From Phycisphaeraceae bacterium (GTDB taxonomy: Bacteria > Planctomycetota > Phycisphaerae > Phycisphaerales > SM1A02), in contig CP054178.1 of the NCBI GenBank assembly GCA_015709595.1, forward strand, positions 620,001 to 684,000: a stretch of DNA of 64,000 bases, read 5' to 3'. This document shows, piece after piece, positions 1-64,000 of the stretch; position 1 is the stretch's first letter, and the number at the start of each line of letters is the position of its first letter. A program made the position numbers and the translations under genes. The notes under the pieces are model-generated. The model was not told where the DNA came from. It ran no database searches and saw only the letters and a list, made by a program, of their open reading frames with translations.

Positions 1-690
1 CTCGCCGACATCGATCCGAGCGAACTGGGCCGGGCCAAGAAGGTCATCGTCAACAAGGACAGCACCACGATCATCAACGGCGCGGGCAAGAAGAAGGACA
101 TCGAGGCCCGGGCCGCGCAGATCAAGGCCCAGCACGAGCGCTCCACCAGCGACTACGACCGCGAGAAGCTCATGGAGCGGCTGGCCAAGCTCACGGGCGG
201 CGTCGCCATCGTCAACGTGGGCGCCGCCACCGAAACCGCCATGAAGGAGCGCAAGGATCGCGTGGAGGACGCCCTGCACGCCACCCGAGCCGCGGCCAAG
301 GAGGGCTACGTGCCCGGCGGCGGCGTGACCTTCATCCGCGCCATCGACGCCGTTGAGAAGGCGAGCGCCAAGGCCAAGGGCGATGAGCGGATTGGCTACG
401 GCATCGTGGCCCGGGCGCTGGAATCACCCCTGTGGTGGATCGCCCGCAACTCGGGCGTGGACGGCGACCTGGTGGTCGAGAAGGTCAAGTCCGCCAAGGG
501 CGCGGTGGGCTACAACGCCGCGACGGGCGAGTACGTGGACCTGATCGACGCCGGCATCATCGACCCGGCGCTCGTGGCCCGCAACGCCCTGCTCAACGCG
601 GCGTCGGTGGCGGGTCTGATGCTCACGACCGATGTCGTCATCACCGACCTGAAGGATGAGACCGAGCCGGTGGAAGGGGCCGTTGCGTGA
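1..690 (+). CDS. groEL: Chaperonin GroEL, C-terminal part (5' truncated by window edge)
   Basis: The open frame enters from the window edge and ends at TGA 688-690 (229 residues visible). It aligns by eye with the last ~40% of GroEL: the apical-to-intermediate return ([11 protein letters not shown]), [20 protein letters not shown] and the equatorial [17 protein letters not shown]. GroEL forms the ATP-driven cytosolic folding chamber with GroES. The protein ends [13 protein letters not shown], with no Gly-Gly-Met tail; canonical housekeeping GroELs usually have one, so this may be one of several paralogues (inference). A strong hairpin terminator follows at 726-755 and dnaJ comes next on the same strand. 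Confidence 0.97.
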
Positions 691-725
691 CGGCTCGCTC
701 GTGCGACACTGACGTTTGAACCAGG

Positions 726-755
726 AAAGCCCACGGGCACAGCGCCGTGGGCTTT
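726..755 (+). terminator. Intrinsic terminator after groEL
   Basis: Perfect 11-bp inverted repeat (AAAGCCCACGG at 726-736, CCGTGGGCTTT at 745-755) with an 8-base loop, ending in TTTC. It lies 36 bases after the groEL stop and separates groEL from dnaJ. Its right arm contains the GTG at 747, which makes that codon an unlikely dnaJ start. Confidence 0.8.
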
Positions 756-779
756 CGTCCGAATGGGAGTGGACCCAAC

Positions 780-1940
780 GTGCCCGCCACGCGCGACTAC
801 TACGAGATTCTCGGGCTGGAGAAGAACGCCTCCGCCGAGGATGTCAAGCGCGCCTATCGCCGGCTGGCGATGAAGCATCATCCGGATCGCAACCCCGGCG
901 ACAAGGAGGCCGAGGCCAGATTCAAGGAGGCCTCCGAGGCCTACGAGGTTCTTTCCGACCCTGAAAAACGCGCTCGCTACGACCAGTACGGGCACGCGGG
1001 GCTGCGCGGCACGCCCGGACACGACTTCTCCTCCATGCATGCCGAGGACATCTTCTCGATGTTCAACGACATCTTCGCCGGCATGGGATTCGGCGGAGGC
1101 GGCGGGCGCAGCGGACGATCGCGGCGCGGCGGCGTACCCCGCGGCTACGACCTGGAGACCGAGGTCGAGATCACGCTCGAGGAAGTCCTTGACGGCGCCG
1201 AGCGCGAGGTCGAGTTCAAGCGGCTCGATGTCTGCCAGACCTGCTCCGGCACGGGAGGCAAGCCGGGCCTCGAACCCATCACCTGCCCCACCTGCCGGGG
1301 ACAGGGTCAGGTGGCCCGCGCTCAACTGGGCGGGATGTTCCAGATGGTCACCACCTGTCCGCAGTGCGGCGGGCGCGGGCGGCTCATCACCGAGAAATGC
1401 GCCGACTGCCGCGGCGCGGGGCGTGTGAGCGTCAAGCGCAAACTGGCGGTGCGCATTCCGCCGGGCATTCACGACGGACAGGCGGTGCGCGTGCAGGGCG
1501 AGGGGGAGCCCCCGCCGCCGGAGATGAGCCCCGACGGCAAGGGCGTGCGAGGCGACCTGCACGTGGTCGTTCGCGTGCAGCCGCACCGGATCTTCCAGCG
1601 AGACGGCAACAACCTCGTGCTGCCGTTGCCGGTGGCCTTCACGCAGGCCGCGCTCGGCGCGGAGATCGAAGTGCCCACGCTGAAGGAGCCCGCCAAGTTC
1701 ACCATTCCGCCCGGCACGCCGCACGGCAAGATGTTCCGCCTCGAGGGCCGCGGTCTGCCCGACCTGCGATCACGCAAGCCCGGCGACCTGGTGGTGGTGG
1801 CGCAGATCGTCGTGCCCCGCAAGCTTACCGACCAGCAGCGGAAGCTGCTGGAGCAGCTGGCCCAGACGGAGAACCTCGCTGTGGGCACGGACCAACCCTC
1901 GTGGTGGGATCGCGTGAAGGACGCCTTCACGGGCGGATGA
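780..1940 (+). CDS. dnaJ: Chaperone DnaJ (Hsp40)
   Basis: Co-chaperone that stimulates DnaK ATPase and delivers unfolded clients. Visible in order: J domain with the HPD tripeptide at residues 34-36 ([11 protein letters not shown]), a Gly/Phe-rich linker ([13 protein letters not shown]), four CxxCxGxG zinc motifs ([32 protein letters not shown], about residues 152-220) and the two C-terminal substrate-binding beta domains. About 386 residues, normal for DnaJ. The frame stays open upstream to a GTG at 747, but that lies in the groEL terminator; GTG 780 has GGGAGTGG about 8 bases upstream and gives the expected N-terminus [12 protein letters not shown]. grpE follows after about 130 bases; dnaK is not in the window. 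Confidence 0.96.
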
Positions 1941-2072
1941 GGAGCAACAGACCAGGCGGTTCGGCGCTTCAAGGGGCGCCGTTCAGCGAACGCCCGGACC
2001 GCTCAGTCGTATGACGGAGTGACGCCCTGACTTGCCTGCCCTTCTGAAGTGAAGGCCGAACACTGATACCCG

Positions 2073-2660
2073 GTGAACGACAACCATCCGACCGCCATGA
2101 CCGAGACCCGCAACGACATGCCGACTGAACACGAAACCGCCGCTGAAGCAGCCCGGCTCGAGGCCGAAGCCGAAGCCAGCGCCGCCGGCGCCGAAACCGC
2201 GGCGATCATCGACCGACTGCAGCAGGAGCGTGACGACGCCATCGCGGCCCGTCAGCGGGCGCTGGCCGACTTCGCCAACTATCAGCGACGCTCGCGTGAG
2301 AACGAACAGCGTGAGCGCTTCAACGGCGTGGTCGCGGTTCTGCGAACCCTGCTGCCGGTGCTCGATCACTTCGAGATCGCCGTGAGCCAGGACGCTTCCA
2401 GACTCACCGTCGAGCAGTTGCTGGGGGGCGTGAAGATGGTCCAAGCCGAACTCATCAAGGCCCTCGAGACGCACGGCGTGCAGAAGATCGAGGCCAGACG
2501 AGGCGAAGAGTTCGACCCCTACCGCCACGAGGCCGTGCTTCGCCAGCCCGCAGCGGACGTGAAGCCCAACCACGTGGTCTCATGCCTCCAGTCCGGCGTG
2601 ATGGTCGGCGACATGGTGCTGCGTCCCGCCAAGGTGGCCGTGGCGCCGGAGGGCGAGTAG
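2073..2660 (+). CDS. grpE: Nucleotide exchange factor GrpE
   Basis: Dimeric exchange factor that releases ADP from DnaK. An acidic, Glu/Ala-rich N-terminus leads into a long coiled coil (IIDRLQQERDDAIAARQRAL, ADFANYQRRSRENEQRERF) and the C-terminal beta domain (HEAVLRQPAADVKPNHVVSC, GYM-like segment VMVGDMVLRPAKVAV). 195 residues if translation starts at GTG 2073; ATG 2097 and ATG 2118 are alternatives and no Shine-Dalgarno clearly decides. It follows dnaJ in the same direction, so groEL, dnaJ and grpE make a small heat-shock cluster in which groEL is separated by a terminator. Confidence 0.93.
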   Translation: MNDNHPTAMTETRNDMPTEHETAAEAARLEAEAEASAAGAETAAIIDRLQQERDDAIAARQRALADFANYQRRSRENEQRERFNGVVAVLRTLLPVLDHFEIAVSQDASRLTVEQLLGGVKMVQAELIKALETHGVQKIEARRGEEFDPYRHEAVLRQPAADVKPNHVVSCLQSGVMVGDMVLRPAKVAVAPEGE

Positions 2661-2717
2661 ACCCCGCCGCCTCTCCGGATCACATTCATGAACCGGACTC
2701 GACCTTGCTGCAGCGGC

Positions 2718-3572
2718 TCAACCGGCCGCGCAGGGTTCTTCGTCTGGAGATAGACCACACACCCGGCGCAGGAACTCGCTCACTCGTCCCGCGACACCGG
2801 GGCCAAGCGGCGAGTCGGTCTTGTCATCGCGGCTCGCCGGAAGCCGCAGGATCGGAACAGGGGCGTTCGAGGTCCGTCCGCGTTCCCCGGCTTCCCCGGC
2901 TTCCCCAACGCCCAGTGCTCGCAGGGTGAGCATGACCAGCGGGCGAAACAACCATCGCGGCAGCCCGTGAGCCGCCAGGCGTTCCTGCACCACGGTCCTC
3001 TGCGTCGGGTGTTCTCCAACCAGTACGGCGGCTGTGATGCGTCGACGCACCAACGCATCTGCGATGGCCTCCGTCGCGATGCCTCCGCCTTCGCCCAGCG
3101 CGATCAGCACAACCCGATCCGCCTCGACATGTTCGAGCAGGCGGCGGAGGTGATCGCCTTCACCCGCGCCGCACCGGGCGATGCCGGCAGCCCAGCCATG
3201 TCCCGGACGGTCATAGAGGATCACGCGCTTCGCAACGCTCGCCCACGCGGGCAGGTCCGCCAGCAGCGGAATCCGCGATTCACCGTGATCGTGGACCAGG
3301 ACGATCGTCGGTCCCGAGCCGCCGCCCTGTCCCATCACGTCCCAAACAGGAAGGGTTCGACGCTCGCCGATCGTTGCTTCCCAGGAAGTGAACGGCAGGC
3401 CGCACTCACCCGGGTCGCTGGGCAGCCCGCGGGCGATGGCCCACGACTCGGTGAGGCGGCGGGGGCGGACGATCTCCGTCGCCACCAGCCCCGTCACCAC
3501 GACGACGACCAGCAGCCCCGCAACGCCGAAGAACAGCAGCACGCCCAGCACGGGCGCAGTGTACGCAAGCAT
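2718..3572 (-). CDS. Membrane-anchored alpha/beta-hydrolase-like protein, apparently lacking the nucleophile
   Basis: The N-terminus is a strong hydrophobic anchor (about residues 8-32, VLGVLLFFGVAGLLVVVVVT). The rest reads as an alpha/beta hydrolase fold: IVLVHDHGES (oxyanion loop region), VILYDRPGHGWA (the conserved DxPGxG turn) and VVLIALGEGGGIATEAI at the nucleophile elbow. In active relatives the elbow is GxSxG; here the serine position appears to be glycine (about G160), so it may be inactive or divergent. The frame extends to GTG 3593, but ATG 3572 places the hydrophobic segment right at the N-terminus. Divergent from rlmE. A 9-bp direct repeat in the 3' part encodes GEAGEAGE. Confidence 0.72.
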   Translation of the reverse strand: MLAYTAPVLGVLLFFGVAGLLVVVVVTGLVATEIVRPRRLTESWAIARGLPSDPGECGLPFTSWEATIGERRTLPVWDVMGQGGGSGPTIVLVHDHGESRIPLLADLPAWASVAKRVILYDRPGHGWAAGIARCGAGEGDHLRRLLEHVEADRVVLIALGEGGGIATEAIADALVRRRITAAVLVGEHPTQRTVVQERLAAHGLPRWLFRPLVMLTLRALGVGEAGEAGERGRTSNAPVPILRLPASRDDKTDSPLGPGVAGRVSEFLRRVCGLSPDEEPCAAG

Positions 3573-3652
3573 GACCCGGATCAACCCCCGCACCGCGTGG
3601 ACGTTGTCGCCGTGCTGGCCGGAATCTCGGTCATGCGCGCCCGATCCTCATA

Positions 3653-3658
3653 TACACT
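3653..3658 (+). promoter_or_regulatory. Candidate -10 box upstream of rlmE
   Basis: TACACT in the intergenic region between the divergent hydrolase gene and rlmE, about 75 bases before the rlmE ATG. The same hexamer recurs before 6873, 22519 and 62468. No convincing -35 box is visible. Confidence 0.4.
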
Positions 3659-3700
3659 TCGCCTCGCAACGCAACCCAGTTCGCCGTCCGACATCCCGAT

Positions 3701-3720
3701 TCATCCGTGTTCATCCGTGG
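3701..3720 (+). repeat. 10-bp tandem repeat (TCATCCGTGK x2)
   Basis: TCATCCGTGT followed directly by TCATCCGTGG, just upstream of the rlmE start. The same 10-bp unit builds the long inverted repeat at 21855-21946, so this is a short copy of a dispersed element. Confidence 0.6.
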
Positions 3721-3733
3721 ACTGTCCGCATCC

Positions 3734-4456
3734 ATGACCCGCGAGATTCACGATCACTACTTCCACCAGGCCAAGCGCGACGGCTATCTTTCGCGCGCCG
3801 CCTACAAACTGATCGAGATCGACGACAAGCGGCGTCTGCTCAAGCCCGGCGACCGGGTGCTCGACTGCGGGGCGGCCCCCGGCAGTTGGATGCAGGTGGC
3901 CGCCCGGCGCGTGGGGGGGCGCGGCGTGGTGGTGGGCATCGACCTGCAGCCGATCCTGTTCGGCACGCGCGCTGAGCCGCAGGGGGGCGGTCCCAGCGGC
4001 GGCGGGAGCAACACCCGCACCGTGCAGGGCGACTTCACCGCCATCGACCCGGCGGAACTGCTCCGGCTGGCAGGAGCGGAAGGGCGCGGCTTCGACGTGA
4101 TCCTTTCCGACATGGCCCCCAACACCACCGGCGACCCGCGCGGCGATCACCATCGCTCGGTGCGGCTCTGTCACGCACTCCTCGACCGCTGCCCCGCGCT
4201 GCTGAGGCCCGGCGGCAGCGTGGTGATGAAGGTGTTCGAGGGGGCCGACTACCGCGAACTTCTCGACCGCACCAAGGGTCTGTTCGATGACTGCCGCGGC
4301 TTCAAGCCCAAGGCGTCGCGCAGCGAGTCGGTGGAGATCTACATCTTGGCGCAGGGGTACCGGGCCGGCTCCACTGCCGGGCCGGACAGGGCGGATGAGC
4401 AGGCACTGCCTCGTCCGCGTCAGCGCCCCGGCGCGGGATGGGGCGCGCAGCGCTGA
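3734..4456 (+). CDS. rlmE: 23S rRNA (uridine-2'-O)-methyltransferase RlmE (FtsJ/RrmJ)
   Basis: SAM-dependent 2'-O-methylation of U2552 in the 23S A-loop, a late step of 50S assembly. The Rossmann SAM motif is DCGAAPGSWMQVA, and the family K-D-K-E tetrad is present: K25 (RAAYKLIEID), D126 (VILSDMAPNT), K166 (VVMKVFEG) and E201 (SESVEIYILAQG). Start chosen at ATG 3734 (MTREIHDHYFHQAKRDGYLS), where homology begins; an in-frame upstream ATG at 3707 falls in a repeat. About 240 residues: a Gly/Ser-rich insertion (about 82-95) and a basic 30-residue tail make it longer than the E. coli enzyme. Confidence 0.93.
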   Translation: MTREIHDHYFHQAKRDGYLSRAAYKLIEIDDKRRLLKPGDRVLDCGAAPGSWMQVAARRVGGRGVVVGIDLQPILFGTRAEPQGGGPSGGGSNTRTVQGDFTAIDPAELLRLAGAEGRGFDVILSDMAPNTTGDPRGDHHRSVRLCHALLDRCPALLRPGGSVVMKVFEGADYRELLDRTKGLFDDCRGFKPKASRSESVEIYILAQGYRAGSTAGPDRADEQALPRPRQRPGAGWGAQR

Positions 4457-4663
4457 GGGGGCGAGAACCCTCACGGCACATGGGCGATTCGCATCACCCG
4501 GATTCTGCGCCCTGAAGCGCAGGTTCTGCGCGCCCGGGCGCGGCGCGGGACCAGCCGATCGGCGGATTCTCCCGTCATCCGCGGAGCTCGCGGCTTGGCC
4601 CTCGGTCGGGCTCGCGCGGCGCGTGGATTGCTCAGGACTCTACTGGTTCCCAGGAGATGACGC

Positions 4664-5524
4664 ATGAACATCAAGGCCGCCTCACTGACCGAATACGCCA
4701 AGCACCTGCTGGGCAACCAGCCCCGGACATCGGCGACGGCCCCCGCCGCCGACGTGGCGCCGACCACGCCCACGACCGGCTCCTGGCCCGTGGGCGGCAT
4801 GCCCACGGTCGCCAGTACGGCAGGAGTCGTTGACCCGACGCTGCTGCCGCCCATCCGGTCCATCGACCGGGCGGCCATCGACGACATCGTGCGTTCCGGC
4901 GCCTTCACCGACCTGGCGGCGCGGCTCGAGCCGCTCTTCAAGGAAGTCGGTGAAAGAACCGTTCAGCACCTGCTGCAAACGCGCGACGCCGACGGCGACG
5001 GGCTCCTCTCGCAGCACGAACTGCGGGCGACCGACGATCGCTTCGCCGCCATCGACGCCGACGGCGACGGGTTGGTCTCCGCCGATGAACTTCGAGCGAA
5101 TCTGAAGCAGGGCCTGGCGCGGGCGATGACGACCGATCCCACGCTGGATGCGGCCCTCTTCGCCAAGCAGTGGATCAGCGCGTTCGACCTGAACGGCGAT
5201 CAGGCGGTCGATGCCGCCGAGGCGAAACTCCCGCCGGGCATCGTCGGACAGATCGACGCCGACCGCGACGGCCGCCTCACCGCCGCCGAGATTCAGGCCG
5301 ACGTGGAGCGTCGCGGTCCCGCCATCGGCCGCCGACAACGGCTGGAGGAGCTGGTGAAGCACATCGGCGCGAAACTGGACGCGGCGGGATTCACCCATCA
5401 ACCGCCGGTGAACATCCGCGACGTGGTGAACGCCTTCGGACTGGACAGGGCGGGCGCGAACTTCGTGCTTCGCGCCCTGGGTGACCGCTACCCGCAGGGG
5501 CTGGGCGTGCGCACAGTGGCGTAG
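4664..5524 (+). CDS. EF-hand domain protein
   Basis: 286 residues with four calcium-loop motifs: DADGDGLLSQHE (about 108), DADGDGLVSADE (about 131), DLNGDQAVDAAE (about 175) and DADRDGRLTAAE (about 198), arranged as two pairs. This predicts Ca2+ binding; no catalytic domain is recognised. No signal peptide is evident (MNIKAASLTEYAKHLLGNQ). ATG 4664 follows an AGGAG at about 4650, supporting the start. The 207 bases upstream contain no convincing gene. EF-hand proteins are common in planctomycetes, and the role here is unknown. Confidence 0.85.
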   Translation: MNIKAASLTEYAKHLLGNQPRTSATAPAADVAPTTPTTGSWPVGGMPTVASTAGVVDPTLLPPIRSIDRAAIDDIVRSGAFTDLAARLEPLFKEVGERTVQHLLQTRDADGDGLLSQHELRATDDRFAAIDADGDGLVSADELRANLKQGLARAMTTDPTLDAALFAKQWISAFDLNGDQAVDAAEAKLPPGIVGQIDADRDGRLTAAEIQADVERRGPAIGRRQRLEELVKHIGAKLDAAGFTHQPPVNIRDVVNAFGLDRAGANFVLRALGDRYPQGLGVRTVA

Positions 5525-5597
5525 ACGCCGCCCGGTGCGGCCGCTCTGTTCTCCTGCTCCTCCGTTCTCCTGACCTCCTTCGGCCCCCCGCGCGCGG

Positions 5598-5603
5598 TAT
5601 CCT
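5598..5603 (+). promoter_or_regulatory. Candidate -10 box of threonine synthase gene
   Basis: TATCCT ending 9 bases before ATG 5613. A transcript starting about 7 bases downstream would have almost no leader, and no Shine-Dalgarno is visible. Part of the recurrent start-proximal -10 pattern in this window. Confidence 0.35.
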
Positions 5604-5612
5604 GCCGCGCTC

Positions 5613-6842
5613 ATGCCTTCCCATGTCACGCATCTTGAAGCGGCGATCGACGGAACCCGGTTCCCCGCGCGCACGCCGCAGACCACGCACGAAGGCCGCC
5701 CGTTGTGGGTGCGCTACGACCTTGAAGCCGTCGGCCGCGCTGTGAAGCGCGGCGACCTCGCCTTGCGTGAATCAACCCTGTGGCGCTACCGCGAGTTTCT
5801 GCCCGTCGAACGCGATGAGGACATCGTGTCGCTGGGCGAGACCATGACGCCGCTGCTTCGATGCGATCGGCTGGCGAAGGTAATGGGCGTCGAACACCTG
5901 TTCGTCAAGGATGAATCGCGGCTGCCCACCGGGTCGTTCAAAGCCCGCGGCATGGCGATGGCCGTCAGCATGGCCAGGGCGCTGGGCGTGAAGCGAATCG
6001 CCCTGCCCACGGCGGGCAACGCGGGCGGGGCGGCGGCGGCCTACGCGGCCCGGGCGGGCATCGAGTGCTTCGTCTTCATGCCCAACGACACGCCCATCGT
6101 CAACCGGCTCGAAGCCGCGCTGCACGGGGCGAGGGTGTTCCTCGTCAACGGGCTGATCCACGACTGCGGCCGCCTCGTGGGCGAAGGCCGCGACGCGATG
6201 GGCTGGTTCGACTTCAGCACACTCAAGGAGCCCTACCGCCTCGAAGGCAAGAAGACGATGGGGCTGGAACTGGCCGAGCAGTTCAACTGGCGCCTTCCAG
6301 AGGTCGTGCTCTACCCCACGGGCGGCGGAACGGGGCTGATCGGCATGTGGAAAGCGTGGCAGGAACTGGCGGCGGTCGGCTGGCTGAAAGGTGAACGACT
6401 CCCGCGCCTCCATGCCTGCCAGTCCTCCGGATGCGCGCCGATTCCCGCCGCGTTCGATGCGGGCGAGCGCTTCGCCCCGCCCCCCGCGAACCCGCACACA
6501 CTCGCCTCCGGGCTGCGCGTGCCCAGGGCGGTGGGAGACTTCATGATCCTCGACGCCGTGCGCGCCAGCGGCGGCCGGGCCGTGGCGGCGGATGAGTCGC
6601 GGCTCATCGAGTGGATGCGGCTGGGCTGCGAACTGGAGGGTGTCGCCCTCTGCCCCGAATCCGCCGCGGGGCTGGATGTGCTGGAGCAGGGGCTGCGCGC
6701 GGGGTGGGTTCGGCCTGACGAGCGCATCGTGCTGTTCAACACCGGCGCGGTGCAGAAGTATGTCGAGGTGATGGACCGGGGCGTCGAGTTCGTGTCACTG
6801 GATTGTCACAAGCCGGTGGATTGGGCGAAGGTGGCGGGTTGA
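5613..6842 (+). CDS. thrC: Threonine synthase (PLP-dependent, fold type II)
   Basis: Predicted to convert O-phosphohomoserine to threonine. The PLP-lysine motif PTGSFKARGM places the Schiff-base lysine at about K110; it is followed by PTAGNAGGAAAAYAARAG (Asn-containing substrate loop) and the phosphate-binding YPTGGGTGLIGMWKAW. The N-terminus (LRESTLWRYREFLP and SLGETMTPLL) matches the longer threonine synthase form. 409 residues, normal length. Other fold-II enzymes are possible, but TGSFKxRG plus the YPTGGGTG loop favour ThrC. It stands alone; no other threonine-pathway gene is adjacent. Confidence 0.88.
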   Translation: MPSHVTHLEAAIDGTRFPARTPQTTHEGRPLWVRYDLEAVGRAVKRGDLALRESTLWRYREFLPVERDEDIVSLGETMTPLLRCDRLAKVMGVEHLFVKDESRLPTGSFKARGMAMAVSMARALGVKRIALPTAGNAGGAAAAYAARAGIECFVFMPNDTPIVNRLEAALHGARVFLVNGLIHDCGRLVGEGRDAMGWFDFSTLKEPYRLEGKKTMGLELAEQFNWRLPEVVLYPTGGGTGLIGMWKAWQELAAVGWLKGERLPRLHACQSSGCAPIPAAFDAGERFAPPPANPHTLASGLRVPRAVGDFMILDAVRASGGRAVAADESRLIEWMRLGCELEGVALCPESAAGLDVLEQGLRAGWVRPDERIVLFNTGAVQKYVEVMDRGVEFVSLDCHKPVDWAKVAG

Positions 6843-6865
6843 TTCGGCGGCATCGAAGGTACACT
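6839..6865 (+). promoter_or_regulatory. Promoter of the zinc-ribbon gene, leaderless arrangement
   Basis: TTGATT (6839-6844) and TACACT (6860-6865) with a 15-base spacer; the ATG at 6873 lies 7 bases after the -10 box. This predicts transcription starting at or within a few bases of the start codon. Confidence 0.5.
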
Positions 6866-6872
6866 GCAGGGC

Positions 6873-8273
6873 ATGTGGTGGTATGTCCTCTTCGGACTGG
6901 GGCTGTTGGCCGGATTCGGACTGGCATTTCGTGGCTGGCGCGGGCGTCGGCTCGATGACCACCCCCTTTGCCGCACGTGCCGATACGACCTGTCAGGTAC
7001 GCCCGCGCTGCCGGAGCGCTGCCCGGAATGCGGCCGCGCGCTGGGCGGGAAAAAGCCGATCCGAATCGGGAACCGCAGACGATCGTCAACGCTCGTTGTC
7101 CTCGGCGTCGCGGGTGTCGTCGGTTCAGGCGCGGCGATTGGACTCCGAGCCGAGCGTGATCTTCGCAACGTGGACTGGATGGCCATCAAGCCGGTGTGGT
7201 GGCTCACACTTGAAGCCCGTCACGGCGGCCTGCTCACGGCGGATGATGCGCTGAAGGAACTCTGGAAGCGGTGGGACAGCGGCGCGCTGAGCGAGTCGCA
7301 GATGGCGTCGCTCGTTGAACTCGCATTGACGATGCAGGCCGATCGTACCACCAAGTGGAACTCCCGCTGGGGCGACCTGATCTACCTGGCGCTCGAGGAC
7401 GGTCGGCTTGCACCGGAGCAGCTGCAGCGCTTCCTGCGGCAAGCGCCGGGCCTTCAACTGGCCGAGGTCAGGCGTGTCCGCACCGGCGGAATCATGCCGC
7501 TGCGCATGTCGTATGACCCGCGCGTCGGAAGAACCATCCGGCGCACCTGGCACTCCGTGGATCAGCAGTCATGGCTTGAGTCACTCCGGCTGGGTGACAC
7601 GACGCTCTACGAAGTCCTTGAAACGAGCCCAAGGTGGCGTGTAGTGGGCGAGATTTCCATGCCAGGGGTTGGATATGGCGTGCGAATCAAGCAACCCCCG
7701 GGCGAGTATGAGCTGGCAGCGCGATTTCGTGTCCGGGCCAAGCACTACCCGAATGGCCGACCGAGTTTCCCCATTGGATTCGATCCGCCTTACGAGGAAT
7801 GGACCGAGGAGATCTGGTGGCGAGTGACCGTAGTCGCCGCCGATCAGCCCCTCGTCACGCCAACCCGTGACGCCAACCTCGCGTCGGCCATGCAACGGGC
7901 AATCACCATCGGTCCGCTCACGCGCGGTCTTCAGGCCCGGCGTCCGAGTCTGCGCGGCACGCTGAACGTGACCGATGCGCCGACCAACTTCGCGTTCCGC
8001 GCCTGGCTTCGCGCCGGTGACCGGGAATGGCCGATGAGCACGATCATCATCCACCAGGGAAAGAGCGAACCGTTGAACCTGGCCGCATTCAACCTGGATG
8101 ATCTGCCCGGGGACGTGCAGACCGTGGACATGGTGCTCAAGCCCGACCTGTACACAGCGGATGCGTCCTTCGAGCCGGGAAGTGCGGCGCTGGACGTGGA
8201 GATTCTGATTCCCGGCGTGCCGGTCAAGTCCGGTGAAGCAACAACAGGGTTCGTGCCGACCGGTGGACGTTGA
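6873..8273 (+). CDS. Membrane protein with N-terminal zinc ribbon, function unknown
   Basis: 466 residues. An N-terminal transmembrane helix (WWYVLFGLGLLAGFGLAF) is followed by a zinc ribbon of the planctomycete type (CRTCRYDLSGTPALPERCPECG, about residues 32-53) and a second hydrophobic helix (TLVVLGVAGVVGSGAAIGLR). The remaining ~390 residues would lie outside the membrane and show no recognised domain; several Pro/Val-rich segments look beta-rich. No operon partner. The same CPxC-YDLR ribbon occurs at the C-terminus of the product at 18697-19482. Function not known. Confidence 0.8.
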   Translation: MWWYVLFGLGLLAGFGLAFRGWRGRRLDDHPLCRTCRYDLSGTPALPERCPECGRALGGKKPIRIGNRRRSSTLVVLGVAGVVGSGAAIGLRAERDLRNVDWMAIKPVWWLTLEARHGGLLTADDALKELWKRWDSGALSESQMASLVELALTMQADRTTKWNSRWGDLIYLALEDGRLAPEQLQRFLRQAPGLQLAEVRRVRTGGIMPLRMSYDPRVGRTIRRTWHSVDQQSWLESLRLGDTTLYEVLETSPRWRVVGEISMPGVGYGVRIKQPPGEYELAARFRVRAKHYPNGRPSFPIGFDPPYEEWTEEIWWRVTVVAADQPLVTPTRDANLASAMQRAITIGPLTRGLQARRPSLRGTLNVTDAPTNFAFRAWLRAGDREWPMSTIIIHQGKSEPLNLAAFNLDDLPGDVQTVDMVLKPDLYTADASFEPGSAALDVEILIPGVPVKSGEATTGFVPTGGR

Positions 8274-8285
8274 TTCGCAGCGGAC

Positions 8286-8498
8286 TCAGCCGGCGCGGCC
8301 CATCCGCCACATCCACCGCGCGTAATGCAGGATCGCCCGGCGTTTCTCGCCCGCGGGCGGCTCGCCTCGCCCAAAGGCGGTTTCGTGACGCCAGCGCCAG
8401 TACGGGCCGCTGAAGCGGAACTTGGTCTGCCAGCCCAGCCGCAGCAGCGAACACAGCCCGCCGAGCGTTTCGCCGAGTGCGTTGAAGAACCGTCGCAT
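8286..8498 (-). CDS. Conserved small protein, 70 aa
   Basis: Short basic protein (MRRFFNALGETLGGL..., ending ILHYARWMWRMGRAG) with a Trp/Arg-rich centre (LGWQTKFRFSGPYWRWR). It has no signal peptide or recognised domain. It is convergent with the gene ending at 8273, with a gap of only 12 bases. TACCAT (complement of 8505-8510) ends exactly 6 bases before the ATG, the same arrangement as at several other genes here, which supports expression. Function unknown; the confidence reflects gene reality, not function. Confidence 0.6.
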   Translation of the reverse strand: MRRFFNALGETLGGLCSLLRLGWQTKFRFSGPYWRWRHETAFGRGEPPAGEKRRAILHYARWMWRMGRAG

Positions 8499-8522
8499 TG
8501 CATGATGGTACGCGAACGCGGA

Positions 8523-8550
8523 ACGGCTGTCGGCTATCGGCTGTCGGCAG
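8523..8550 (+). repeat. Heptad tandem array CGGCTRT x4
   Basis: CGGCTGT, CGGCTAT, CGGCTGT and CGGCAGA in perfect 7-base register. It lies in the 470-base non-coding stretch between 8498 and 8969 and belongs to the set of 7-bp intergenic arrays seen throughout the window. Confidence 0.7.
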
Positions 8551-8629
8551 AACGCGCTCGATCCGCGCCCGTCCGCTTCTCCCGCGGGTTCGCGCTCGTC
8601 CGCCTGCTCTCCTCTTTCCTTCCCCGCAC

Positions 8630-8659
8630 TTGCTCAAGGCGCGCGGGTTGGTGTACACT
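8630..8659 (+). promoter_or_regulatory. Promoter of a candidate small RNA
   Basis: TTGCTC (8630-8635), 18-base spacer, TACACT (8654-8659). This is one of the best sigma-70-like pairs in the window, but no coding region follows; a terminator hairpin lies about 90 bases downstream. Confidence 0.5.
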
Positions 8660-8665
8660 CAACGC

Positions 8666-8795
8666 GGATGGATCATGCTCGCTCCGGTCGACTCGGCGCG
8701 GCAGCTTCTCATCCACGCGATGTCGCGGCTCCCGCGATCGCGAAGTGGACAGACGCCGATCGATGCTCCGACCCGATCGGCGTCTGTTGTTTTTG
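8666..8795 (+). ncRNA. Candidate small non-coding RNA (about 130 nt)
   Basis: Bounded by a promoter-like pair (8630-8659) and a strong terminator-like hairpin (8749-8787 followed by TGTTTTT). The interval has no credible protein frame on the plus strand. It contains further self-complementary GC-rich segments (about 8725-8742: GCGGCTCCCGCGATCGCG). It does not match a family I can name. The rest of the 8499-8968 gap holds only the heptad array at 8523 and a probable phoH promoter. Confidence 0.4.
8749..8793 (+). terminator. Strong hairpin plus T-tract
   Basis: Perfect 13-bp stem (ACAGACGCCGATC at 8749-8761, GATCGGCGTCTGT at 8775-8787), 13-base loop, then TGTTTTT. T-tracts are rare in this GC-rich sequence, so a Rho-independent terminator is likely. 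Confidence 0.7.
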
Positions 8796-8968
8796 ACGCA
8801 TTCGATCGGCCGGCAATCACGCCGGGCTGATCGGATGGAGCGAGGATGATCCACCCGGCTTCGCCGCCGTTTCCAGGCGCTGGGCCCGCTGAATACTTGC
8901 TGAACGCACCGGCAACCCGCGATTCACCCGGCGCGGTATGATGCCGACACAATCGTCGCGGAGCGCCG

Positions 8969-10387
8969 ATGACCCGGAACGACCCGAACGCCAGCAGCGC
9001 CATGGACGGCTCCAACCACCGCAAGCACTTCGTGCTCGACACCAGCGTTCTGCTGCACAACCCCAACGCCATCTTCAAGTTCCAGGAGCACGAGGTCATC
9101 ATCCCCCTGGCGGTGATCGAGGAGCTCGACGCCTTCAAGCTCAGCAACGATGAGCGGGGCCGCAACGCCCGCGAAGTCATCCGGCACATCGACCAGTGGC
9201 GCACCAAGGGCACGCTGACCGAGGGGGTGGTATGGAACGCGCAGGGCGGGATGATCCGCATCCACGCCGAGTCCGCCCCGGCGCCCCCCCACCTCGATCC
9301 CACCAAGCCGGGCAACCGAATCCTCGGCGTGGCCCACGCGCTGGCCAGGTCGGGGCGGCGCACCATCTTCGTCTCCAACGACATCAACGCCCGCGTGAAG
9401 TGCGACGCGCTGGGCATCCGGGCCGAGGACTTCCTCGCCGAAAAGGTTGACGCCGCCTGGCTCTACGGCGGGTGGGATGAGATCACCATTCCCGGCCCGC
9501 TGATCGACGAACTCTACGACGAGCGGCAACTGCCGTGGGACAAGGTCGCTCCCCTCGCGCATCGCACCCTGCCGGACGGGACGACCGAGGCGATCGAGGT
9601 GATGCCCAACCACTACCTGGTGCTGCACGACGCGGATGATCCGTCGCACACCGGGCTGTCGCGCGTGCTGGGCGACACCGATCACCTGATTCCCATCTCC
9701 GGCCCGCGCAGGCCCGTCTTCGGCATCCTGCCCCGCAACGTGCAGCAGACCATGGCGCTGGACCTGCTGCTGGATGACGAAGTGAAGCTGGTCACGCTGC
9801 TGGGCAGCGCGGGCACGGGCAAGACGCTGCTCGCCGTGGCCGCGGGCATGACCAAGGTGTTTCAGGAGGAGCGCTTCGACAAACTCCTCGCCGCCCGGCC
9901 CATCATGCCGCTGGGGCGCGACATCGGCTACCTGCCGGGCGACAAGGACCAGAAGCTCTCGCTTTGGATGCAGCCGATCTTCGACAACCTGGCCTACCTG
10001 CTCTCCACGCGAGGCACGCACCTCAACGAGGCGGAAAGCCGCTCCACCGAGCAGCGCATCGAGATGCTGCTCGATCAGGGCAAGCTGGTCATCGAGCCGC
10101 TCACCTACATCCGCGGGCGGTCGATCCCCCGCCAGTTCATGATCGTGGATGAGGTGCAGAACCTCTCGCCGCACGAGGTGAAGACCATCGTCTCGCGCGT
10201 GGGCGACGGCACCAAGATCATCCTGACCGGCGACATCAACCAGATCGACAACCCGTACCTCGACGCTTCCTCCAACGGGCTGTCGTACGTGGTGGAGCAC
10301 ATGAAGGCCCAGCCGCTCTGCGGACACATCACCCTGCGCAAGAGCGAGCGGAGCGAGCTGGCCTCGCTGGCGGCGGAACTGCTGTAG
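8969..10387 (+). CDS. PhoH-family ATPase with N-terminal PIN domain (YlaK/PhoH2-like)
   Basis: 472 residues. The N-terminal PIN ribonuclease-like domain starts at KHFVLDTSVLLHNPNAI, with acidic residues at D/E positions (EELDAFK; later FVSNDINARVK). The C-terminal PhoH helicase/ATPase domain has Walker A GSAGTGKT (about 279-286) and Walker B FMIVDEVQNLSPHEVK, then GDINQIDNPYLD. PIN-PhoH proteins have been characterised as RNA helicase/ribonucleases. ATG 8969 has GGAG 6-9 bases upstream; TATGAT at 8937-8942 is a possible -10 box; ATG 9002 is an alternative start. The next gene begins 17 bases after the stop. Confidence 0.92.
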   Translation: MTRNDPNASSAMDGSNHRKHFVLDTSVLLHNPNAIFKFQEHEVIIPLAVIEELDAFKLSNDERGRNAREVIRHIDQWRTKGTLTEGVVWNAQGGMIRIHAESAPAPPHLDPTKPGNRILGVAHALARSGRRTIFVSNDINARVKCDALGIRAEDFLAEKVDAAWLYGGWDEITIPGPLIDELYDERQLPWDKVAPLAHRTLPDGTTEAIEVMPNHYLVLHDADDPSHTGLSRVLGDTDHLIPISGPRRPVFGILPRNVQQTMALDLLLDDEVKLVTLLGSAGTGKTLLAVAAGMTKVFQEERFDKLLAARPIMPLGRDIGYLPGDKDQKLSLWMQPIFDNLAYLLSTRGTHLNEAESRSTEQRIEMLLDQGKLVIEPLTYIRGRSIPRQFMIVDEVQNLSPHEVKTIVSRVGDGTKIILTGDINQIDNPYLDASSNGLSYVVEHMKAQPLCGHITLRKSERSELASLAAELL

Positions 10388-10403
10388 GCGTTACCATGGA
10401 GTC

Positions 10404-13400
10404 GTGACTCCCTCCTCCCGATCGTCGCCATCATCCCCGCCTTCCGACGCCGGACCGCTCCTTCGCGTGGTGCTGGCTGGCGCGCTCGGCGCGTTCGCCC
10501 TGCTGGGACTGGCGATCTGGAGCACGATGCGTCATGGCCGCCCCAGCGCCGCGCCCACGGCCGCGGCGCTGGAGCAGGCGGCGCGGGACGCGCGATCCGG
10601 CGCGGCGGCGGCCGTCACGGAGGCGCCGACATTGATTCCCGTCGCGGTTGAGGGGCCGTCCCCACGCTGGATCTGGCTGCCTGTCGAGGCGGCGCCAGGC
10701 CAGCGGGCGGCGTTTCGACGGGTGGTCACCTTCGCCGGACCGCCCAGGCGCGTCGAGCTTCGCTGGAGCGCGGATGACGAGGCCGCCGTGCTGGCCGACG
10801 GCGCTCAGCGCGCCTCCAGCGACGCCTGGGAGACGCCGGGCGTGGCGGACCTGACCAGCGACGCGGCGGACGGACAGTTGGAGGTCATCATTGCCGTGCG
10901 CAACCGGGGCGGGCCGGCGGGACTGGCGGCCGTCATCGACATCGTCGAACAGGACGGCTCAACGCGGCGCATCGTCACCGACGCCGCATGGAGCGCGGCC
11001 GCACCGGACGCCACGGAACCAGCCGCGTCTCCCGCCCGCGAGATCGCCGACTATGGCGCGGCTCCCTGGGGCGAGGTGGTCGGACTGCTGCACGAGGACA
11101 TCAACCGGCACATCGCCGTGGTCGAGGGCTTCACGGTCGAACTGGTCTACCGCGTGCCTCGCTCGCAGGGGTCGTGGGTGTCGCTGGCGACGGATGACAA
11201 GGGGCGGCTGATCGCCAGCGACCAGCAGGCGGGTCTGTTCCGCATCACGCCCGCCCCGATCGGGGGCGACGCCTCGGCGACGCGCGTCGAAGCCCTCGAT
11301 CTGCCGCTCGGCGCCGCCCAGGGGCTGCTCTGCGTGGACAACGCGCTGTACGTGGTGTGCAACGAGGGGCGGGCTCAGGGCCCCGGACTCTACGTGGCGC
11401 ACGACCGCGACGGCGATGACGTGTACGAGGAGTGGCGGCTCATCCGCGCCTTCGAGGGCGGCGGCGAGCACGGCCCGCACGGCGTGATCCAAGGGCCGGA
11501 CGGCCTGCTCTACGTCGTGGGCGGCAACCACACGAAGATTCCCGCGCCGGAGCGATCCGCCGCACCGCGCGTGTGGGATGAGGATCTGCTCCTCCCCCGA
11601 TTGTGGGACGCGGGGGGACACGCAGTGGGGATTCTCGCACCGGGCGGTTGGGTCTGCCGGACATCGCTGGAAGGCGAAACGTGGGAGCTCTTCTCGATCG
11701 GTTTTCGCAACGCCTACGACTTGGCGTTCAATGAGGACGGGGAGCTCTTCACCTACGACGCCGACATGGAGTGGGACATGGGCGCGCCGTGGTATCGCCC
11801 CACCCGCATCTGCCACGTCACCAGCGGGTCGGAGTTCGGCTGGCGCAGCGGCACGGGCAAGTGGCCCGCGGAGTTTCCCGACAACCTGCCCCCGGTCATC
11901 GACATGGGCCCCGGCTCACCCACGGGCGTGGTGTTCGGCGCCAACGCGGCGTTTCCGGAGCGTTACCGAACCGCGCTCTTCGCGCTGGACTGGACATTCG
12001 GCACCATCCACGCCATTCATCTCGAGCCGGCAGGCGCCACGTACTCGGCGAGGCGGGAGACATTCCTCACGGGGCGCCCCCTGCCGCTGGCGGACGTGGT
12101 CATCAACCCCTTTGACGGGGCCATGTACTTCGTGGTGGGCGGGCGGGGCGTGCCTTCGGCCATCTACCGCGTGCGCGCCGCGGAGCGCGACGAATCCGCC
12201 GACCGCGCGTCCCGTGAGCAGCCGTCCGACGAGCGGCGCGAGACCGAACTCCGCACGTTGCGCCGCGAACTGGAGGGCTTCCACGCCGCCGACGCGCCGG
12301 AGGCCGCCATCGACCTGATCTGGCGCAACGCGGGGCACGCGGATCGCTTCGTGCGCTTCGCCGCCCGCACCGCGCTGGAGCACCAGCCGGCCACGCGCTG
12401 GGCGGAGCGCGTGGGGGTCGAACCGGACGCGCGTCGGCGCATCCACGGCGCGATCGCGCTGGCCCGAGTGGGCGGGGCCGAACATCGGAGCATCGTCATC
12501 GACGCGCTGCGCGGGCTGACGTGGAAGGGTCTGGAATCGTCCCTGCGGCTGGACTGGCTTCGCGCCTGGCAACTGGCGTTCATTCGGATGGGCAAGCCGA
12601 GCGCCGCCGAGGCGAGCCGATTGGCGGCGATCTTCGAGCCGCTCTACCCGGCGGGAGACGACCTGCTGGACCGCGCCTTGTGCGACCTGCTGGTCTACCT
12701 CGATTCGCCCCGCGTCGTCGCGCGGACCATTCCGCTGATGGAGACGACGGATCGAAGAACGCATGAACCGATCGACCGCGACCTGCTCTCGCGCAGCGAT
12801 GCCTACGGCCAGGTGATTCTGCGCATGGCCAGCGCCCCGCCGCAGCGGCAGCAGGTGCATTACGCGCTCGCCCTGCGCAACGCGACCGTCGGTTGGACGC
12901 CCGACCTGCGTGAGCGGTACTTCCGCTGGTTCGACACGGCGAGGCGCACCAGCGGCGGGCTGAGTTTCTCCGGCTTCCTTGAGATGATCCGGCGCGACGC
13001 CCTGTCGCGCGTGCCGCCATCCGAGAGAGCCATCTATGAGACGATCGGAACCGCGCAGGATCCCCTGCTGGCGGGCGACATCCCTCAGCCGCGCGGACCG
13101 GGGCGGCAGTGGACCGTGGACGACCTCGTCGCCATGATCTCGAAGGAGGGGTTGACCGACCGCGATTACGACAACGGGGCGCGCATGTACGCCGCCGCCC
13201 GCTGCACCGATTGCCACCGCTTCGCGGGCCTGGGACGCGGGGGGGCGGGCGGGCCGGACCTGACGGCCCTGAGCACGCGATTCTCGGTGCGCGACCTGGC
13301 CGAGGCCATCATCGAACCAAGCCGCACCATCTCCGACCAGTACCAGATGACCGAGTTCGCGCTCGAAGGCGGTGGACTGGTCATCGGGCGCATCATGGAT

Positions 13401-14291
13401 GAGCGCGACGGCGTGCTGCGCATCATGCAGTCGATGCTCGTGCCGGACCTGACGGTGGACGTAGAGGCCGCGACCATCACGGAGCGCCGCCCCTCCGCCG
13501 TGTCGCCCATGATGCCCGCCCTGCTTGATCGCCTCAACGCCGAGGAGGTGAAGGATCTGCTCGCGTATCTGCTTTCCGAGGGCGATTCGCGCAACCCGAT
13601 GTTCCGACAGCCGGGCGCATCCGGCGGCGCGACGAGCGGCGCGGACGCCGACGGATTCGTGCCCCTGTTCGACGGCCGCACCCTCGATGGCTGGGAAGGC
13701 GACCTGCGTTTCTGGAAGGTGGAGAACGGCGAGATCGTCGGCCGCGCCACCGCCGCCAACCCGCTTCTGGCCAACACGTTTCTCATCTGGCGGGGCAGCC
13801 GCACCGCAGGACGCGCCACCGTGGGCGACTTCGAGCTTCGCGCCGAAGTGCGGCTTCTCGGCAACAACAACTCCGGCATCCAGTACCGGGCGCGGCAGGT
13901 GGGCGACTTCGGGCTGCACGGCTACCAGTGCGACATCCACCCCCAGCCGGACTACACCGCCATGCTGTACGAGGAGGGCGGCCGGGGCATCGTCGCCACG
14001 CGCCCCAGCGCGATCCGCATCGCGGCGGATGGCTCAAAGTCGCCCTTGGATGGGGCCGCCCTCGGCGGGAGCGCGCCCATCGCCCTCGACCAGTGGCGCG
14101 AGTACACCATCCGGGCGGCCGGCAACCGGCTGGAGCACCGCATCGACGGCGAGGTCACGGTCATCGTGATCGACGAACAGCAGGGCCGCGCCGCGGCGGA
14201 CGGCCTGATCGGCCTGCAACTGCATTCGGGCGGCGCGTATGAAGTGCGGTTTCGCAACATCCGGCTCAAGCGCCTCGAGAGCGGGCCATGA
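10404..14291 (+). CDS. Membrane-anchored heme-binding/beta-propeller protein with C-terminal DUF1080 domain
   Basis: 1295 residues. An N-terminal transmembrane anchor (LLRVVLAGALGAFALLGLAIW) and a beta-rich region precede a sorbosone-dehydrogenase-like propeller of the planctomycete 'membrane-bound dehydrogenase' type (about 235-590; GFTVELVYRVP, GPHGVIQGPDGLLYVVGG). Next come helical HEAT-like repeats (about 600-850), a single c-type heme site CTDCH (C934-H938) in the planctomycete heme-domain context (GGPDLTALSTRF, IIEPSRTISDQY), and a DUF1080 3-keto-disaccharide-hydrolase-like domain (about 1086-1295, FVPLFDGRTLDGW). It probably oxidises a sugar or sugar derivative outside the cytoplasm (inference). 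The GTG start has TACCAT 6 bases upstream. The stop overlaps the next start (ATGA). Confidence 0.88.
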   Translation: MTPSSRSSPSSPPSDAGPLLRVVLAGALGAFALLGLAIWSTMRHGRPSAAPTAAALEQAARDARSGAAAAVTEAPTLIPVAVEGPSPRWIWLPVEAAPGQRAAFRRVVTFAGPPRRVELRWSADDEAAVLADGAQRASSDAWETPGVADLTSDAADGQLEVIIAVRNRGGPAGLAAVIDIVEQDGSTRRIVTDAAWSAAAPDATEPAASPAREIADYGAAPWGEVVGLLHEDINRHIAVVEGFTVELVYRVPRSQGSWVSLATDDKGRLIASDQQAGLFRITPAPIGGDASATRVEALDLPLGAAQGLLCVDNALYVVCNEGRAQGPGLYVAHDRDGDDVYEEWRLIRAFEGGGEHGPHGVIQGPDGLLYVVGGNHTKIPAPERSAAPRVWDEDLLLPRLWDAGGHAVGILAPGGWVCRTSLEGETWELFSIGFRNAYDLAFNEDGELFTYDADMEWDMGAPWYRPTRICHVTSGSEFGWRSGTGKWPAEFPDNLPPVIDMGPGSPTGVVFGANAAFPERYRTALFALDWTFGTIHAIHLEPAGATYSARRETFLTGRPLPLADVVINPFDGAMYFVVGGRGVPSAIYRVRAAERDESADRASREQPSDERRETELRTLRRELEGFHAADAPEAAIDLIWRNAGHADRFVRFAARTALEHQPATRWAERVGVEPDARRRIHGAIALARVGGAEHRSIVIDALRGLTWKGLESSLRLDWLRAWQLAFIRMGKPSAAEASRLAAIFEPLYPAGDDLLDRALCDLLVYLDSPRVVARTIPLMETTDRRTHEPIDRDLLSRSDAYGQVILRMASAPPQRQQVHYALALRNATVGWTPDLRERYFRWFDTARRTSGGLSFSGFLEMIRRDALSRVPPSERAIYETIGTAQDPLLAGDIPQPRGPGRQWTVDDLVAMISKEGLTDRDYDNGARMYAAARCTDCHRFAGLGRGGAGGPDLTALSTRFSVRDLAEAIIEPSRTISDQYQMTEFALEGGGLVIGRIMDERDGVLRIMQSMLVPDLTVDVEAATITERRPSAVSPMMPALLDRLNAEEVKDLLAYLLSEGDSRNPMFRQPGASGGATSGADADGFVPLFDGRTLDGWEGDLRFWKVENGEIVGRATAANPLLANTFLIWRGSRTAGRATVGDFELRAEVRLLGNNNSGIQYRARQVGDFGLHGYQCDIHPQPDYTAMLYEEGGRGIVATRPSAIRIAADGSKSPLDGAALGGSAPIALDQWREYTIRAAGNRLEHRIDGEVTVIVIDEQQGRAAADGLIGLQLHSGGAYEVRFRNIRLKRLESGP

Positions 14292-16711
14292 CGACGATCT
14301 ACGAAGCGGCTTCGCAGGGGAACATTGATGAGGTTCGACGCCTGCTGGCGAGCGGCACGCCCGTGGATGAGCCGGGCGAGTACGAGCAGACCGCGCTGAT
14401 GGCCGCCGCCGCGGGCGGTTTCACCGAGATTGTCCGAATCCTGTTGGCAGCCGGGGCGGACCCCCGACGCGAGAACTCGCTCGCCCTCGACTTCGCGGTG
14501 CGGCTGGGTGAGCCGACCAGCGTTCAACTTCTGCTGGGCGCCGGCGCGGACCCCAATCGTGCCGCGCCGCAGGCACCCGATGATGACGACGACTCCGACG
14601 ATGACAGCGTGGACCCGCCGCCGCTCGCGGATGCGCTGCAGCGAGGTGAGGCGGAGATCGTGCGCCTGCTGATCGAGGCGGGCGCGCGCGTGGATGTGGT
14701 CCATCAGGGGCGCGGGCTGCTGGCGTTCGCCATCACGGCGAACAACGTGGCGCTCTTCGAGGATTTGGCGAAACGCGGCGCCAGCATAGCGGGAGCGGTG
14801 CATGCCGTAGCCGATTCAGGTCACGTGGGGTTTCTCGACCGGCTGATCGAAATGGGCGCGACGCTGGAGGCGCCGCCGGGTGCTGATTCGGTCATGGTCA
14901 CGGCCGCCGCTTCGAACCACGCCGCCGTGCTTCAACGCCTGATCGAACTCGGCGCGCCGCTGGAGGAGGTGGGGAATCTCGATCGAACCGCGCTGGGCAT
15001 CGCCGTGTTCCTGGGGCACGTGAAGTGCGCCAAGGCGCTGCTGGAGGCGGGGGCCATTCAAACGGCGGACGATGGGCTGCCGTTGCTTCTTTGCGCCATC
15101 GACTCGGGCCGGCCCGAGCTTGTGCGGCTGCTGCTGAGCCACGGGGCCGATGCCGACGATCCGGGTGATGGATGCTGCACACCGCTGCTGCACGCTATCC
15201 GGGGCGGCCGAGTGAAGTCGGCGGAGGTGCTCATCGACCACGGCGCGGATGTCAACCGGCGGCACGATGGCCCGTGCCGGTCCACGCACGCGCACCCGGT
15301 GCCCGCGGGCGCCACGCCGCTCATCGCGGCGGCGAGATTCAAGCGCGGAGAACTGGTCGAGCGCCTGCTTGCGGCCGGCGCGGAGGCGTCGCTCACCGAC
15401 GCTCGCGGGCGGTCGGCGGCGGACCACGCCGCGCGTCGGGGCGACGTGGCCATGATGAACCGGCTGGTGGCGGCGGGCGCTCCGCTGACGACGGATGAGC
15501 GCACCAGGCACAACGCCGCGCTGCTCACGTCGCTCCGCCACGCCGATGCGGCCGGCGCACTGGCCGCGCTTGGGCGCGGTGCCGACGCCAACGCTGCCGA
15601 TCGGGACGGGCGCAGCGCGCTCATCGCGGCGGCCCGCGGGGGCATGGTCGAGGTGGTGGAGGCGCTGCTCGCGGCAGGCGCGGACCCCAATCACGTGGCG
15701 AAGTGGGGCGAGTCGCCCCTGCGCGTCTCGGCCCTGCGGCGCAATTCCCGCATCGTTCGCTCGCTGCTCGCCGCCGGCGCGGATGTGAACGCCTGGCAGG
15801 TTCCGGGATCGATCCCCGCTGACGAGCGGAACACGGTGTTCATCAGCGGTGAGTCCGCCCTGCACGACGCTGCGGCATGGGGCTCGACGGATGTGCTCGA
15901 AGCGTTGCTGGAGGCGGGCGCGGACGTGAACTTCGCCGGCGACGCCGACGTAACGCCGCTGGTGGCGGCGGTGAACCATCGTCGCATGGATTCGGCGCGG
16001 CTGCTCCTGGCGGCGGGCGCGGTCGTGCGGCCCCAGGACGAGTTGTGGATCGCGCCGTACCGCTTCGCGGAGCGGGCCGAACAGCCCGCTTTTCAGGCCG
16101 CGGCACGCCAGGTGGCGGGAGCGATCGGCGTCGCCGGCGAGCCGATCCCCAACCTTCCCGGCGCGCTGGGTTTTCGACTCTCGCTGAACGATGGAGACGC
16201 TCCGGGCTCGCCCCCGCGCCTCGACACCGTGGAAGGCGCACGCGAGTGGGGGCGGCGCTTCGCGAAGGACTACGCCGCCCTCGATGAGCGCGCGACGGCG
16301 ATGGTGCGGGCGCTCGCCGAGCCGGTCGAGCGCGCCGGCTTCCTGCTGCTCGATGGAGGCAAGCCGCTGGGGTGCGGGCCCATGGTGCAGTTCGTGGTGC
16401 TGCTGCCCACCGGCGACAAGTTCGAGGCCATGGCGGCGTTCGGCGTGCGCGGCAACGACGATGAACTTCGCACGGATGACATCATCCGCTGGTTCAGAGC
16501 CCTGGAGCGGGAGGAGCCGTTCCACCTGAAGGGGCTTCGGTTTGACACCGTCATCATCGAGTTCCTTCAGATCGTGAAACGCCCCGATGACCTGGCGCGC
16601 CGGATGTGCGAGTTCTGTTCCGACCTGATGTCCGGCGCGGAGGGAGATCGGGTTGAGGCCGTGGCCAAGGCGCTCAGGTCCGGCAGGCGCATCGAGTTCT
16701 GGTGGGATTGA
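14288..16711 (+). CDS. Ankyrin-repeat protein with unrelated C-terminal domain
   Basis: 807 residues with no signal peptide. At least a dozen ankyrin-type repeats (consensus here: ALL.AA..G..EIVR.LL.AGADPN) run from residue 1 to about 590, interrupted near residues 97-108 by an acidic linker (DDDDDSDDDSVD). The last ~200 residues are not ankyrin: they contain GFLLLDGGKPLGCGPMVQF, RTDDIIRWFRALE and end in IEFWWD; the domain is not one I can name. Its ATG overlaps the preceding stop as ATGA, so it is translationally coupled to the heme/DUF1080 gene. Ankyrin repeats mediate protein binding; the partner is unknown. Confidence 0.88.
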   Translation: MTTIYEAASQGNIDEVRRLLASGTPVDEPGEYEQTALMAAAAGGFTEIVRILLAAGADPRRENSLALDFAVRLGEPTSVQLLLGAGADPNRAAPQAPDDDDDSDDDSVDPPPLADALQRGEAEIVRLLIEAGARVDVVHQGRGLLAFAITANNVALFEDLAKRGASIAGAVHAVADSGHVGFLDRLIEMGATLEAPPGADSVMVTAAASNHAAVLQRLIELGAPLEEVGNLDRTALGIAVFLGHVKCAKALLEAGAIQTADDGLPLLLCAIDSGRPELVRLLLSHGADADDPGDGCCTPLLHAIRGGRVKSAEVLIDHGADVNRRHDGPCRSTHAHPVPAGATPLIAAARFKRGELVERLLAAGAEASLTDARGRSAADHAARRGDVAMMNRLVAAGAPLTTDERTRHNAALLTSLRHADAAGALAALGRGADANAADRDGRSALIAAARGGMVEVVEALLAAGADPNHVAKWGESPLRVSALRRNSRIVRSLLAAGADVNAWQVPGSIPADERNTVFISGESALHDAAAWGSTDVLEALLEAGADVNFAGDADVTPLVAAVNHRRMDSARLLLAAGAVVRPQDELWIAPYRFAERAEQPAFQAAARQVAGAIGVAGEPIPNLPGALGFRLSLNDGDAPGSPPRLDTVEGAREWGRRFAKDYAALDERATAMVRALAEPVERAGFLLLDGGKPLGCGPMVQFVVLLPTGDKFEAMAAFGVRGNDDELRTDDIIRWFRALEREEPFHLKGLRFDTVIIEFLQIVKRPDDLARRMCEFCSDLMSGAEGDRVEAVAKALRSGRRIEFWWD

Positions 16712-16772
16712 CCGGCCGCGGTGACCGCACCGGCATCGAGAGGAACGGTGATGTGCGGGCACGCGGCCATCA

Positions 16773-16801
16773 CCGACAACCATCGTCACCGGCGCTACGA
16801 T
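16773..16801 (+). promoter_or_regulatory. Promoter of tRNA-Ser
   Basis: CCGACA (16773-16778), 17-base spacer, TACGAT (16796-16801), ending 35 bases upstream of the mature tRNA 5' end. Confidence 0.5.
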
Positions 16802-16836
16802 TGCCCGCACCGACGCCGCAATGCATGCGGCCCATC

Positions 16837-16924
16837 GGTGGGGTGGCCGAGTGGTTGAAGGCGCCGGTCTTGAAAACCGGTAGGGGGCTCGTCTCCCTCG
16901 CAGGTTCGAATCCTGTCCCCACCG
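16837..16924 (+). tRNA. tRNA-Ser (TGA anticodon)
   Basis: Complete class-II cloverleaf. The acceptor stem GGTGGGG (16837-16843) pairs with CCCCACC (16917-16923), with discriminator G. The D arm is GCCGAGTGGTTGAAGGC; the anticodon stem-loop CCGGT-CTTGAAA-ACCGG has anticodon TGA at 16871-16873, reading UCA. A long variable arm (GGGGGCTCGTCTCCC) identifies serine, and the T arm is CAGG-TTCGAAT-CCTG. No CCA is encoded, so it must be added after transcription. Confidence 0.97.
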
Positions 16925-16955
16925 CTTCGATTTCGCCGACTCGAATGCCTCTCCC

Positions 16956-17882
16956 ATGCTCGCCTGGCTCAACGGACAGTTCATCGACCTCGCCGACGCC
17001 CGCATCAGCGCGTTCGATGCCGGGTTCCAGCATGGCGTGGGGCTGTTCGAGACCATGCTCGCCCGCGACGGCGCGGTGCTCGGGCTGGAGAAGCACCTGG
17101 CCCGTCTGGAAGAGTCGGCCCGGACGCTGCGGCTGACCGAGCGGCTGCACGTCGATGCCCTGGCCGATGCGGTCAAGCTCGCCCTGGAGCGCAATCAACT
17201 GACTGACGCCCGCATTCGGCTCACGCTGTCGGGCGGTGACCTCAACCTGCTTCGGGGCTCTTCCGGCGCCGGACATGCATCCTCGGACACGGCCCAGAAA
17301 CCCGCGCCACGACACGACCCGACGATCCTCATCCACATCCAGCCGATCACGCGCTATCCCGAGGCGTTTTTCGAGCAGGGGGTCACCGTCACCATCGCCG
17401 ATTCGCGCCTCAACCCGCTCGACCCCTTCCAGGGCCACAAGACGCTCAACTACTGGCCTCGGCTGAGCGCCCTGCAGCAGGCCGCCGCCGCCGGAGCCGC
17501 CGAGTCGCTCTGGTTCAGCGTGAGCAATCATCTCTGCGGCGGCTCGGTGAGCAACATCTTCCTCGTGAAGGACGGCCTGCTGATGACACCCATCGCCCGG
17601 GGCGAGGAGCAGGAGGTCGGCGTGGGCACGGGCGCGACCATTCCCTCGCCCGTGCTGCCCGGCGTCACACGCGCCATGCTGCTGGAAGCGGCGGAGGAAC
17701 TGGGGCTGCAGTACATCCGCCGCATGCTCGACTATGACGATCTGCGCGAGGCGGATGAGGTCTTTCTGACCAACTCGTCCTGGGGCGTGCTGCCCGTGGT
17801 GCGGGTGGAGCAGGCGCGCATCGGCCAGGGCGACGTCGGCCCTGTCACGAAGGGGCTGCGGCAGGCGTGGCTGGACTGGTGA
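16956..17882 (+). CDS. Class-IV PLP aminotransferase (branched-chain aminotransferase / aminodeoxychorismate lyase family)
   Basis: 308 residues, fold-type IV. N-terminal WLNGQFIDLADARISAFDAGFQHGVGLFET is the typical family start. The PLP lysine is about K162 in FQGHKTLNYWPRL, and the C-terminal phosphate site is GGSVSNIFLVKDG with PGVTRAMLLEAAEELG and EVFLTNSSWGVLPV. The HKTLNYW motif and length fit aminodeoxychorismate lyase (PabC) or a branched-chain/D-amino-acid aminotransferase; sequence alone does not decide. An extra ~15-residue segment (SSGAGHASSDTAQKPAPRH) is inserted near residue 105. It lies 32 bases after tRNA-Ser. Confidence 0.85.
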   Translation: MLAWLNGQFIDLADARISAFDAGFQHGVGLFETMLARDGAVLGLEKHLARLEESARTLRLTERLHVDALADAVKLALERNQLTDARIRLTLSGGDLNLLRGSSGAGHASSDTAQKPAPRHDPTILIHIQPITRYPEAFFEQGVTVTIADSRLNPLDPFQGHKTLNYWPRLSALQQAAAAGAAESLWFSVSNHLCGGSVSNIFLVKDGLLMTPIARGEEQEVGVGTGATIPSPVLPGVTRAMLLEAAEELGLQYIRRMLDYDDLREADEVFLTNSSWGVLPVVRVEQARIGQGDVGPVTKGLRQAWLDW

Positions 17883-17920
17883 ACGTCCGAGCCGCGTTCG
17901 CCGACTTGGCGGAAATGACG

Positions 17921-17926
17921 TATAAT
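17921..17926 (+). promoter_or_regulatory. -10 box of the toxin-antitoxin operon
   Basis: TATAAT, a perfect sigma-70 -10 hexamer, 30 bases before the antitoxin GTG; a weak -35 (TTCGCC) lies 17 bases upstream. Downstream, GTAC repeats flank the ribosome binding site (GTACGTCAGGAGTAC), which could be part of an autoregulatory operator (inference). Confidence 0.5.
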
Positions 17927-17956
17927 CAGAAGTAGACTGTACGTCAGGAGTACGCC

Positions 17957-18220
17957 GTGGCTCAGACCAAACTCACGCTCCGCCTGGATGCCGACCTGAT
18001 CAGCCGGGCCAAGGCATCCGCCGCCAAGCAGGGCAAGTCGCTCTCGCAGATTGTGGCGGACTACTTCGCCGCGCTGGTGGGCTCACCACGCCGCCCGCGA
18101 CGGAAGCGCCCGGATCGCGATGCGCTGCCCCCCAACACGCGGCATCTCTGCGGGCTGCTCGAAGGAGAGATGCTGGACCGATCGGCGTACCTGCGGCATC
18201 TTGAGGAGAAGCACCGCTGA
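17957..18220 (+). CDS. Antitoxin-like protein with ribbon-helix-helix N-terminus (DUF6364-like)
   Basis: 87 residues. The N-terminus AQTKLTLRLDADLISRAKAS, AKQGKSLSQIVADYFAAL is a ribbon-helix-helix-type DNA-binding/antitoxin domain (beta strand TKLTLRL, two helices). A basic linker (RRPRRKRPDR) leads to the C-terminal segment LCGLLEGEMLDRSAYLRHLEEKHR, expected to bind the toxin. The GTG start has AGGAG at 17946-17950, 6 bases upstream. It directly precedes a PIN-domain gene that overlaps its stop codon, the usual order for a VapBC-like type II toxin-antitoxin operon. Confidence 0.85.
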   Translation: MAQTKLTLRLDADLISRAKASAAKQGKSLSQIVADYFAALVGSPRRPRRKRPDRDALPPNTRHLCGLLEGEMLDRSAYLRHLEEKHR

Positions 18221-18651
18221 CGCTCTTCATCGACACGGATGTCCTGCTGGACCTGATCCTGGCGCGCGAGGCGTTTGTGGCGGACGCGGCGGCGCTCCTG
18301 GCGTTGGTGGAGTATGGGCGGGCCGAGGCGGTCATCGGAGCTGGGGCGGTGACGACGATTCACTATCTTGTCCGCCGTGCGCTGGGAGGCGGCGCGGCGA
18401 ATGAGGCGGTGGATCGCCTGCTCCGCATCGCCCGCACCGCACCCGTGACGCACGCCGTGCTGCAGGCCGCGCTGCAACTGAAGTGGAGCGACTTCGAGGA
18501 CGCCGTGGCCCACGAGGCGGCGGTGGCGGCGGGAGCGCAGGTGCTCGTCACCCGCAACGCGCGACACTTCCGCGAGGCGGCGCTGCCGATCTGCTCGCCG
18601 CGCGAGGCGATTGGGATGATTGAGGGGCGGAGTGGTGGCGGCAGCGGGTGA
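18217..18651 (+). CDS. PIN-domain toxin (VapC-like ribonuclease), apparent CTG start
   Basis: 144 residues. PIN features: first acidic motif LFIDTDVLLDLILARE at the extreme N-terminus, central helix region, WSDFEDAVAHEAAVAAGAQV (second acidic cluster) and VLVTRNARHFREA. VapC-like toxins cleave RNA and are held in check by the upstream antitoxin. The first ATG/GTG/TTG in frame is GTG 18277, which would delete the catalytic FIDTD strand, and there is an in-frame stop at 18202-18204. CTG 18217 overlaps the antitoxin stop (CTGA) and is preceded by GAGGAG at 18203-18208, 8 bases away, so CTG is the likely start. Confidence 0.82.
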   Translation: MTLFIDTDVLLDLILAREAFVADAAALLALVEYGRAEAVIGAGAVTTIHYLVRRALGGGAANEAVDRLLRIARTAPVTHAVLQAALQLKWSDFEDAVAHEAAVAAGAQVLVTRNARHFREAALPICSPREAIGMIEGRSGGGSG

Positions 18652-18696
18652 ATCGTGTGTTCAGCGCGGGATGACGCTTGCGGCTGGGCGATGGCA

Positions 18697-19482
18697 TCAC
18701 CCGTTTCGCCTGCCCGCGTCGTCACCCGGTTCCTCAGTCATTTGGTTCATTGATCCGTCGATGCCTCGGTGCCTTGATCCCTCGATGCCCTCACGCTCCC
18801 GATTCCACCCGCACTCCGGGCAGCCGTGCGCGAGGTCGTGGCGGAGGTCGTAGGCGCAGTGGGGGCAGTGGCCGCGGGCGCGCCGGCGATGCGTTCGGAC
18901 GGCTCGCCAGTTCAGGAGTGGGAACCACAGCACTCCGAAGATCGCACTGTTTCCCACCAATCCCCACCAGATCGGTCGAAGCGGGAGCTCGCGGCCTGCT
19001 TGGTGTCCATAGAACATCTTCGTCGGGTCGAGCCCGACGTCGATGCCGTCGTCCGGCCCGCTCGATACCCACACACCCGAAGTTCGGACATCGCGAATCG
19101 GCCCACTCCACAAGGCGTACAGCGGCCAGCCGCGGCGATCCGCCATCTCGACGACCAAATCGCATCCCGGGTGCGCAAACTCAGGTGGTTCGGAGTAGAA
19201 GCCGGTCCAGTGCGGAATCAGTTGCTCGGGAACGAATCGGTCGGCTCGGACTCTGTTGACACCGGCCATGCGCTGGCGGTACGAGATGACCAGTGAGGCA
19301 GTCGGGCGATCCTGCGTCGCGCCGATCCAGCTGCGCCCCGGAGCTTCCAGCACAATGGCCCGCCGGGATGTGTCAGGATTGACGCTCAGATCGACCAAGA
19401 GCGTGCTTCCCCACGCCACCGCGATGGTCGTCACCACCCCCAGAATCAAGCAAGCGATGATGCGCCGCAACCAGCGTCCCAT
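18697..19482 (-). CDS. Membrane protein with C-terminal zinc ribbon, function unknown
   Basis: 261 residues. An N-terminal hydrophobic helix (IIACLILGVVTTIAVAWGSTLLV) starts the protein and a second helix (LVGNSAIFGVLWFPLLNW) lies near residue 180. The C-terminal ribbon CPHCAYDLRHDLAHGCPECGW matches the type in the 6873-8273 product. The extreme C-terminus (EREGIEGSRHRGIDGS) is encoded by an 8-bp tandem repeat at 18752-18791, so the coding region has run into repeat DNA. TATCAT (complement of 19489-19494) ends 6 bases before the ATG, suggesting a leaderless mRNA. It is convergent with the PIN gene. Function unknown. Confidence 0.75.
   Translation of the reverse strand: MGRWLRRIIACLILGVVTTIAVAWGSTLLVDLSVNPDTSRRAIVLEAPGRSWIGATQDRPTASLVISYRQRMAGVNRVRADRFVPEQLIPHWTGFYSEPPEFAHPGCDLVVEMADRRGWPLYALWSGPIRDVRTSGVWVSSGPDDGIDVGLDPTKMFYGHQAGRELPLRPIWWGLVGNSAIFGVLWFPLLNWRAVRTHRRRARGHCPHCAYDLRHDLAHGCPECGWNREREGIEGSRHRGIDGSMNQMTEEPGDDAGRRNG
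18752..18791 (+). repeat. Octad tandem array (GATSCSTC-like) x5
   Basis: GATCCGTC, GATGCCTC, GGTGCCTT, GATCCCTC and GATGCCCT in strict 8-base register. It overlaps the 3' end of the minus-strand gene. A related octad array (complement AAGGCGTC) lies at 63593-63616. Confidence 0.65.
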
Positions 19483-19567
19483 GCCACGATGATACGGGAA
19501 AGCAGGTCAAACCCACCGGATCACCGGGTATCATCAGCCGCATACACTTCGTGAAGTCTGTCACGAT

Positions 19568-19637
19568 GTGGGGGAAGGGGTGAGGGGTGAGCCACCCGGA
19601 GGAAGGCACTGGGCACGAGGCATCAGGCACTGGGCAG
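19568..19637 (+). repeat. Composite repeat: conserved head plus heptads GGCAYNN
   Basis: The head at 19568-19596 (G-rich, then GTGAGCCACC) is followed by heptads GGCACTG, GGCACGA, GGCATCA, GGCACTG, GGCA from 19605. A clearly related copy with the same head-then-heptads order lies at 28347-28442, and a shorter one at 21131-21171. It is part of the 355-base region upstream of nuoD, which holds no gene; TACACT at 19543-19548 is the only promoter-like hexamer noted there. Confidence 0.75.
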
Positions 19638-19694
19638 ATTGACTACTCGCGCAGCACACAGCACTCGGCACCTCGCACGCAGTACTCCTCCGAT

Positions 19695-19721
19695 GGTGGG
19701 CCTCGAAGCATCGGCCCACCC
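19695..19721 (+). repeat. Interspersed palindromic repeat, copy A
   Basis: 27-base element with 8-bp arms (GGTGGGCC and GGCCCACC) around TCGAAGCATC. The reverse complement of 27399-27425 matches it at 26 of 27 positions. Confidence 0.75.
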
Positions 19722-19757
19722 TACAAGAACCCACGAAACTCGGAGTTCGGAACTCCA

Positions 19758-19815
19758 CTCAGTCCTCAGTCCTCAGTCCTGACGCCCCAGCACTCAGCAC
19801 CCAGCACCCAGCACT
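19758..19815 (+). repeat. Two adjacent heptad arrays (CTCAGTC x3; CAGCACY x4)
   Basis: CTCAGTC occurs three times from 19758 and then degenerates; CAGCACT, CAGCACC, CAGCACC, CAGCACT run at 19788-19815. Both are in 7-base register and end 22 bases before nuoD. Confidence 0.75.
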
Positions 19816-19837
19816 TCCCCGCCCCGCGGACCCTCCC

Positions 19838-21130
19838 ATGCCCTTCACGCTCAAGAAAGATCAGGCCGCCTACGGCATCGACATCGAGTCCACGGAGTAT
19901 CTGCGCGAGCACGTGGATGCCCCGGATCGGTGGGTGCTCAACTTCGGGCCGCAGCATCCCGCCACGCACACCACGCTGCGGCTGGTGCTGGAGCTGGACG
20001 GCGAGCGCATCGCCCGCTGCACGCCGCACATCGGCTACCTGCATTCGGGCTTCGAGAAGCTGGGCGAGCACCACAACTACAACCAGTACGTCTGCACCAT
20101 CAGCCGGATGGACTATATCTCGCCGATCGCCAACGACATCGCGTGGCATCACGCGGTGGAGACGCTGTTCGGCATCGACCTGACGCCCCGCTGCAAGGTG
20201 CTGCGGACGATCATGGCCGAACTGGGCCGCATCCAGAACCATCTGCTGTGCGTGGGGGCGGCGGCGCTGGACCTGGGGGCCTTCACCGGCTTCCTGTACG
20301 GCTTCAACGAGCGCGAGAACATCTACGACATCGTGGACTACATTTCCGGCCAGCGCTTCCACCCCGACTGGACGCGCGTGGGCGGGCTGATGCGCGACCT
20401 GCCCGATCAGGCGACCTTCCAGAAGATGGTCCGCAACGTCATTGACAAGCGCCTGCCCAAGGCCATCACCGACATCGAGACGCTGCTGAACACCAACCGC
20501 ATCTTTCTCGATCGCACGCGCGGCGTGGGCACGATCTCACGCGAGGAGGCGGTCGCCTGGTCGCTCACCGGCCCGATCGCCCGGGCCTCGGGCGTCAAGC
20601 GCGACCTGCGCAAGGATGAGCCGTATCTGTGCTACAAGGACAACTGGGATGGACAGGGGGCCAAGGCGGTGCAGTTCAAGGTGCCCGTATCCAACGAGGG
20701 CGACTCCCTGGCCCGCTACCTCGTCCGCGTCGAGGAGATCAAGCAGTCGATGCACATCATCGACCAACTGATCGACGCCATCCCCGACGGTCCCGTGGAC
20801 GCCTACGCCGACGGCAAGACGCGGCTGCCCGAGAAGGCGGACGTGTACGGCTCGATCGAGGCGCTCATCCAGCACTTCGAACTGGTCATGACCAACCGCG
20901 GCTGGGACACGCCCGTGGCCGAGTGCTACGCGGCCCAGGAAACGGCCAACGGCGAGCTGGGGTACTACATCGTCGCCGACGGCACCAAGTGCCCGTGGCG
21001 GGTGTCCGTGAGGCCGCCCTCGTTCATCCACTTCCAGGTGCTCCCCAAGTTGATCGAGGGGCACCAGCTGGCGGACGTGGTCGCGGTGCTGGGGTCGCTG
21101 AATATCATCGCGGCGGAGTTGGATCGGTGA
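19838..21130 (+). CDS. nuoD: NADH-quinone oxidoreductase subunit D (49-kDa)
   Basis: 430 residues. This peripheral-arm subunit of complex I helps form the quinone site. Family landmarks: NFGPQHPATHTTLRLVLELDG near the N-terminus, YLHSGFEKLGEHHNYNQY, ELGRIQNHLL, the RGVGTISREEAVAWSLTGPIARASGVKRDLR segment and the C-terminal GELGYYIVADGTKCPWRV. The hydrogenase Ni-binding cysteines are absent, as expected for NuoD. The ATG at 19838 has no clear Shine-Dalgarno. nuoE and nuoF follow on the same strand, but nuoA-C and nuoG-N are not in the window. Confidence 0.96.
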   Translation: MPFTLKKDQAAYGIDIESTEYLREHVDAPDRWVLNFGPQHPATHTTLRLVLELDGERIARCTPHIGYLHSGFEKLGEHHNYNQYVCTISRMDYISPIANDIAWHHAVETLFGIDLTPRCKVLRTIMAELGRIQNHLLCVGAAALDLGAFTGFLYGFNERENIYDIVDYISGQRFHPDWTRVGGLMRDLPDQATFQKMVRNVIDKRLPKAITDIETLLNTNRIFLDRTRGVGTISREEAVAWSLTGPIARASGVKRDLRKDEPYLCYKDNWDGQGAKAVQFKVPVSNEGDSLARYLVRVEEIKQSMHIIDQLIDAIPDGPVDAYADGKTRLPEKADVYGSIEALIQHFELVMTNRGWDTPVAECYAAQETANGELGYYIVADGTKCPWRVSVRPPSFIHFQVLPKLIEGHQLADVVAVLGSLNIIAAELDR

Positions 21131-21143
21131 GGTGAGGGGAGAA

Positions 21144-21238
21144 GGCATTGGGCACTCGGCATCAGGCACGAGTGCGTCATGAAACCGTTGTGTTCCGGAG
21201 TTCCCACCCCAGTGCCTAGTGCCCAGTGCCTAGTGCCT
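21144..21238 (+). repeat. Inverted pair of heptad arrays between nuoD and nuoE
   Basis: GGCATTG, GGCACTC, GGCATCA, GGCACGA at 21144-21171, then AGTGCCT, AGTGCCC, AGTGCCT, AGTGCCT at 21211-21238. The second array is the complement of AGGCACT/GGGCACT, so the two can pair imperfectly across a ~40-base loop. Confidence 0.75.
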
Positions 21239-21254
21239 ATCGCGAAGCAAACCC

Positions 21255-21812
21255 ATGGCCTGGATCGTCAAACCCAGTGCGACAATGACCATCGAGCGGC
21301 GGAAGGAGCCCTACCTGACGCCGCAGATGAAACAGCGCTTCACCGAGGTCATCCTGCCTCGATACGAAACGAAGCTCGGCGCCCTCATGCCCATCCTGCA
21401 TGAGGTGCAGCACCACTACGGCTGCATCCCTCACCAGGCGCAGGAGGAGATCGCCGCGTTCCTGGAGATCACGCCTGGCGACGTGCTCGACACCGTGTCG
21501 TTCTACGAGGAGTACCACATCGAGCCGCGCGGCAGGTACACCATCGGCGTGTGCCAGTCGATCGCCTGTGATGTCTGCAGCCCCAGTTGCGGCGAGATCA
21601 TTGATCACCTTCGTGAGAAACTCGGCATCGAACCTCACGAGACGACGGAGGATGGAAAGTTCACGCTGCTGGCGATGGAATGCCTCGGCTCCTGCGGCAC
21701 CGCGCCGGTGGCGCTGGTGAACGAAGATCTGCACGAGGGGCTGACGATCGAGAAGCTGGATGCGATCATCGACTCGCTGGCGGCGGAAGACGACAAACCA
21801 CAGAGGCACTGA
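21255..21812 (+). CDS. nuoE: NADH-quinone oxidoreductase subunit E (24-kDa, [2Fe-2S])
   Basis: 185 residues. It carries the N1a-type [2Fe-2S] cluster next to NuoF. Cluster ligands follow the family spacing: C100 and C105 (GVCQSIACD) and C143 and C147 (MECLGSCGTAP). The helical N-terminal half (KQRFTEVILPRYETKLGALM, VQHHYGCIPHQAQEEIAAFL) is typical. ATG 21255 or ATG 21285 (MTIERRKEPY) could be the start. The last residues KPQRH and the stop are encoded by the left arm of a long inverted repeat (21797-21985). Downstream are a 76-aa gene and nuoF. Confidence 0.94.
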   Translation: MAWIVKPSATMTIERRKEPYLTPQMKQRFTEVILPRYETKLGALMPILHEVQHHYGCIPHQAQEEIAAFLEITPGDVLDTVSFYEEYHIEPRGRYTIGVCQSIACDVCSPSCGEIIDHLREKLGIEPHETTEDGKFTLLAMECLGSCGTAPVALVNEDLHEGLTIEKLDAIIDSLAAEDDKPQRH

Positions 21813-21985
21813 AGGGAAGAGAGCAGGAGAACAGGAAAACAGGAGAACAGGAATGGAACCACGGATGAACACAGATGCACACGGATGAGGGGCGCGGCGA
21901 ACGGACCTCTTCTTATCCGTGTTCATCTGTGTTCATCCGTGGTTCCTTCTCCGGGTTTTCTCTGTGTCGTCAGTGCCTCTGTGGT
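21797..21985 (+). repeat. Nested inverted repeat between nuoE and the 76-aa gene
   Basis: Outer arms: a perfect 16-bp inverted repeat, ACCACAGAGGCACTGA at 21797-21812 (including the nuoE stop) and its complement at 21970-21985. Inner arms: 32 bases at 21855-21886 and 21915-21946 with one mismatch, built from ~10-bp units (TTCATCCGTG/TTCATCTGTG). Between the left arms lies a purine-rich AACAGGAR array (about 21822-21852) with an 8-bp period. Transcribed RNA could fold into one long hairpin. Confidence 0.85.
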
Positions 21986-21998
21986 GAATCCTCCGATC

Positions 21999-22229
21999 AT
22001 GTCCAAGTCCAAGTCCATCTCGCGTTCGCTGGGCGAGTTTCTCGGTCACATCTTTCGCGGCGTGCGTACGAAGGTGGATGACAAGGGCCGCGTCATTCCG
22101 CCGGAGCAGGTGAAGCGAACGGAGGTCCGCCGCACCGTGGAGGAGGAGAAGCAGGGCGAGCACGTCATCCTGCGGCGGACGACGATCGAGGAAGTGGAAG
22201 TGCGGAGATCCGACGCCGGATCGGCGTGA
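21999..22229 (+). CDS. Small basic protein in the nuo cluster, 76 aa
   Basis: MSKSKSISRSLGEFLGHIFRG and onward: a basic, amphipathic N-terminus followed by a charged, Glu/Arg/Val-rich C-terminal half with alternating pattern (KRTEVRRTVEEEKQGEHVI, LRRTTIEEVEVRR) likely to form strands or a helix. No known domain recognised and no signal peptide. The frame stays open upstream to 21885 but that part is repeat DNA, so ATG 21999 is chosen. Its position between nuoE and nuoF on the same strand suggests a link to complex I or its assembly, which is inference only. Confidence 0.6.
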   Translation: MSKSKSISRSLGEFLGHIFRGVRTKVDDKGRVIPPEQVKRTEVRRTVEEEKQGEHVILRRTTIEEVEVRRSDAGSA

Positions 22230-22506
22230 ACCGTACCCGATGCCGCGTCACGTCGTTTGAATCACCTGGAGCACACCCATCGGCGCGAGATGCCGATCCG
22301 TTGACCAGCACGTCCGGTCGTGCCGTCGGTGCATCAGGTCCAGCCCACGGCTTCGACAGGCGTGAGCCGCGGATGGTTCAGGGTGGGACGCCTGTCGCGA
22401 ACCGGGTTCACGCAGGCATCGTCGGAGTTGCGCCGCAGGCGGCGCACCTCACGCGAGATGTTGACGCGGTGACCGGGCGGCGACTGCCTCCGGAGCACGA
22501 ATCTCC

Positions 22507-22512
22507 TACACT
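22507..22512 (+). promoter_or_regulatory. -10 box of nuoF, leaderless arrangement
   Basis: TACACT ends 6 bases before ATG 22519. No -35 match and no Shine-Dalgarno are evident, so nuoF may have its own promoter and a leaderless mRNA instead of being read only from nuoD/E. The 289-base gap before it contains a GC-rich hairpin (22429-22446) without a T-tract and no gene. Confidence 0.5.
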
Positions 22513-22518
22513 TTCCCC

Positions 22519-23877
22519 ATGCCCATGAACGCTCCCGTTCTGACCCAGCGCATCCCCACCTGGCCCTTCGCCGACCCCAAGGGTCGGCACATCGTCTCCT
22601 ATGACGAGTACATCAAGACCGGCGGCTATCAGGCCCTCGAAAAGGCCCTGAGCATGGACCCAGCGGCCATCGTCGATGAGGTCAAGAAGTCGCAGCTCCG
22701 CGGGCGCGGCGGGGCGGGTTTCCCCTGCGGACTCAAGTGGACCTTCCTGCCCAAGCCCGACGGCGGCCGCCGCTACCTCGCCATCAACTGCGATGAGGCC
22801 GAACCGGGCACGTTCAAGGATCGCCTGCTCATCGACTTCGACCCCCATCTCGTCCTCGAAGGCATCGCCATCGCCTGCTACGCCTGCCGCCTGGATACGG
22901 CGTACTTCTTCATCCGCGGCGAGTACCACCACCAGGCCAAGGTGGTCGAGAACGCCATCCGCGAGGCGTATGACAAGGGCATCTTCGGGAAGAAAGGCCT
23001 GATGAACGGCAAGAGCGACTTCGCCGTGGAGTGCTACGTGCACCGCAGCGCGGGGGCGTACATCTGCGGCGAGGAGACCGGCCTGCTCGAAGCCATCGAG
23101 GGCAAGCGCGGCTGGCCGCGCGTCAAGCCGCCCTTCCCGGCGGTGAAGGGGCTCTTCCAGCGGCCCACCATCATCAACAACGTCGAGACGCTGGCGTACG
23201 TGCCCTTCATCGTGCAGAACGGGGCCGACGCGTTCAGCAAGATGGGCTGCGTCTCGCGCTACCCCAACAGCGCGCCGAGCTTCGGGTCCAAACTCATGGG
23301 CATGTCGGGCCACGTCAACCGGCCTGGCGTCTACGAGCTTGACCTGGGCATCACCCTGCGCGACTTCGTGGAGAAGCACTGCGGCGGGATGCGCGGCGGC
23401 AAGAGGTTCAAGGGTGCGATTCCCGGCGGCGTCTCCATGGGCGTGCTGGGAACGGACCAGTACGACGCTCCGCTCGACTTCGACATCGGCCGCGAATACC
23501 AGGTGCTGGGGCTGGGCACCGCCTGCCCCACGGTGTTCGATGAGGACACCGACATGGTCGCCGTGTGCCGCAACATCGTGCGGTTCTTCAAGAACGAGTC
23601 GTGCGGTCAGTGCACCCCCTGCCGCGAGGGCGCGGGCTGGCTGTTCAAACTCATCACTCGCATCGAGCGGGGCGACGCCACCAGCAAGGATCTCGACCTG
23701 CTGCTGGAGATCGCCGGTTCGATGGGCACCATGCCCGGCACCACGATCTGCGGACTGGCCGATGGCAACAACTGGGCGGTGCGGACGATCGTCAACAAGT
23801 TCCGGGCGGAGTTCGAAGCCCGGTGCCGGCGCCAGTTCGTGCCCGTGGGCGTGCCGGTGACGGTGGGCGCTTCGTAA
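22519..23877 (+). CDS. nuoF: NADH-quinone oxidoreductase subunit F (51-kDa, FMN, [4Fe-4S])
   Basis: 452 residues. This is the NADH-oxidising subunit of complex I. The NADH/FMN-binding region has RGRGGAGFPCGLKW and NCDEAEPGTFKDR, then GAYICGEETGLLEAIEGKRG and RPTIINNVETLAYVP. The N3 [4Fe-4S] ligands are in SCGQCTPCREG (about residues 361-371), with the distal cysteine in TTICGLAD. Length is normal. ATG 22519 and ATG 22525 are both possible; the first is 6 bases after a TACACT box. It is the last gene of the nuo group here; nuoG is not adjacent, and the next genes are on the opposite strand. Confidence 0.96.
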   Translation: MPMNAPVLTQRIPTWPFADPKGRHIVSYDEYIKTGGYQALEKALSMDPAAIVDEVKKSQLRGRGGAGFPCGLKWTFLPKPDGGRRYLAINCDEAEPGTFKDRLLIDFDPHLVLEGIAIACYACRLDTAYFFIRGEYHHQAKVVENAIREAYDKGIFGKKGLMNGKSDFAVECYVHRSAGAYICGEETGLLEAIEGKRGWPRVKPPFPAVKGLFQRPTIINNVETLAYVPFIVQNGADAFSKMGCVSRYPNSAPSFGSKLMGMSGHVNRPGVYELDLGITLRDFVEKHCGGMRGGKRFKGAIPGGVSMGVLGTDQYDAPLDFDIGREYQVLGLGTACPTVFDEDTDMVAVCRNIVRFFKNESCGQCTPCREGAGWLFKLITRIERGDATSKDLDLLLEIAGSMGTMPGTTICGLADGNNWAVRTIVNKFRAEFEARCRRQFVPVGVPVTVGAS

Positions 23878-25014
23878 TTACGCCGCCAGCCCGTAATCCT
23901 CGTCCGTCTCCCAGCCCTCCTCGGCGGCCTCCTTGGGCCACTGGGGCTTGGCGCGGTGATGGACCCTGATGACGCTCGATACCTGCCGCGCGAAGATCGG
24001 ACGCAGCGTGTCGATGATCATCGCCAGATCCTCGGCGAACGGGTTGCGCCGATCGCGGAAGAGCACCATCACCGCCAGGCAGTCGTCCCCCTGCTTGCAG
24101 TGAAAGGCCACCACGTCGCACTCGGTGAGAAACGCCGCGTCGGTTCCCAGCCAGTCGGCCAGTTCGGCGGCGTCGTCGAAGCGCACAATCTCGCTCTCCT
24201 GCTCCATCTGCGGGCAGATGACGCGGCAGAAGTGGTCGAGCAGCACATCGGCGCTCTCGCGCGGACAGTTGTAGTTCACGTACGCGCCCAGCGAGTACTC
24301 GCCGTGCGGGTCGGGCAGAAACACTGCCGCGTTGGTCGGCCCGGTCTTGCTGAGCAGGTACTCCATGGTGGTGCGAAGCAGCCCTTCCAGCTCCAGCTCC
24401 TGTCCCAGCAGGGTGCGGAACTCGCTGGCCATGGCCACCTCGTTGAGCTGCTCGGCGATGTCCTCGTAGGCGTTGGCGAGATCCTGGCAGAGCACCTCGA
24501 CCTGCTTCGACGACTCCACCTTGGCGGCGTTGAGTTTGCGGCACATGTCGCGCAGGCGGATGAGCCGTCGCTCGTCGCGTCCGCATTCACGCGACTTGAG
24601 CACCGCGCAGGCCACGCCATAGGAGATGGACTCGTCGTCGGCTGGCAGGGGGATGACATCCACCGCGCCAAGCCGAAGCGCCTCGAGGGCCAGGTCGAAT
24701 GACGTCGTCTCGGTCAACAGCACCATGCGGGTGCGGAACTGGCAGCGATGCAGGTGGCGGGCAAGCCGCAGACCGTCGCCGCTCCACGCCTGGGCGTGAA
24801 TGACGGCGGCGTCGAAGGTGTCCGTCGCCAGCGCCCGGCGCGCCCGCTCATCGGTGTCGGCCAGCGTGACGGCGTGCCCGGCGCGCTTGAGCGCCTCGCA
24901 CCACGCGCTTCGATCAGGCGAATCTGGCGCGGCCACCAGCACGCGGGCCGGTCCCTCGGGCGTCGTCGGCTCGGTGTCCAGTTCGTTCAGGAAGTTCGGA
25001 TCGTCGGGGAGCAT
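23878..25014 (-). CDS. Pseudo-receiver plus GAF-like signalling protein
   Basis: 378 residues. Residues about 23-125 have a receiver-domain layout ([37 protein letters not shown]), but the acidic pair after strand 1, the strand-3 phospho-Asp ([11 protein letters not shown]) and the strand-5 Lys are all replaced, so it cannot take part in normal phosphotransfer. A coiled-coil-like linker ([20 protein letters not shown]) leads to a GAF-type sensory domain (about 195-350). The frame extends further upstream, but ATG 25014 has GAGGGTGA 6-13 bases away. It is 62 bases downstream of the HDOD-kinase gene, probably in one operon. Confidence 0.8.
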
Positions 25015-25076
25015 GCGGTCGGTCACCCTCGCGGTGGTTGATCGTCGCGGGTGATCGACGCGGCCCTCCCGAGGCG

Positions 25077-27365
25077 CTACGCGGCCTCGCGGTAGGCGGC
25101 GTTCCTCCCTCGCCACCCGCTCAGCGCGATGGTGGCGACGGCCCCTCCGTGGGCGCCGTTCTTCAGCGTGAGCGACCCGCCGTTGATCTCCACCAGGCGA
25201 CGGGCCCGCGCAAGACCCAGGCCCGGCTGCCGACCGGAGGGCTTCTCGCTGAAGAAGGGATCGAACGCGTGGACCAGCGCCGTCTGGCTCAGGCCCGGAC
25301 CCGAATCGATCACCTGGATCATCAATCGGTCATCGAGCGGGTCGATTTGAACGCGCACTTCGATTCCCGTGCCCGGTCGCGCTTCGTGCGCGTTCTGGAT
25401 CAACTCGCGCAGCGCCGCGCCCAGCTGCACCCGGTCAATGCGCACGGGGGGGATGCCGTCGTCAATCGACACGCGCACCCCCGGCGCGGGCTTGAGCCGC
25501 GCCCGCAGGTCACGCATCACGTCGTTCACAAGGTCCACCAGCGACACGGTTTGCGGCTTTGGCTGGGGCGGCTCGGCGTACAGACGCAGCGATGTGATCA
25601 GGTCCGAAAGCCGATGCGAGGCCCGCACAATCTCATCCGCCCCCGAACGCACCCGCGGGTCCAGCGACTCCTGCTGCATCAGCTGCGCGCGCCCGGAAAT
25701 GACCGTGAGCGGGTTGTTCATCTCGTGGGCGGCTCCGGCGGCCATCTCCCCCACCGCCTTCATCGCCTTGTGCTGCGCGATCGTCTCCTGCGCCGCCACG
25801 AGTTCGCGGTGCGCCTCGACCAGGCGCTCGCTGGCGGCGGAGGCACGCTCGGCCAGCGCGGCGGCGGCGATCGCGGCGCCCCATGCGTGACGCAGCACCT
25901 CCAGCGACGGCGCATCGACCGTCCCGCCGAAGTCCTTCTCCCGAAGCAGCATCGCCGACACGTCCGCCGAACACGCCAGCCGCAGGCCGTGCCCGCGAGC
26001 GATCTCGGGCGGCAGGGCCAGCGTATCCAGCCACGGGGCCACCACGTTCAGCCGGCCATGGGTCGGTTCGCCCCAGGCGATCGGGCTCTCCACGTCCACC
26101 GCGACCGTGCGCTCCAGCGCCGCCTGATTCGAGAAGCAGAAGATCTCCGCCCGACCCGCCGGCGCGCCGCTCGGCGCGGCGGGGGCCGGGCCCGCGCCCC
26201 CCGGCAGGTGAACCACCACGCTCATGCCGTCGCCGAACACGGACGAAGCGGACCGGGCCACCGCCTCCACCGTCGTGGTCAGCGAGGCGCCGGGCATGGC
26301 GCCATCGAACAGCACCTGGCAGGCGCGCAGGGCGCGGGTTCGGATCTGTCCCGCCACGCTGTGACGCTGCGCCGACTGACGCACGCGCGACAACATGGTG
26401 TTGGCCCGCTCGATCGTGGCCCGCAGCAGGTCGCGGCTGGTCGTCTCACCCAGCCCGATCAGCACCGCCCGTTCGCTCACCTGCTCGTGCAGCGTGTCAG
26501 ACACGCGCTCGACAAGTCGCGGCTCCAGCCCGATCGAGCCCGCCACCGACGCCAGGTCTTCCACCTGCGGACCGTGGCCGGCGTGAGCCAGCAGCAGCCG
26601 ACGGGCGATCAGGTCGGCCAGCGTCACCAGCCGCACCAGATCCCGGTGCTCGCTGGCGGGCACCGCGTCGAACGGGCGGCTGTTGAGCCAGATCGACTCG
26701 ACCATCCGCTCCGGCAGTTGCCAGTGGTCGGCCAGGTGCTTGCCCACGGTGTGAGAGTCGATGCCGATCACCCGGCGGCATGCCTGGTCGATGTCGAGGC
26801 CGTGCTGGTCGGCCAGTTCGCAGCAGGTGTCGAACGACCGGGGCAGCACCGCGTGCAGGGCGAGCTGCCCCAGATCGTGCAGCAGTCCGGCAAGAAACGC
26901 CTCGCCGGGGTCGATGGACTCTCGATACGACGAACCGCGCACCAGGGCTTCGCAGGCGATGCCCACCGCCAGGCAGTGCTGCCAGAAGGCGAGCCGGTCG
27001 AAGGCGCCGTCCGCGCTGCGAGTCTCCCCGCCACGACTGGCCACGCCGTCGAGCAGTTCGAACACTTCCACCGCGAGCGCGGCGGACCGAACCTCGTCAA
27101 ACCCCAGCAGCACCACCGCCCGCTCGATGGTCAGATCCTTCACCGCCACGCCCCGGCTGGCGGCGCGGCAGAGCTTCAGCACTTTCGCGCTTAGCGAAGG
27201 GTCGGACGCGACCAGGCGCACCACGTCGCTGGCGCTGGACTCATCGCTGGAGGTCACCTCCAGCAGACGCACCGCCACGGACGACAGCGTGGGCAGTTGA
27301 TCCACCTGCTGGAGGATCAGCTGCAGCCGTCGTCGCGGATCAAAGGTTCCGGCGGTGCTGGTCAT
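25077..27365 (-). CDS. HDOD-GAF-histidine kinase
   Basis: 762 residues, cytoplasmic. The N-terminal HDOD domain (about 15-215: LPTLSSVAVRLLEVTSSDES, SDPSLSAKVLKLCRAAS, GLLHDLGQLAL) is followed by a GAF-like middle region (about 330-500). The HisKA motif is GEMAAGAAHEMNNPLTVISG (phospho-His about 548), and the HATPase domain has N-box ELIQNAHEA, G1 DSGPGLS and G2 GLGLARARR. HDOD kinases are signalling hubs; the input is unknown. The pseudo-receiver/GAF gene lies downstream, and the HTH-receiver gene (27561-28157) is ~195 bases upstream on the same strand, a plausible partner. Confidence 0.9.
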   Translation of the reverse strand: MTSTAGTFDPRRRLQLILQQVDQLPTLSSVAVRLLEVTSSDESSASDVVRLVASDPSLSAKVLKLCRAASRGVAVKDLTIERAVVLLGFDEVRSAALAVEVFELLDGVASRGGETRSADGAFDRLAFWQHCLAVGIACEALVRGSSYRESIDPGEAFLAGLLHDLGQLALHAVLPRSFDTCCELADQHGLDIDQACRRVIGIDSHTVGKHLADHWQLPERMVESIWLNSRPFDAVPASEHRDLVRLVTLADLIARRLLLAHAGHGPQVEDLASVAGSIGLEPRLVERVSDTLHEQVSERAVLIGLGETTSRDLLRATIERANTMLSRVRQSAQRHSVAGQIRTRALRACQVLFDGAMPGASLTTTVEAVARSASSVFGDGMSVVVHLPGGAGPAPAAPSGAPAGRAEIFCFSNQAALERTVAVDVESPIAWGEPTHGRLNVVAPWLDTLALPPEIARGHGLRLACSADVSAMLLREKDFGGTVDAPSLEVLRHAWGAAIAAAALAERASAASERLVEAHRELVAAQETIAQHKAMKAVGEMAAGAAHEMNNPLTVISGRAQLMQQESLDPRVRSGADEIVRASHRLSDLITSLRLYAEPPQPKPQTVSLVDLVNDVMRDLRARLKPAPGVRVSIDDGIPPVRIDRVQLGAALRELIQNAHEARPGTGIEVRVQIDPLDDRLMIQVIDSGPGLSQTALVHAFDPFFSEKPSGRQPGLGLARARRLVEINGGSLTLKNGAHGGAVATIALSGWRGRNAAYREAA

Positions 27366-27398
27366 GGGTCACACCGGAGAAGTGCTGAGTGATGCAGA

Positions 27399-27425
27399 GG
27401 GTGGGTCGATGCTTCGAGGCCCACC
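27399..27425 (-). repeat. Interspersed palindromic repeat, copy B
   Basis: Reverse complement of the element at 19695-19721 with one difference. Heptad-like sequence (CTCAGCACTCC, ACTCAGCACTTC on the minus strand) flanks it, as at copy A. It lies between the HDOD-kinase start and the HTH-receiver stop. Confidence 0.75.
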
Positions 27426-27560
27426 AGCGAACAACGGAGTGCTGAGGGTGGTCAATGGTCGGCCTTGACGTCTGACCTCTCTTCAGCCGCCATCGGCGCG
27501 TCGCGCCCAGTTCCAGACGCCTTCGCCTGGTTGCTGGTGGCTGTTCCCTCACACCTTCCC

Positions 27561-28157
27561 TCACACACCCGCCAGTTCGCACACGCGTTGCTTGAGGGCC
27601 GCCACGTCGAAGGGCTTCTTGATGAACTCGTCGGCGCCCAGCTTGAGCATGGCGTCGATCTCCTGCTGGTTGATCACGCCCGAGACGATGATGATGCGCG
27701 TGCCCGCCAGCTCATCGCGCGAGCGGATGCGCTCGCACACCACGTTGCCGTTGATGTCGGGCAGCATGTAGTCCAGCAGCACCACGTCAGGGCGGAACTG
27801 CTCGGTGAGCAGACCGGCGTCATAGCCGTTGCCCGCGGTCCGCAGCTCGAAGCGGTCGTCGCTGGAGAAGATTTCCTGGTAGAGGGTGATGATCTCCGGG
27901 TCATCATCGACCACGAGGATGCGCTTGGTGCCTTCCTCGAGCAGGGTGGTGGGAATGTCGTTGGCCCGCATGAAGCGGATCAGTTCGGCCCGCGGGATGC
28001 GCCGGAAACGCGACCCCGGCACCCGGAAGCCCTGCAGACGCCCGGCATCGAAGCAGCGGATGATCGTCTGCTGCGAGACCTTGCAGACCTCCGCCGCCTC
28101 GCCCGTGGTGAAGACCTGCTTGGCGCTCCAGCCGTTGCTCGACTTGTGATTGGCCAT
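27561..28157 (-). CDS. HTH (excisionase/MerR-like) domain fused to a response-regulator receiver
   Basis: 198 residues. The N-terminal helix-turn-helix (FTTGEAAEVCKVSQQTIIR, then FRVPGSRFRRIPRAELIRFM; about 17-65) resembles excisionase/MerR-type DNA-binding domains. The C-terminal receiver is intact: acidic D84-D86, phospho-acceptor D129 (VVLLDYMLPDING), S159 and K181 (FIKKPF). The order HTH-REC is the reverse of most response regulators. ATG 28157 is chosen because GGAGGAGGAGAG precedes it by about 6 bases; the frame runs on to 28178. It lies upstream of an HDOD-histidine kinase on the same strand, its likely partner. Confidence 0.9.
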   Translation of the reverse strand: MANHKSSNGWSAKQVFTTGEAAEVCKVSQQTIIRCFDAGRLQGFRVPGSRFRRIPRAELIRFMRANDIPTTLLEEGTKRILVVDDDPEIITLYQEIFSSDDRFELRTAGNGYDAGLLTEQFRPDVVLLDYMLPDINGNVVCERIRSRDELAGTRIIIVSGVINQQEIDAMLKLGADEFIKKPFDVAALKQRVCELAGV

Positions 28158-28346
28158 ATCGACTCTCCTCCTCCTCACCTATCCGAGGATCGCGGCAAAC
28201 TGGCTTCACTGAACTTCCCAGATTGCCTGACTTGTGATCGACCCCCCAATGACCCAACTTCACAGGTGAACGTTTCACCACCCCCTCTCAGATTGCCCAG
28301 ATTGAAAAGATGATGCGGATTCCGCCTCAGGCAAGTGATATCGGGC

Positions 28347-28442
28347 GTGGCGGAGGGGTGAGGAACGAGCCACCAGCCATCAGGGGAGGCGTTGGGCATG
28401 AGGCGCTGGGCACTCGGTGCGGAACACAAGGCATCGGGCTGT
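28347..28442 (+). repeat. Composite repeat: head plus heptad array, second copy
   Basis: The head at 28347-28375 (GGGGTGAGG, GAGCCACC) matches 19568-19596, followed from 28387 by heptads AGGCGTT, GGGCATG, AGGCGCT, GGGCACT, CGGTGCG, GAACACA, AGGCATC, GGGCTGT. It occupies the 363-base gap between the HTH-receiver gene and tsaB; no gene is seen there. Confidence 0.7.
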
Positions 28443-28493
28443 CGGGAATATGCACCAATGGCGGCTGGAGAGAGGTCAGCCGTCAGCGGTCAA

Positions 28494-28535
28494 GACCGAA
28501 CACCGACGACCGACAACCGATCACCGAACACCGTC
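28494..28535 (+). repeat. Heptad array NACCGAN x6 overlapping the tsaB 3' end
   Basis: GACCGAA, CACCGAC, GACCGAC, AACCGAT, CACCGAA, CACCGTC in perfect 7-base register. The tsaB stop codon (complement of 28521-28523) lies inside it. Related xxACCGA heptads occur at 35385-35405 and on the opposite strand at 42422-42442. Confidence 0.75.
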
Positions 28536-29222
28536 AGCACTTCGTCCTCTCCACAACGCCACCGCCTCCGGCTCACGGGCGTAGAGCGGCATCACCGCAG
28601 CCGGGTCCACCGCAACGCCCGGGTCGCGTGACCACATCCGCTGTGCCACGTGCAGGCACGCCGCGGGGTCGAACGTGGGCGGGAGAACGGGCACACCCGC
28701 CTGCTCGCACCGGGCGCGAATGCCGGCGGGCAGGTGCTCGTCCCCGACCAACAGATGAACACCAGTGAGGTCGATGGTTGTTTCAGTCACCGCGCCGGGT
28801 GTTCCGGTCATCATCCAGTGGTCATCGCCGCCGCGCCCGAAGCGCGTCACCCAGCACGATTCGCGCTTGGACGCCAGGGCCACGAGGATTGGCCCATGCC
28901 CATCGATGCGATCGGCCACTACCACCGCGGTTGGGACGGGAATGACGCCGACCCCTCTGACCTCGGCGATCATCCGCGCGGTGGTGATGCCGATGCGAAG
29001 TCCGGTAAATCCCCCCGGCCCGATGGAAACCGCCACCGCCGCCACATCCTCGAACGTACGCCCCGCCGAAGCCATCAGCCGGTCGATGGCGGGGATGAGG
29101 TCATCGGAGTGCCTCCCGCCGGGTTGGAGCGATTCCGTGTGGATATCGCCGCTGGAACCCTGCACGGCCACCCCGCCCTGGCGCTGGGATGTTTCGATGG
29201 CGAGGATGAAGGGCGACGGCAT
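28521..29222 (-). CDS. tsaB: tRNA threonylcarbamoyladenosine biosynthesis protein TsaB
   Basis: 233 residues. TsaB is the inactive paralogue that scaffolds TsaD in t6A37 synthesis on ANN-decoding tRNAs. ASKHA-fold start FILAIETSQRQGGVAV, the conserved HSDDLIPAIDRLM helix and VSIGPGGFTGLRIGITTARMIA, the TsaB signature. ATG 29222 is chosen over the upstream TTG 29228. The C-terminus runs into a heptad array that provides the stop codon. Last gene of the skp-lpx run, 36 bases after lpxA. Confidence 0.93.
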   Translation of the reverse strand: MPSPFILAIETSQRQGGVAVQGSSGDIHTESLQPGGRHSDDLIPAIDRLMASAGRTFEDVAAVAVSIGPGGFTGLRIGITTARMIAEVRGVGVIPVPTAVVVADRIDGHGPILVALASKRESCWVTRFGRGGDDHWMMTGTPGAVTETTIDLTGVHLLVGDEHLPAGIRARCEQAGVPVLPPTFDPAACLHVAQRMWSRDPGVAVDPAAVMPLYAREPEAVALWRGRSADGVR

Positions 29223-29258
29223 CGCCAAGTGTATGAACGCGTTGCGGCAGCGGGATGA

Positions 29259-30116
29259 TTACCCCGCGTTGGCCGCCGTCTCCGCCTCCGCCGCGCGGGC
29301 GGCGCGCTTGTCATCCGGCCGCGCTGCCTCCAGCGCGCGGCCATGCACGCCCTCGGCTGCGGCGGCCAGCGCATCGCAGAGTTTGCGGATGGCGGGCACA
29401 TCGGGGAACTCCTCCACCAGCCCGGAGAGTTTCTCGGAGATCGCCGCCCCGTTGGTGCGGTAGAGTCGCTTGAAGGCCTCCTTCACCGCCTCGATGTGCT
29501 CGGGCGGATAGCCGCGACGGCTCATGGCGATGGCGTTGATGGCCCGCACCTCGGCGGGGTTGCCTTCGACGATCATGAAGGGCGGCACATCCTTGGTGAT
29601 GCGGGCCAGCCCGCCCACGAAGGCACAGGCGCCCACCGTGGCGAAGTGATGCACCCCCGCCCCGCCTCCGATGTTGGCGCCTTCCTCGATGTGAACGTGA
29701 CCCGCCAGCATCACCTGGTTGGCGATGACGCAGTGGCTCTCGATGACGCAGTCGTGGGCCACATGGGCGGCGACCATGATCAGGTTGTCATCGCCCACGC
29801 GCGTGATGCCGCCCCCGTTGCCCGTGCCCCGGTGAATGGTGACGTGTTCGCGGATCTGGTTGTTGTCGCCGATGGCGCACAGGGCCCGCTCGCCCCGGTA
29901 CTTCTTGTCCTGCGGGTCGGCCCCGATGACGGAGTAGGGGTAGATGATGTTGTCGCGCCCGATGGTCGTGTCGCGCTGCACCGTGACGTGGTTCATCAGC
30001 ACGGTGCCGTCGGCGATCTCCACCCCCGGCCCGACCACGCAATAGGGACCGACCGCGACGGAGGGAGCCAGTCGCGCGCCGGGGTCGATGATCGCCGTGG
30101 GATGAATGTTCGCCAT
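29259..30116 (-). CDS. lpxA: UDP-N-acetylglucosamine acyltransferase LpxA
   Basis: First acyl transfer of lipid A biosynthesis, from 3-hydroxyacyl-ACP to UDP-GlcNAc. 285 residues. The left-handed beta-helix is visible as hexapeptide repeats from the start (IHPTAIIDPGARLAPSVAVG), with the catalytic-histidine region VAAHVAHDCVI and substrate contacts HRGTGNGGGITRVGDDN; the helical C-terminus begins near YPPEHIEAVKEAFKRLYR. The C-terminal extension is Ala/Glu-rich and longer than in E. coli. It sits 54 bases after lpxC/fabZ in the same direction. Confidence 0.95.
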   Translation of the reverse strand: MANIHPTAIIDPGARLAPSVAVGPYCVVGPGVEIADGTVLMNHVTVQRDTTIGRDNIIYPYSVIGADPQDKKYRGERALCAIGDNNQIREHVTIHRGTGNGGGITRVGDDNLIMVAAHVAHDCVIESHCVIANQVMLAGHVHIEEGANIGGGAGVHHFATVGACAFVGGLARITKDVPPFMIVEGNPAEVRAINAIAMSRRGYPPEHIEAVKEAFKRLYRTNGAAISEKLSGLVEEFPDVPAIRKLCDALAAAAEGVHGRALEAARPDDKRAARAAEAETAANAG

Positions 30117-30170
30117 GCCTGTCTGCTCCGGGCCGGGGCGTCTGTCGCCCGGGCCGGGACACTCACGTGG

Positions 30171-31526
30171 TCAATCCTGCTCGGCATCGACCATCATGAA
30201 CTTGATCTGCGCCTCGGCCGCCAACTGGCTGCCGACGAAGGCCTTGCACTTGACATTGCCGGTCCGCGCGCCGGCTCGCACCGATTCCGCCTCGAGCACC
30301 AGCTGGTCCCCCGGCACCACCGGCTTGCGGAGTTTCACCTTGTCCAGCGAGAGCAGCACCGCGATCTTGCCGGTGTGCTCGAGTTTCTTGGAAAGCAGCA
30401 GTCCGCCCAGCTGGGCCATGGCCTCGACGATGAGCACGCCCGGCATCAGCGGCGTGCCGGGGTAGTGGCCCTGGAAGAACGGCTCGTTGATCGACACGTT
30501 CTTCACGCCGATGGCCTTGCGGTCGCCCTCCACGTGCAGCACCCGGTCCACCAGCAGCATGGGGTAGCGATGGGGCATGATGCGTTGAATGGAGCGGATG
30601 TCCATCTCGCGCCCGCGGGTGAGCAGTTCGCGCGACTGCTTCGCCTCGATCTGCTCCAGAATCTTCAGGCCCATCTGGTGATTGAGCGAGTGCCCGGACT
30701 TGTACGCCACGAAGCGGGCGATGACCTCGCACCCGACGAGGTACAGGTCGCCCAGCATGTCCACGATCTTGTGGCGCACCGGCTCATTGTCGAAGCGGTA
30801 GGCGTTGTCGATCGGACCTTCCTCGCCGATCACCAGCACGTCCGCCGGGGAGAGGTGGCGGCACATGCCGCGCTCCCACAGGGCCTTGGCCTCCTCCACC
30901 AGCGAGAAGGTGCGGGCGGTGCAGATCTCCCGACGGTACTCATCGCCCGCGAGCGTGAATGACTGCGTCTGGCGCTTGATGCGGTTGTTGTGCCCCCCGT
31001 AGTCGAGGTCGAAGAGGCAGCGGAACTCCTGCCCGTCGTGCGGCAGGGCGGCGAGCATGGCGTCGCCCTCCTGCACCACGATGGGCTCGGTGAGGCGCCA
31101 CACGCGGCGCGGAGCGTCCTGCTCGACGAGGCCCACCTCGAGAATCGGGTCCACGAAGGGCTTGGCCGAGCCGTCGCCGCAGGGAAGCTCCGGCCCGTGC
31201 AACTGGATGAGGGCATTGTCGATGCGAAGCCCGGCCAGGGCGCTCAAGCAGTGCTCCACCGTCTCGATGACCACGGAGCCGGATTTGAGAGCCGTCCGCC
31301 GCGCCCGCGGGGTGACGAAACGCACCGAGGCGGGAATCTGCACGGGCGGGCTCACGTCCGTCCGCTCGAAGACGATCCCGTGATGGGCCGGGGCGGGCAG
31401 AATCGTGCAGGTGGCGTCCTCACCCAGCAGCAGACCCTTGCCGGTCACGGTCACCGGCGCGGCCAACGTATGCTGGCGCGCAACGGTCGCGAGGGAGGTG
31501 GGGTGCTTCTCAACGGCCTGCAACAT
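30171..31526 (-). CDS. lpxC/fabZ: Bifunctional LpxC-FabZ fusion (deacetylase / 3-hydroxyacyl-ACP dehydratase)
   Basis: 451 residues. The LpxC half (about 1-300) removes acetate from UDP-3-O-acyl-GlcNAc: zinc ligands in TVEHCLSALAGL and RHKIVDMLGDL, with the FERTD and SGHSLNHQM segments. FabZ begins near residue 308 (MDIRSIQRIMPHRYPMLLVD) with the catalytic His in MPHRYP and Glu in PGVLIVEAMAQLGG. The fusion links lipid A commitment to fatty-acid elongation and is known in Bacteroidetes and planctomycetes. ATG 31526 fits the LpxC start (VARQHTLAAPVTVTGKGLLL); the frame is open to 31625. It lies between lpxD and lpxA. Confidence 0.94.
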   Translation of the reverse strand: MLQAVEKHPTSLATVARQHTLAAPVTVTGKGLLLGEDATCTILPAPAHHGIVFERTDVSPPVQIPASVRFVTPRARRTALKSGSVVIETVEHCLSALAGLRIDNALIQLHGPELPCGDGSAKPFVDPILEVGLVEQDAPRRVWRLTEPIVVQEGDAMLAALPHDGQEFRCLFDLDYGGHNNRIKRQTQSFTLAGDEYRREICTARTFSLVEEAKALWERGMCRHLSPADVLVIGEEGPIDNAYRFDNEPVRHKIVDMLGDLYLVGCEVIARFVAYKSGHSLNHQMGLKILEQIEAKQSRELLTRGREMDIRSIQRIMPHRYPMLLVDRVLHVEGDRKAIGVKNVSINEPFFQGHYPGTPLMPGVLIVEAMAQLGGLLLSKKLEHTGKIAVLLSLDKVKLRKPVVPGDQLVLEAESVRAGARTGNVKCKAFVGSQLAAEAQIKFMMVDAEQD

Positions 31527-31664
31527 GCTGGTTCCCGGGTCGGCGGCGGCGGGGTGAAATGTCCGGCGGGGCTCCATCCCCATCGAGGCGCGCGACGTGA
31601 CCCATGTACCGTCGTCCGGTTTCAATCCCCCGCCCCCAAAAATAGGCGTGAAGTCGCTCCGACG

Positions 31665-32708
31665 CTACTCCTCGAGGTCATCGAGGCGGGTCTCGACCTG
31701 ATCCATCCACACCCGCAGCCGACGCACCAGGGCAACCTGCTTCAGCGCCTCGCGGTGGGGTTGCGCGGGGATGCCGAACACCGTCTCCCCCGGCGCGACG
31801 TCTGAAATCACCCCTGCATAACCCGCCAGACGTGCCCCTCGACCGATTCTGACGTGCTCCGCAACACCTGATCCCCCACCAAGTTGCGCTCCATCTTCAA
31901 TGGTGACTGAACCCGCCAGCGCCACCTGGGCGGCAATCACGCAGCACCGGCCAATGCGGCAGTTGTGCCCAACCTGCACCAGGTTGTCGATCTTGGTGCC
32001 CGATCCGATGATCGTGGAGCCGAACTTGCCTCGATCCACGCATGAATTGGCGCCGATCTCCACCCCATCTTCGATGATCACGTCTCCAACGTGCGGAATC
32101 TTCACGAGCGTTCGCTTATCCTCGGACGGCCGATAACCGAAACCGTCCGTCCCGATCGCCACCCCGCTGTGAAGGATGCAGTTGGCGCCCACGCGGCATC
32201 GGTCGCGCACAACCACGTTGGGATAGAGCACCGACTCCTCCCCCACCGCCGCTCCGGCGCCCAGCCAGACACCAGCGTGCAGCACCGCAGCGCGGCCGAT
32301 CGTGGCGCCCGGGCCGATCGTCACATGCGGGCCGATGAACGCAGCGGGGTCGATCCTGGCCCCCGGGTCGATGACCGCGGTCGGGTGAACCCCCGGCTCG
32401 GGCTTCCAGGGCGGGGTGCTGAACCGCTCCAGCAGCCGGGCCATGGCCAGTTCGGCGTTGGGAACCAGGATCAGGGCACGATTGGCCGGGTCGTGTCCCG
32501 CCACCTCCAGCGAATGGGTGACCACCGCCGCCCCGGCCCGCGACGCCCCCCATCGGGCGGCGTGCTTGTCATCCGCGATGAACGTGACTTCATCCGGCCC
32601 GGCGTCCGCCAGCGCGTTCAGTCCGCGAATGGGCAGATCAGCCCGACCGACGACTTCGCCGCCGAGCCATTCGGCGAGCGCGGCCGCCGTGTCAATGGGC
32701 CGATTCAT
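31665..32708 (-). CDS. lpxD: UDP-3-O-(3-hydroxyacyl)glucosamine N-acyltransferase LpxD
   Basis: 347 residues. Third step of lipid A synthesis. The N-terminal uridine-binding domain (IDTAAALAEWLGGEVVGRA, GPDEVTFIADDKHAA) precedes a left-handed beta-helix of hexapeptide repeats (VHPTAVIDPGARIDPAAFIG) with the catalytic His in VQVGHNCRIG and FGYRP near SEDKRTLVKIPHVG. The C-terminal helix is LKQVALVRRLRVWMDQVETR. Start set at ATG 32708 (MNRPIDTAAAL); upstream in-frame codons are possible. It lies 55 bases downstream of skp and 138 upstream of lpxC/fabZ. Confidence 0.94.
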   Translation of the reverse strand: MNRPIDTAAALAEWLGGEVVGRADLPIRGLNALADAGPDEVTFIADDKHAARWGASRAGAAVVTHSLEVAGHDPANRALILVPNAELAMARLLERFSTPPWKPEPGVHPTAVIDPGARIDPAAFIGPHVTIGPGATIGRAAVLHAGVWLGAGAAVGEESVLYPNVVVRDRCRVGANCILHSGVAIGTDGFGYRPSEDKRTLVKIPHVGDVIIEDGVEIGANSCVDRGKFGSTIIGSGTKIDNLVQVGHNCRIGRCCVIAAQVALAGSVTIEDGAQLGGGSGVAEHVRIGRGARLAGYAGVISDVAPGETVFGIPAQPHREALKQVALVRRLRVWMDQVETRLDDLEE

Positions 32709-32763
32709 CCCGCTGCACATGTTTTGTCGCACCTGCAAGCCGCACGAGGCGCAATCGGCGCGA

Positions 32764-33381
32764 TCACCCGCCTCCCGCGTTGAACTCGTTGTTCATCTTG
32801 GTGAGCACCTCGCCCGTGATGTCCAGCGCCGGGTTGGTGTAGAGCAGGCGACGGGCGGAAATCTGCTGCTGCACCGACTGCTCGGTGCCGCGCACCAGCG
32901 GCTTGATGGAGTCGTTGAGCATGACGATGTCGTAGCCGTGCTGCTGGGCATAGGCCGCCAATGATCGCTTGACGCTGTTGTAGACCTTCTCCAGCACCAG
33001 GGCCTTCTCACGGTCGATGCGGCGGAGCTGGAACTCCTTCCACGCCTGGTACTCGATGGTGGCGTTGACGAGCGCCTCCTCGATCTGCGTCAGCCGGGGC
33101 GAGTCCTTGGGCGTCAGGTCGAACTCCTCCTGCATCTGCTTGAGCTTGTTGAAGCGGCTCTCGTTCTCCACGTCCATCTGCTTGCCGACGTTCTGAAGCC
33201 GGCCCTGTTCGGCGCTCAGCTCCCGAAGATTCTCGAAGATCTTCTCCAGATCCACCGTGGCCACGGCGACCGGCTTGGGGGCGACGTTGCGCACGGCGGA
33301 AGCCCCGTAGCCCAGGAACAGCGTCGCGGACAGCGCGGCGGCGAGGATCAGGGCGTTGGTGAGGCGGCTCGACTTCTTCAT
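32764..33381 (-). CDS. skp: OmpH/Skp-family periplasmic chaperone
   Basis: 205 residues. A signal peptide (KKSSRLTNALILAAALSATLFLGYGASA) is followed by the OmpH start VAVATVDLEKIFENLRELSA, a long charged coiled coil (about 60-150) and a closing strand region (YDIVMLNDSIKPL, LDITGEVLTKMNNEF). Skp trimers carry unfolded outer-membrane proteins across the periplasm, which together with the lpx genes implies an outer membrane. ATG 33381 has AAGGAA 9 bases upstream; the frame continues to 33558 without homology. First gene of the envelope run; bamA is not adjacent. Confidence 0.88.
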   Translation of the reverse strand: MKKSSRLTNALILAAALSATLFLGYGASAVRNVAPKPVAVATVDLEKIFENLRELSAEQGRLQNVGKQMDVENESRFNKLKQMQEEFDLTPKDSPRLTQIEEALVNATIEYQAWKEFQLRRIDREKALVLEKVYNSVKRSLAAYAQQHGYDIVMLNDSIKPLVRGTEQSVQQQISARRLLYTNPALDITGEVLTKMNNEFNAGGG

Positions 33382-33558
33382 GTCAGAGGTTCCTTGACGG
33401 ATCGGTGTCGCGCCGCGAACCCCGCGGACGCTTCCGGAAAGACCATCGCCATGCCGGACGATTCCACCCGCCGGTCGGCGACCGCTCATTGTACGGGTTC
33501 CGGGCGATCCGGTCGCCCACTGGTCACGCCGCAGCATCGGTCCCTGATGCAATGACAA

Positions 33559-33584
33559 CGCGGAAGGGTCTGGGCCCTTCCGCG
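33559..33584 (-). terminator. Hairpin downstream of the sorted exoprotein gene
   Basis: Perfect 10-bp stem (CGCGGAAGGG at 33559-33568, CCCTTCCGCG at 33575-33584) with a 6-base loop, between the exoprotein stop and skp. On the minus strand it is followed by TTGTCATT, only a weak T-tract. Confidence 0.55.
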
Positions 33585-33619
33585 CTGCGTGCGATCATGG
33601 TTGTCAGACGAAAGCCGAT

Positions 33620-34348
33620 TCAGGCCCGGAAGCAGCCCAGCAGCTTCTTCCGCATGGGCAGGGCGCCCGCCAGCCCGGCCAGCGCCAGGAACACCGGCGC
33701 GGGCAAGGGAACGATGGGCGGCTCATCGAACAGGGCGAAGGCCATGTTGTCACGGGTGACCGTGTTGAAGGACTGCCACCCGAATCCGAAGTTGGCGAAG
33801 ACCTGATTGTTGGCCGCCGCCGCGTTCTCCCACACGAAGCCCCACGGACCCGTCGGGCTGTTCAGGTTCGCCGACACGGAGATGCCATACATCGTGTTGG
33901 CGTCGAGGGCGACTGCGTTGGTGAACGTCACGGAATACCGCCAGACGTTGCCATCCGCCTGGATCGACACGTCGCCGATGGCGAAGGTTTCGTCGAGCAA
34001 CGAGTCGCCGGGCGTGCTGCCGGCCCCGTTGAGCTTGAAGATCTCGATGTTGAACGACAGGATGTTCTGCGTGGCGTGCCGGTTGCCGAAACTGAACGAG
34101 TCGTGCTCGTCGTCGCTCCAGCCCCAGAAGGTCATGGCGGCGACGGAAGTCGCGCTGGCCAGCGAGAAATCATCGCCGATGCGCTGCTTACTGGTGCCGC
34201 CCAGGTGAAGCCCGTTGAGCGACGAGTAGTATCCGATCCCCTGCCCGCCGCTGGTGCCTCCGGGCTGCGAGAACACCGTTCCCGCCGAGGCCGACGCGCC
34301 GACCGCCGCGGCCGCGACCAGCGCGGCCCCCAACCGAACGAATGACAT
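33620..34348 (-). CDS. Secreted protein with VPLPA/PEP-CTERM-type sorting signal
   Basis: 242 residues. Signal peptide (VRLGAALVAAAAVGASASAG), beta-rich, Gly/Ser/Asn-rich body with no enzymatic motif, and a C-terminal tripartite signal: VPLPAPVFLALAGLAGALPM, then a basic RKKLLGCFRA. This is the VPLPA variant of PEP-CTERM signals, which are processed by exosortase and lead to the cell surface or exopolymer; no exosortase is in this window. ATG 34348 has GGAG about 10 bases upstream. The body suits a surface or matrix role. Confidence 0.85.
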   Translation of the reverse strand: MSFVRLGAALVAAAAVGASASAGTVFSQPGGTSGGQGIGYYSSLNGLHLGGTSKQRIGDDFSLASATSVAAMTFWGWSDDEHDSFSFGNRHATQNILSFNIEIFKLNGAGSTPGDSLLDETFAIGDVSIQADGNVWRYSVTFTNAVALDANTMYGISVSANLNSPTGPWGFVWENAAAANNQVFANFGFGWQSFNTVTRDNMAFALFDEPPIVPLPAPVFLALAGLAGALPMRKKLLGCFRA

Positions 34349-34583
34349 GGCTCTTTCTCCTCTTCCGTTTGTTCCGGGGTCGCCCCCGACTCTCCCATGG
34401 GCGGTGCGCCACCGCCCCGCTCCACGAATAGCACGGGTTTGGGCGGATCAAACGGAGAAAGACGCAAAACGCGCAAGAATCGCCATTCCGGACTCAGTTG
34501 ATCGAGTTCCCGGACCGTCGATTGGATCGCCTTCCGCCACGCACCTTCCCAACTTACCAATGACGCGCGATACGATGGCTGCA

Positions 34584-35240
34584 ATGCGTTGTCGCCGATC
34601 GCGTCCATCCAGTCGCATGGCTCTTCACGGCTCGCGGGTCGTTGCTCTGGCGCTGCTGGGAACGATCCTGAGCGGCTGCGACCGCGGGGCTGACAATCGC
34701 GCCGGAACCCGCGACGGACCCGCACCCGGCGCGTCCGGGGCGAAGCCGTCTCCCTGGGTGGGCGATGGTTCGCGTGAAGCCCTGCTGCTGGTTGATCCCG
34801 AACAGGACGCCGCCCTGCGCGAGGCGCTCGACGCCGCCAGCCGCCAGGCGCGCGACACCGCCGCGGAAGCGCGTGAACTGTGGCGTCAGGCCCGACCGGA
34901 TGAGCGGGAGCGCTGGCTCATCAAGTGGGCCGCGCCGGTGCTGGATGAACTGGGCCAGCCCACCGGCCGCGTGGAGCACGTGTGGGTGCGTCCGCTGGCG
35001 TGGTCACCCTTCCGCGTCGAGGGTGTTCTGGCCTCCATCCCGCGGGGCCGCATCGGTCACGAGGCGGGCGATCTCGTCGGCTTCCCCATCGAGGAGCTGA
35101 GCGACTGGGTCTTCAAGATCGAGGGCCGCATCGACGGTCCGCGCCGAGGCGGCTTCACGGTGGAGGTGCTGGAGAAGCACGTCGGCGCGCCGGGCGGGCT
35201 GAACCGCGGGAGTGGTGCATCGTCATCCGGCTCGAAGTGA
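34584..35240 (+). CDS. Lipoprotein with DUF2314-like domain
   Basis: About 218 residues. A hydrophobic signal (VVALALLGTILSGC) ends in a lipobox cysteine. The C-terminal half (RVEHVWVRPLAWSPFRVEGV, LVGFPIEELSDWVFKIEGR) has the DUF2314 pattern (EHxWV, GxL...P, GDxVxFP...DW). A Gly/Ser-rich tail follows. The start is uncertain: ATG 34584 lies 7 bases after TACGAT (34571-34576) as in other leaderless candidates; ATG 34617 gives a shorter signal peptide; ATG 34560 is also in frame. Function unknown. The 235 bases upstream hold a GC-rich hairpin (34399-34417) and no gene. Confidence 0.72.
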   Translation: MRCRRSRPSSRMALHGSRVVALALLGTILSGCDRGADNRAGTRDGPAPGASGAKPSPWVGDGSREALLLVDPEQDAALREALDAASRQARDTAAEARELWRQARPDERERWLIKWAAPVLDELGQPTGRVEHVWVRPLAWSPFRVEGVLASIPRGRIGHEAGDLVGFPIEELSDWVFKIEGRIDGPRRGGFTVEVLEKHVGAPGGLNRGSGASSSGSK

Positions 35241-35320
35241 CTTGGATGACCGAACCGACGCGGCGCCCGCCGCAGCCCCGACTGCATGGCTTCAGAGAAC
35301 CCCCGGCTCAAGCCCCGGGC

Positions 35321-35326
35321 TACACT
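35321..35326 (+). promoter_or_regulatory. Candidate -10 box upstream of citrate synthase
   Basis: TACACT about 115 bases before the citrate synthase ATG; no -35 match is evident. A short xxACCGA heptad run (35385-35405) lies between it and the gene. Confidence 0.3.
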
Positions 35327-35384
35327 GAGTTGGAACGACCGCCGCGTGGGGTTCTCTTGGCCCGTGCGGCGAACCAGTCACCCA

Positions 35385-35405
35385 AAACCGATCACCGACG
35401 ATCGA
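35385..35405 (+). repeat. Heptads AAACCGA, TCACCGA, CGATCGA
   Basis: Short 7-base-period run upstream of citrate synthase, related to the array at 28494-28535. Confidence 0.5.
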
Positions 35406-35442
35406 CCACCCCCACCCCGACCCGATCACGAGCCATAACCCC

Positions 35443-36606
35443 ATGTCCGCCACCGCTTCACCCGCCTCCAAGCCGTCCGCCTCCGCCGACACCCGCGGCC
35501 TCGCCGGCCAGACCGTGGGCGACACCCAGATCTGCGCCGTCACGCAGACGGAACTGATCTACCGCGGTTACGAGATCGCCGACCTGGCCGCCAACGCCAC
35601 GTTCGAGGAAGTCGCCTTCCTGCTGCTCGTGGGCCACAAACCCAGCGCGGCGGATCTGAAGGCCTTCAACGCGGAACTCATCGCCGAGCGCGCCGTGGAC
35701 CAGGGCGTGCTGGACGTGGTCGGCCGCATCGCCAAAAACCCGAACGTTCACCCCATGGCCATCCTGCGTACGGGCGTGTCGCTGCTCTCCCACGTCGATC
35801 CGGAAGTCGAGGACAACAGCCCCGAGGCGGAACTCCGCAAGGCCAAGCGACTGCTGGCCAAGATTCCCACCATCATCGGGTACGGGCAGATGTCGCGCGA
35901 TGGCAAGACCCCGGTGAAGCCCGACCCGTCACTCAATCACGCCGCCAACCTGCTCTGGTGCATGACGGGCGTGAAGCCCGCCGAACTGGACGCCAAGGTG
36001 ATGGACGTGTCGCTCATCCTCTACGCCGAGCACGACTTCAACGCCAGCACCTTCGCCTGCCGCGTCATCGCCAGCACCGAGAGCGACATGCACGGCGCGG
36101 TGTGCGGCGGCATCAGCGCCCTCAAGGGTCCGCTGCACGGCGGGGCCAACGAGATGGCCATGGAGATGCTCAAGGAGATCGACGGCTGGATCAGCGCGGG
36201 CAAGGGAAGCGTGCGCGACTTCATGCACCACGCCTTCGCCACCAAGCGCAAACTCATGGGCTTCGGCCACCGCGTCTACAAGAACGGCGACCACCGCGCC
36301 GGCATCCTGCGCGGCTGGGGGCTGAAACTCACCGAGAAGAAGCCCCACTGCCAGAAGTGGTTCGACATCGGCGACGAGGTGCAGGCGATCATGCTCAAGG
36401 AGAAGAACATCCACCCCAACGTGGATTTCCCCTGCGGCATGACGTACTTCACCATGGGCATCCCCGTGCCGCAGTACACGCCGATCTTCGTGGCCAGCCG
36501 CATCACCGGCTGGTGCGCCCACATCATGGAGCAGCACGCCAACAACCGCATCATCCGCCCGCTGGCCAACTACACGGGGCCGGGACTGATGAAGTGGAAG
36601 GGGTAA
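35443..36606 (+). CDS. gltA: Citrate synthase (or 2-methylcitrate synthase)
   Basis: 387 residues. Condenses acetyl-CoA with oxaloacetate. Active-site landmarks: SLILYAEHDFNASTFACRV, the catalytic His in LKGPLHGGANE, the second His in GFGHRVYKNGDHR, and the catalytic Asp in NVDFPCGMTYFTMG; the C-terminus ITGWCAHIMEQHANNRIIRP is typical. The short dimeric type (about 380 residues) also includes methylcitrate synthases, so substrate preference is unresolved. No other TCA gene is adjacent. The Ala/Ser-rich N-terminus precedes the GLAGQTVGDT homology start. Confidence 0.94.
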   Translation: MSATASPASKPSASADTRGLAGQTVGDTQICAVTQTELIYRGYEIADLAANATFEEVAFLLLVGHKPSAADLKAFNAELIAERAVDQGVLDVVGRIAKNPNVHPMAILRTGVSLLSHVDPEVEDNSPEAELRKAKRLLAKIPTIIGYGQMSRDGKTPVKPDPSLNHAANLLWCMTGVKPAELDAKVMDVSLILYAEHDFNASTFACRVIASTESDMHGAVCGGISALKGPLHGGANEMAMEMLKEIDGWISAGKGSVRDFMHHAFATKRKLMGFGHRVYKNGDHRAGILRGWGLKLTEKKPHCQKWFDIGDEVQAIMLKEKNIHPNVDFPCGMTYFTMGIPVPQYTPIFVASRITGWCAHIMEQHANNRIIRPLANYTGPGLMKWKG

Positions 36607-36642
36607 GCCGGTCCCGCAGTGGAAATCTCTCCCCGTTCAAAA

Positions 36643-36729
36643 CCCTCTCCCCCCCTGGGAGAGGGGCAGGGTGAGGGCGGCTTCGGGTCGCGCGAGCGCG
36701 GCAATGAAAACCCCCTCGCGGGGAGGGGG
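36643..36729 (+). repeat. Two C/G-tract palindromes downstream of citrate synthase
   Basis: CCCTCTCCC (36643-36651)/GGGAGAGGG (36657-36665) and CCCCCTC (36711-36717)/GAGGGGG (36723-36729), each with a 5-base loop. They could act as terminators without T-tracts or as an intergenic repeat; the sequence around them (GGGCAGGGTGAGGG) is typical of dispersed elements. The remaining ~120 bases before the next gene hold nothing recognisable. Confidence 0.55.
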
Positions 36730-36855
36730 TGAGTTCGGTTGAGTTGTGATGGTCGGCGTCAGCGCTGCCGTTCTGCGAGGAGTTCGGCGACGAGGGGTTC
36801 GGCCTTCCCCATACAGAACTGAAACCCATCACTATCATCGTGGAGCCACAGCATC

Positions 36856-39054
36856 CTAATTCCGGACACTGTCCGGCGCGTCAGGACGGTAATCAATGGA
36901 GGCCTCAACAGGCATCCCGTACAACTCCGGGTGCTGGTACTTTCCCTTTTCTGCTCCGATCTTCATTTCTTCAACTGGGCGCGGATATGCACGTACAAAC
37001 GGATCATTGCGCAATCCGGTTACCGTCCAGGACACCCGACCATTGCTGGGGCCGCCTGCGATCCTAAATGTGTTCCCACGCACCTCGTCTGACACATGCA
37101 GTTCCGGAGCCGGTGCACCGATCGCGGTCAGTTGGTAGTGAAAGTCTCGATTCACAGCTTCAAAATAGCGTGGCAGCGCGACGACGGCACATCCCTCACC
37201 ATCGAGTGTCACAGTTCCTCGATACAGATTGATGACATCTGGAGATTCCACCGCCGAGTGACGCAAATACATATTCGCCGGGTCAAGTGGATGATCGATT
37301 CGAAAATCCTTTGTACCACTCGCTGCAAAGTTGCCCGTTGAGTACACCCCGAAACCTGAACTGAGGCTTTGAGTGCGCCCACGCACACCATAGCCCACAC
37401 CACTGCTGGCTGTATGATTCCCGTCCACACCACGACCCTGTGACGAGTACCCACTGACTCCAAATGAGTTGGCGCCACTTTGGAAATTCACGCCGACAAC
37501 AGCCGTTCCGCCTGAAAGCTGCGTTTCCGCACTAATCGCGAACGGATGGGTTTCCGTCCAGACGGTTAGCCGCGAATTCTCCGGAGTCTCGCGACCGATT
37601 ACAGTGCGCTGCAACTCGCCTGTAGTAATCCACACATCACCTGCATTCGCATTTACAATATCAGCTCCATTCGCAACCCAGAATGACCCGCCTCCACCAG
37701 TTAGATCATCCTGCGGAATCCAGCCGCTCTGCGCCGCGCTCCACTTCAGCACCTTGCCATCCGTCGCGTCTTGCTGGGCCAAGCGGAACTGCGAGCCGTT
37801 CACCAACTGCAGTGCCTGACCTGCCGTATAGGCAGTGCTGATCGTCGTGTTATCGGGGAACACGATTCCGCCACTGAGTAACTTGATCTGACCATTCACG
37901 GTCAATGGATGGGTCGGGAACTGGACCCCAATGCCGACGCGGAAGGAAGATGAAGTGCCGTAGTAAATGTCGTCGGGGTTTCCGCCCCCACTCGCCCGCC
38001 AAAACCCCGATTGCGCCGCTGTGGATTGAAGAGTTCCGTCAGGAAAGCGGAACCCGCCGGTCGTGGATTGGATGACACCCTTGACGCTGAGTTTCTCGGC
38101 GGGGGTGGTCTCCCCGATACCCACGTTCCTGCCGAAGTAAACGAGTCCAGTCGGCGCGTAGATCGCGTAGTCAGATGTGCCGGTCTGCTGGACCAGCAGA
38201 GCATATCGCTTGGCGCCGCTATTGCGGACATGGAGTTGGCTGTTCGCATTCGGCGTACTCAGCCCAACGCCGACTCGATCAAGGGTCCATATCCTGCCGC
38301 TTGCGAAGTTCCACCCCGGCGCATCCGGCTCACTCATCTCCCCCTCACCGCCCGATCCGCCGCCCCCGACACCGCCGCCAGTTCCGCCGCCGAAGCCGCC
38401 GCCTGGCAGTCCGGGGTTGTTGGGCTGTGCGGGGCGTCCGGCGCCCGAACCGCCGCCTCCTGTTGAACCGCCCGAACCCGCGCCGTCCTCTCGGTTGTCA
38501 CCTTCGCCTTCGCCCAGGTCGCGCTCCATCTCATCGAGCGCGTCGCGGTCCACCTTCATGGCCTGGCGCGTGCCGGCCGCCCCCACCTCACCCGCGCCAA
38601 GCGACCAACCCGCCGAGGGAATGAACCGCCGCGGCGAGAGCACCGTGCCGTTGACCGACACTTCCATCCACGCGCCATCCGCCACCAGCGACGGGTCGGC
38701 GACGGCGAAGTCCAGCCCCACGATCACCTCGCCGTTCACCACGTCCCACTGCTCGGCGACGACAGCCGAGCCGATCTGCTCAATGCCCGTCGGCGTGCCG
38801 TACAGCCGGAACTCCAGGTCGGCCTTGCCGGAGAAAGGCACGCCCTTCCACGACAGGTCGCCCCGGTAGATCAGCACCTGATCGGTCATCACCGGGGAAT
38901 CCGAGCGCGAAGCCAGTCCTTCCCCAGACGCGAGGGGAGCCGCATGGCGAGCCGGCGGGTCGGCGGCTTGAGCGAAGGGGGACAGGGCCAGTGCTCCGCC
39001 CGGCTGCAACAACATTCCGCAAGACGCCACGATGATAAGATTTGCGCGCTTCAT
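36856..39054 (-). CDS. Secreted tail-fibre/adhesin-like protein
   Basis: 732 residues. Signal peptide (MKRANLIIVASCGMLLQPGG), then a beta domain (VLIYRGDLSWKGVPFSGKAD), a Gly/Pro-rich spacer (about 215-245) and repeats of the type NVGIGETTPAEKLSVKGVIQ, STTGGFRFPDGTLQSTAAQ, FRVGIGVQFPTHPLTVNGQI. These are characteristic of phage tail-fibre and trimeric surface proteins; the C-terminus (PLDPANMYLRHSAVESPDVI, YHYQLTAIGAP-like) resembles bacterial fibre-like exoproteins. No Lys-Asp peptidase S74 motif was identified. ATG 39054 has GGAGAG upstream. The C-terminal half (coordinates below about 38300) is visibly more AT-rich than the N-terminal half. Confidence 0.75.
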   Translation of the reverse strand: MKRANLIIVASCGMLLQPGGALALSPFAQAADPPARHAAPLASGEGLASRSDSPVMTDQVLIYRGDLSWKGVPFSGKADLEFRLYGTPTGIEQIGSAVVAEQWDVVNGEVIVGLDFAVADPSLVADGAWMEVSVNGTVLSPRRFIPSAGWSLGAGEVGAAGTRQAMKVDRDALDEMERDLGEGEGDNREDGAGSGGSTGGGGSGAGRPAQPNNPGLPGGGFGGGTGGGVGGGGSGGEGEMSEPDAPGWNFASGRIWTLDRVGVGLSTPNANSQLHVRNSGAKRYALLVQQTGTSDYAIYAPTGLVYFGRNVGIGETTPAEKLSVKGVIQSTTGGFRFPDGTLQSTAAQSGFWRASGGGNPDDIYYGTSSSFRVGIGVQFPTHPLTVNGQIKLLSGGIVFPDNTTISTAYTAGQALQLVNGSQFRLAQQDATDGKVLKWSAAQSGWIPQDDLTGGGGSFWVANGADIVNANAGDVWITTGELQRTVIGRETPENSRLTVWTETHPFAISAETQLSGGTAVVGVNFQSGANSFGVSGYSSQGRGVDGNHTASSGVGYGVRGRTQSLSSGFGVYSTGNFAASGTKDFRIDHPLDPANMYLRHSAVESPDVINLYRGTVTLDGEGCAVVALPRYFEAVNRDFHYQLTAIGAPAPELHVSDEVRGNTFRIAGGPSNGRVSWTVTGLRNDPFVRAYPRPVEEMKIGAEKGKYQHPELYGMPVEASIDYRPDAPDSVRN

Positions 39055-39138
39055 TCGATTCTCTCCACTTCCCCAGAGTTCGTGATGCAACGGTCACACC
39101 CCACGAGGGGCGCGGCGGGCCGGGGTATGGGGCCGATG

Positions 39139-39160
39139 CGCCAGACGCCTCTGTCTGGCG
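39139..39160 (+). repeat. Palindrome related to the GCAGGCGTC element
   Basis: CGCCAGAC (39139-39146), 6-base loop GCCTCT, GTCTGGCG (39153-39160). Same architecture as the elements at 51303-51320, 53176-53193 and 53209-53226. It lies in the 269-base gap before the sigma-factor gene. Confidence 0.5.
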
Positions 39161-39323
39161 AGCCGGCCCTTGCGGCCCTTCCCCGAATATGCGACAATGC
39201 GAAGGCCATCCCGACAGGCCTTTTTGAGGAATTTGACGCACTGAATATGAATGGCCGACCGGCGGCAGACGGGATGGGCGAAGGCGAATCGGCTGTACCG
39301 CCGCGGCAGTCAGGGGGTCGAGC

Positions 39324-39896
39324 GTGTCGGGGGAAGTGACGCAGATGCTGTCCGATGCCTGCCGCGGCGACCGCGAGGCGGTCGAGCGCCTGCTGCCGCT
39401 CGTCTACGAGGAGTTGCATCGACTGGCCGAGGGGGCCATGCGCCGCGAGCGGCCCGACCACACCCTGCAGCCCACCGCGCTGGCCAACGATGCGTTTCTG
39501 AAACTGGTGGGCCAGGAACGCTCCGACTGGAAGTGCCGCGCCCAGTTCTTCGCGGTGGCGGCCACGGTGATGCGCCGCATCCTCGTCGATCACGCCAGGA
39601 GCCACGGGCGGCTGAAGCGGGGCGGCGCGTGCGGCACCGTTTCACTGTCGAGCGATCACGATGGACCCGCCATCAGCCCGGCGGCGGACATCCTCGACCT
39701 GGATGAAGCGCTGAAAAAACTGTCGGAAATCGACCCCCAGAAGTCGCGTATCGTGGAGATGCGCCACTTCGCGGGCATGACCAACCGCGAGATCGCGGAA
39801 GTACTCGGCGTCGTGGAACGCACGGTGGAGCGGGGGTGGCAGTTCGCCCGCTCCTGGCTTCTCGCCTGGCTGAAGGCGGGGGAGACAAGGGGATGA
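39324..39896 (+). CDS. ECF RNA polymerase sigma factor (planctomycete type)
   Basis: 190 residues with sigma-70 regions 2 and 4 only. Region 2: LLPLVYEELHRLAEGAMRRE, HTLQPTALANDAFLKLVGQE, WKCRAQFFAVAATVMRRILV. Region 4: SRIVEMRHFAGMTNREIAEV, LGVVERTVERGWQFARSWL. The HTLQPTALVHEAYLRL-like segment is typical of the large ECF family in planctomycetes. The start is GTG 39324. It ends 4 bases before a Ser/Thr kinase gene; ECF genes paired with kinases are a known planctomycete arrangement and suggest phosphorylation-dependent control. No anti-sigma factor is present. Confidence 0.93.
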   Translation: MSGEVTQMLSDACRGDREAVERLLPLVYEELHRLAEGAMRRERPDHTLQPTALANDAFLKLVGQERSDWKCRAQFFAVAATVMRRILVDHARSHGRLKRGGACGTVSLSSDHDGPAISPAADILDLDEALKKLSEIDPQKSRIVEMRHFAGMTNREIAEVLGVVERTVERGWQFARSWLLAWLKAGETRG

Positions 39897-39900
39897 ACCG

Positions 39901-42201
39901 ATGGAGGGCGCGACTCAATCCGATCGCTGGGAACGGGTGCAGGAGTTGTTCCACGCCGCCTGTGAGCGCGCGCCGCGCGATCGGGGCGAGTATCTCGATG
40001 GGGCCTGCGGCTCGGACCCGGCGCTGCGCGCCGAGGTGGAGGCGCTGCTCGCCACGCACGACTCGACCTCCGACGGGTTGCTGGATGCGCCGCTCGTGGA
40101 TGTCGCCGTCAAGAGTCGCCTGGCATCGGGGCCGCCGACGCTCGTCGGCCGCCGCATCGGCCACTACCTCGTCCGCTCCGTCATCGCCTCGGGCGGCATG
40201 GGCACCGTGTACTCCGCCGAGCAGGACAGCCCCCGCCGCACCGTGGCGCTGAAGGTGATGCGGCAGTCGGCCCTGAGCCGCTCCGCCCTGCGGCGGTTCC
40301 GCGACGAGGCGGAGATCCTCGCGCGGCTGCGCCATCCCAACATCGCGCAGGTGTATGAGGCGGGCGTGCATGATGACGGCGCGGGCGGGCTGCCCTACTT
40401 CGTCATGGAGTTCATCCCAGACGCCCGCACCTTGACGGAGTACGCCCGGACCGCCGAGTTGAACACGCGGGCGCGGCTGGACCTGTTCGCCAGAGTGTGC
40501 GATGCGGTGCATCACGGGCACCAGAAGGGCATCATCCACCGCGACCTCAAGCCGGGCAACATCCTCGTGGATGGAGAGGGCGCCCCCAAGGTGATCGACT
40601 TCGGCGTGGCTCGGTCCACTGACGCCGACGTCACCGTGACCACGCAGCGCACCGACATGGGGCAGTTGATCGGCACCATGCAGTACATGAGCCCGGAGCA
40701 GTGCGACGGCGACGCCCGCGAGATCGACACGCGCAGCGACGTGTACGCCCTGGGCGTGGTGCTGTACGAACTGCTGTCAGAGCGGCTGCCCTACAACGCG
40801 GGCAGCACGACCATCGTTCAGGCGGTGATGACCATTCGCGAGACGACGCCGCCCCCCCTTTCGACGCTGCGGCGCGAGTTCCGGGGCGACATCGAGACCA
40901 TCGTGTCGAGAGCGATGGCGAAGGACCGGGCCAAGCGATACCAGTCGGCGGCGGAACTGGCGGCGGACATCCGTCGTCACCTGCGGGGCGAGCCGATCGA
41001 GGCCCGCCGCCCGGGTCGCTGGGCTCGGGCGGTCCGCTGGGTGGCCCGCCGGCCGCTGCGCTCGGCGGCGGCGCTGGCGATGGTGATCGTGGGGTCGAGC
41101 GTGGGGCTGTCGTACGGAACGGTGTGGTGGTTGAACGGGAGGGCCGCACTGGTCGTTGCTGTGCCGTCACAGCAAGTCATTCGAGTTGTCAGCGTGACGG
41201 GCAAAGTGATTCACCAGCTCGACATTCACTCGCCATATGGCCGCATGGACTGGAACACCGGCACGATTCGTTCATCAGAGAGCGGCGGCAGAGGCAATCT
41301 GGCGTTCGTTTGCGGCGATGAGGGTTTCGCAGCGGTGGAGCACGACGAGTCGTTGCTGATCTACGACCTTCATGGTTCGTGGACGAATCCGAGTGCGGCC
41401 CGTCAGGTCCGGGATGACGAGATTCCCAAGTTCCCGTTCCCCAATCAACGGCCAATGGATGAGGTGAAGGGAAGCAATTTCACGCTTCGATGCGCCATGG
41501 CGGTCGATGTCTTTCCGGACGAAGAGAACCCCGGCACGGAGATTCTCGCCGTTCACCTGGAGGGCAAGGAAGGCGTAGTTGTACTTCGGCTGTACGACCT
41601 CGACCTGAATGTGCTCTGGGAAGCATGGCACTGGGGCCACATCAACCACGGCGTGGTGTGGGACGCGGAGCGACGCTGCCTCTATCTTGCCGGCCTCAAC
41701 GTCGAGTGTTTCTCGATCGAGCGCGGCGTCAGCGGCTTGGTCCGACATCCGCCCGTCGTCTTCGCGATCGAACCCAAATTGGGTGAGCCGATGGGGCAAT
41801 GGATTCGGACACCAGACATCCATGGAACGATCTTGCCGCGGTGGTATCGAACCATCGGACCCGTCGAACTCTGGAGCCAGATCGAGGACATTCGAGTTAT
41901 TGAGCGGAATCGAGATGATCCAAGCGCGATTGCGGCGCGTGTCCTCTTGGACCTCGATAACCACATTCAAGGAAAACTTGTTCGACTCGGGTCATTGAGT
42001 CTGGCGTTGGGCGCCCAAGGCGCCAAGGTCGATGCGACCATCGCGAACAACCAGTATATCGAGTCGCAGCAGCGTCTTGCCGCTCCGAGTTCCGAGGTCT
42101 TTGAGCTGGTTGATCTGCCGCCTATCCAGAAGTGGAACGATGACCGTCCGGGACCGAAGTACCCATCGGCACCGCCCTACTCACCCGATCGTTGGGAGTG
42201 A
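39901..42201 (+). CDS. Membrane Ser/Thr protein kinase with C-terminal sensor region
   Basis: 766 residues. The N-terminal helical ~80 residues (RWERVQELFHAACERAPRDR) are typical of ECF-linked planctomycete kinases. Kinase domain: glycine loop IASGGMGTVY, VALKVM, catalytic HRDLKPGNILVDG, DFGVAR, activation segment GTMQYMSPEQ. One transmembrane helix (about 385-407, SAAALAMVIVGSSVGLSYGTV) leads to a ~360-residue C-terminal region, probably extracytoplasmic and beta-rich, with no named domain; its DNA is less GC-rich than the kinase part. It starts 4 bases after the sigma-factor stop. Confidence 0.93.
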   Translation: MEGATQSDRWERVQELFHAACERAPRDRGEYLDGACGSDPALRAEVEALLATHDSTSDGLLDAPLVDVAVKSRLASGPPTLVGRRIGHYLVRSVIASGGMGTVYSAEQDSPRRTVALKVMRQSALSRSALRRFRDEAEILARLRHPNIAQVYEAGVHDDGAGGLPYFVMEFIPDARTLTEYARTAELNTRARLDLFARVCDAVHHGHQKGIIHRDLKPGNILVDGEGAPKVIDFGVARSTDADVTVTTQRTDMGQLIGTMQYMSPEQCDGDAREIDTRSDVYALGVVLYELLSERLPYNAGSTTIVQAVMTIRETTPPPLSTLRREFRGDIETIVSRAMAKDRAKRYQSAAELAADIRRHLRGEPIEARRPGRWARAVRWVARRPLRSAAALAMVIVGSSVGLSYGTVWWLNGRAALVVAVPSQQVIRVVSVTGKVIHQLDIHSPYGRMDWNTGTIRSSESGGRGNLAFVCGDEGFAAVEHDESLLIYDLHGSWTNPSAARQVRDDEIPKFPFPNQRPMDEVKGSNFTLRCAMAVDVFPDEENPGTEILAVHLEGKEGVVVLRLYDLDLNVLWEAWHWGHINHGVVWDAERRCLYLAGLNVECFSIERGVSGLVRHPPVVFAIEPKLGEPMGQWIRTPDIHGTILPRWYRTIGPVELWSQIEDIRVIERNRDDPSAIAARVLLDLDNHIQGKLVRLGSLSLALGAQGAKVDATIANNQYIESQQRLAAPSSEVFELVDLPPIQKWNDDRPGPKYPSAPPYSPDRWE

Positions 42202-42264
42202 CAGCGTAGGTATCTCGCGCGTCAACAGACAATGAGGACAATCGGCCAATATGCGGCAACAAAG

Positions 42265-42336
42265 AGCGGGTGAAGGGACTTGAACCCTCGACATTCACGT
42301 TGGCAACGTGACGCTCTACCACTGAGCTACACCCGC
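42265..42336 (-). tRNA. tRNA-Gly (GCC anticodon)
   Basis: Complete 72-nt cloverleaf on the minus strand. The acceptor GCGGGTG (complement of 42330-42336) pairs with CACCCGC, with discriminator T. The D arm is GCTC-AGTGGTA-GAGC, the anticodon stem-loop TCACG-TTGCCAA-CGTGA with anticodon GCC (complement of 42302-42304), and the T arm GAGGG-TTCAAGT-CCCTT. No CCA is encoded. Transcribed from the promoter at 42369-42396. Confidence 0.97.
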
Positions 42337-42341
42337 CTGAA

Positions 42342-42396
42342 CACCCCGGCGGGATGGCCGGGGTGGGGAGTATAGCACCGGGCCAACAGGCGGCAA
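42342..42396 (-). promoter_or_regulatory. Promoter and leader hairpin of tRNA-Gly
   Basis: Minus strand: TTGCCG (complement of 42391-42396), 16-base spacer, TATACT (complement of 42369-42374). A 9-bp GC-rich hairpin (42342-42350 with 42357-42365) lies between the predicted transcription start and the tRNA, perhaps in the 5' leader removed by RNase P. Confidence 0.6.
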
Positions 42397-42421
42397 GATG
42401 GGTTCTCGTCGTTGTCGATGC

Positions 42422-42442
42422 CCGGTTCTCGGTTGCCGGTTG
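42422..42442 (+). repeat. Heptads CCGGTTC, TCGGTTG, CCGGTTG
   Basis: 7-base-period run; on the opposite strand it reads xxAACCG, like the array at 28494-28535. Confidence 0.55.
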
Positions 42443-42541
42443 TCCCCTCTGGCGTCGCACTGATTGGATGAGATCGCACGAATGGCGCCCGACCGCGACA
42501 TGACCCGCCGACGCCCCCGTAACGACGCCGTGAGAATCGGG

Positions 42542-43018
42542 TTACCGGGCGTCCGAGGCGATCGAACGGGAAACCGCCGATCGGATGGCGTCGGCGAGCA
42601 CGGTCGCATCGGGCACGCCCCCCGGGTACAGCCGGCACATCATGGTCGGCTCGATGGGCGCGGGCATCCCGAAGAGGTCGTTCCCGTTCACCAGCACGGT
42701 GGGCGTGGGCCAGCCGCGCCGCAGGTCGGACTCGGGCAGCGTCTCCTGGTCGGTGTCCGCGAAGGTCCAGCCCTCGCCGATGGACTCGAGGGCGGCCCGA
42801 AGTCGTTCACGCATGATGGGCGTGTTGGGGCAGTCCTGGAAGCCGAGGAGTTCGATCGTGGGCTGAGCAACGGTCATGGCGGATGAACGCCCGGTGGACG
42901 CCCGGGGCGACGCGGCACATCCGGCGATCGCCAGCAGCGTCAGGAAGGCCGCCGCAAATCCACCCACTCCCGGTCGAGCAGGATCAAGCACGGGATAACG
43001 GGAATTCCATGTCATCAT
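42542..43018 (-). CDS. Thioredoxin-fold-like lipoprotein
   Basis: 158 residues. A lipoprotein-type signal (FAAAFLTLLAIAGCAAS) precedes a small domain with IELLGFQDCPNTPIMRERLR, GWPTPTVLVNGNDLFG and CRLYPGG. The pattern of a CPN motif at strand 1 and a 'PTVLVNG' cis-Pro-like loop resembles small glutaredoxin/thioredoxin-like proteins sometimes found with metal-resistance genes; only one cysteine remains in the first motif, so disulfide exchange is doubtful. GGAGG lies 5-9 bases before the start. Fifteen bases downstream of the glyoxalase-like gene, probably one operon. Confidence 0.72.
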   Translation of the reverse strand: MMTWNSRYPVLDPARPGVGGFAAAFLTLLAIAGCAASPRASTGRSSAMTVAQPTIELLGFQDCPNTPIMRERLRAALESIGEGWTFADTDQETLPESDLRRGWPTPTVLVNGNDLFGMPAPIEPTMMCRLYPGGVPDATVLADAIRSAVSRSIASDAR

Positions 43019-43033
43019 GTCCGCCTCCGGCGA

Positions 43034-43492
43034 CTATGAATGCTGCCCGACGAGGATGCAGTACCCATCGGGGTCGGCGACGCGGAGTTCACCACCCGGC
43101 ATGTAATCCGGGTGCGTGATGGTGAAGACGACGCATCGCCCGTTGTTCGGCCCCCGGGCGCCGCAGAATGGGCCTCCATCGTGCAACCCCTGCGCCAGCA
43201 GGCGGGTCCGAAGCCCCGCCACGTCAGCACTGTACATGTAGAAAAGCACCGCCTGCTGCTCGGGAACAGGATCGGGCGACGCCTGGGCGAACATGATCTC
43301 GGCGGGACCATTGCCGTCAGGCGCCTTGCCGGTCGCGGCGGACGCCCAGAAGGCCCTCCCCCTGTCGTCCCGCATGACATGGCGAGGCGCGAAACCGAGC
43401 AGGCCGTAGAAACGCAACGACGCCTCGACATCGTGGACGTGGACAAAGGGCACCAGGCGATGGACGCGGGCATCGGAGAAGGGTGCGGACAT
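43034..43492 (-). CDS. Glyoxalase/bleomycin-resistance family (VOC) protein
   Basis: 152 residues. Vicinal-oxygen-chelate fold with two beta-alpha-beta-beta-beta modules: VHRLVPFVHVHDVEASLRFY at the N-terminus and CVVFTITHPDYMPGGELRVA, DPDGYCILVGQ at the C-terminus. The second half has the typical DPDGY motif. The substrate cannot be predicted. ATG 43492 lies 6 bases after TATGAT (complement of 43499-43504), so a leaderless mRNA is likely; the frame extends to 43579 without homology. It may be co-transcribed with the lipoprotein gene at 42542-43018. Confidence 0.85.
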   Translation of the reverse strand: MSAPFSDARVHRLVPFVHVHDVEASLRFYGLLGFAPRHVMRDDRGRAFWASAATGKAPDGNGPAEIMFAQASPDPVPEQQAVLFYMYSADVAGLRTRLLAQGLHDGGPFCGARGPNNGRCVVFTITHPDYMPGGELRVADPDGYCILVGQHS

Positions 43493-43580
43493 GCCCGAAT
43501 CATATGGATCACGCGAATACCGCACGACCTGATCCAGGTGAACCCTTCTCACGGCGGATGGCTGACAGCCGAGAACCACC

Positions 43581-46500
43581 TTACCGCAGAAACACGAACT
43601 CCTTCACGTTGAACAGCGCGTGACACAGGTCGGCCCAGGATCGTTCGCGGGCGGAGACCAGCTGCCTGTCATCCCGACCCTGATGCTCCTGAACCTGCCG
43701 GGCGAGAAAGCCCAGCGCGGCGTCCTTCTCCGGAATCGTGGGCGATCGTCCGAAGGCCTCGCGGTAGGCCCGCTCGATGAGGGCTTCATCGGTTCCCAAC
43801 GACGCATCCGCCAGCAGACGCCTCGCCCACGCGCCCGCCTGCTCGACGACGAAGGGGTCGTTCATCAGGATCAGCGCCTGTGCCGGCACGTTGGAGACGT
43901 TGCGCCGGCCGACCGTGGAGTGCGGCACCGGGGTGTCGAACGTGAGCATGAAGGGCGAAAGGAAGTTGCGGCGGACCTCCTGGTAGATGCTCCGCCGCCC
44001 CGCGCCGTCCAGCGGACCGCTGCGACCGGGACGGCCGCGCCCGTCCATGAAGGGCGTCAGGTGAATCGGCACGGGCGGGCCGAACATGGTCGCGTCGAGG
44101 CGGCCCGAGACCGCCAGCATGGCGTCGCGGATCGCCTCGCCTTGCAGTCGCCGCAGGTTGGCGCGGTGGTAGAGCGCGTTGGTGGGGTCGGCTTGCTCCG
44201 CGGCCGAGTCCGTCGGGTCGGTCGCCATGCGATAAGTACTTGTGAGCACGAGTCGGCGGATCAGGCCCTTGATGCTCCAGCGGTTCTCCGTGGCGAACCA
44301 GTGGGCGAGGTGGTCGAGCAGCTCGGGGTGCGTGGGCGGCTGGCCCAGCCCGCCGAAGTCATCGGGGGTGGGCACAAGCCCCGCGCCGAACAGGTGCAGC
44401 CACACGCGGTTGACCGCCACGCGCGAAGGCAGCGGGTTCGATGAATCGAGCAGGCGATTCGCCAGTTCGAGGCGTCCGCTGCCGCTCTGGATGCGCGGCT
44501 GATCGTCGCCTGCGAGCGCGGTCAGGAACCGGCGCGGCGCGATCTCGCCCAGCGTGCGGTGGCTGCCGCGGATGAAGATGTATTCGTCGGTCGAGGTGAG
44601 GTCCGTCACCGCCAGCACGCGCATGGGGGCGGGGATGTCGCGGCCCGCTTCCACGAAGCGCTGATGGGCTTCGAGCAGCACGCGTCGGGCATCGGTCCAA
44701 CCCGGTCGGTCCTCGGGTCTGCGAGGGTCGAACGCCAGCGCCGGAGGCGGAAGCATGGCGGCGTTGAGCAGGTCCAGATCGAAGAGGAGGTTGAAAACGG
44801 CGTGATCGTGGCCATCCCCACGGCTGGACAAGGCGCTGCGGACCGCGGTCGCCAGGTGTTCGTGCATCACCCTGGCGAGATCCTCGAGCGACGCGGCGGG
44901 CGTATCGCGCATGGGCCGCGGCGCCAAGTTCCACGGCGGGGCGTCGTCATCGGAGAACCAGACCTCATCCACCGCGATCCATCCGGGGCCGTCGTCGATG
45001 ATCTCGATGTGCGCCTGCCGCCCAAGGTAGTTGCCTGTGAACACGCGGTGATGATGCCACTGGTCATCGTCGGGCGTGTTGATGTCGGCGGTCATGCCTT
45101 CAAAGAGCAGGGCGTTGAACTCATCGAGAAAGTACCCCTCGACAATGACGCGGACGCGGGCGCCCTGACCGCGCAACCGGAAATGAATGTTGCGATGCGA
45201 AATCGTGAAGACGCCCGATCGAAGCGTCCCCTGCAGACCGCGGGCCAGCGCCCCCGAGTCGGGGACGTTCCTGGGCGCGAGGCGGAGGCGTCCCGCAACA
45301 GGTTGCAGTTGATCGCCACGGAGCGGCCCCACGCCGAACGCCCAGCCGGTCGAGCTCCAGCGGAAGAACGGCAGGGACTTGAAATCGTCGAACAGGTGGG
45401 CCTGCTCGCGCCGCGCCTGCGCCTCGGCCTCGCTTCGCCGCCAATGGTCGGCCCGCTCTCGCATGGCCCGATCGATGGACGCGGCGTCGCCACCCTCGGG
45501 GCGCATGGCGATGGAGGTCCATGCGTTCAGCGGATGCCGCGCCTCTGACGCCGCCGGGCTGCGCACCACGTCCACCCACCGCCCCAGCAGAGCGGCATCG
45601 ACCTCGAACTCCGCCGCCACGGCTTCCACGGGCCGGCGCAGCGGCGGCAGCGCCTGTGGTGAATCGGAGAACACGATGTGGTCGACGCCGATCTGCCCCC
45701 AGCCGCCCGACTCACGATCCACCACCTGAATCCGCGCCGCCTTCCCCGCCAGGTCGCGCACCTCCCACGTCTCGCGGTGGAAACGGTTGCTGTTGCGCCC
45801 CGTCGCGGTGCGCACGACCTTGCCATCGACCAGCAGGTTGATGCACGTCTTGCCCGCGTGGTTTCCGCCGTCGATCAGGAAGTGGATGAACGGCTTCTCG
45901 ATGATGAACTCGCGGCTGGTGAGGGTGCCGTGGTGCACGTCCGCCTGGCGCACATCCTCGCCGTTGCGGGTGTTGTGGGTGTTGACGAAGAATCGGCCCT
46001 GCGCGCCCACGTCGCCCTGGTACCTGGCGAGCGTGTCCTGCGTCCACGGACCGGGGCCGAACGCAGTACCTTCGACCTCCCACCCTTCATATGTACCGTG
46101 TTCGAAGTCCTCGAACACGATGTCCGTCGCGGGGATCGGTGGATCGGTCGGCTTCGGTTCGCCGGAGAGCACTTCGCGCGAAGCGAGGAGCAGGCGATCA
46201 ATCGGCGTCTCGCGGACGCGATCCGGCGTGGGAAGCGCATCGCGCAGAACTCGGTGAGATGCGTCGGCGGCCCAGAGGACGCCGAACATCGCCTGCCCGA
46301 TCCTCCCCCCGGGGTCGAGGTACGCTTCCTGCCGGTGCGTCGAACGCATGAACCCCGCCAGCGCGTAGTAGTCGCGCGTGGGGATCGGGTCGAACTTGTG
46401 ATCGTGGCAGCGGGCGCACGACACTGTCAGCCCGAGGAACGACTTGCTCAGCACATCAATCTGGTTGTCGATCCGCTCGGCGGTGTCCAGCCGAACATCC

Positions 46501-47603
46501 ACCGGGCCGTGCGTGCCCTGCGAGAGATACCACCATCCCGTGCCGATGATGGACTCGTTGGAGCCCTCGGTCGGGTGCGTGCGAGGCGGATTCATCAGGT
46601 CGCCCGCCAGATGCTCGCGGACGAACTGGTCATAGGGCACGTCGGCGTTGAGGGCGCGGATCACGTAGTCCCGGTACTGCCAGGCATGGCGGATGGGATA
46701 GTCGAACTCGTGGCCGTGCGTCTCGGCGTAGCGCATCAGGTCCAGCCAGTGCCGCGCCCAGCGCTCGCCGAAGCGCGGCGAAGCGAGCAGCCGATCGACC
46801 ACGCGCTCGTACGCATCGGGCGAGGCGTCGTTGACGAACGCTTCAACTTCCTCCACCGTGGGCGGCAGCCCTGTCAGGTCAAAGGTGATGCGGCGGATGA
46901 GCGTGCGCTTGTCCGCCTCGTCGCCGGGGACGAGTTTCGCATCCTCCAGCGCTCGCAGGATGAACCGATCGACAGGATCGCGGGGCCAATGCTGGTTGCG
47001 CACAGCCGGGGCGGGATGATTGATGATCGGCTCGAACGACCAGTGCCGCGCGTACGTCGCGCCCTGCTCGATCCAGCGGCGCAGCAGGTCCACCTCGCGC
47101 GGGGTCAGCGCATCGCGTCCTTCGGGCGGCATGCGCAGACCAGGGTCGCGCTCGGTGACGCGGCGGATCAGTTCACTGGCCTGCGGCTCACCGGGAACGA
47201 TCACCGGTGGACGATCGCCGCGCGGGCTGACCGCGCCGTCGCGCTCATCCAGCCGCAGGTCGGCCTTGCGGGAACTGGGGTCCGGTCCGTGGCACAGGGC
47301 GCAATGCTGCGTCAGGATCGGGCGGATGTCGCGGTTGAAATCCACCAGCGCGGGCGTGGGCGGGTTGGTGTGGACGGCGTCGTCGGGTTTGGCGGGGGAG
47401 TCCGGGGGGTCGGGGGAGGCGGGCAGGAGCGCAGGAGAAAGGGAGGACAGAATGGGAGGTTCCGCCGATCCAGCGGGACTCCGAGTTCCGCCCGTCGCAG
47501 GGACCAGCGTGATCGTCGCCACGCCGCACGCGCCGATCAGCGCCGCGAGCGCGATGCATCGCGCGATCCCGCCGCCGCGTAGTTCATGCCGCCGTCGATC
47601 CAT
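43581..47603 (-). CDS. Planctomycete PSCyt1-DUF1549-DUF1553 protein with inserted jelly-roll-like domains
   Basis: 1340 residues. Signal/anchor (IARCIALAALIGACGVATI); PSCyt1 cytochrome-c-like domain with heme motif CALCH (VDFNRDIRPILTQHCALCHG); DUF1549 (PVDRFILRALEDAKLVPGDE, RRITFDLTGLPPTVEEVEAF, RHWLDLMRYAETHG, SCARCHDHKFDPI, a second CxxCH); a long middle insert with two similar beta-rich segments (INLLVDGKVVRTATGRNSNR; ARVRVIVEGYFLDEFNALLF); DUF1553 (NRVWLHLFGAGLVPTPDDFG, STYRMATDP, NDPFVVEQAGAWA). Thought to act in extracytoplasmic carbohydrate breakdown; biochemistry is not settled. ATG 47603 follows TATATT by 6 bases. Divergent from the ThuA-type gene. Confidence 0.9.
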   Translation of the reverse strand: MDRRRHELRGGGIARCIALAALIGACGVATITLVPATGGTRSPAGSAEPPILSSLSPALLPASPDPPDSPAKPDDAVHTNPPTPALVDFNRDIRPILTQHCALCHGPDPSSRKADLRLDERDGAVSPRGDRPPVIVPGEPQASELIRRVTERDPGLRMPPEGRDALTPREVDLLRRWIEQGATYARHWSFEPIINHPAPAVRNQHWPRDPVDRFILRALEDAKLVPGDEADKRTLIRRITFDLTGLPPTVEEVEAFVNDASPDAYERVVDRLLASPRFGERWARHWLDLMRYAETHGHEFDYPIRHAWQYRDYVIRALNADVPYDQFVREHLAGDLMNPPRTHPTEGSNESIIGTGWWYLSQGTHGPVDVRLDTAERIDNQIDVLSKSFLGLTVSCARCHDHKFDPIPTRDYYALAGFMRSTHRQEAYLDPGGRIGQAMFGVLWAADASHRVLRDALPTPDRVRETPIDRLLLASREVLSGEPKPTDPPIPATDIVFEDFEHGTYEGWEVEGTAFGPGPWTQDTLARYQGDVGAQGRFFVNTHNTRNGEDVRQADVHHGTLTSREFIIEKPFIHFLIDGGNHAGKTCINLLVDGKVVRTATGRNSNRFHRETWEVRDLAGKAARIQVVDRESGGWGQIGVDHIVFSDSPQALPPLRRPVEAVAAEFEVDAALLGRWVDVVRSPAASEARHPLNAWTSIAMRPEGGDAASIDRAMRERADHWRRSEAEAQARREQAHLFDDFKSLPFFRWSSTGWAFGVGPLRGDQLQPVAGRLRLAPRNVPDSGALARGLQGTLRSGVFTISHRNIHFRLRGQGARVRVIVEGYFLDEFNALLFEGMTADINTPDDDQWHHHRVFTGNYLGRQAHIEIIDDGPGWIAVDEVWFSDDDAPPWNLAPRPMRDTPAASLEDLARVMHEHLATAVRSALSSRGDGHDHAVFNLLFDLDLLNAAMLPPPALAFDPRRPEDRPGWTDARRVLLEAHQRFVEAGRDIPAPMRVLAVTDLTSTDEYIFIRGSHRTLGEIAPRRFLTALAGDDQPRIQSGSGRLELANRLLDSSNPLPSRVAVNRVWLHLFGAGLVPTPDDFGGLGQPPTHPELLDHLAHWFATENRWSIKGLIRRLVLTSTYRMATDPTDSAAEQADPTNALYHRANLRRLQGEAIRDAMLAVSGRLDATMFGPPVPIHLTPFMDGRGRPGRSGPLDGAGRRSIYQEVRRNFLSPFMLTFDTPVPHSTVGRRNVSNVPAQALILMNDPFVVEQAGAWARRLLADASLGTDEALIERAYREAFGRSPTIPEKDAALGFLARQVQEHQGRDDRQLVSARERSWADLCHALFNVKEFVFLR

Positions 47604-47710
47604 GCCTTCAATATACCGATTGGTCGTTCGATTCCGAGCGGTTGATGCTGGCATTCCCGCCGCATTTCGACGACGATGCTGCCCCCTTTTCCATGGAGGG
47701 ACTCCGTTCC

Positions 47711-50700
47711 ATGACCATGCCTCGACTGCTCGCCACCCTGCTTCTTGTGGTTTCGCAAGGTTTCCTCGGCTTCACGCACACCGGCGTCGTCCACCCTCCG
47801 CAGGAGCACCTGAAGGATGGCGAACCCTTCCGCGTGCTGGTGTTCTCCAGGACCGCCGGTTTTCGACACGATTCGATTCCCGACGGCGTGCAGGCCATCC
47901 GGCAGCTCGGCGAGCAGCATGGCTTCCACGTTGAACACACGGAGGATTCGTCGCACTTCACCGACGAGAACCTGAAGAACTACGCGGTCGTCGTCTTTCT
48001 CAGCACCACCGGCGACGTGTTGAACGACGAGCAGGAGCGGGCCTTCGAGCGGTTCATTCAGCAGGGACACGGCTACGTGGGCATTCACGCCGCCGCCGAC
48101 ACCGAGTATGACTGGCCGTGGTACGGGCAGCTGGTGGGCGCGTACTTCAAGGGTCACCCGGCGATTCAGCCCGCCACGATCCAGGTCGCCGACCCGGCGC
48201 ATCCTTCCACGCGCGGACTCGATCGATTCTGGAAACGGACGGACGAGTGGTACACCTACCGCGCCAACCCGCGCGGCAGCGTCCACGTGCTGATGACGCT
48301 GGACGAGCGCACCTACCAGGGCGGCGGCATGGGCGCGGATCACCCCATTGCATGGTGTCACGAGTTCGACGGAGGCCGCGCCTGGTATACCGGGCTGGGC
48401 CACACCCGGGAATCCTACCGCGAGCGGGAGTTTCTCGATCACATCCTTGGCGGCATCCGCTGGGCGGCGGGCGTCGAGCCGGGCGACGCGGGCGGCTCCA
48501 TCCCATCCCACTTCGAGAAAGTCGTCCTCGACGCCAATACCACCGACCCGATGGAACTGGCCGTGGCCAGCGACGGACGCGTGGTCTTCGTCGAGCGAGG
48601 CGGCGTGATCAAGGTGTGGGATCCCGCGCTCAAGGGTACGGTGCAGGCGGGGTACATCCCCGTCTCCACGTCGCTGGAAGACGGCCTGCTGGGCGTCACG
48701 CTCGATCCGTCGTTCGATGAAACGGGGTGGATCTACGTGTACTACTCCCCCGCCGGGGATGAACCGGTGCAGCACCTGTCGCGCCTGACGCTGACGCGCG
48801 AGAACACCATCGTCCCGGACAGCGAGCGGATTCTGCTGAAGGTGCCCACCCAGCGCGAGGAGTGCTGCCACAGCGGCGGGTCGCTGGCCTTCGGGCCGGA
48901 CGGCACGCTTTACATTTCCACCGGCGACAACACCAACCCCTTTGCGTCCGACGGCTACGCCCCCATCGACACCCGCGACGGGCGCCACCCGTGGGACGCG
49001 CAGAAGTCGTCGGCCAACGCCAACGACCTGCGCGGCAAGATTCTGCGCATCCGCCCGCTTCCGGACGGCACGTACGAGATACCCGACGGCAACCTCTTTC
49101 CCAAGGACGGCTCGCAGGGGCGGCCCGAAATCTACGTGATGGGCTGCCGCAACCCGTTCCGCATTTCGATCGACCCTCGAACGGGCTTCCTGTACTGGGG
49201 TGATGTCGGCCCCGACGCCAGCGCCCCGCGCGCCCAGCGCGGTCCGGCGGGGCACGACGAATGGAACCAGGCCCGCGGGCCGGGCAACTTCGGCTGGCCG
49301 CACTTCGTGGGTCCGAACCTGGCGTATCACCAGTACGACTTCGCCACCAACGCGGTCGGCGAACCATTCGACCCGGCGCGGCCTGTCAACACCAGCCCGT
49401 TCAACACCGGACCGCAGGAACTGCCCCCGGCGGTTCCTGCATGGATCTGGTACACCTACGGCGAATCGGCCGAGTGGCCGGAACTGGGCGCGGGCGGGCG
49501 CTGCGCCATGGCGGGGCCGGTCTACCACTACAACCCGGATCGTGCCACCGAGGCGTCGCTCCCCGCCTCCTTCGACAACACGCTGTTCATCTATGAGTGG
49601 GCGCGCAACTGGATCATGGCGGTGCATCTGGATGACTCCGGAAACATCGTCAAGATGAACCGCTTCATGCCGGACACGCCCTTCATCCGTCCGCATGAAC
49701 TGGAACTGGGGCCGGACGGCTGCCTCTACCTGATCGAGTGGGGCACCGGCTTCGGCGGCGGCAACGATGACGCGGTCATCTCCCGGCTCGAATACTGCCC
49801 CGGCGGACTGCGACCGCCCAGAGTCGAGGCGAGAGCCCTGCCCGCATCGGGTCAGACGCCGCTGACCGTGGCTTTCACGAGCAAGGGAAGCGCCGCACGG
49901 AACGAGGAATCGATCCTCCACTTCGCATGGGACTTCGATGGTGACGGAACGATCGACGCCACGTCGCCGAATCCAATGCACACGTACCAGACCGCGGGGA
50001 ACTACCACGCGCGGCTGAAGGTGACCGACGCGTACGGACGAAGCGCCATCACCAACATCCCCGTGTCCGTCGGCAACACCGCGCCGCGAGTCGACATCGT
50101 CTGGCCGCCCAATGGGGGTGTCTTCACGTTCGGCGACGAGATCGAGTACGAGATTCAGGTCTCGGACCGCGAGGATCAGGCCATCGACACCTCGCGCCTC
50201 GTGGTGCAACCCGCCCTCGGGCATGACACGCACGCCCATCCCTTCGAGCAGCACCGTGCGACCACGGGCCGCTTTCAGACGCTCCTCGACGACGGCCACG
50301 GCGGAGACGCCGACCTCTTCCAGGTGCTCAGCGCGGCGTACACGGACGGCGGGGCGCCGGGCGTCAAGCCCATCACGTCGCGCGACACCGTGATCCTGCA
50401 GCCCCGCCGCAAGCAGGCCCAGTTCGCCGGCGCGCTGCATGGGGCGACAAAAGACACCTCCACCGACGCTCAGGGCGGCGGACAGGTCGTCGTCTTCAAC
50501 GCGCCCGGCGCGGCGGCGGTGTACGAGCCGGTCAACTTCCACCGCGTCAACGCCATGAACCTGCGCGTGGCGGCCACGGGCGGCGGAGGCACGCTGGAGC
50601 TCCGTCTCGGTACGCGCGATGGCATGATGATCGCCGCCACCACCATCGCCTCGCAGGACATGATGCGGCTGACCAGGGGGCCGCACCCCATTCGCATCGA

Positions 50701-51256
50701 GCACTTCGAGAACGAAGGCGGCGCGGGGCTGATCCTGCGCATCGCGGGCGAGAACATGCCCAAGCAGGTCGTGCCCGAGGACATGTTCACCCACGATGAA
50801 ACCCGGCAGCCGGGATTGCGCGTGGACTACTACGCGCTCGAGGCGGTCAGCGCGCTGCCGGACTTCACCCGGCTCAGACCCTACAGGAGCGAGATCGCGC
50901 CGTACGTGGATTTCCCCTCCACGGACGGTGAGTTCGCCGGGTCGGGCCTGAGCAACCGCGTCGGATCGGTGTTCACGGGCTTCATCAACATCCCCGCGGA
51001 CGGGGCGTACCAGTTCTTCCTGGAATCCGACGACGGATCGCGCCTGACCATCAACGGCGAAACCATCATCACCAATGACGGCATCCACGCCATGGTCGAA
51101 CGCTCCGGCGCGGAGAAGTGGATCGACGTGCGCGTGCCCATCGCCGACCCCGGCGGGTCGCATGCGCTATGGATCATCTTCCGTCCCGCGCGCGACGGTG
51201 CGGCGGTGAAACTCAACTGGATCGAGTTCGAGGGGGACGGCGTACGAGTGCGGTGA
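47711..51256 (+). CDS. Secreted ThuA / sorbosone-dehydrogenase / PKD / PA14 multidomain protein
   Basis: 1181 residues. A signal peptide (RLLATLLLVVSQGFLGFTHT) precedes a ThuA domain (about 40-255: FRVLVFSRTAGFRHDSIPDG, GHGYVGIHAAADTEYDWPWY, HPIAWCHEFDGGRAWYTGLG), a beta-propeller sorbosone-dehydrogenase domain (about 265-700: DGRVVFVERGGVIKVWDPAL, GGSLAFGPDGTLYISTGDN, MGCRNPFRISIDPRTG), a PKD domain (HFAWDFDGDGTIDATSP), a CBM6-like beta domain and a C-terminal PA14 domain (GAYQFFLESDDGSRLTINGE). Probably binds and oxidises a polysaccharide-derived sugar outside the cell (inference). ATG 47711 has GGAGGG 11 bases upstream. Divergent partner of the DUF1549/1553 gene. Confidence 0.9.
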   Translation: MTMPRLLATLLLVVSQGFLGFTHTGVVHPPQEHLKDGEPFRVLVFSRTAGFRHDSIPDGVQAIRQLGEQHGFHVEHTEDSSHFTDENLKNYAVVVFLSTTGDVLNDEQERAFERFIQQGHGYVGIHAAADTEYDWPWYGQLVGAYFKGHPAIQPATIQVADPAHPSTRGLDRFWKRTDEWYTYRANPRGSVHVLMTLDERTYQGGGMGADHPIAWCHEFDGGRAWYTGLGHTRESYREREFLDHILGGIRWAAGVEPGDAGGSIPSHFEKVVLDANTTDPMELAVASDGRVVFVERGGVIKVWDPALKGTVQAGYIPVSTSLEDGLLGVTLDPSFDETGWIYVYYSPAGDEPVQHLSRLTLTRENTIVPDSERILLKVPTQREECCHSGGSLAFGPDGTLYISTGDNTNPFASDGYAPIDTRDGRHPWDAQKSSANANDLRGKILRIRPLPDGTYEIPDGNLFPKDGSQGRPEIYVMGCRNPFRISIDPRTGFLYWGDVGPDASAPRAQRGPAGHDEWNQARGPGNFGWPHFVGPNLAYHQYDFATNAVGEPFDPARPVNTSPFNTGPQELPPAVPAWIWYTYGESAEWPELGAGGRCAMAGPVYHYNPDRATEASLPASFDNTLFIYEWARNWIMAVHLDDSGNIVKMNRFMPDTPFIRPHELELGPDGCLYLIEWGTGFGGGNDDAVISRLEYCPGGLRPPRVEARALPASGQTPLTVAFTSKGSAARNEESILHFAWDFDGDGTIDATSPNPMHTYQTAGNYHARLKVTDAYGRSAITNIPVSVGNTAPRVDIVWPPNGGVFTFGDEIEYEIQVSDREDQAIDTSRLVVQPALGHDTHAHPFEQHRATTGRFQTLLDDGHGGDADLFQVLSAAYTDGGAPGVKPITSRDTVILQPRRKQAQFAGALHGATKDTSTDAQGGGQVVVFNAPGAAAVYEPVNFHRVNAMNLRVAATGGGGTLELRLGTRDGMMIAATTIASQDMMRLTRGPHPIRIEHFENEGGAGLILRIAGENMPKQVVPEDMFTHDETRQPGLRVDYYALEAVSALPDFTRLRPYRSEIAPYVDFPSTDGEFAGSGLSNRVGSVFTGFINIPADGAYQFFLESDDGSRLTINGETIITNDGIHAMVERSGAEKWIDVRVPIADPGGSHALWIIFRPARDGAAVKLNWIEFEGDGVRVR

Positions 51257-51268
51257 TCGGGACGCGGA

Positions 51269-51296
51269 GCGTCGGGCATCGGGCACTGGGCCGTGA
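51269..51296 (+). repeat. Heptads GCGTCGG, GCATCGG, GCACTGG, GCCGTGA
   Basis: 7-base-period run immediately after the ThuA-type gene, related to the GGCAYNN arrays near nuoD. Confidence 0.6.
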
Positions 51297-51365
51297 ACAG
51301 TGGGGCGGGCGTCTCGCCTGCCGATCGTCCGCCGGGCCTCAGCGGCCGGATGGACGACGCCAACA
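51297..51365 (+). repeat. Direct repeat upstream of the amine oxidase gene
   Basis: It begins with a palindromic core at 51303-51320 (GGCGTCTCGCCTGCC-like) followed by CGATCGTCCG and a GC-rich second palindrome. The segment at 53205-53272 has the same order with high similarity over its first ~35 bases. Confidence 0.65.
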
Positions 51366-51503
51366 GGGAACACGGAAACGATGCCAGCCGGGCTCAATCC
51401 CGCCTGTTCCGCATTGACAAACCTCGAATCTCGGGCAGGATGGAAGGGCGGTCGGCCATGGCCTCGTCAAGGTCGCGGTATCGGCCTCACGAAGGGAGAG
51501 AGC

Positions 51504-53156
51504 ATGAGCCGGACCACCGCGTTCGCCACGGTATCGCGCGCCCGACGCATCGCCGAGTTCTGCGAGCGGCACAACCTGCCGACCCGCGTTGGATTGGAGA
51601 TCGCCGCCCAGCGGGCCGAGGCCGCGGCGGAGGCCAGGCAAGCGGGCGTGTCGCCCTTCTCACGGCGTGACTTCCTGCGCGCGGGCACGATCGTCGCCGC
51701 GGCCGCCGGGGCCTCGTGGATCAGCGCACCCGCACGGGCTCTGACGGCGGGCCATCCCCGGCGCGGACGGCCGCGCATCGCCATCATCGGCGGCGGACTG
51801 GCCGGGCTGGTCTGCGCCGACCGACTGCGCGCCAAGGGGCACGCCGCGACCATCTACGAGGCCGCCGATCGCCTCGGCGGACGCTGCTGGTCGCTGCGGG
51901 GCTTCTTTCCCGGCCAGACCGCTGAGCGCGGCGGCGAGTTCATCGACACCACGCACCAGACCATGCGCCAGTACGCCGTGGAGTTCGGACTGGCGCGCGA
52001 GGACGTCACGCGCAACCCCGGCGAAGTCTTCTACTTCTTCGGCGGACAGCGCCACGGCGAGGAAGCGGTCGTCGATGAGTACCGCGTGCTGGTGCGCCGC
52101 ATGCGCCCCGACCTGCGGGCCAGCTCCGGCTCGCCGACTTTCTACTCGCACAACCAGGCGGACATCGTGCTCGACCACACCGACCTGGCCACGTATCTCG
52201 CCACGCGCGGGGCGGGGCTGCCGCTCATTCAGGCCGTGCTCGACGAAGCGTACGTGGCGGAGTACGGACTGGAGACGCACGAGCAGTCGTGCCTGAACAT
52301 GCTGCTGTTTCTGCATCTGGACCGTCGCCGCCGCTTTGCGCCGTTCGGCGTGTTCAGCGATGAACGGTTCCACCTCGTCGATGGCAACGACGCCATCGTG
52401 CAGAACATCGCGGCCCGACTGCCGGGGCCGATTGAGACGGGTATGCGCCTGGTCGGCCTGCGGCGCAACGCGCTGGGCGAGTTCGAGATGACCTTCGACG
52501 GGGTCGGTCAGCCGCGCGTCGCCGACGCGGTGGTGCTCACCATTCCCTTCACCGTGCTCCGCGAGGTGGACCTGCATCCGTCGCTGGGGCTTTCGGCGGA
52601 GAAACTCCACGCCATCAACACGCTGGGGTACGGCACGAACGCCAAGACCATGATCGGCTTCACCGCCCGTCCGTGGCGCGACGCAGGGAGCAACGGATCG
52701 GCCTACAGCGACCTGCCGGACGTGCAGACGTTCTGGGAGACGAACGCCAGCCGCGCAGCGGCTGGCCGGGCGGTGCTGACCGACTACGCGGGCGGCGACC
52801 GCGGGCGCGACCTGCTCTCGCGCTCCGTGCAGCACCAGGTGTCGGACTCGCTGATCGATCTGGACGTGGTCTTCCCCGGCGCGCAGGCGGCGGCCCGCGT
52901 CGAGTCCGGACAGTACGTGGCTCACCGTGAGCACTGGCCGAGCAACCCGCTGGCGCGGGGCGGCTACACCTGCTACACCCCCGGCCAGTTCACAGGGCTG
53001 GCGGGATTGGAAGGTGAGCAGGCCGGGCCGCTCAAGTTCGCGGGCGAGCACGCGGATTCGTTCTACGACTGGCAGGGCTTCATGGAAGGCGCGTGCCTGT
53101 CGGGAGCGCGGGCGGCGGGAGAGATCCTGGCGGACATCCGCGCACGGCGGTTGTAA
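51504..53156 (+). CDS. Flavin-containing amine oxidase family protein, Tat-type signal
   Basis: 550 residues. An N-terminal helical extension (about 50 residues) precedes a twin-arginine motif and hydrophobic stretch (SRRDFLRAGTIVAAAAGASW), then the FAD dinucleotide motif RIAIIGGGLAGLVCADRLRA, AATIYEAADRLGGRCWSLRG and GGEFIDTTHQTMRQ. The C-terminus has the second FAD segment LKFAGEHADSFYDWQGFMEG and ACLSGARAAGEIL. It resembles bacterial monoamine oxidases; the amine substrate is unknown. The long N-terminal region before RR is unusual for a Tat signal. ATG 51504 has AGGGAGAG upstream. Direct repeats flank the gene (51297-51365, 53205-53272). Confidence 0.88.
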   Translation: MSRTTAFATVSRARRIAEFCERHNLPTRVGLEIAAQRAEAAAEARQAGVSPFSRRDFLRAGTIVAAAAGASWISAPARALTAGHPRRGRPRIAIIGGGLAGLVCADRLRAKGHAATIYEAADRLGGRCWSLRGFFPGQTAERGGEFIDTTHQTMRQYAVEFGLAREDVTRNPGEVFYFFGGQRHGEEAVVDEYRVLVRRMRPDLRASSGSPTFYSHNQADIVLDHTDLATYLATRGAGLPLIQAVLDEAYVAEYGLETHEQSCLNMLLFLHLDRRRRFAPFGVFSDERFHLVDGNDAIVQNIAARLPGPIETGMRLVGLRRNALGEFEMTFDGVGQPRVADAVVLTIPFTVLREVDLHPSLGLSAEKLHAINTLGYGTNAKTMIGFTARPWRDAGSNGSAYSDLPDVQTFWETNASRAAAGRAVLTDYAGGDRGRDLLSRSVQHQVSDSLIDLDVVFPGAQAAARVESGQYVAHREHWPSNPLARGGYTCYTPGQFTGLAGLEGEQAGPLKFAGEHADSFYDWQGFMEGACLSGARAAGEILADIRARRL

Positions 53157-53175
53157 ACACGCGGACCGTGGAGCA

Positions 53176-53272
53176 GCAGGCGTCCCGCCTGCCAGAACAA
53201 GCAGTGGAGCAGGCGTCCCGCCTGCCGATCATCCGACCGGCCCCCTTGGCCGGCCGGTCAATGCCAACTCCG
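53176..53272 (+). repeat. Tandem palindromic elements downstream of the amine oxidase gene
   Basis: GCAGGCGTCCCGCCTGCC occurs twice (53176-53193 and 53209-53226), spaced 33 bases start to start; the second is followed by a longer palindrome (GACCGGCC...GGCCGGTC, 53235-53259). The block 53205-53272 repeats the order of 51297-51365. Confidence 0.75.
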
Positions 53273-53303
53273 GCGCCAGCGCTCATCTGGGGCCATCGTC
53301 ATT

Positions 53304-54230
53304 TCACCGCACGCCCGCGTCTCCCAGCCCGTTCCACAGTCCGTTGTCCTTCACGCCGTCACGGTTGGAATCATCCATGTCCTTGAGCGTCATGGTCCGC
53401 GCGTGTCCGCCGATGAAGAGCACCCCCACATGGCCGTTGGCGCGTTCGGCGGGGAACGACCGCCAGATATAGGTATTCGCGTCACCGTTCGGCTCGTCCG
53501 TGCCCCCAGGGTAATACGCGCCGGTGGCGCTGCCCCGCGCCGAGCCCAGCGGCGGATCGATCACGTACACCCCCTCGCTTCCGGCCCCGGGCCGGTTCGT
53601 GGCGACGCCGCCCCGCGACCCGGCGGTGTCGGCAAGGACGATGGTGCGTTCGGCGTCCTTGATCTGCCCAACCGCGTTGGCATGGAACGTCGGGATGAAA
53701 CGCGAGTTGCCCAGGTACTGGTAGTTGTATCCGTAGCCGCCGAAGCGCTTCACGTCATCGGTGCCGGCGGTGTGGGCGAACACCTTGCCGAAGGTCTTCA
53801 TTCCGTTCTCATCGAGGAATGGGCTGATGAAGACCTGGGTGTCGTTGGTGTACTTGTAGAGGTGATCGGGCCAGCGCGTGCGCGGATTGGCGTAGGCGGG
53901 GTGGTTGGGGTCGGACGACGAGGAATGCATGGGGAAGAAGCCGTCGTGCTGGTTCTGGTACGCGACGAGCGCCATGCCGATCTGCCTCAGGTTGCTGAGG
54001 TTGGCGGCGCTCATCGACGCGACGCGCGCGGTCCCAAGGACGGGCAGCAACAGGCCCATCAGCAGCGCAACGATGCCGATGACCACGATCAGCTCGATGA
54101 GCGTGAAACCGCGAGCCGCGGGACAAGCGGAAGGGCCGGAAAAACTGGCTGGAATGCAGGTGCCGGGGCGAACGAAGTCAGTCGAGCGGCTGAGCACGGC
54201 GGTCTCTCCTCGTCGTGTGAGAAAGGTCAT
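53304..54230 (-). CDS. Type II secretion/pilin-like protein with prepilin N-terminus
   Basis: 308 residues. A ~40-residue leader ends in the prepilin peptidase site ARGFTLIELIVVIGIVALLM, followed by the hydrophobic helix and the NLSNLRQIGMALVAYQNQH region common to planctomycete pseudopilins. The body ends with GHVGVLFIGGHARTMTLKDM, DDSNRDGVKDNG (a calcium-loop-like DxNxDG). Such proteins form pseudopili of type II secretion-like machines, but planctomycetes have very many and few are characterised. The leader before the cleavage site is unusually long. A Fur-box-like palindrome lies just upstream (54234-54248). Confidence 0.88.
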   Translation of the reverse strand: MTFLTRRGETAVLSRSTDFVRPGTCIPASFSGPSACPAARGFTLIELIVVIGIVALLMGLLLPVLGTARVASMSAANLSNLRQIGMALVAYQNQHDGFFPMHSSSSDPNHPAYANPRTRWPDHLYKYTNDTQVFISPFLDENGMKTFGKVFAHTAGTDDVKRFGGYGYNYQYLGNSRFIPTFHANAVGQIKDAERTIVLADTAGSRGGVATNRPGAGSEGVYVIDPPLGSARGSATGAYYPGGTDEPNGDANTYIWRSFPAERANGHVGVLFIGGHARTMTLKDMDDSNRDGVKDNGLWNGLGDAGVR

Positions 54231-54233
54231 TAT

Positions 54234-54248
54234 TGAGAATGAGTCTCA
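54234..54248 (-). promoter_or_regulatory. Possible Fur-type operator
   Basis: TGAGAATGAGTCTCA, a palindrome with one mismatch in a 7-1-7 arrangement like bacterial Fur boxes, lies just upstream of the pseudopilin ATG (54230). A TACCAT -10-like hexamer (minus strand, complement of 54258-54263) sits ~10 bases further. Binding there would block the transcription start. Confidence 0.35.
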
Positions 54249-54455
54249 GTTGCGACTATGGTACCGAATACGTCGAGGTCGTCAAGGGGTTGAGCGCCGA
54301 GCGCCCAAGGCCCTGCGCCGAGCGTCTGATCTGTCGGTCATTGACTGCCTCCACATCCCCCACCGCTTCCGGCTAGCATCGCTCGCCCACGCGCGGCGAT
54401 TCGCGCCATGTTCTCACCCCACCGCTTCGTGCTCTGACCCGCAAGGAGTCAACCC

Positions 54456-55514
54456 ATGCCCACCGTCACGCCCGCCTACGCCGCCCGGTCCGCCACGTCG
54501 CCGCTCGCGCCGTTCTCGATCACGCGGCGCGATCCCGGCCCGCGGGATGTGCAGATGGACATCCTCTACTGCGGCGTCTGCCACAGCGACCTGCACATCG
54601 CCCGCGACGAATGGAAGATGACGATCTACCCCGTGGTGCCGGGGCACGAGATCATCGGCCGCGTGACGCGCGTGGGCGGCGAGGTGAAGGGCTTCAAGCC
54701 GGGCGATACGGTGGGCGTGGGGTGCCTCGTCGATTCCTGCCGCACCTGCCCCAGTTGCCGCGACGGACTGGAGAACTACTGCGAAGGCGAGATGATCCTG
54801 ACCTACAACTCGCCCGACAAGCACGGCGCGGGCCCGGTGACGTACGGCGGATACTCGACGGGCATCACGGTGGACGAGCGATTCGTACTGCGCGTGTCGA
54901 GCAAGTTGGACCCGGCGGGCGCCGCCCCGCTCCTCTGCGCGGGCATCACCACGTATTCTCCCTTGCGGCACTGGAAGGTGGGCAAGGGCAAGCGCGTGGG
55001 CATCGTGGGGCTGGGCGGGCTGGGCCACATGGGCGTCAAGTTCGCCCATGCGATGGGCGCGCAGGTGGCGCTCTTCACCACCTCGCCCGGCAAGGCGGCG
55101 GACGCGAAGCGGCTGGGCGCGCACGAAGTCATCATCTCGCGCGACGCGGACGCGATGGCCAAGCAGCAGGGTTCGTTCGACTTCATCCTCAACACCGTCG
55201 CCGCCCCGCACGACCTCAACCCGTTCGTGAACGCGCTCAAGCGCGACGGCACCATGTGCCTGGTGGGCGCGCCGGATCACCCGCATCCGCCCATCGAGGT
55301 GATGCCGCTCATCTTCAAGCGGCGCCGCGTGGTCGGCTCGCTCATCGGCGGGCTGAAGGAAACGCAGGAGATGCTCGATTTCTGCGCCCAGCACGGCATC
55401 GTCTCGGACATCGAGACCATCCCCATGCAGCAGATCAACACGGCCTACGAGCGCATGCTCAAGAGCGACGTGAAGTACCGCTTCGTGATCGATATGGCGT
55501 CGCTGCGGGCGTGA
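54456..55514 (+). CDS. Zinc-dependent alcohol dehydrogenase (YahK/cinnamyl-alcohol type)
   Basis: 352 residues. MDR superfamily: catalytic zinc region CGVCHSDLH and GHEIIG, structural zinc CRTCPSCRDGLENYC (C-x2-C-x2-C-x7-C), nucleotide-binding GLGGLGHMGVKFAHAMGA. The CHSDLH and IGGLKETQEMLDFCAQHGI segments place it with NADP-dependent YahK/cinnamyl alcohol dehydrogenase-like aldehyde reductases. ATG 54456 has AAGGAG 9 bases upstream. It is a stand-alone gene; a T8 tract (55581-55588) follows its stop by ~65 bases and could end transcription. Confidence 0.92.
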   Translation: MPTVTPAYAARSATSPLAPFSITRRDPGPRDVQMDILYCGVCHSDLHIARDEWKMTIYPVVPGHEIIGRVTRVGGEVKGFKPGDTVGVGCLVDSCRTCPSCRDGLENYCEGEMILTYNSPDKHGAGPVTYGGYSTGITVDERFVLRVSSKLDPAGAAPLLCAGITTYSPLRHWKVGKGKRVGIVGLGGLGHMGVKFAHAMGAQVALFTTSPGKAADAKRLGAHEVIISRDADAMAKQQGSFDFILNTVAAPHDLNPFVNALKRDGTMCLVGAPDHPHPPIEVMPLIFKRRRVVGSLIGGLKETQEMLDFCAQHGIVSDIETIPMQQINTAYERMLKSDVKYRFVIDMASLRA

Positions 55515-55672
55515 GGGCCGCGTTCTTTCCGCGCGCCGCTGTGGCAAAACCCATGCCATTGTTGTGTCATTTCTTGATGCTTTTTTTTCTACACACAACG
55601 ATCGGTTGAGCGATTAGCATGACGGCACTGGCCAACCCGACACAGACACAGAGACAGAGAAAGGAGTCCTTC

Positions 55673-55996
55673 ATGATTCGGTTCCTGACAACTGCAATCC
55701 TTTCATTCGTCGCCGTCTGTGGATTCGTCCTGGTGACAGCGCCAAACCGCGCAGCCGTTTCACAGCTCGTGATGATCGGAGGCAACGATCCGCAGGGCAT
55801 TGGTGGCAACTGTACCGGCACAGTTGTGAGGAACTGCAACTACCCGGGTGATGACGGTGAATGCCCGCACGATGCATCCTACTGCGTCCTGACGTCACCC
55901 AGCAACAAGGAGTGTCGGCAGATCTTGACGCTGCATCCGTGCATGAATTTTGAAGGGTGCGCCGTGCGCAAGGAAGTCGATTGCTTCGCTCCATGA
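55673..55996 (+). CDS. Small secreted cysteine-rich protein, 107 aa
   Basis: Signal peptide MIRFLTTAILSFVAVCGFVL, then a ~75-residue mature part with eight cysteines (NCTGT, NCNYPG, ECPHDASYC, ECRQ, HPC, GCAVR, DCFAP), enough for four disulfides. No known family recognised. ATG 55673 has AAGGAG at 55661-55666, a strong ribosome site. Its stop overlaps the next start as ATGA, so the two products are probably made together. The DNA is less GC-rich than the surroundings. Function unknown; it could be a ligand, inhibitor or surface peptide (speculation). Confidence 0.78.
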   Translation: MIRFLTTAILSFVAVCGFVLVTAPNRAAVSQLVMIGGNDPQGIGGNCTGTVVRNCNYPGDDGECPHDASYCVLTSPSNKECRQILTLHPCMNFEGCAVRKEVDCFAP

Positions 55997-58107
55997 AGTG
56001 CGTCATGGCGAGATTCACGCTCCAGTTCGCGGCGTGTGTCCTCTTGGCACACGCTGGTACCATTCGTGTTGCCGCCCAAGATCGACAGATCGACGCGACG
56101 CCGGGGGTTGTGCCGACAGTCCACGAGATCATCAACCTGCTGGATCGAGGGCGCGGATGGACGAACGCATTCTCAATGAGAATGCACTTTGATCTGATCT
56201 CGGATGCTCGCACCGGGCTGATCGCCGTGCTTGTGTCGGTGCCATGGCCCGCCGGAGCGTATGCCCTTCCGCTGCAAACACCGGGCGACCGCGCTGATTC
56301 ATTGCGTGAGGCATCGGAGAGATTGAGCCGGATTCACGTCGAGAACCATCTGGCGATCAGCTCGTACCTGCGTGACTCCGCGCGAATACCTGACGACGAA
56401 CTGCGACGAATCGAGGCGCAGTCCGCAAGGTGGCTGGCCCAGCTGCGCCGCGAGATCAATGCCGGGGGCGGCATCCTCCCGGCGCGTGAAGGGACCGTCG
56501 AGCCCAGTGCGGTCGCCGTCGAAGTCAGCCGGATGAGCACCGCCGCCGAGATGCAGGTGTTCGCGTCGTTGCTGTCCCTGCGATCCGGCAACTCAGCCCG
56601 TGCTGGCGACGGGTTGCTCACCGCATCAAAACTCATGCGCGGCCTCGGCCAGACTCAGTCCGCCTACGCGTCCGGCGGCGCCCAGGGCGTCGCACGGTTG
56701 ATCGCCGGCGCGCTGAAGGAGCCGGCGATGATCGCCGGCTGCCCTCCGGGGCAACTGGTCCTCCTGAAGGAGCGATTCGGCGCTCTTCCTGCGGTTGACC
56801 CCTTCGGACGGCTGGATGCATTCCGTTCCGAGGGTCGCGAGTGGATGGAATGGGCGTCGGCCTGTCGCGCTGATCCTGAGGGGGCGGAGCTCCTCGACCG
56901 CTTCGGCGAATTCGTGCAACCGGCGTTGAAGGGAATGACCGCCCTGACCGATGGCGAGTTCGCGCTTGCCTCGCAAAGGGCCGAGGCGTTCTTCGATCGG
57001 GTCGGCGAGGCCGTCGCCGCCGAGTCCCCGCACGAGGCAAGGGCGATGCTGGAGCAGTTGCGCGACGAGGCGCGGACAGGAATGTGGGGTGAGTTCGCAG
57101 TATTGATGACAGATCCCCGTTCGTTCCCGGATCTGGCGGACATGCGCTTGCGTATCGATGAATCAGAGGCGCTCGTCAAAGGCGTCATCGAGTCACTCGA
57201 CGAAGCGATCAAAGCGAATCCCGGCGAAAACGCCGCTGTTTTCTATCTTGAAGCCGCCGCGATCGCGACGGAAGCCGAGAATCAGGGGATGCCACTCAGC
57301 GTCTCGCGTGAGACGAACTACGCGAGAGATGTGCGGCGCCTCATGCAAGCGGGCTCAGAGTGTTCATGGTGCGACTTCAGTTCGGCGAAGGACGCCGCCG
57401 CCTCGATCGTGCCCGCGTATGCTCCCGGCCTCATGCTCTGCATTGAGTTCATCGCAGACTCGCTGGAGAAGTGCCCTGACGATCGTCCAGAAGAACGACA
57501 GGTGCTCGCGCTTCTCGCCGTGCGCGCCTCCCGCCATCTTGCGGATGACGCAACACTTGCCAGCGCCGCCTTGTCGGTGCGACTGCTCCAGATTGCGGTT
57601 CGTGGATTTGGATCGCTCGATCAGACAACATCCGGTGTCGAATTCGCGGCGGTGTTCCGCGAAGCACTGAATTCCGTCAATCGACTCGATCCATTCGGTT
57701 GGAATCGATCAGTGGAAGCACTGCGCATGGCGTTCAGAACTCAATGGGCTCGGCGCGCCAACGTATCGCCACTGATCGAGTGGACAACCATCGGCCGGTT
57801 CGCGCATCAGTCCGATCCGGTAATCGCCTGGTTGGGGTTGCTGGCCATCATGCTCGATGCGGACAAGGCAGCATCTCTGGAGAGATTGGCCGCACTCAAC
57901 GTGGGCGAAGTCGAACTGGTCACGCTTCAAGAACTGCTCGAAGAGGCGGTCGCACTGATCGACCGCAATGATCAGGAAGCACTCTCGCAACTGACTTGGC
58001 CCGCGTTCGACCTGTTGTTTGCGAGTCGCAGCGTCCGGCACGAAACGTGGATGTCAGCAGACAAGATCAACAAACAAATGCTGGATGGTCAGTTGCTCCC
58101 TGAGTGA
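55993..58107 (+). CDS. Secreted protein of unknown function, 704 aa
   Basis: ATG 55993 overlaps the preceding stop (ATGA). A hydrophobic signal (ARFTLQFAACVLLAHAGTIR, possibly starting at ATG 56005) ends at AAQ. The mature protein looks mostly helical (LDEAIKANPGENAAVFYLEA, LMQAGSECSWCDFSSAKDAA) with no transmembrane segment, catalytic motif or repeat that I recognise. A CSWCDF motif and few other cysteines are present. It is coupled to the small cysteine-rich protein upstream and convergent with the 1332-aa gene, whose stop is 26 bases away. Real gene by codon structure and coupling; function unknown. Confidence 0.75.
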   Translation: MKCVMARFTLQFAACVLLAHAGTIRVAAQDRQIDATPGVVPTVHEIINLLDRGRGWTNAFSMRMHFDLISDARTGLIAVLVSVPWPAGAYALPLQTPGDRADSLREASERLSRIHVENHLAISSYLRDSARIPDDELRRIEAQSARWLAQLRREINAGGGILPAREGTVEPSAVAVEVSRMSTAAEMQVFASLLSLRSGNSARAGDGLLTASKLMRGLGQTQSAYASGGAQGVARLIAGALKEPAMIAGCPPGQLVLLKERFGALPAVDPFGRLDAFRSEGREWMEWASACRADPEGAELLDRFGEFVQPALKGMTALTDGEFALASQRAEAFFDRVGEAVAAESPHEARAMLEQLRDEARTGMWGEFAVLMTDPRSFPDLADMRLRIDESEALVKGVIESLDEAIKANPGENAAVFYLEAAAIATEAENQGMPLSVSRETNYARDVRRLMQAGSECSWCDFSSAKDAAASIVPAYAPGLMLCIEFIADSLEKCPDDRPEERQVLALLAVRASRHLADDATLASAALSVRLLQIAVRGFGSLDQTTSGVEFAAVFREALNSVNRLDPFGWNRSVEALRMAFRTQWARRANVSPLIEWTTIGRFAHQSDPVIAWLGLLAIMLDADKAASLERLAALNVGEVELVTLQELLEEAVALIDRNDQEALSQLTWPAFDLLFASRSVRHETWMSADKINKQMLDGQLLPE

Positions 58108-58133
58108 CTCAACGAATCAGCGCCAACAGCCCC

Positions 58134-61100
58134 CTACCGCACCACGAACCGCACGTGATCGACCCAGGTGTCGAAGGTGAAGGCGAAGATCGGCACCACC
58201 ACGATGTGGCGGATCTGCAGACGGACCCGCCCGTCCGCCGAACGCACGTACTTCGCCGCGTCCAGCCCGTTCACGTTGGTGATGACATCCGTCTGACCCA
58301 CGGCGTAGCTGCCCACCTGCTCGAACAGGCTGGTGTTCCAGTTCTGCAGCATCACCCGCCCGATCCCCGTCTGGTGGCTGATGCGGGTCTCGATGCGCAC
58401 ATCCACCGTGGTGGGGTTCACCGCACTGGTCTGCCCTTCCACGCGCAGGAACATGCTGTGCAGATCGGTGAAGGTCTGCCCGAAGCCGCTCTTCACCCGC
58501 ATGGCCGCATCATCCGAGGCGTGCAGATCCTGGAAGGTGCCCGAGATCAGCGTGCCCCGCGACACCACCGCGTTGATGACCGTGGTGTTGGCGCAGGCGA
58601 AGGTCTCCACGGTCACGGCGTCGATGGCCGCCTCCGTCACCGAGTCGTTGGGGTTGTCGGTGGCGCTGAAGCGGATTCGCATCTGGCTGGTGGGCGAAAG
58701 GAAGTCCTGCACCCGGAAGCGGTGCGCCTGCCAGCCGTCGAAGTGGCCCACGCTGTCGATGAGCGTCCAGGTCTGGCCGTCATCGTTGGACAGGTGCGTG
58801 TCCAGCCGGTCGATGTCGCGGTCATCGTTGGTGAACCAGCGGGCGTAGGAGATGAAGTGGTCGCCCTCGCCCGAGAGGTCGAAGCGCGGCGAGATGAGCC
58901 GCGTGGGCCCGCCATCCACGTCGCTGTTGCCGGCCCGGTTGCCGGTGAGGTAGCAGGCGCCGGAGCCGTCGAAGTCGGAGACCGGGTCGCCGCGGCTGCC
59001 GTCGCCGGCGGGCACGCCGCGCTCCCAGGCGCCGTCGGTCAGGTTCTCGTTGACCACGGTCCAGCCCTGGTCGGTCTGGAAGTCGTCGCTGAAGACCAGC
59101 CCCACCACGGCCCAGGCGTCGGCGGAGAAGAAGGAGCCGGGGGCGTTGAGGGGGTCGCGCACCACGGTGTTCTGGGTCGATTCCGCGCTCACGTAGTACT
59201 TCACCGTCGAGCCGCACGGCGCGGAAGGGAACGTCGCCTCGTAGAGGTGATCGCCCAGGTGCGTCATGGGGAACGGCTCGAACGATCCGCCGCCGCGATC
59301 GACATGAAGCACGGCGGAGTCGGCGCGCGGCGTCTCGCTCTCGCCGCTCACCTGCACGCGGAAGGTGGTTCCGCCCGCGGTGTCGATGATGCCAGGCCGC
59401 CCGTCGGGATAGGTGAACGACAGCGCCGGGAGCGATTCGAGGATGCTGAACCGCCCCACCCAGGTGCGCCAACTTGTCGTGCGGTACTCGTGGTGGTTCC
59501 AGAAGGCGGAGGGATCGGCGGGATCTTCTTCAATGCCGCTGTAGTCACCCCAGCGGCTGCCAGTTTCAGGCGAGGTGCTGACCTGCTGCATCACCGGTTC
59601 GCGGAGCGTGCCGGGCGTGTCCGTGGGAATCCGGAACGTGCGCTGCACGGAGATGTATTCCTGCGACGAGGAGCGGTTGAAGGCGATGGCCATGCGGCCC
59701 TGGGCGTCCACGTGGATGTCGGCGAACCAATTGTGAACCCCGGGTCCGAGATTCTGCGTCCCCCACTCGGCCAGCACGGGGTTCTGCCCGCTCGACGGCC
59801 AGCCGTTCATCTGCACGCGATACCAGCGGACGCGCGCGGTGGCGTCCTCGCCGATGGTGTGCGCGAGGTACAGCATGCCGTTGCGATAGACGCCATTCTT
59901 GATGCGCACGTCGATGGTGTCGGCCCGGTTGGTCGTGCCCAGTTGATCCGCGTCGGGCGGCTGGGCGAAGGCGGGCACCGTGAGGTTGAAGGTGTCTCGC
60001 ACCGGGTTGGTGAGCGGCGTGCGGATCGAATCGATCTGGATGGTGGTGCTGGAGCCGGAGAATGCGGTGGCGAAGTACTGCGGGCGCGGGCCGGCGTCGT
60101 AGGCCTTCACCGTTCCGAGCGAGCGAACGTTGTTGCTCGTCCGCACGACGTTGGGCGTGGTGGGCAGTCCGTCGAGCAGATCGCTCTTGCGGAAAATGTG
60201 GATGTGGTTGCCGCGCGGCGTGTTGAAGTAGTCGCACGTCACGTACACCGCGTTCGTGCCCACCCCCAGGTTGGGGAAGTCGATGAAATCGCCCACCGAC
60301 GTCATGTCGAAGCGGTACTTATGCCAGGTTCCATTGGGGTCGCTGTCGTCCGACACGGCGATGAGGATCAGGTCTTTCTGATCGTCGCTGTGCTCGGTGG
60401 CGGCGACGATGTAGCGGCCGCTGAACACGTCGTAGAGCGCCACGGGGTCGAAGACGAAGGAAGTCGCCCCCACCTCGCCCCAGAAACCGTTGCTGCCCGC
60501 GATGGGTTGGTCAAAGAGCAGCGTGCCGTCCTTGGTGAAGAACCGGATGCCACCGTTCACCACCACCACGATGTGATTCGGTCCGACCGCGATATCCGGA
60601 TCGGGCGGCGTCCATCCCGTGGCCTGGAAGCCGATGAATCCAAAGTCGGGCCCCGGGTTGAGCGGGTTGACGTCCGGCGGATCGGGAATGAAGAAGGGAT
60701 CGAATTCGGGCGGGACGGCTCCGGCGGTTGCAGCATCACGTGACGCCGCGCTCGCCAGCAGCGCCGGATCGATGGTCGGTTCGCCCGTGAGAGAAGACGC
60801 CTCTGGTCGATCGGCGTCGTTCAGCCGCGCCACCGCTAGAGGCCGCAGCGTCGAGAGCGCGACGCCCGTCGAATCGGCGCCGGTGTCGCCCTGCCAGGCG
60901 ACGACGAGCGCGCCGTCGGCGGACCACAGCGCCCGACGGGCGGGCGAGGCGATGGTGAGGGTCTGACGCCCCTCGGTTCGCGCGTGAACGACCACGGGGC
61001 CGGCGGCGACGCGACCATCCGCCTCGAACACCACCGCCGCCACGTCGCTGGGGGTTGCGGGACTGCGGACCAGGGCCTGCGGATCGGGCTCTCCCTCGCG

Positions 61101-62132
61101 GTTGGCGAGGACGGCGAATCGGCCATCCGCCGCGCACGCCACCGCCACGCCGCTGAGCCATCCGTCATGGGCGAAATCCACGGTCGTTGTCGAGCCGATG
61201 GGTTCGCCGTCGGCCGCGAAACGCCGCAGGCGCACCTCGTACGCGGCCCGATCGGCGCGGCTCATCCACGCGATGACGAATCGCCCCGACGCATCGGCGT
61301 CGATCGACGGCTCCACGTCGAACGATTCCCCGGGGGACGCCACGACCAGAGGTTCGCCCAGCGGCGCACCGGTGCGGTCGAGTCGCCGGGCCATGATGCC
61401 GGCCGGGCGGCCCTGAGCATCGCGCTGCGCCCAGGCCACTACGAATCCACCATCCGGCAGCACCGCCGGAGCGGGCAGCCAGTGATGTCCTTCCCCGCTT
61501 CCGATCGTGATCTCATCCGAGACTGGTCGCCCGTCGGCGTCGAAGAGGCGCGCTGAGGCAATCTGACGATCGTCGCACACGCCCGTCCAGCAGACGATGG
61601 CCCGGTCGCCCGAAGTCGCCACGGCGGGGCGCAACTGGTCGCCCGCGGTGCGCTGGTTCACCAGCATCTCGTTCCCGAGCGGGCTGAACACGCCTTCCTT
61701 CACGGCGAATCGGCGCAGCACGATGCCCGCGCCATCGCCATCCTGCTCGAAGGACTGCCACGCCACCCACGCAACGCCCCGCGAATCAAACGCCGCAGCG
61801 GGAACCTCCTGGTTGTTAGGCGCGAACTGATTGAGATGGAGCTCGCCTTCGATGGCGCGCCCCTCGGCATCGATCAGTCGGCCGTAGATGCCGAACGTGC
61901 CGGCCTCCTGACGTCGACTGCCCCATGCCACGAGCGATCGTCCCGAGCCGTCGATCGCCACCGTCGGCGCTTCCTGAGCGTTGTAGGTGTAGACGTTGAC
62001 GGGGACATCGACGCACCGCAAGGGATCGGTTGCAGGCGACTTCGGGTGTTCCCCCGCGCCAACCAAGGCCAGCGCCCCGGCCAGGAAGCCCGATGCCCCC
62101 AACGAAACCGACGCCACCTGCGACTGCTTCAT
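58134..62132 (-). CDS. Very large secreted protein with propeller-like repeats and a MAM/jelly-roll-like domain
   Basis: 1332 residues. Signal peptide (SLGASGFLAGALALVGAG). The first ~450 residues contain repeats of the form 'DGSGRSLVAWGSRRQ...IYGRLIDAEG', 'SGRFVIAWMSR...RLRRFAADG', typical of beta-propeller-like exoproteins. A second region (about 515-860: IAVGPNHIVVVVNGGIRFFT, SGRYIVAATEHSDDQKDLIL) looks like another propeller. About 1010-1160 is a MAM-like jelly roll (FSDDFQTDQGWTVVNENLTD, ISPRFDLSGEGDHFISYARW), and the C-terminus is beta-rich. No catalytic site recognised. ATG 62132 has AAAGGAG upstream. Probably an adhesin or secreted binding protein. Confidence 0.82.
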   Translation of the reverse strand: MKQSQVASVSLGASGFLAGALALVGAGEHPKSPATDPLRCVDVPVNVYTYNAQEAPTVAIDGSGRSLVAWGSRRQEAGTFGIYGRLIDAEGRAIEGELHLNQFAPNNQEVPAAAFDSRGVAWVAWQSFEQDGDGAGIVLRRFAVKEGVFSPLGNEMLVNQRTAGDQLRPAVATSGDRAIVCWTGVCDDRQIASARLFDADGRPVSDEITIGSGEGHHWLPAPAVLPDGGFVVAWAQRDAQGRPAGIMARRLDRTGAPLGEPLVVASPGESFDVEPSIDADASGRFVIAWMSRADRAAYEVRLRRFAADGEPIGSTTTVDFAHDGWLSGVAVACAADGRFAVLANREGEPDPQALVRSPATPSDVAAVVFEADGRVAAGPVVVHARTEGRQTLTIASPARRALWSADGALVVAWQGDTGADSTGVALSTLRPLAVARLNDADRPEASSLTGEPTIDPALLASAASRDAATAGAVPPEFDPFFIPDPPDVNPLNPGPDFGFIGFQATGWTPPDPDIAVGPNHIVVVVNGGIRFFTKDGTLLFDQPIAGSNGFWGEVGATSFVFDPVALYDVFSGRYIVAATEHSDDQKDLILIAVSDDSDPNGTWHKYRFDMTSVGDFIDFPNLGVGTNAVYVTCDYFNTPRGNHIHIFRKSDLLDGLPTTPNVVRTSNNVRSLGTVKAYDAGPRPQYFATAFSGSSTTIQIDSIRTPLTNPVRDTFNLTVPAFAQPPDADQLGTTNRADTIDVRIKNGVYRNGMLYLAHTIGEDATARVRWYRVQMNGWPSSGQNPVLAEWGTQNLGPGVHNWFADIHVDAQGRMAIAFNRSSSQEYISVQRTFRIPTDTPGTLREPVMQQVSTSPETGSRWGDYSGIEEDPADPSAFWNHHEYRTTSWRTWVGRFSILESLPALSFTYPDGRPGIIDTAGGTTFRVQVSGESETPRADSAVLHVDRGGGSFEPFPMTHLGDHLYEATFPSAPCGSTVKYYVSAESTQNTVVRDPLNAPGSFFSADAWAVVGLVFSDDFQTDQGWTVVNENLTDGAWERGVPAGDGSRGDPVSDFDGSGACYLTGNRAGNSDVDGGPTRLISPRFDLSGEGDHFISYARWFTNDDRDIDRLDTHLSNDDGQTWTLIDSVGHFDGWQAHRFRVQDFLSPTSQMRIRFSATDNPNDSVTEAAIDAVTVETFACANTTVINAVVSRGTLISGTFQDLHASDDAAMRVKSGFGQTFTDLHSMFLRVEGQTSAVNPTTVDVRIETRISHQTGIGRVMLQNWNTSLFEQVGSYAVGQTDVITNVNGLDAAKYVRSADGRVRLQIRHIVVVPIFAFTFDTWVDHVRFVVR

Positions 62133-62298
62133 GCCTCTCTCCTTTGGCCTTCACCCCCTTTCGAGCCGGGTGCTGGTACGGCGGAGCGTCCACAACGTTC
62201 CGCGTTCTGCGAACTTGGCCACGTGCCAGCCCGAACTGCTTCACACGCGGGCTGGAGTCTGAGGATCTCCAGCGGCTGACGACTTCTGCCTCTGTGAA

Positions 62299-62318
62299 TG
62301 TGGATAACCCGTGGACAA
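62299..62318 (+). other. Two adjacent DnaA-box-like sites upstream of dnaN
   Basis: TGTGGATAA (62299-62307), an exact match to the complement of the consensus box TTATCCACA, followed after 2 bases by CGTGGACAA (62310-62318), a two-mismatch variant. They lie in the 335-base gap between the divergently transcribed 1332-aa gene and dnaN. They could be part of a replication origin or an autoregulatory site; dnaA itself is not in the window. Nothing else of note is seen in the gap apart from the dnaN promoter. Confidence 0.6.
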
Positions 62319-62385
62319 CCTGTAGCGCGTTTGTCAGCAACCCCACTTCACCGACCTATTCGATCTGATGTGGGTGATTCGGTGC

Positions 62386-62391
62386 TACACT
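62386..62391 (+). promoter_or_regulatory. -10 box of dnaN
   Basis: TACACT, with only weak -35 candidates. The predicted leader of about 70 bases contains a short GC hairpin (ACCGCCCCGGAGGCGG, about 62409-62424) and GAGGA ~10 bases before ATG 62468. Confidence 0.45.
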
Positions 62392-62467
62392 CAATATCCA
62401 GTGGTTCGACCGCCCCGGAGGCGGAATCAGGGACGGTCGTCGCAACCTGTTCGAGGATGCTGTCATC

Positions 62468-63589
62468 ATGAAGGTCATCTGCGATCGAAGCGCGCTGGCG
62501 GAGGCATTGGGCATTGTGTCCGGCGTGGTGGTGCCCCGGACGCCCAAGCCCGTCTACGCCTGCGTGAAGGTCTCCGCCCCCGAGCCGCGCGGGCGCGTGA
62601 CGCTCATCGCCACCGACGGTGAGATTTCACTGACGCTCAACGTCGACCAGGTCAGCGTGGAAAAGCCCGGCGAAGGGTTGATTCCGGCGGACAAGTTCCT
62701 GCAGATCGTCCGCGCCTCGACCGACCCCACCATCACCATCGAGGTGAAGGACAGCACCGCCCATCTTCGCGGGACGGACTCGCATTTCACGGTCTACGGG
62801 TTCGACGCATCGGAGTTCCCGGCGGTGCGCCCCTTCGACGCCGAGAAGGCCGATTGTGAAGTTCACGCCGGCACCCTGCAGAAACTCGCCTCGCGCACGC
62901 TCTTCGCCACCGCCACCGAGAGCAGCCGCTACGCCATCAACGGCGTGCTCTTCGATCGCAAGGGGAAGAAACTGCGCCTGGTGGCGACGGACGGCCGCCG
63001 TCTGGCCGTGGCCTCGAGTTCCTGCACGCCGACGGCGGAAGGCAACGCCTCGTGCATCATCCCCAGCAAGGTGCTGCGGCTGGTGACGCGGCTGATCGAC
63101 GATCCGGACGCCACGGTGCGCATCGCCATCGACGAGTCAACGATCCAGTTCGCCATCGGCGAGGGCGCGGACGCGGCGGTGCTGACGGGCAACCTGGTGG
63201 AAGGCGCGTTCCCACCCTTCGAGGACGTCATCCCCCGCGATCACGACAAGAAGATCACATTCTCCACCGCCACCCTGTCCAGCGCGGTGCAGCGGGCGGC
63301 CCTGCTCACTAACGAGGAATCCAAGGGCGTGCGCATGTCCTTCCGCACGGATGGACTGACGCTCACCAGCCGCGCGCCGGAAATGGGCGAGGCGCAGATC
63401 GAGGTGGATCTGGCCGACTACAAGGGCACGCCCATCGAGATCGGCTTCAACCCCGGCTTCCTGCTCGACGCCCTGAAAGTCGTGGACGAGAATCAGGTGA
63501 TCGTGGAGCTCAAGGAGCCAAGCAAACCGGGCGTCATCAAGGCGGGCAGCGAGTTCACCTACGTGGTGATGCCCGTGAATCTGCAATAG
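62468..63589 (+). CDS. dnaN: DNA polymerase III beta subunit (sliding clamp)
   Basis: 373 residues. Ring-shaped clamp that tethers replicative polymerase. Three similar domains are visible: N-terminal MKVICDRSALAEALGIVSGV and VTLIATDGEISLTLNVD, middle LQKLASRTLFATATESSRYA, INGVLFDRKGKKLRLVATDG, RRLAVASS, and C-terminal GTPIEIGFNPGFLLDALKVV with the terminal YVVMPVNL peptide-binding residues. Length is normal. DnaA-box-like sites lie upstream; dnaA and recF are not adjacent, consistent with the rearranged origin regions of planctomycetes. Confidence 0.96.
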   Translation: MKVICDRSALAEALGIVSGVVVPRTPKPVYACVKVSAPEPRGRVTLIATDGEISLTLNVDQVSVEKPGEGLIPADKFLQIVRASTDPTITIEVKDSTAHLRGTDSHFTVYGFDASEFPAVRPFDAEKADCEVHAGTLQKLASRTLFATATESSRYAINGVLFDRKGKKLRLVATDGRRLAVASSSCTPTAEGNASCIIPSKVLRLVTRLIDDPDATVRIAIDESTIQFAIGEGADAAVLTGNLVEGAFPPFEDVIPRDHDKKITFSTATLSSAVQRAALLTNEESKGVRMSFRTDGLTLTSRAPEMGEAQIEVDLADYKGTPIEIGFNPGFLLDALKVVDENQVIVELKEPSKPGVIKAGSEFTYVVMPVNLQ

Positions 63590-63592
63590 CGG

Positions 63593-63616
63593 AAGGCGTC
63601 AAGGCGTCAGGGCATC
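63593..63616 (+). repeat. Octad repeat AAGGCGTC x2, AGGGCATC
   Basis: 8-base tandem repeat directly after the dnaN stop; its complement (GACGCCTT, GATGCCCT) matches the octads at 18752-18791. The rest of the ~150-base gap before the next gene shows nothing recognisable. Confidence 0.5.
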
Positions 63617-63739
63617 GAGACGGCGGATGTTCGTTGGCGCGGGGCGGCGCGGGTTGGTGGTCATTTGCGCTCGCATCGGTTCTTCATGTTCTCGTCCCAG
63701 TTGCGGCCAGGAGAGGCGTAGCCCGTGCCTCTTCGATCC

Positions 63740-64000
63740 TCACCGCGACTGCCCTGACGTCGTGGCGGCCAGGCGCGTGGCCCGCGCCGCGTCGAGTGCC
63801 TCCATCACCTGCTGGGGCGTGTAGGCGTTGGCCTGCCACGGCTCATCCACGCCCGGCGTGTAGATGACCAGCAGGGGGATGCCCGTGCGGCCCAGGTCGC
63901 GCAGCATTCGCCAGCCGGGGGCCTCGGTGCTGGTCAGGTCCACGGTGAAGCTGACCACGTCCTTGCTCCCCAGCGCGGTGCGCACGGGGTCGCGGTTGAG
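63740..64000 (-). CDS. DsbD-like thiol:disulfide interchange protein, C-terminal end (truncated by window edge)
   Basis: The last 86 residues are visible; the frame runs off the right edge. The sequence LNRDPVRTALGSKDVVSFTV, DLTSTEAPGWRMLRDLGRTG and IPLLVIYTPGVDEPW fits the end of the thioredoxin-like C-terminal (gamma) domain of DsbD, where a cis-Pro precedes a strand (GIPLLVIY). The CxxC active site would lie beyond the window. DsbD passes electrons from cytoplasmic thioredoxin across the membrane; this is consistent with the c-type heme proteins encoded in the window. Convergent with dnaN. Confidence 0.7.
   Translation of the reverse strand, partial: LNRDPVRTALGSKDVVSFTVDLTSTEAPGWRMLRDLGRTGIPLLVIYTPGVDEPWQANAYTPQQVMEALDAARATRLAATTSGQSR

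Follow-up and report, generated by a model that had tools for sequence, protein, structure and literature searches.

Cyanobacterial STRR repeats and the long simple sequence repeats are of the same kind. Among the latter, the TAACTGA heptamers of Beggiatoaceae, cyanobacteria and Bacteroidetes are described as short and mostly intergenic arrays that are common to distant lineages and have no evident mechanism of spreading (PMC4679880). Of the cases described in the literature consulted, these come closest as regards sharing between lineages (PMC4679880). REPs are reported to bind proteins and to take part in transcription termination (PMC2817692, PMC3733652).

Our analysis of a Phycisphaeraceae genome identified an insert with a likeness to both groups. 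It lies in the gap between nuoE and a 76-aa gene, at positions 21797-21985 of the window (the whole 64,000-nt stretch of DNA that was analysed), and is built of two inverted pairs, one nested in the other. We consider it rather probable that the insert is a non-coding interspersed mosaic element and a member of a widely scattered class of intergenic head-in arrays with units mostly of 7-10 bp, often with one pair nested in another, a class that would have spread horizontally.

Architecture and genomic context of the nuo element

The genes nuoD (19838-21130), nuoE (21255-21812, 185 aa), the 76-aa gene (21999-22229) and nuoF (22519-23877) are all located on the plus strand, to which the positions of the arms and arrays described below also refer unless stated otherwise. 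The left outer arm of the element (21797-21812) is 16 nt long and 100% complementary to the right outer arm (21970-21985), its perfect reverse complement. By eye, it is similar to about 1.5 units of the 9-bp CACAGAG family, here called R1. The left outer arm holds the nuoE stop codon TGA (21810-21812) and codes for the last residues, PQRH. It is followed by an 8-bp array between the left arms (21819-21852, about four units of GAGAACAG) and by the left inner arm (21855-21889), which comprises about three 10-bp units of the ACGGATGAAC family, here called R2. A loop without assigned strand (21890-21911) separates it from the right inner arm (21912-21946), an R2 array in reverse complement. The inner arms are 94% complementary over these 35 nt and show one mismatch in their 32-nt version (21855-21886 and 21915-21946). 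The segment between the right inner and the right outer arm (21947-21969, no strand assigned) pairs in part with the 8-bp array in the predicted fold. Recalculation thus reproduced the nested inverted repeat of the initial annotation, with outer arms of 16 nt that match perfectly and a single mismatch in the inner arms of 32 nt, as well as its claim that the element supplies the stop codon and the last four residues of nuoE.

Further arrays are present in the window, where tandem units of 7, 8 and 10 bp occur. A second inverted array element, made of 7-bp arrays, is located in the nuoD-nuoE gap (21143-21239, with the left array starting at 21143 and the right array at 21208-21239), and more 7-bp arrays lie upstream of nuoD (19604-19814, namely 19604-19636, 19758-19780 and 19786-19814); the initial annotation had named neither these 7-bp arrays nor the 8-bp array of the element. 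The recurrence of the 10-bp unit at 3700-3719, already noticed in the initial annotation, corresponds to a single-armed copy of the R2 array (3700-3720, minus strand) directly upstream of an FtsJ-like methyltransferase gene. The tetranucleotide GTAG occurs 196 times in the whole window compared to 102 times expected from dinucleotide shuffles, perhaps due to a codon effect.

NuoE was found in 60 of the 61 genomes searched, and the loci read for comparison are the best 29 of 60 relatives by NuoE match, all from the same family or the same order. The 76-aa ORF, whose product matched no Pfam or NCBIfam family at E 0.01, was rightly taken as a real gene, since its motif is found downstream of nuoE in 28 of the 29 relatives and the gene adjoins nuoE there too. 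Relative to the relatives examined, the element is, judged by sequence comparison, an insertion in this lineage, because the gap between nuoE and the 76-aa gene amounts to 186 nt here versus at most 62 nt in 26 of the 28 relatives measured. The two relatives with wider gaps are L054 (116 nt, with a doubtful start call) and L035 (219 nt), where the locus lies at a contig end with adapter-like sequence upstream and without an array pair. No array element was detected at the nuoE/76-aa site in the 29 relatives. The length of NuoE varies from 173 to 199 aa among relatives, and its C-terminus is therefore free to vary. The sequence upstream of nuoE in L035 (end of contig 57 of G026), which we take to resemble an Illumina adapter, is perhaps assembly contamination.

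The nuoD-nuoE gap was measured in all but two of the 29 relatives. Besides the own genome, inverted arrays are present in this gap in L034, L039, L040 and L051, though the array families differ. In 21 of the 29 relatives the gap is 8 to 72 nt long and contains no inverted array pair, and the gaps of L032 and L045 (106 and 116 nt) have no pair at the threshold.

Distribution and organisation of related arrays

Searches of the own genome with a two-unit R2 pattern gave 20 exact sites versus 0 for the reversed control, and a looser R2 pattern gave 35. By eye, two other loci (L003 and L004) carry R1 outside and R2 inside like the nuo element, with different intervening material, and L006 and L021 represent two copies of one whole element. 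A scan of 20 own-genome stretches of 20 kb revealed 18 inverted pairs with a score of at least 15 versus 0 in first-order Markov sequence modelled on these stretches, which is more than chance; the stretches were spaced by hand and three contain array sites known beforehand, which makes the sample not neutral. About five of the 18 pairs are array elements (three of them known before), while the others come from different palindromic families. A further clustered palindromic repeat, GTGTGCCACGGCCGT.TCGGCCGTG, was observed at L141 and L142.

Outside the own genome, an exact 29-mer of the R2 family, CCACGGATGAACACGGATGAACACGGATG, was found in 74 stretches of 50 genome records, with one genome each for 84,980 species; most of these 74 loci lie on MAG contigs that could be misbinned, and ten stem from one MAG. 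Records were counted by accession prefix and phyla assigned from record titles. On this basis most records belong to Planctomycetota, Verrucomicrobiota and Acidobacteriota, and others to Bacteroidota, Chloroflexota, Pseudomonadota, Deltaproteobacteria, Riflebacteria, Latescibacteria, Spirochaetota (Treponema) and one Methanosarcinaceae archaeon, a span of about ten bacterial phyla and an archaeon. Among the records not marked as MAG are Geothrix fermentans DSM 14018, Arenimonas caeni z29 and Thiohalobacter thiocyanaticus Hrh1. That such elements form a family reaching many phyla was beyond what the initial annotation could see. The looser R2 pattern was absent from 46 of 60 relatives, and a strict two-arm hairpin pattern, which misses the own element too and is thus too strict to inform, was present in 1 of 294 genomes of the phylum. 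The class is therefore patchy.

The arrays prefer a head-in arrangement. Within 500 nt of the 74 loci, some of which are cut at contig ends, a reverse-complement array was located on the inner side only in 44 cases, on the outer side only in 2, on both sides in 2 and on neither side in 26. The genome G045 contains 208 R1 sites, and 28 stretches of it, picked for holding R1 sites and with arrays of 9-bp units, yielded 24 head-in pairs and 1 head-out pair. The head-in excess corresponds to binomial p-values of 3e-11 (44 vs 2) and 1.5e-6 (24 vs 1), with the restriction that loci within one genome are not independent. An exception is G025, where R2 pairs are head-out in many cases and separated by a nearly constant distance; some of these pairs are junctions of tandem copies. 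The assumption that the inward-reading strand is always purine-rich was not upheld throughout.

The core class (CAC or CGC) is the same in both arms in 21 of the 24 pairs of G045 (p 2e-4), and the two-base spacers match across arms in 7 of 36 cases versus a shuffle mean of 6.8. Since these spacer matches are at chance level, neither arm is simply a copy of the other in this genome, and there is no sign of selection keeping spacer pairing. Near-perfect long arms are present in the window element, L089 and L108; other elements may therefore have copied arms. Different unit families of like build occur both in the 74-locus set and in relatives, and nesting is seen in both orders, with R1 outside in the own genome and G045, and R2 outside in L080 and L128. 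By eye, the loops of five G045 elements (L247, L248, L282, L299 and L301) harbour recurring modules inside the R1 hairpins and thus a third nesting level, including ATTGATG-like arrays and variants of a CCGGTCGC..GCGACCGG palindrome. One Phycisphaeraceae MAG carries five complete copies with common outer flanks and a sixth that is cut at a contig end. Among the complete copies, the left array ranges from two to six units and the loop differs in one case; the elements may therefore be copied whole, undergo slippage and exchange their loops.

With respect to genes, the 74 multi-phylum loci are distributed as follows, according to a simple codon-usage caller written for this analysis: called genes contain 8 of them, codirectional gaps 34, convergent gaps 10 and divergent gaps 8, while 14 are at contig edges. 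The share within called genes (8 of the 60 assessable loci) compares with a coding fraction of 0.85, and the placement is thus mostly intergenic. In G045, none of the 24 elements is inside a called gene, and 20 of the 23 assessable ones are in codirectional gaps versus 97 of 140 background gaps of at least 40 nt. For 16 own-genome loci and 65 viral flanks, this caller gave positions inside genes in 4 and 22 cases, respectively.

Array sequences are also present in viral records, as an R2 26-mer in 11 and an R1 26-mer in at least 120 viral stretches. Among the 80 viral loci listed, almost every R1 array has a single arm, with 3 inward pairs in 134 arrays. By k-mer likeness, 83 viral R1 matches were reduced to 34 clusters, which may still have common ancestry. 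A stop triplet directly precedes the array in 24 of the 34 clusters, a called gene ends 0-1 nt before it in 8, and 13 are inside called genes. In eight of the viral contigs, ten proteins were compared with PHROGs and ten with Pfam. They included one Mu-type transposase, one terminase large subunit, one DnaB helicase and two virion-like proteins, one of them weakly so, while 3 of 10 had no PHROG match. These matches indicate that some of the contigs are viral. Copies of the whole element were not found in plasmids or phages. Short consensus sequences used as queries had weak hits in 1 cyanobacterial plasmid and in 8 phage records; in 5 of the phage records the match spanned at least 80% of the query.

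Possible functions and routes of spreading

We propose that mosaic elements of this type would spread horizontally, with viruses as one possible carrier, and that they would be copied by host functions or by a further enzyme, while the arrays would grow and shrink through slippage. The nuo hairpin would be transcribed together with its neighbours and tolerated, and any influence on the nuo mRNA would be no more than a side effect. More tentatively, the arrays could represent a distinct class of mobile non-coding DNA of bacteria and viruses, in which a vocabulary of 7- to 10-bp words in nested head-in arrays is passed between phyla, possibly by viruses, and settles at gene junctions. Mobility would then depend neither on Y1 enzymes nor on known reverse transcriptases, but on another enzyme or a replication-repair route. 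We regard this extended reading as possible, yet as clearly less probable than that of an interspersed mosaic element. Provided that the class is real and mobile, such intergenic elements are widespread, and their maker could be searched for by comparing array-rich with array-free relatives.

A local role was the reading of the initial annotation, in which the hairpin could attenuate expression of the 76-aa gene or protect the nuoDE mRNA. In agreement with a functional RNA hairpin of the nuo operon, the predicted fold is very stable, as had been claimed (-116.9 kcal/mol and z -11.3 as RNA, z -10.9 as DNA, versus dinucleotide shuffles), and the neighbouring genes are codirectional, with no promoter-like site in 21650-22100 and no intrinsic-terminator-like site (a GC-rich hairpin with a T run) on either strand of this region. 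In addition, G045 elements in codirectional gaps are nearer to the upstream stop in 19 of 20 cases. However, the corresponding number for the multi-phylum set is 20 of 34, and the 3' preference is not general. The hairpin reading is further weakened by the lack of an array element at the nuoE site in the 29 relatives, by the very lack of a terminator-like site, and by the inter-core spacers of G045, which match across arms no better than chance. Attenuation or mRNA protection is therefore unsupported so far. An intrinsic terminator was rejected on the basis of the scan of 21650-22100, and a known RNA family on that of 0 matches to Rfam families at gathering score in 21000-23000. A functional hairpin is thus unlikely; the element is not a conserved nuo regulator, and we think that the hairpin is tolerated rather than selected.

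Slightly less likely again is a function of the arrays as sequence-specific sites for a candidate DNA- or RNA-binding protein, with which they would serve as linkers at gene junctions. Such binding would fit the constant cores with variable spacers, the agreement in core class in 21 of 24 G045 pairs, and the viral clusters, in which the array directly follows a stop triplet (24 of 34) or a gene end at 0-1 nt (8). It is at odds with the great differences in copy number among relatives, with the existence of several unrelated array families of like build, and with the 13 of 34 viral clusters that are inside called genes.

For a REP/BIME-type element moved by a RAYT-like Y1 transposase, the evidence from the array-rich genomes is divided. 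The build resembles that of BIMEs, and over 61 genomes the Y1_Tnp counts correlate with the R1 counts (rho 0.45, p 2e-4) and weakly with the R2 counts (rho 0.29, p 0.02); these values are uncorrected for relatedness or genome size, and low R1 counts are near the reversed-control background of 0 to 4 per genome and strand. Y1 matches are numerous in G045, which has most R1 sites (7, no RVT_1), and in the likewise array-rich G056 (8, with one RVT_1) and G036 (19, with one RVT_1). By contrast, neither Y1_Tnp nor RVT_1 was matched in G025, which contains most R2 sites (56) and whose draft has a completeness rating of 94%; in the own genome, with its 35 R2 sites, RVT_1 has no match and Y1 a single weak one, located inside valS. 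Furthermore, 18 of 20 Y1 loci (6 of 7 from G045, 12 of 19 from G036, 1 of 8 from G056 and 1 of 1 from the own genome) lack an R1/R2-like array in their flanks, a weak test, as about 0.23 R1 sites are expected per 4.4 kb in G045. The absence of GTAG between 21503 and 22506 and the inner arms, which are unfolded when taken alone, also argue against this reading, which we judge improbable. Y1 mobilisation is dispensable in G025, but the correlation of the counts keeps it among the alternatives. Because of the Y1 and RVT_1 evidence across the array-rich genomes, we prefer a BIME-like mosaic element that would be copied by host or other functions.

The single Y1 match of the own genome is an observation of its own. 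At 1388-5419 of L452 (C1 of G000, 3835387-3839418), a Y1 (IS200-like, HUH) transposase domain is located in frame inside valyl-tRNA synthetase, in a frame of 1343 aa with the Pfam domains tRNA-synt_1, Y1_Tnp, Anticodon_1 and Val_tRNA-synt_C. The same arrangement is present in 4 of 5 relatives fetched (L453, with a Y1 score of 22.7 just below the cut-off of 23, L454, L455 and L457), while L456 is without such a frame. A literature search on a Y1 domain inside valyl-tRNA synthetase found nothing. Another interspersed repeat family, around GGTCGCGGCTCGCTCACGG / CGCTCCCTCACGGTCGCGGCTC, was observed at L006, L016, L021 and L025 of the own genome. Since its 'SLTVAA' reading recurs in the valS frame beside the Y1 domain, it may be the partner repeat of the valS-embedded Y1 protein.

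A telomerase-like reverse transcriptase that copies a template onto both ends of a break would account for the head-in rule, the common core and the unlinked spacers. It has nevertheless a very small probability: the own genome, G025 and G045 lack an RVT_1 match, RVT_1 counts do not correlate with R1 or R2 counts, and the mechanism is largely refuted for enzymes that the RVT_1 model detects, although drafts can miss a gene. An assembly error or contamination, in line with the predominance of MAG contigs among the 74 loci, is hardly credible, as many copies that differ from each other are present on the single contig of the own genome, and isolate records carry CCACGGATGAACACGGATGAACACGGATG.

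Comparison with known repeat classes

As a probable interspersed mosaic element, the nuo insert shares features with several known systems. With intrinsic terminators and attenuators it has in common a strong hairpin between codirectional genes, but the scan revealed no terminator-like site, and the element was not found at this site in relatives. The existence of such a class is also a warning not to take every hairpin of this type for a local regulator. The five complete copies with common flanks in one genome are reminiscent of MITEs. While MITEs have terminal inverted repeats, a target-site duplication and a related transposase, neither a transposase nor a target-site duplication was identified here.

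The likeness to REP, BIME and REPIN sequences goes further and includes short interspersed extragenic units, inverted and mosaic arrangement and hairpin potential. However, REPs of the GTAG type have this motif at the palindrome end, whereas here the nearest GTAG matches, with both strands considered, are those at 21503 and 22506. REP and REPIN units are imperfect palindromes, while the inner arms are tandem arrays; the minimum free energy as DNA is 0 for both inner arms and for the 8-bp array, and -1.3 kcal/mol for the left outer arm. In addition, REPs and BIMEs are tied to RAYT (Y1) genes, but no enrichment of arrays was observed beside Y1 genes at the 20 loci, though the counts correlate. 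No literature with any of five R1/R2 sequence strings was found, and nested head-in arrays are not described in the titles and abstract openings of the literature searched, which does not prove that no description exists.

In unit length, the 7-, 8- and 10-bp arrays of the window and the 9-bp R1 arrays are within the range of 5-11 nt of long simple sequence repeats and STRR sequences. The TAACTGA sets consist of direct repeats, and a single inverted case is reported (PMC4679880), whereas the arrays described here form head-in pairs that are often nested. Identical 29-mers, often in the same head-in arrangement, in unrelated phyla are explained neither by ordinary descent nor by the known repeat classes.
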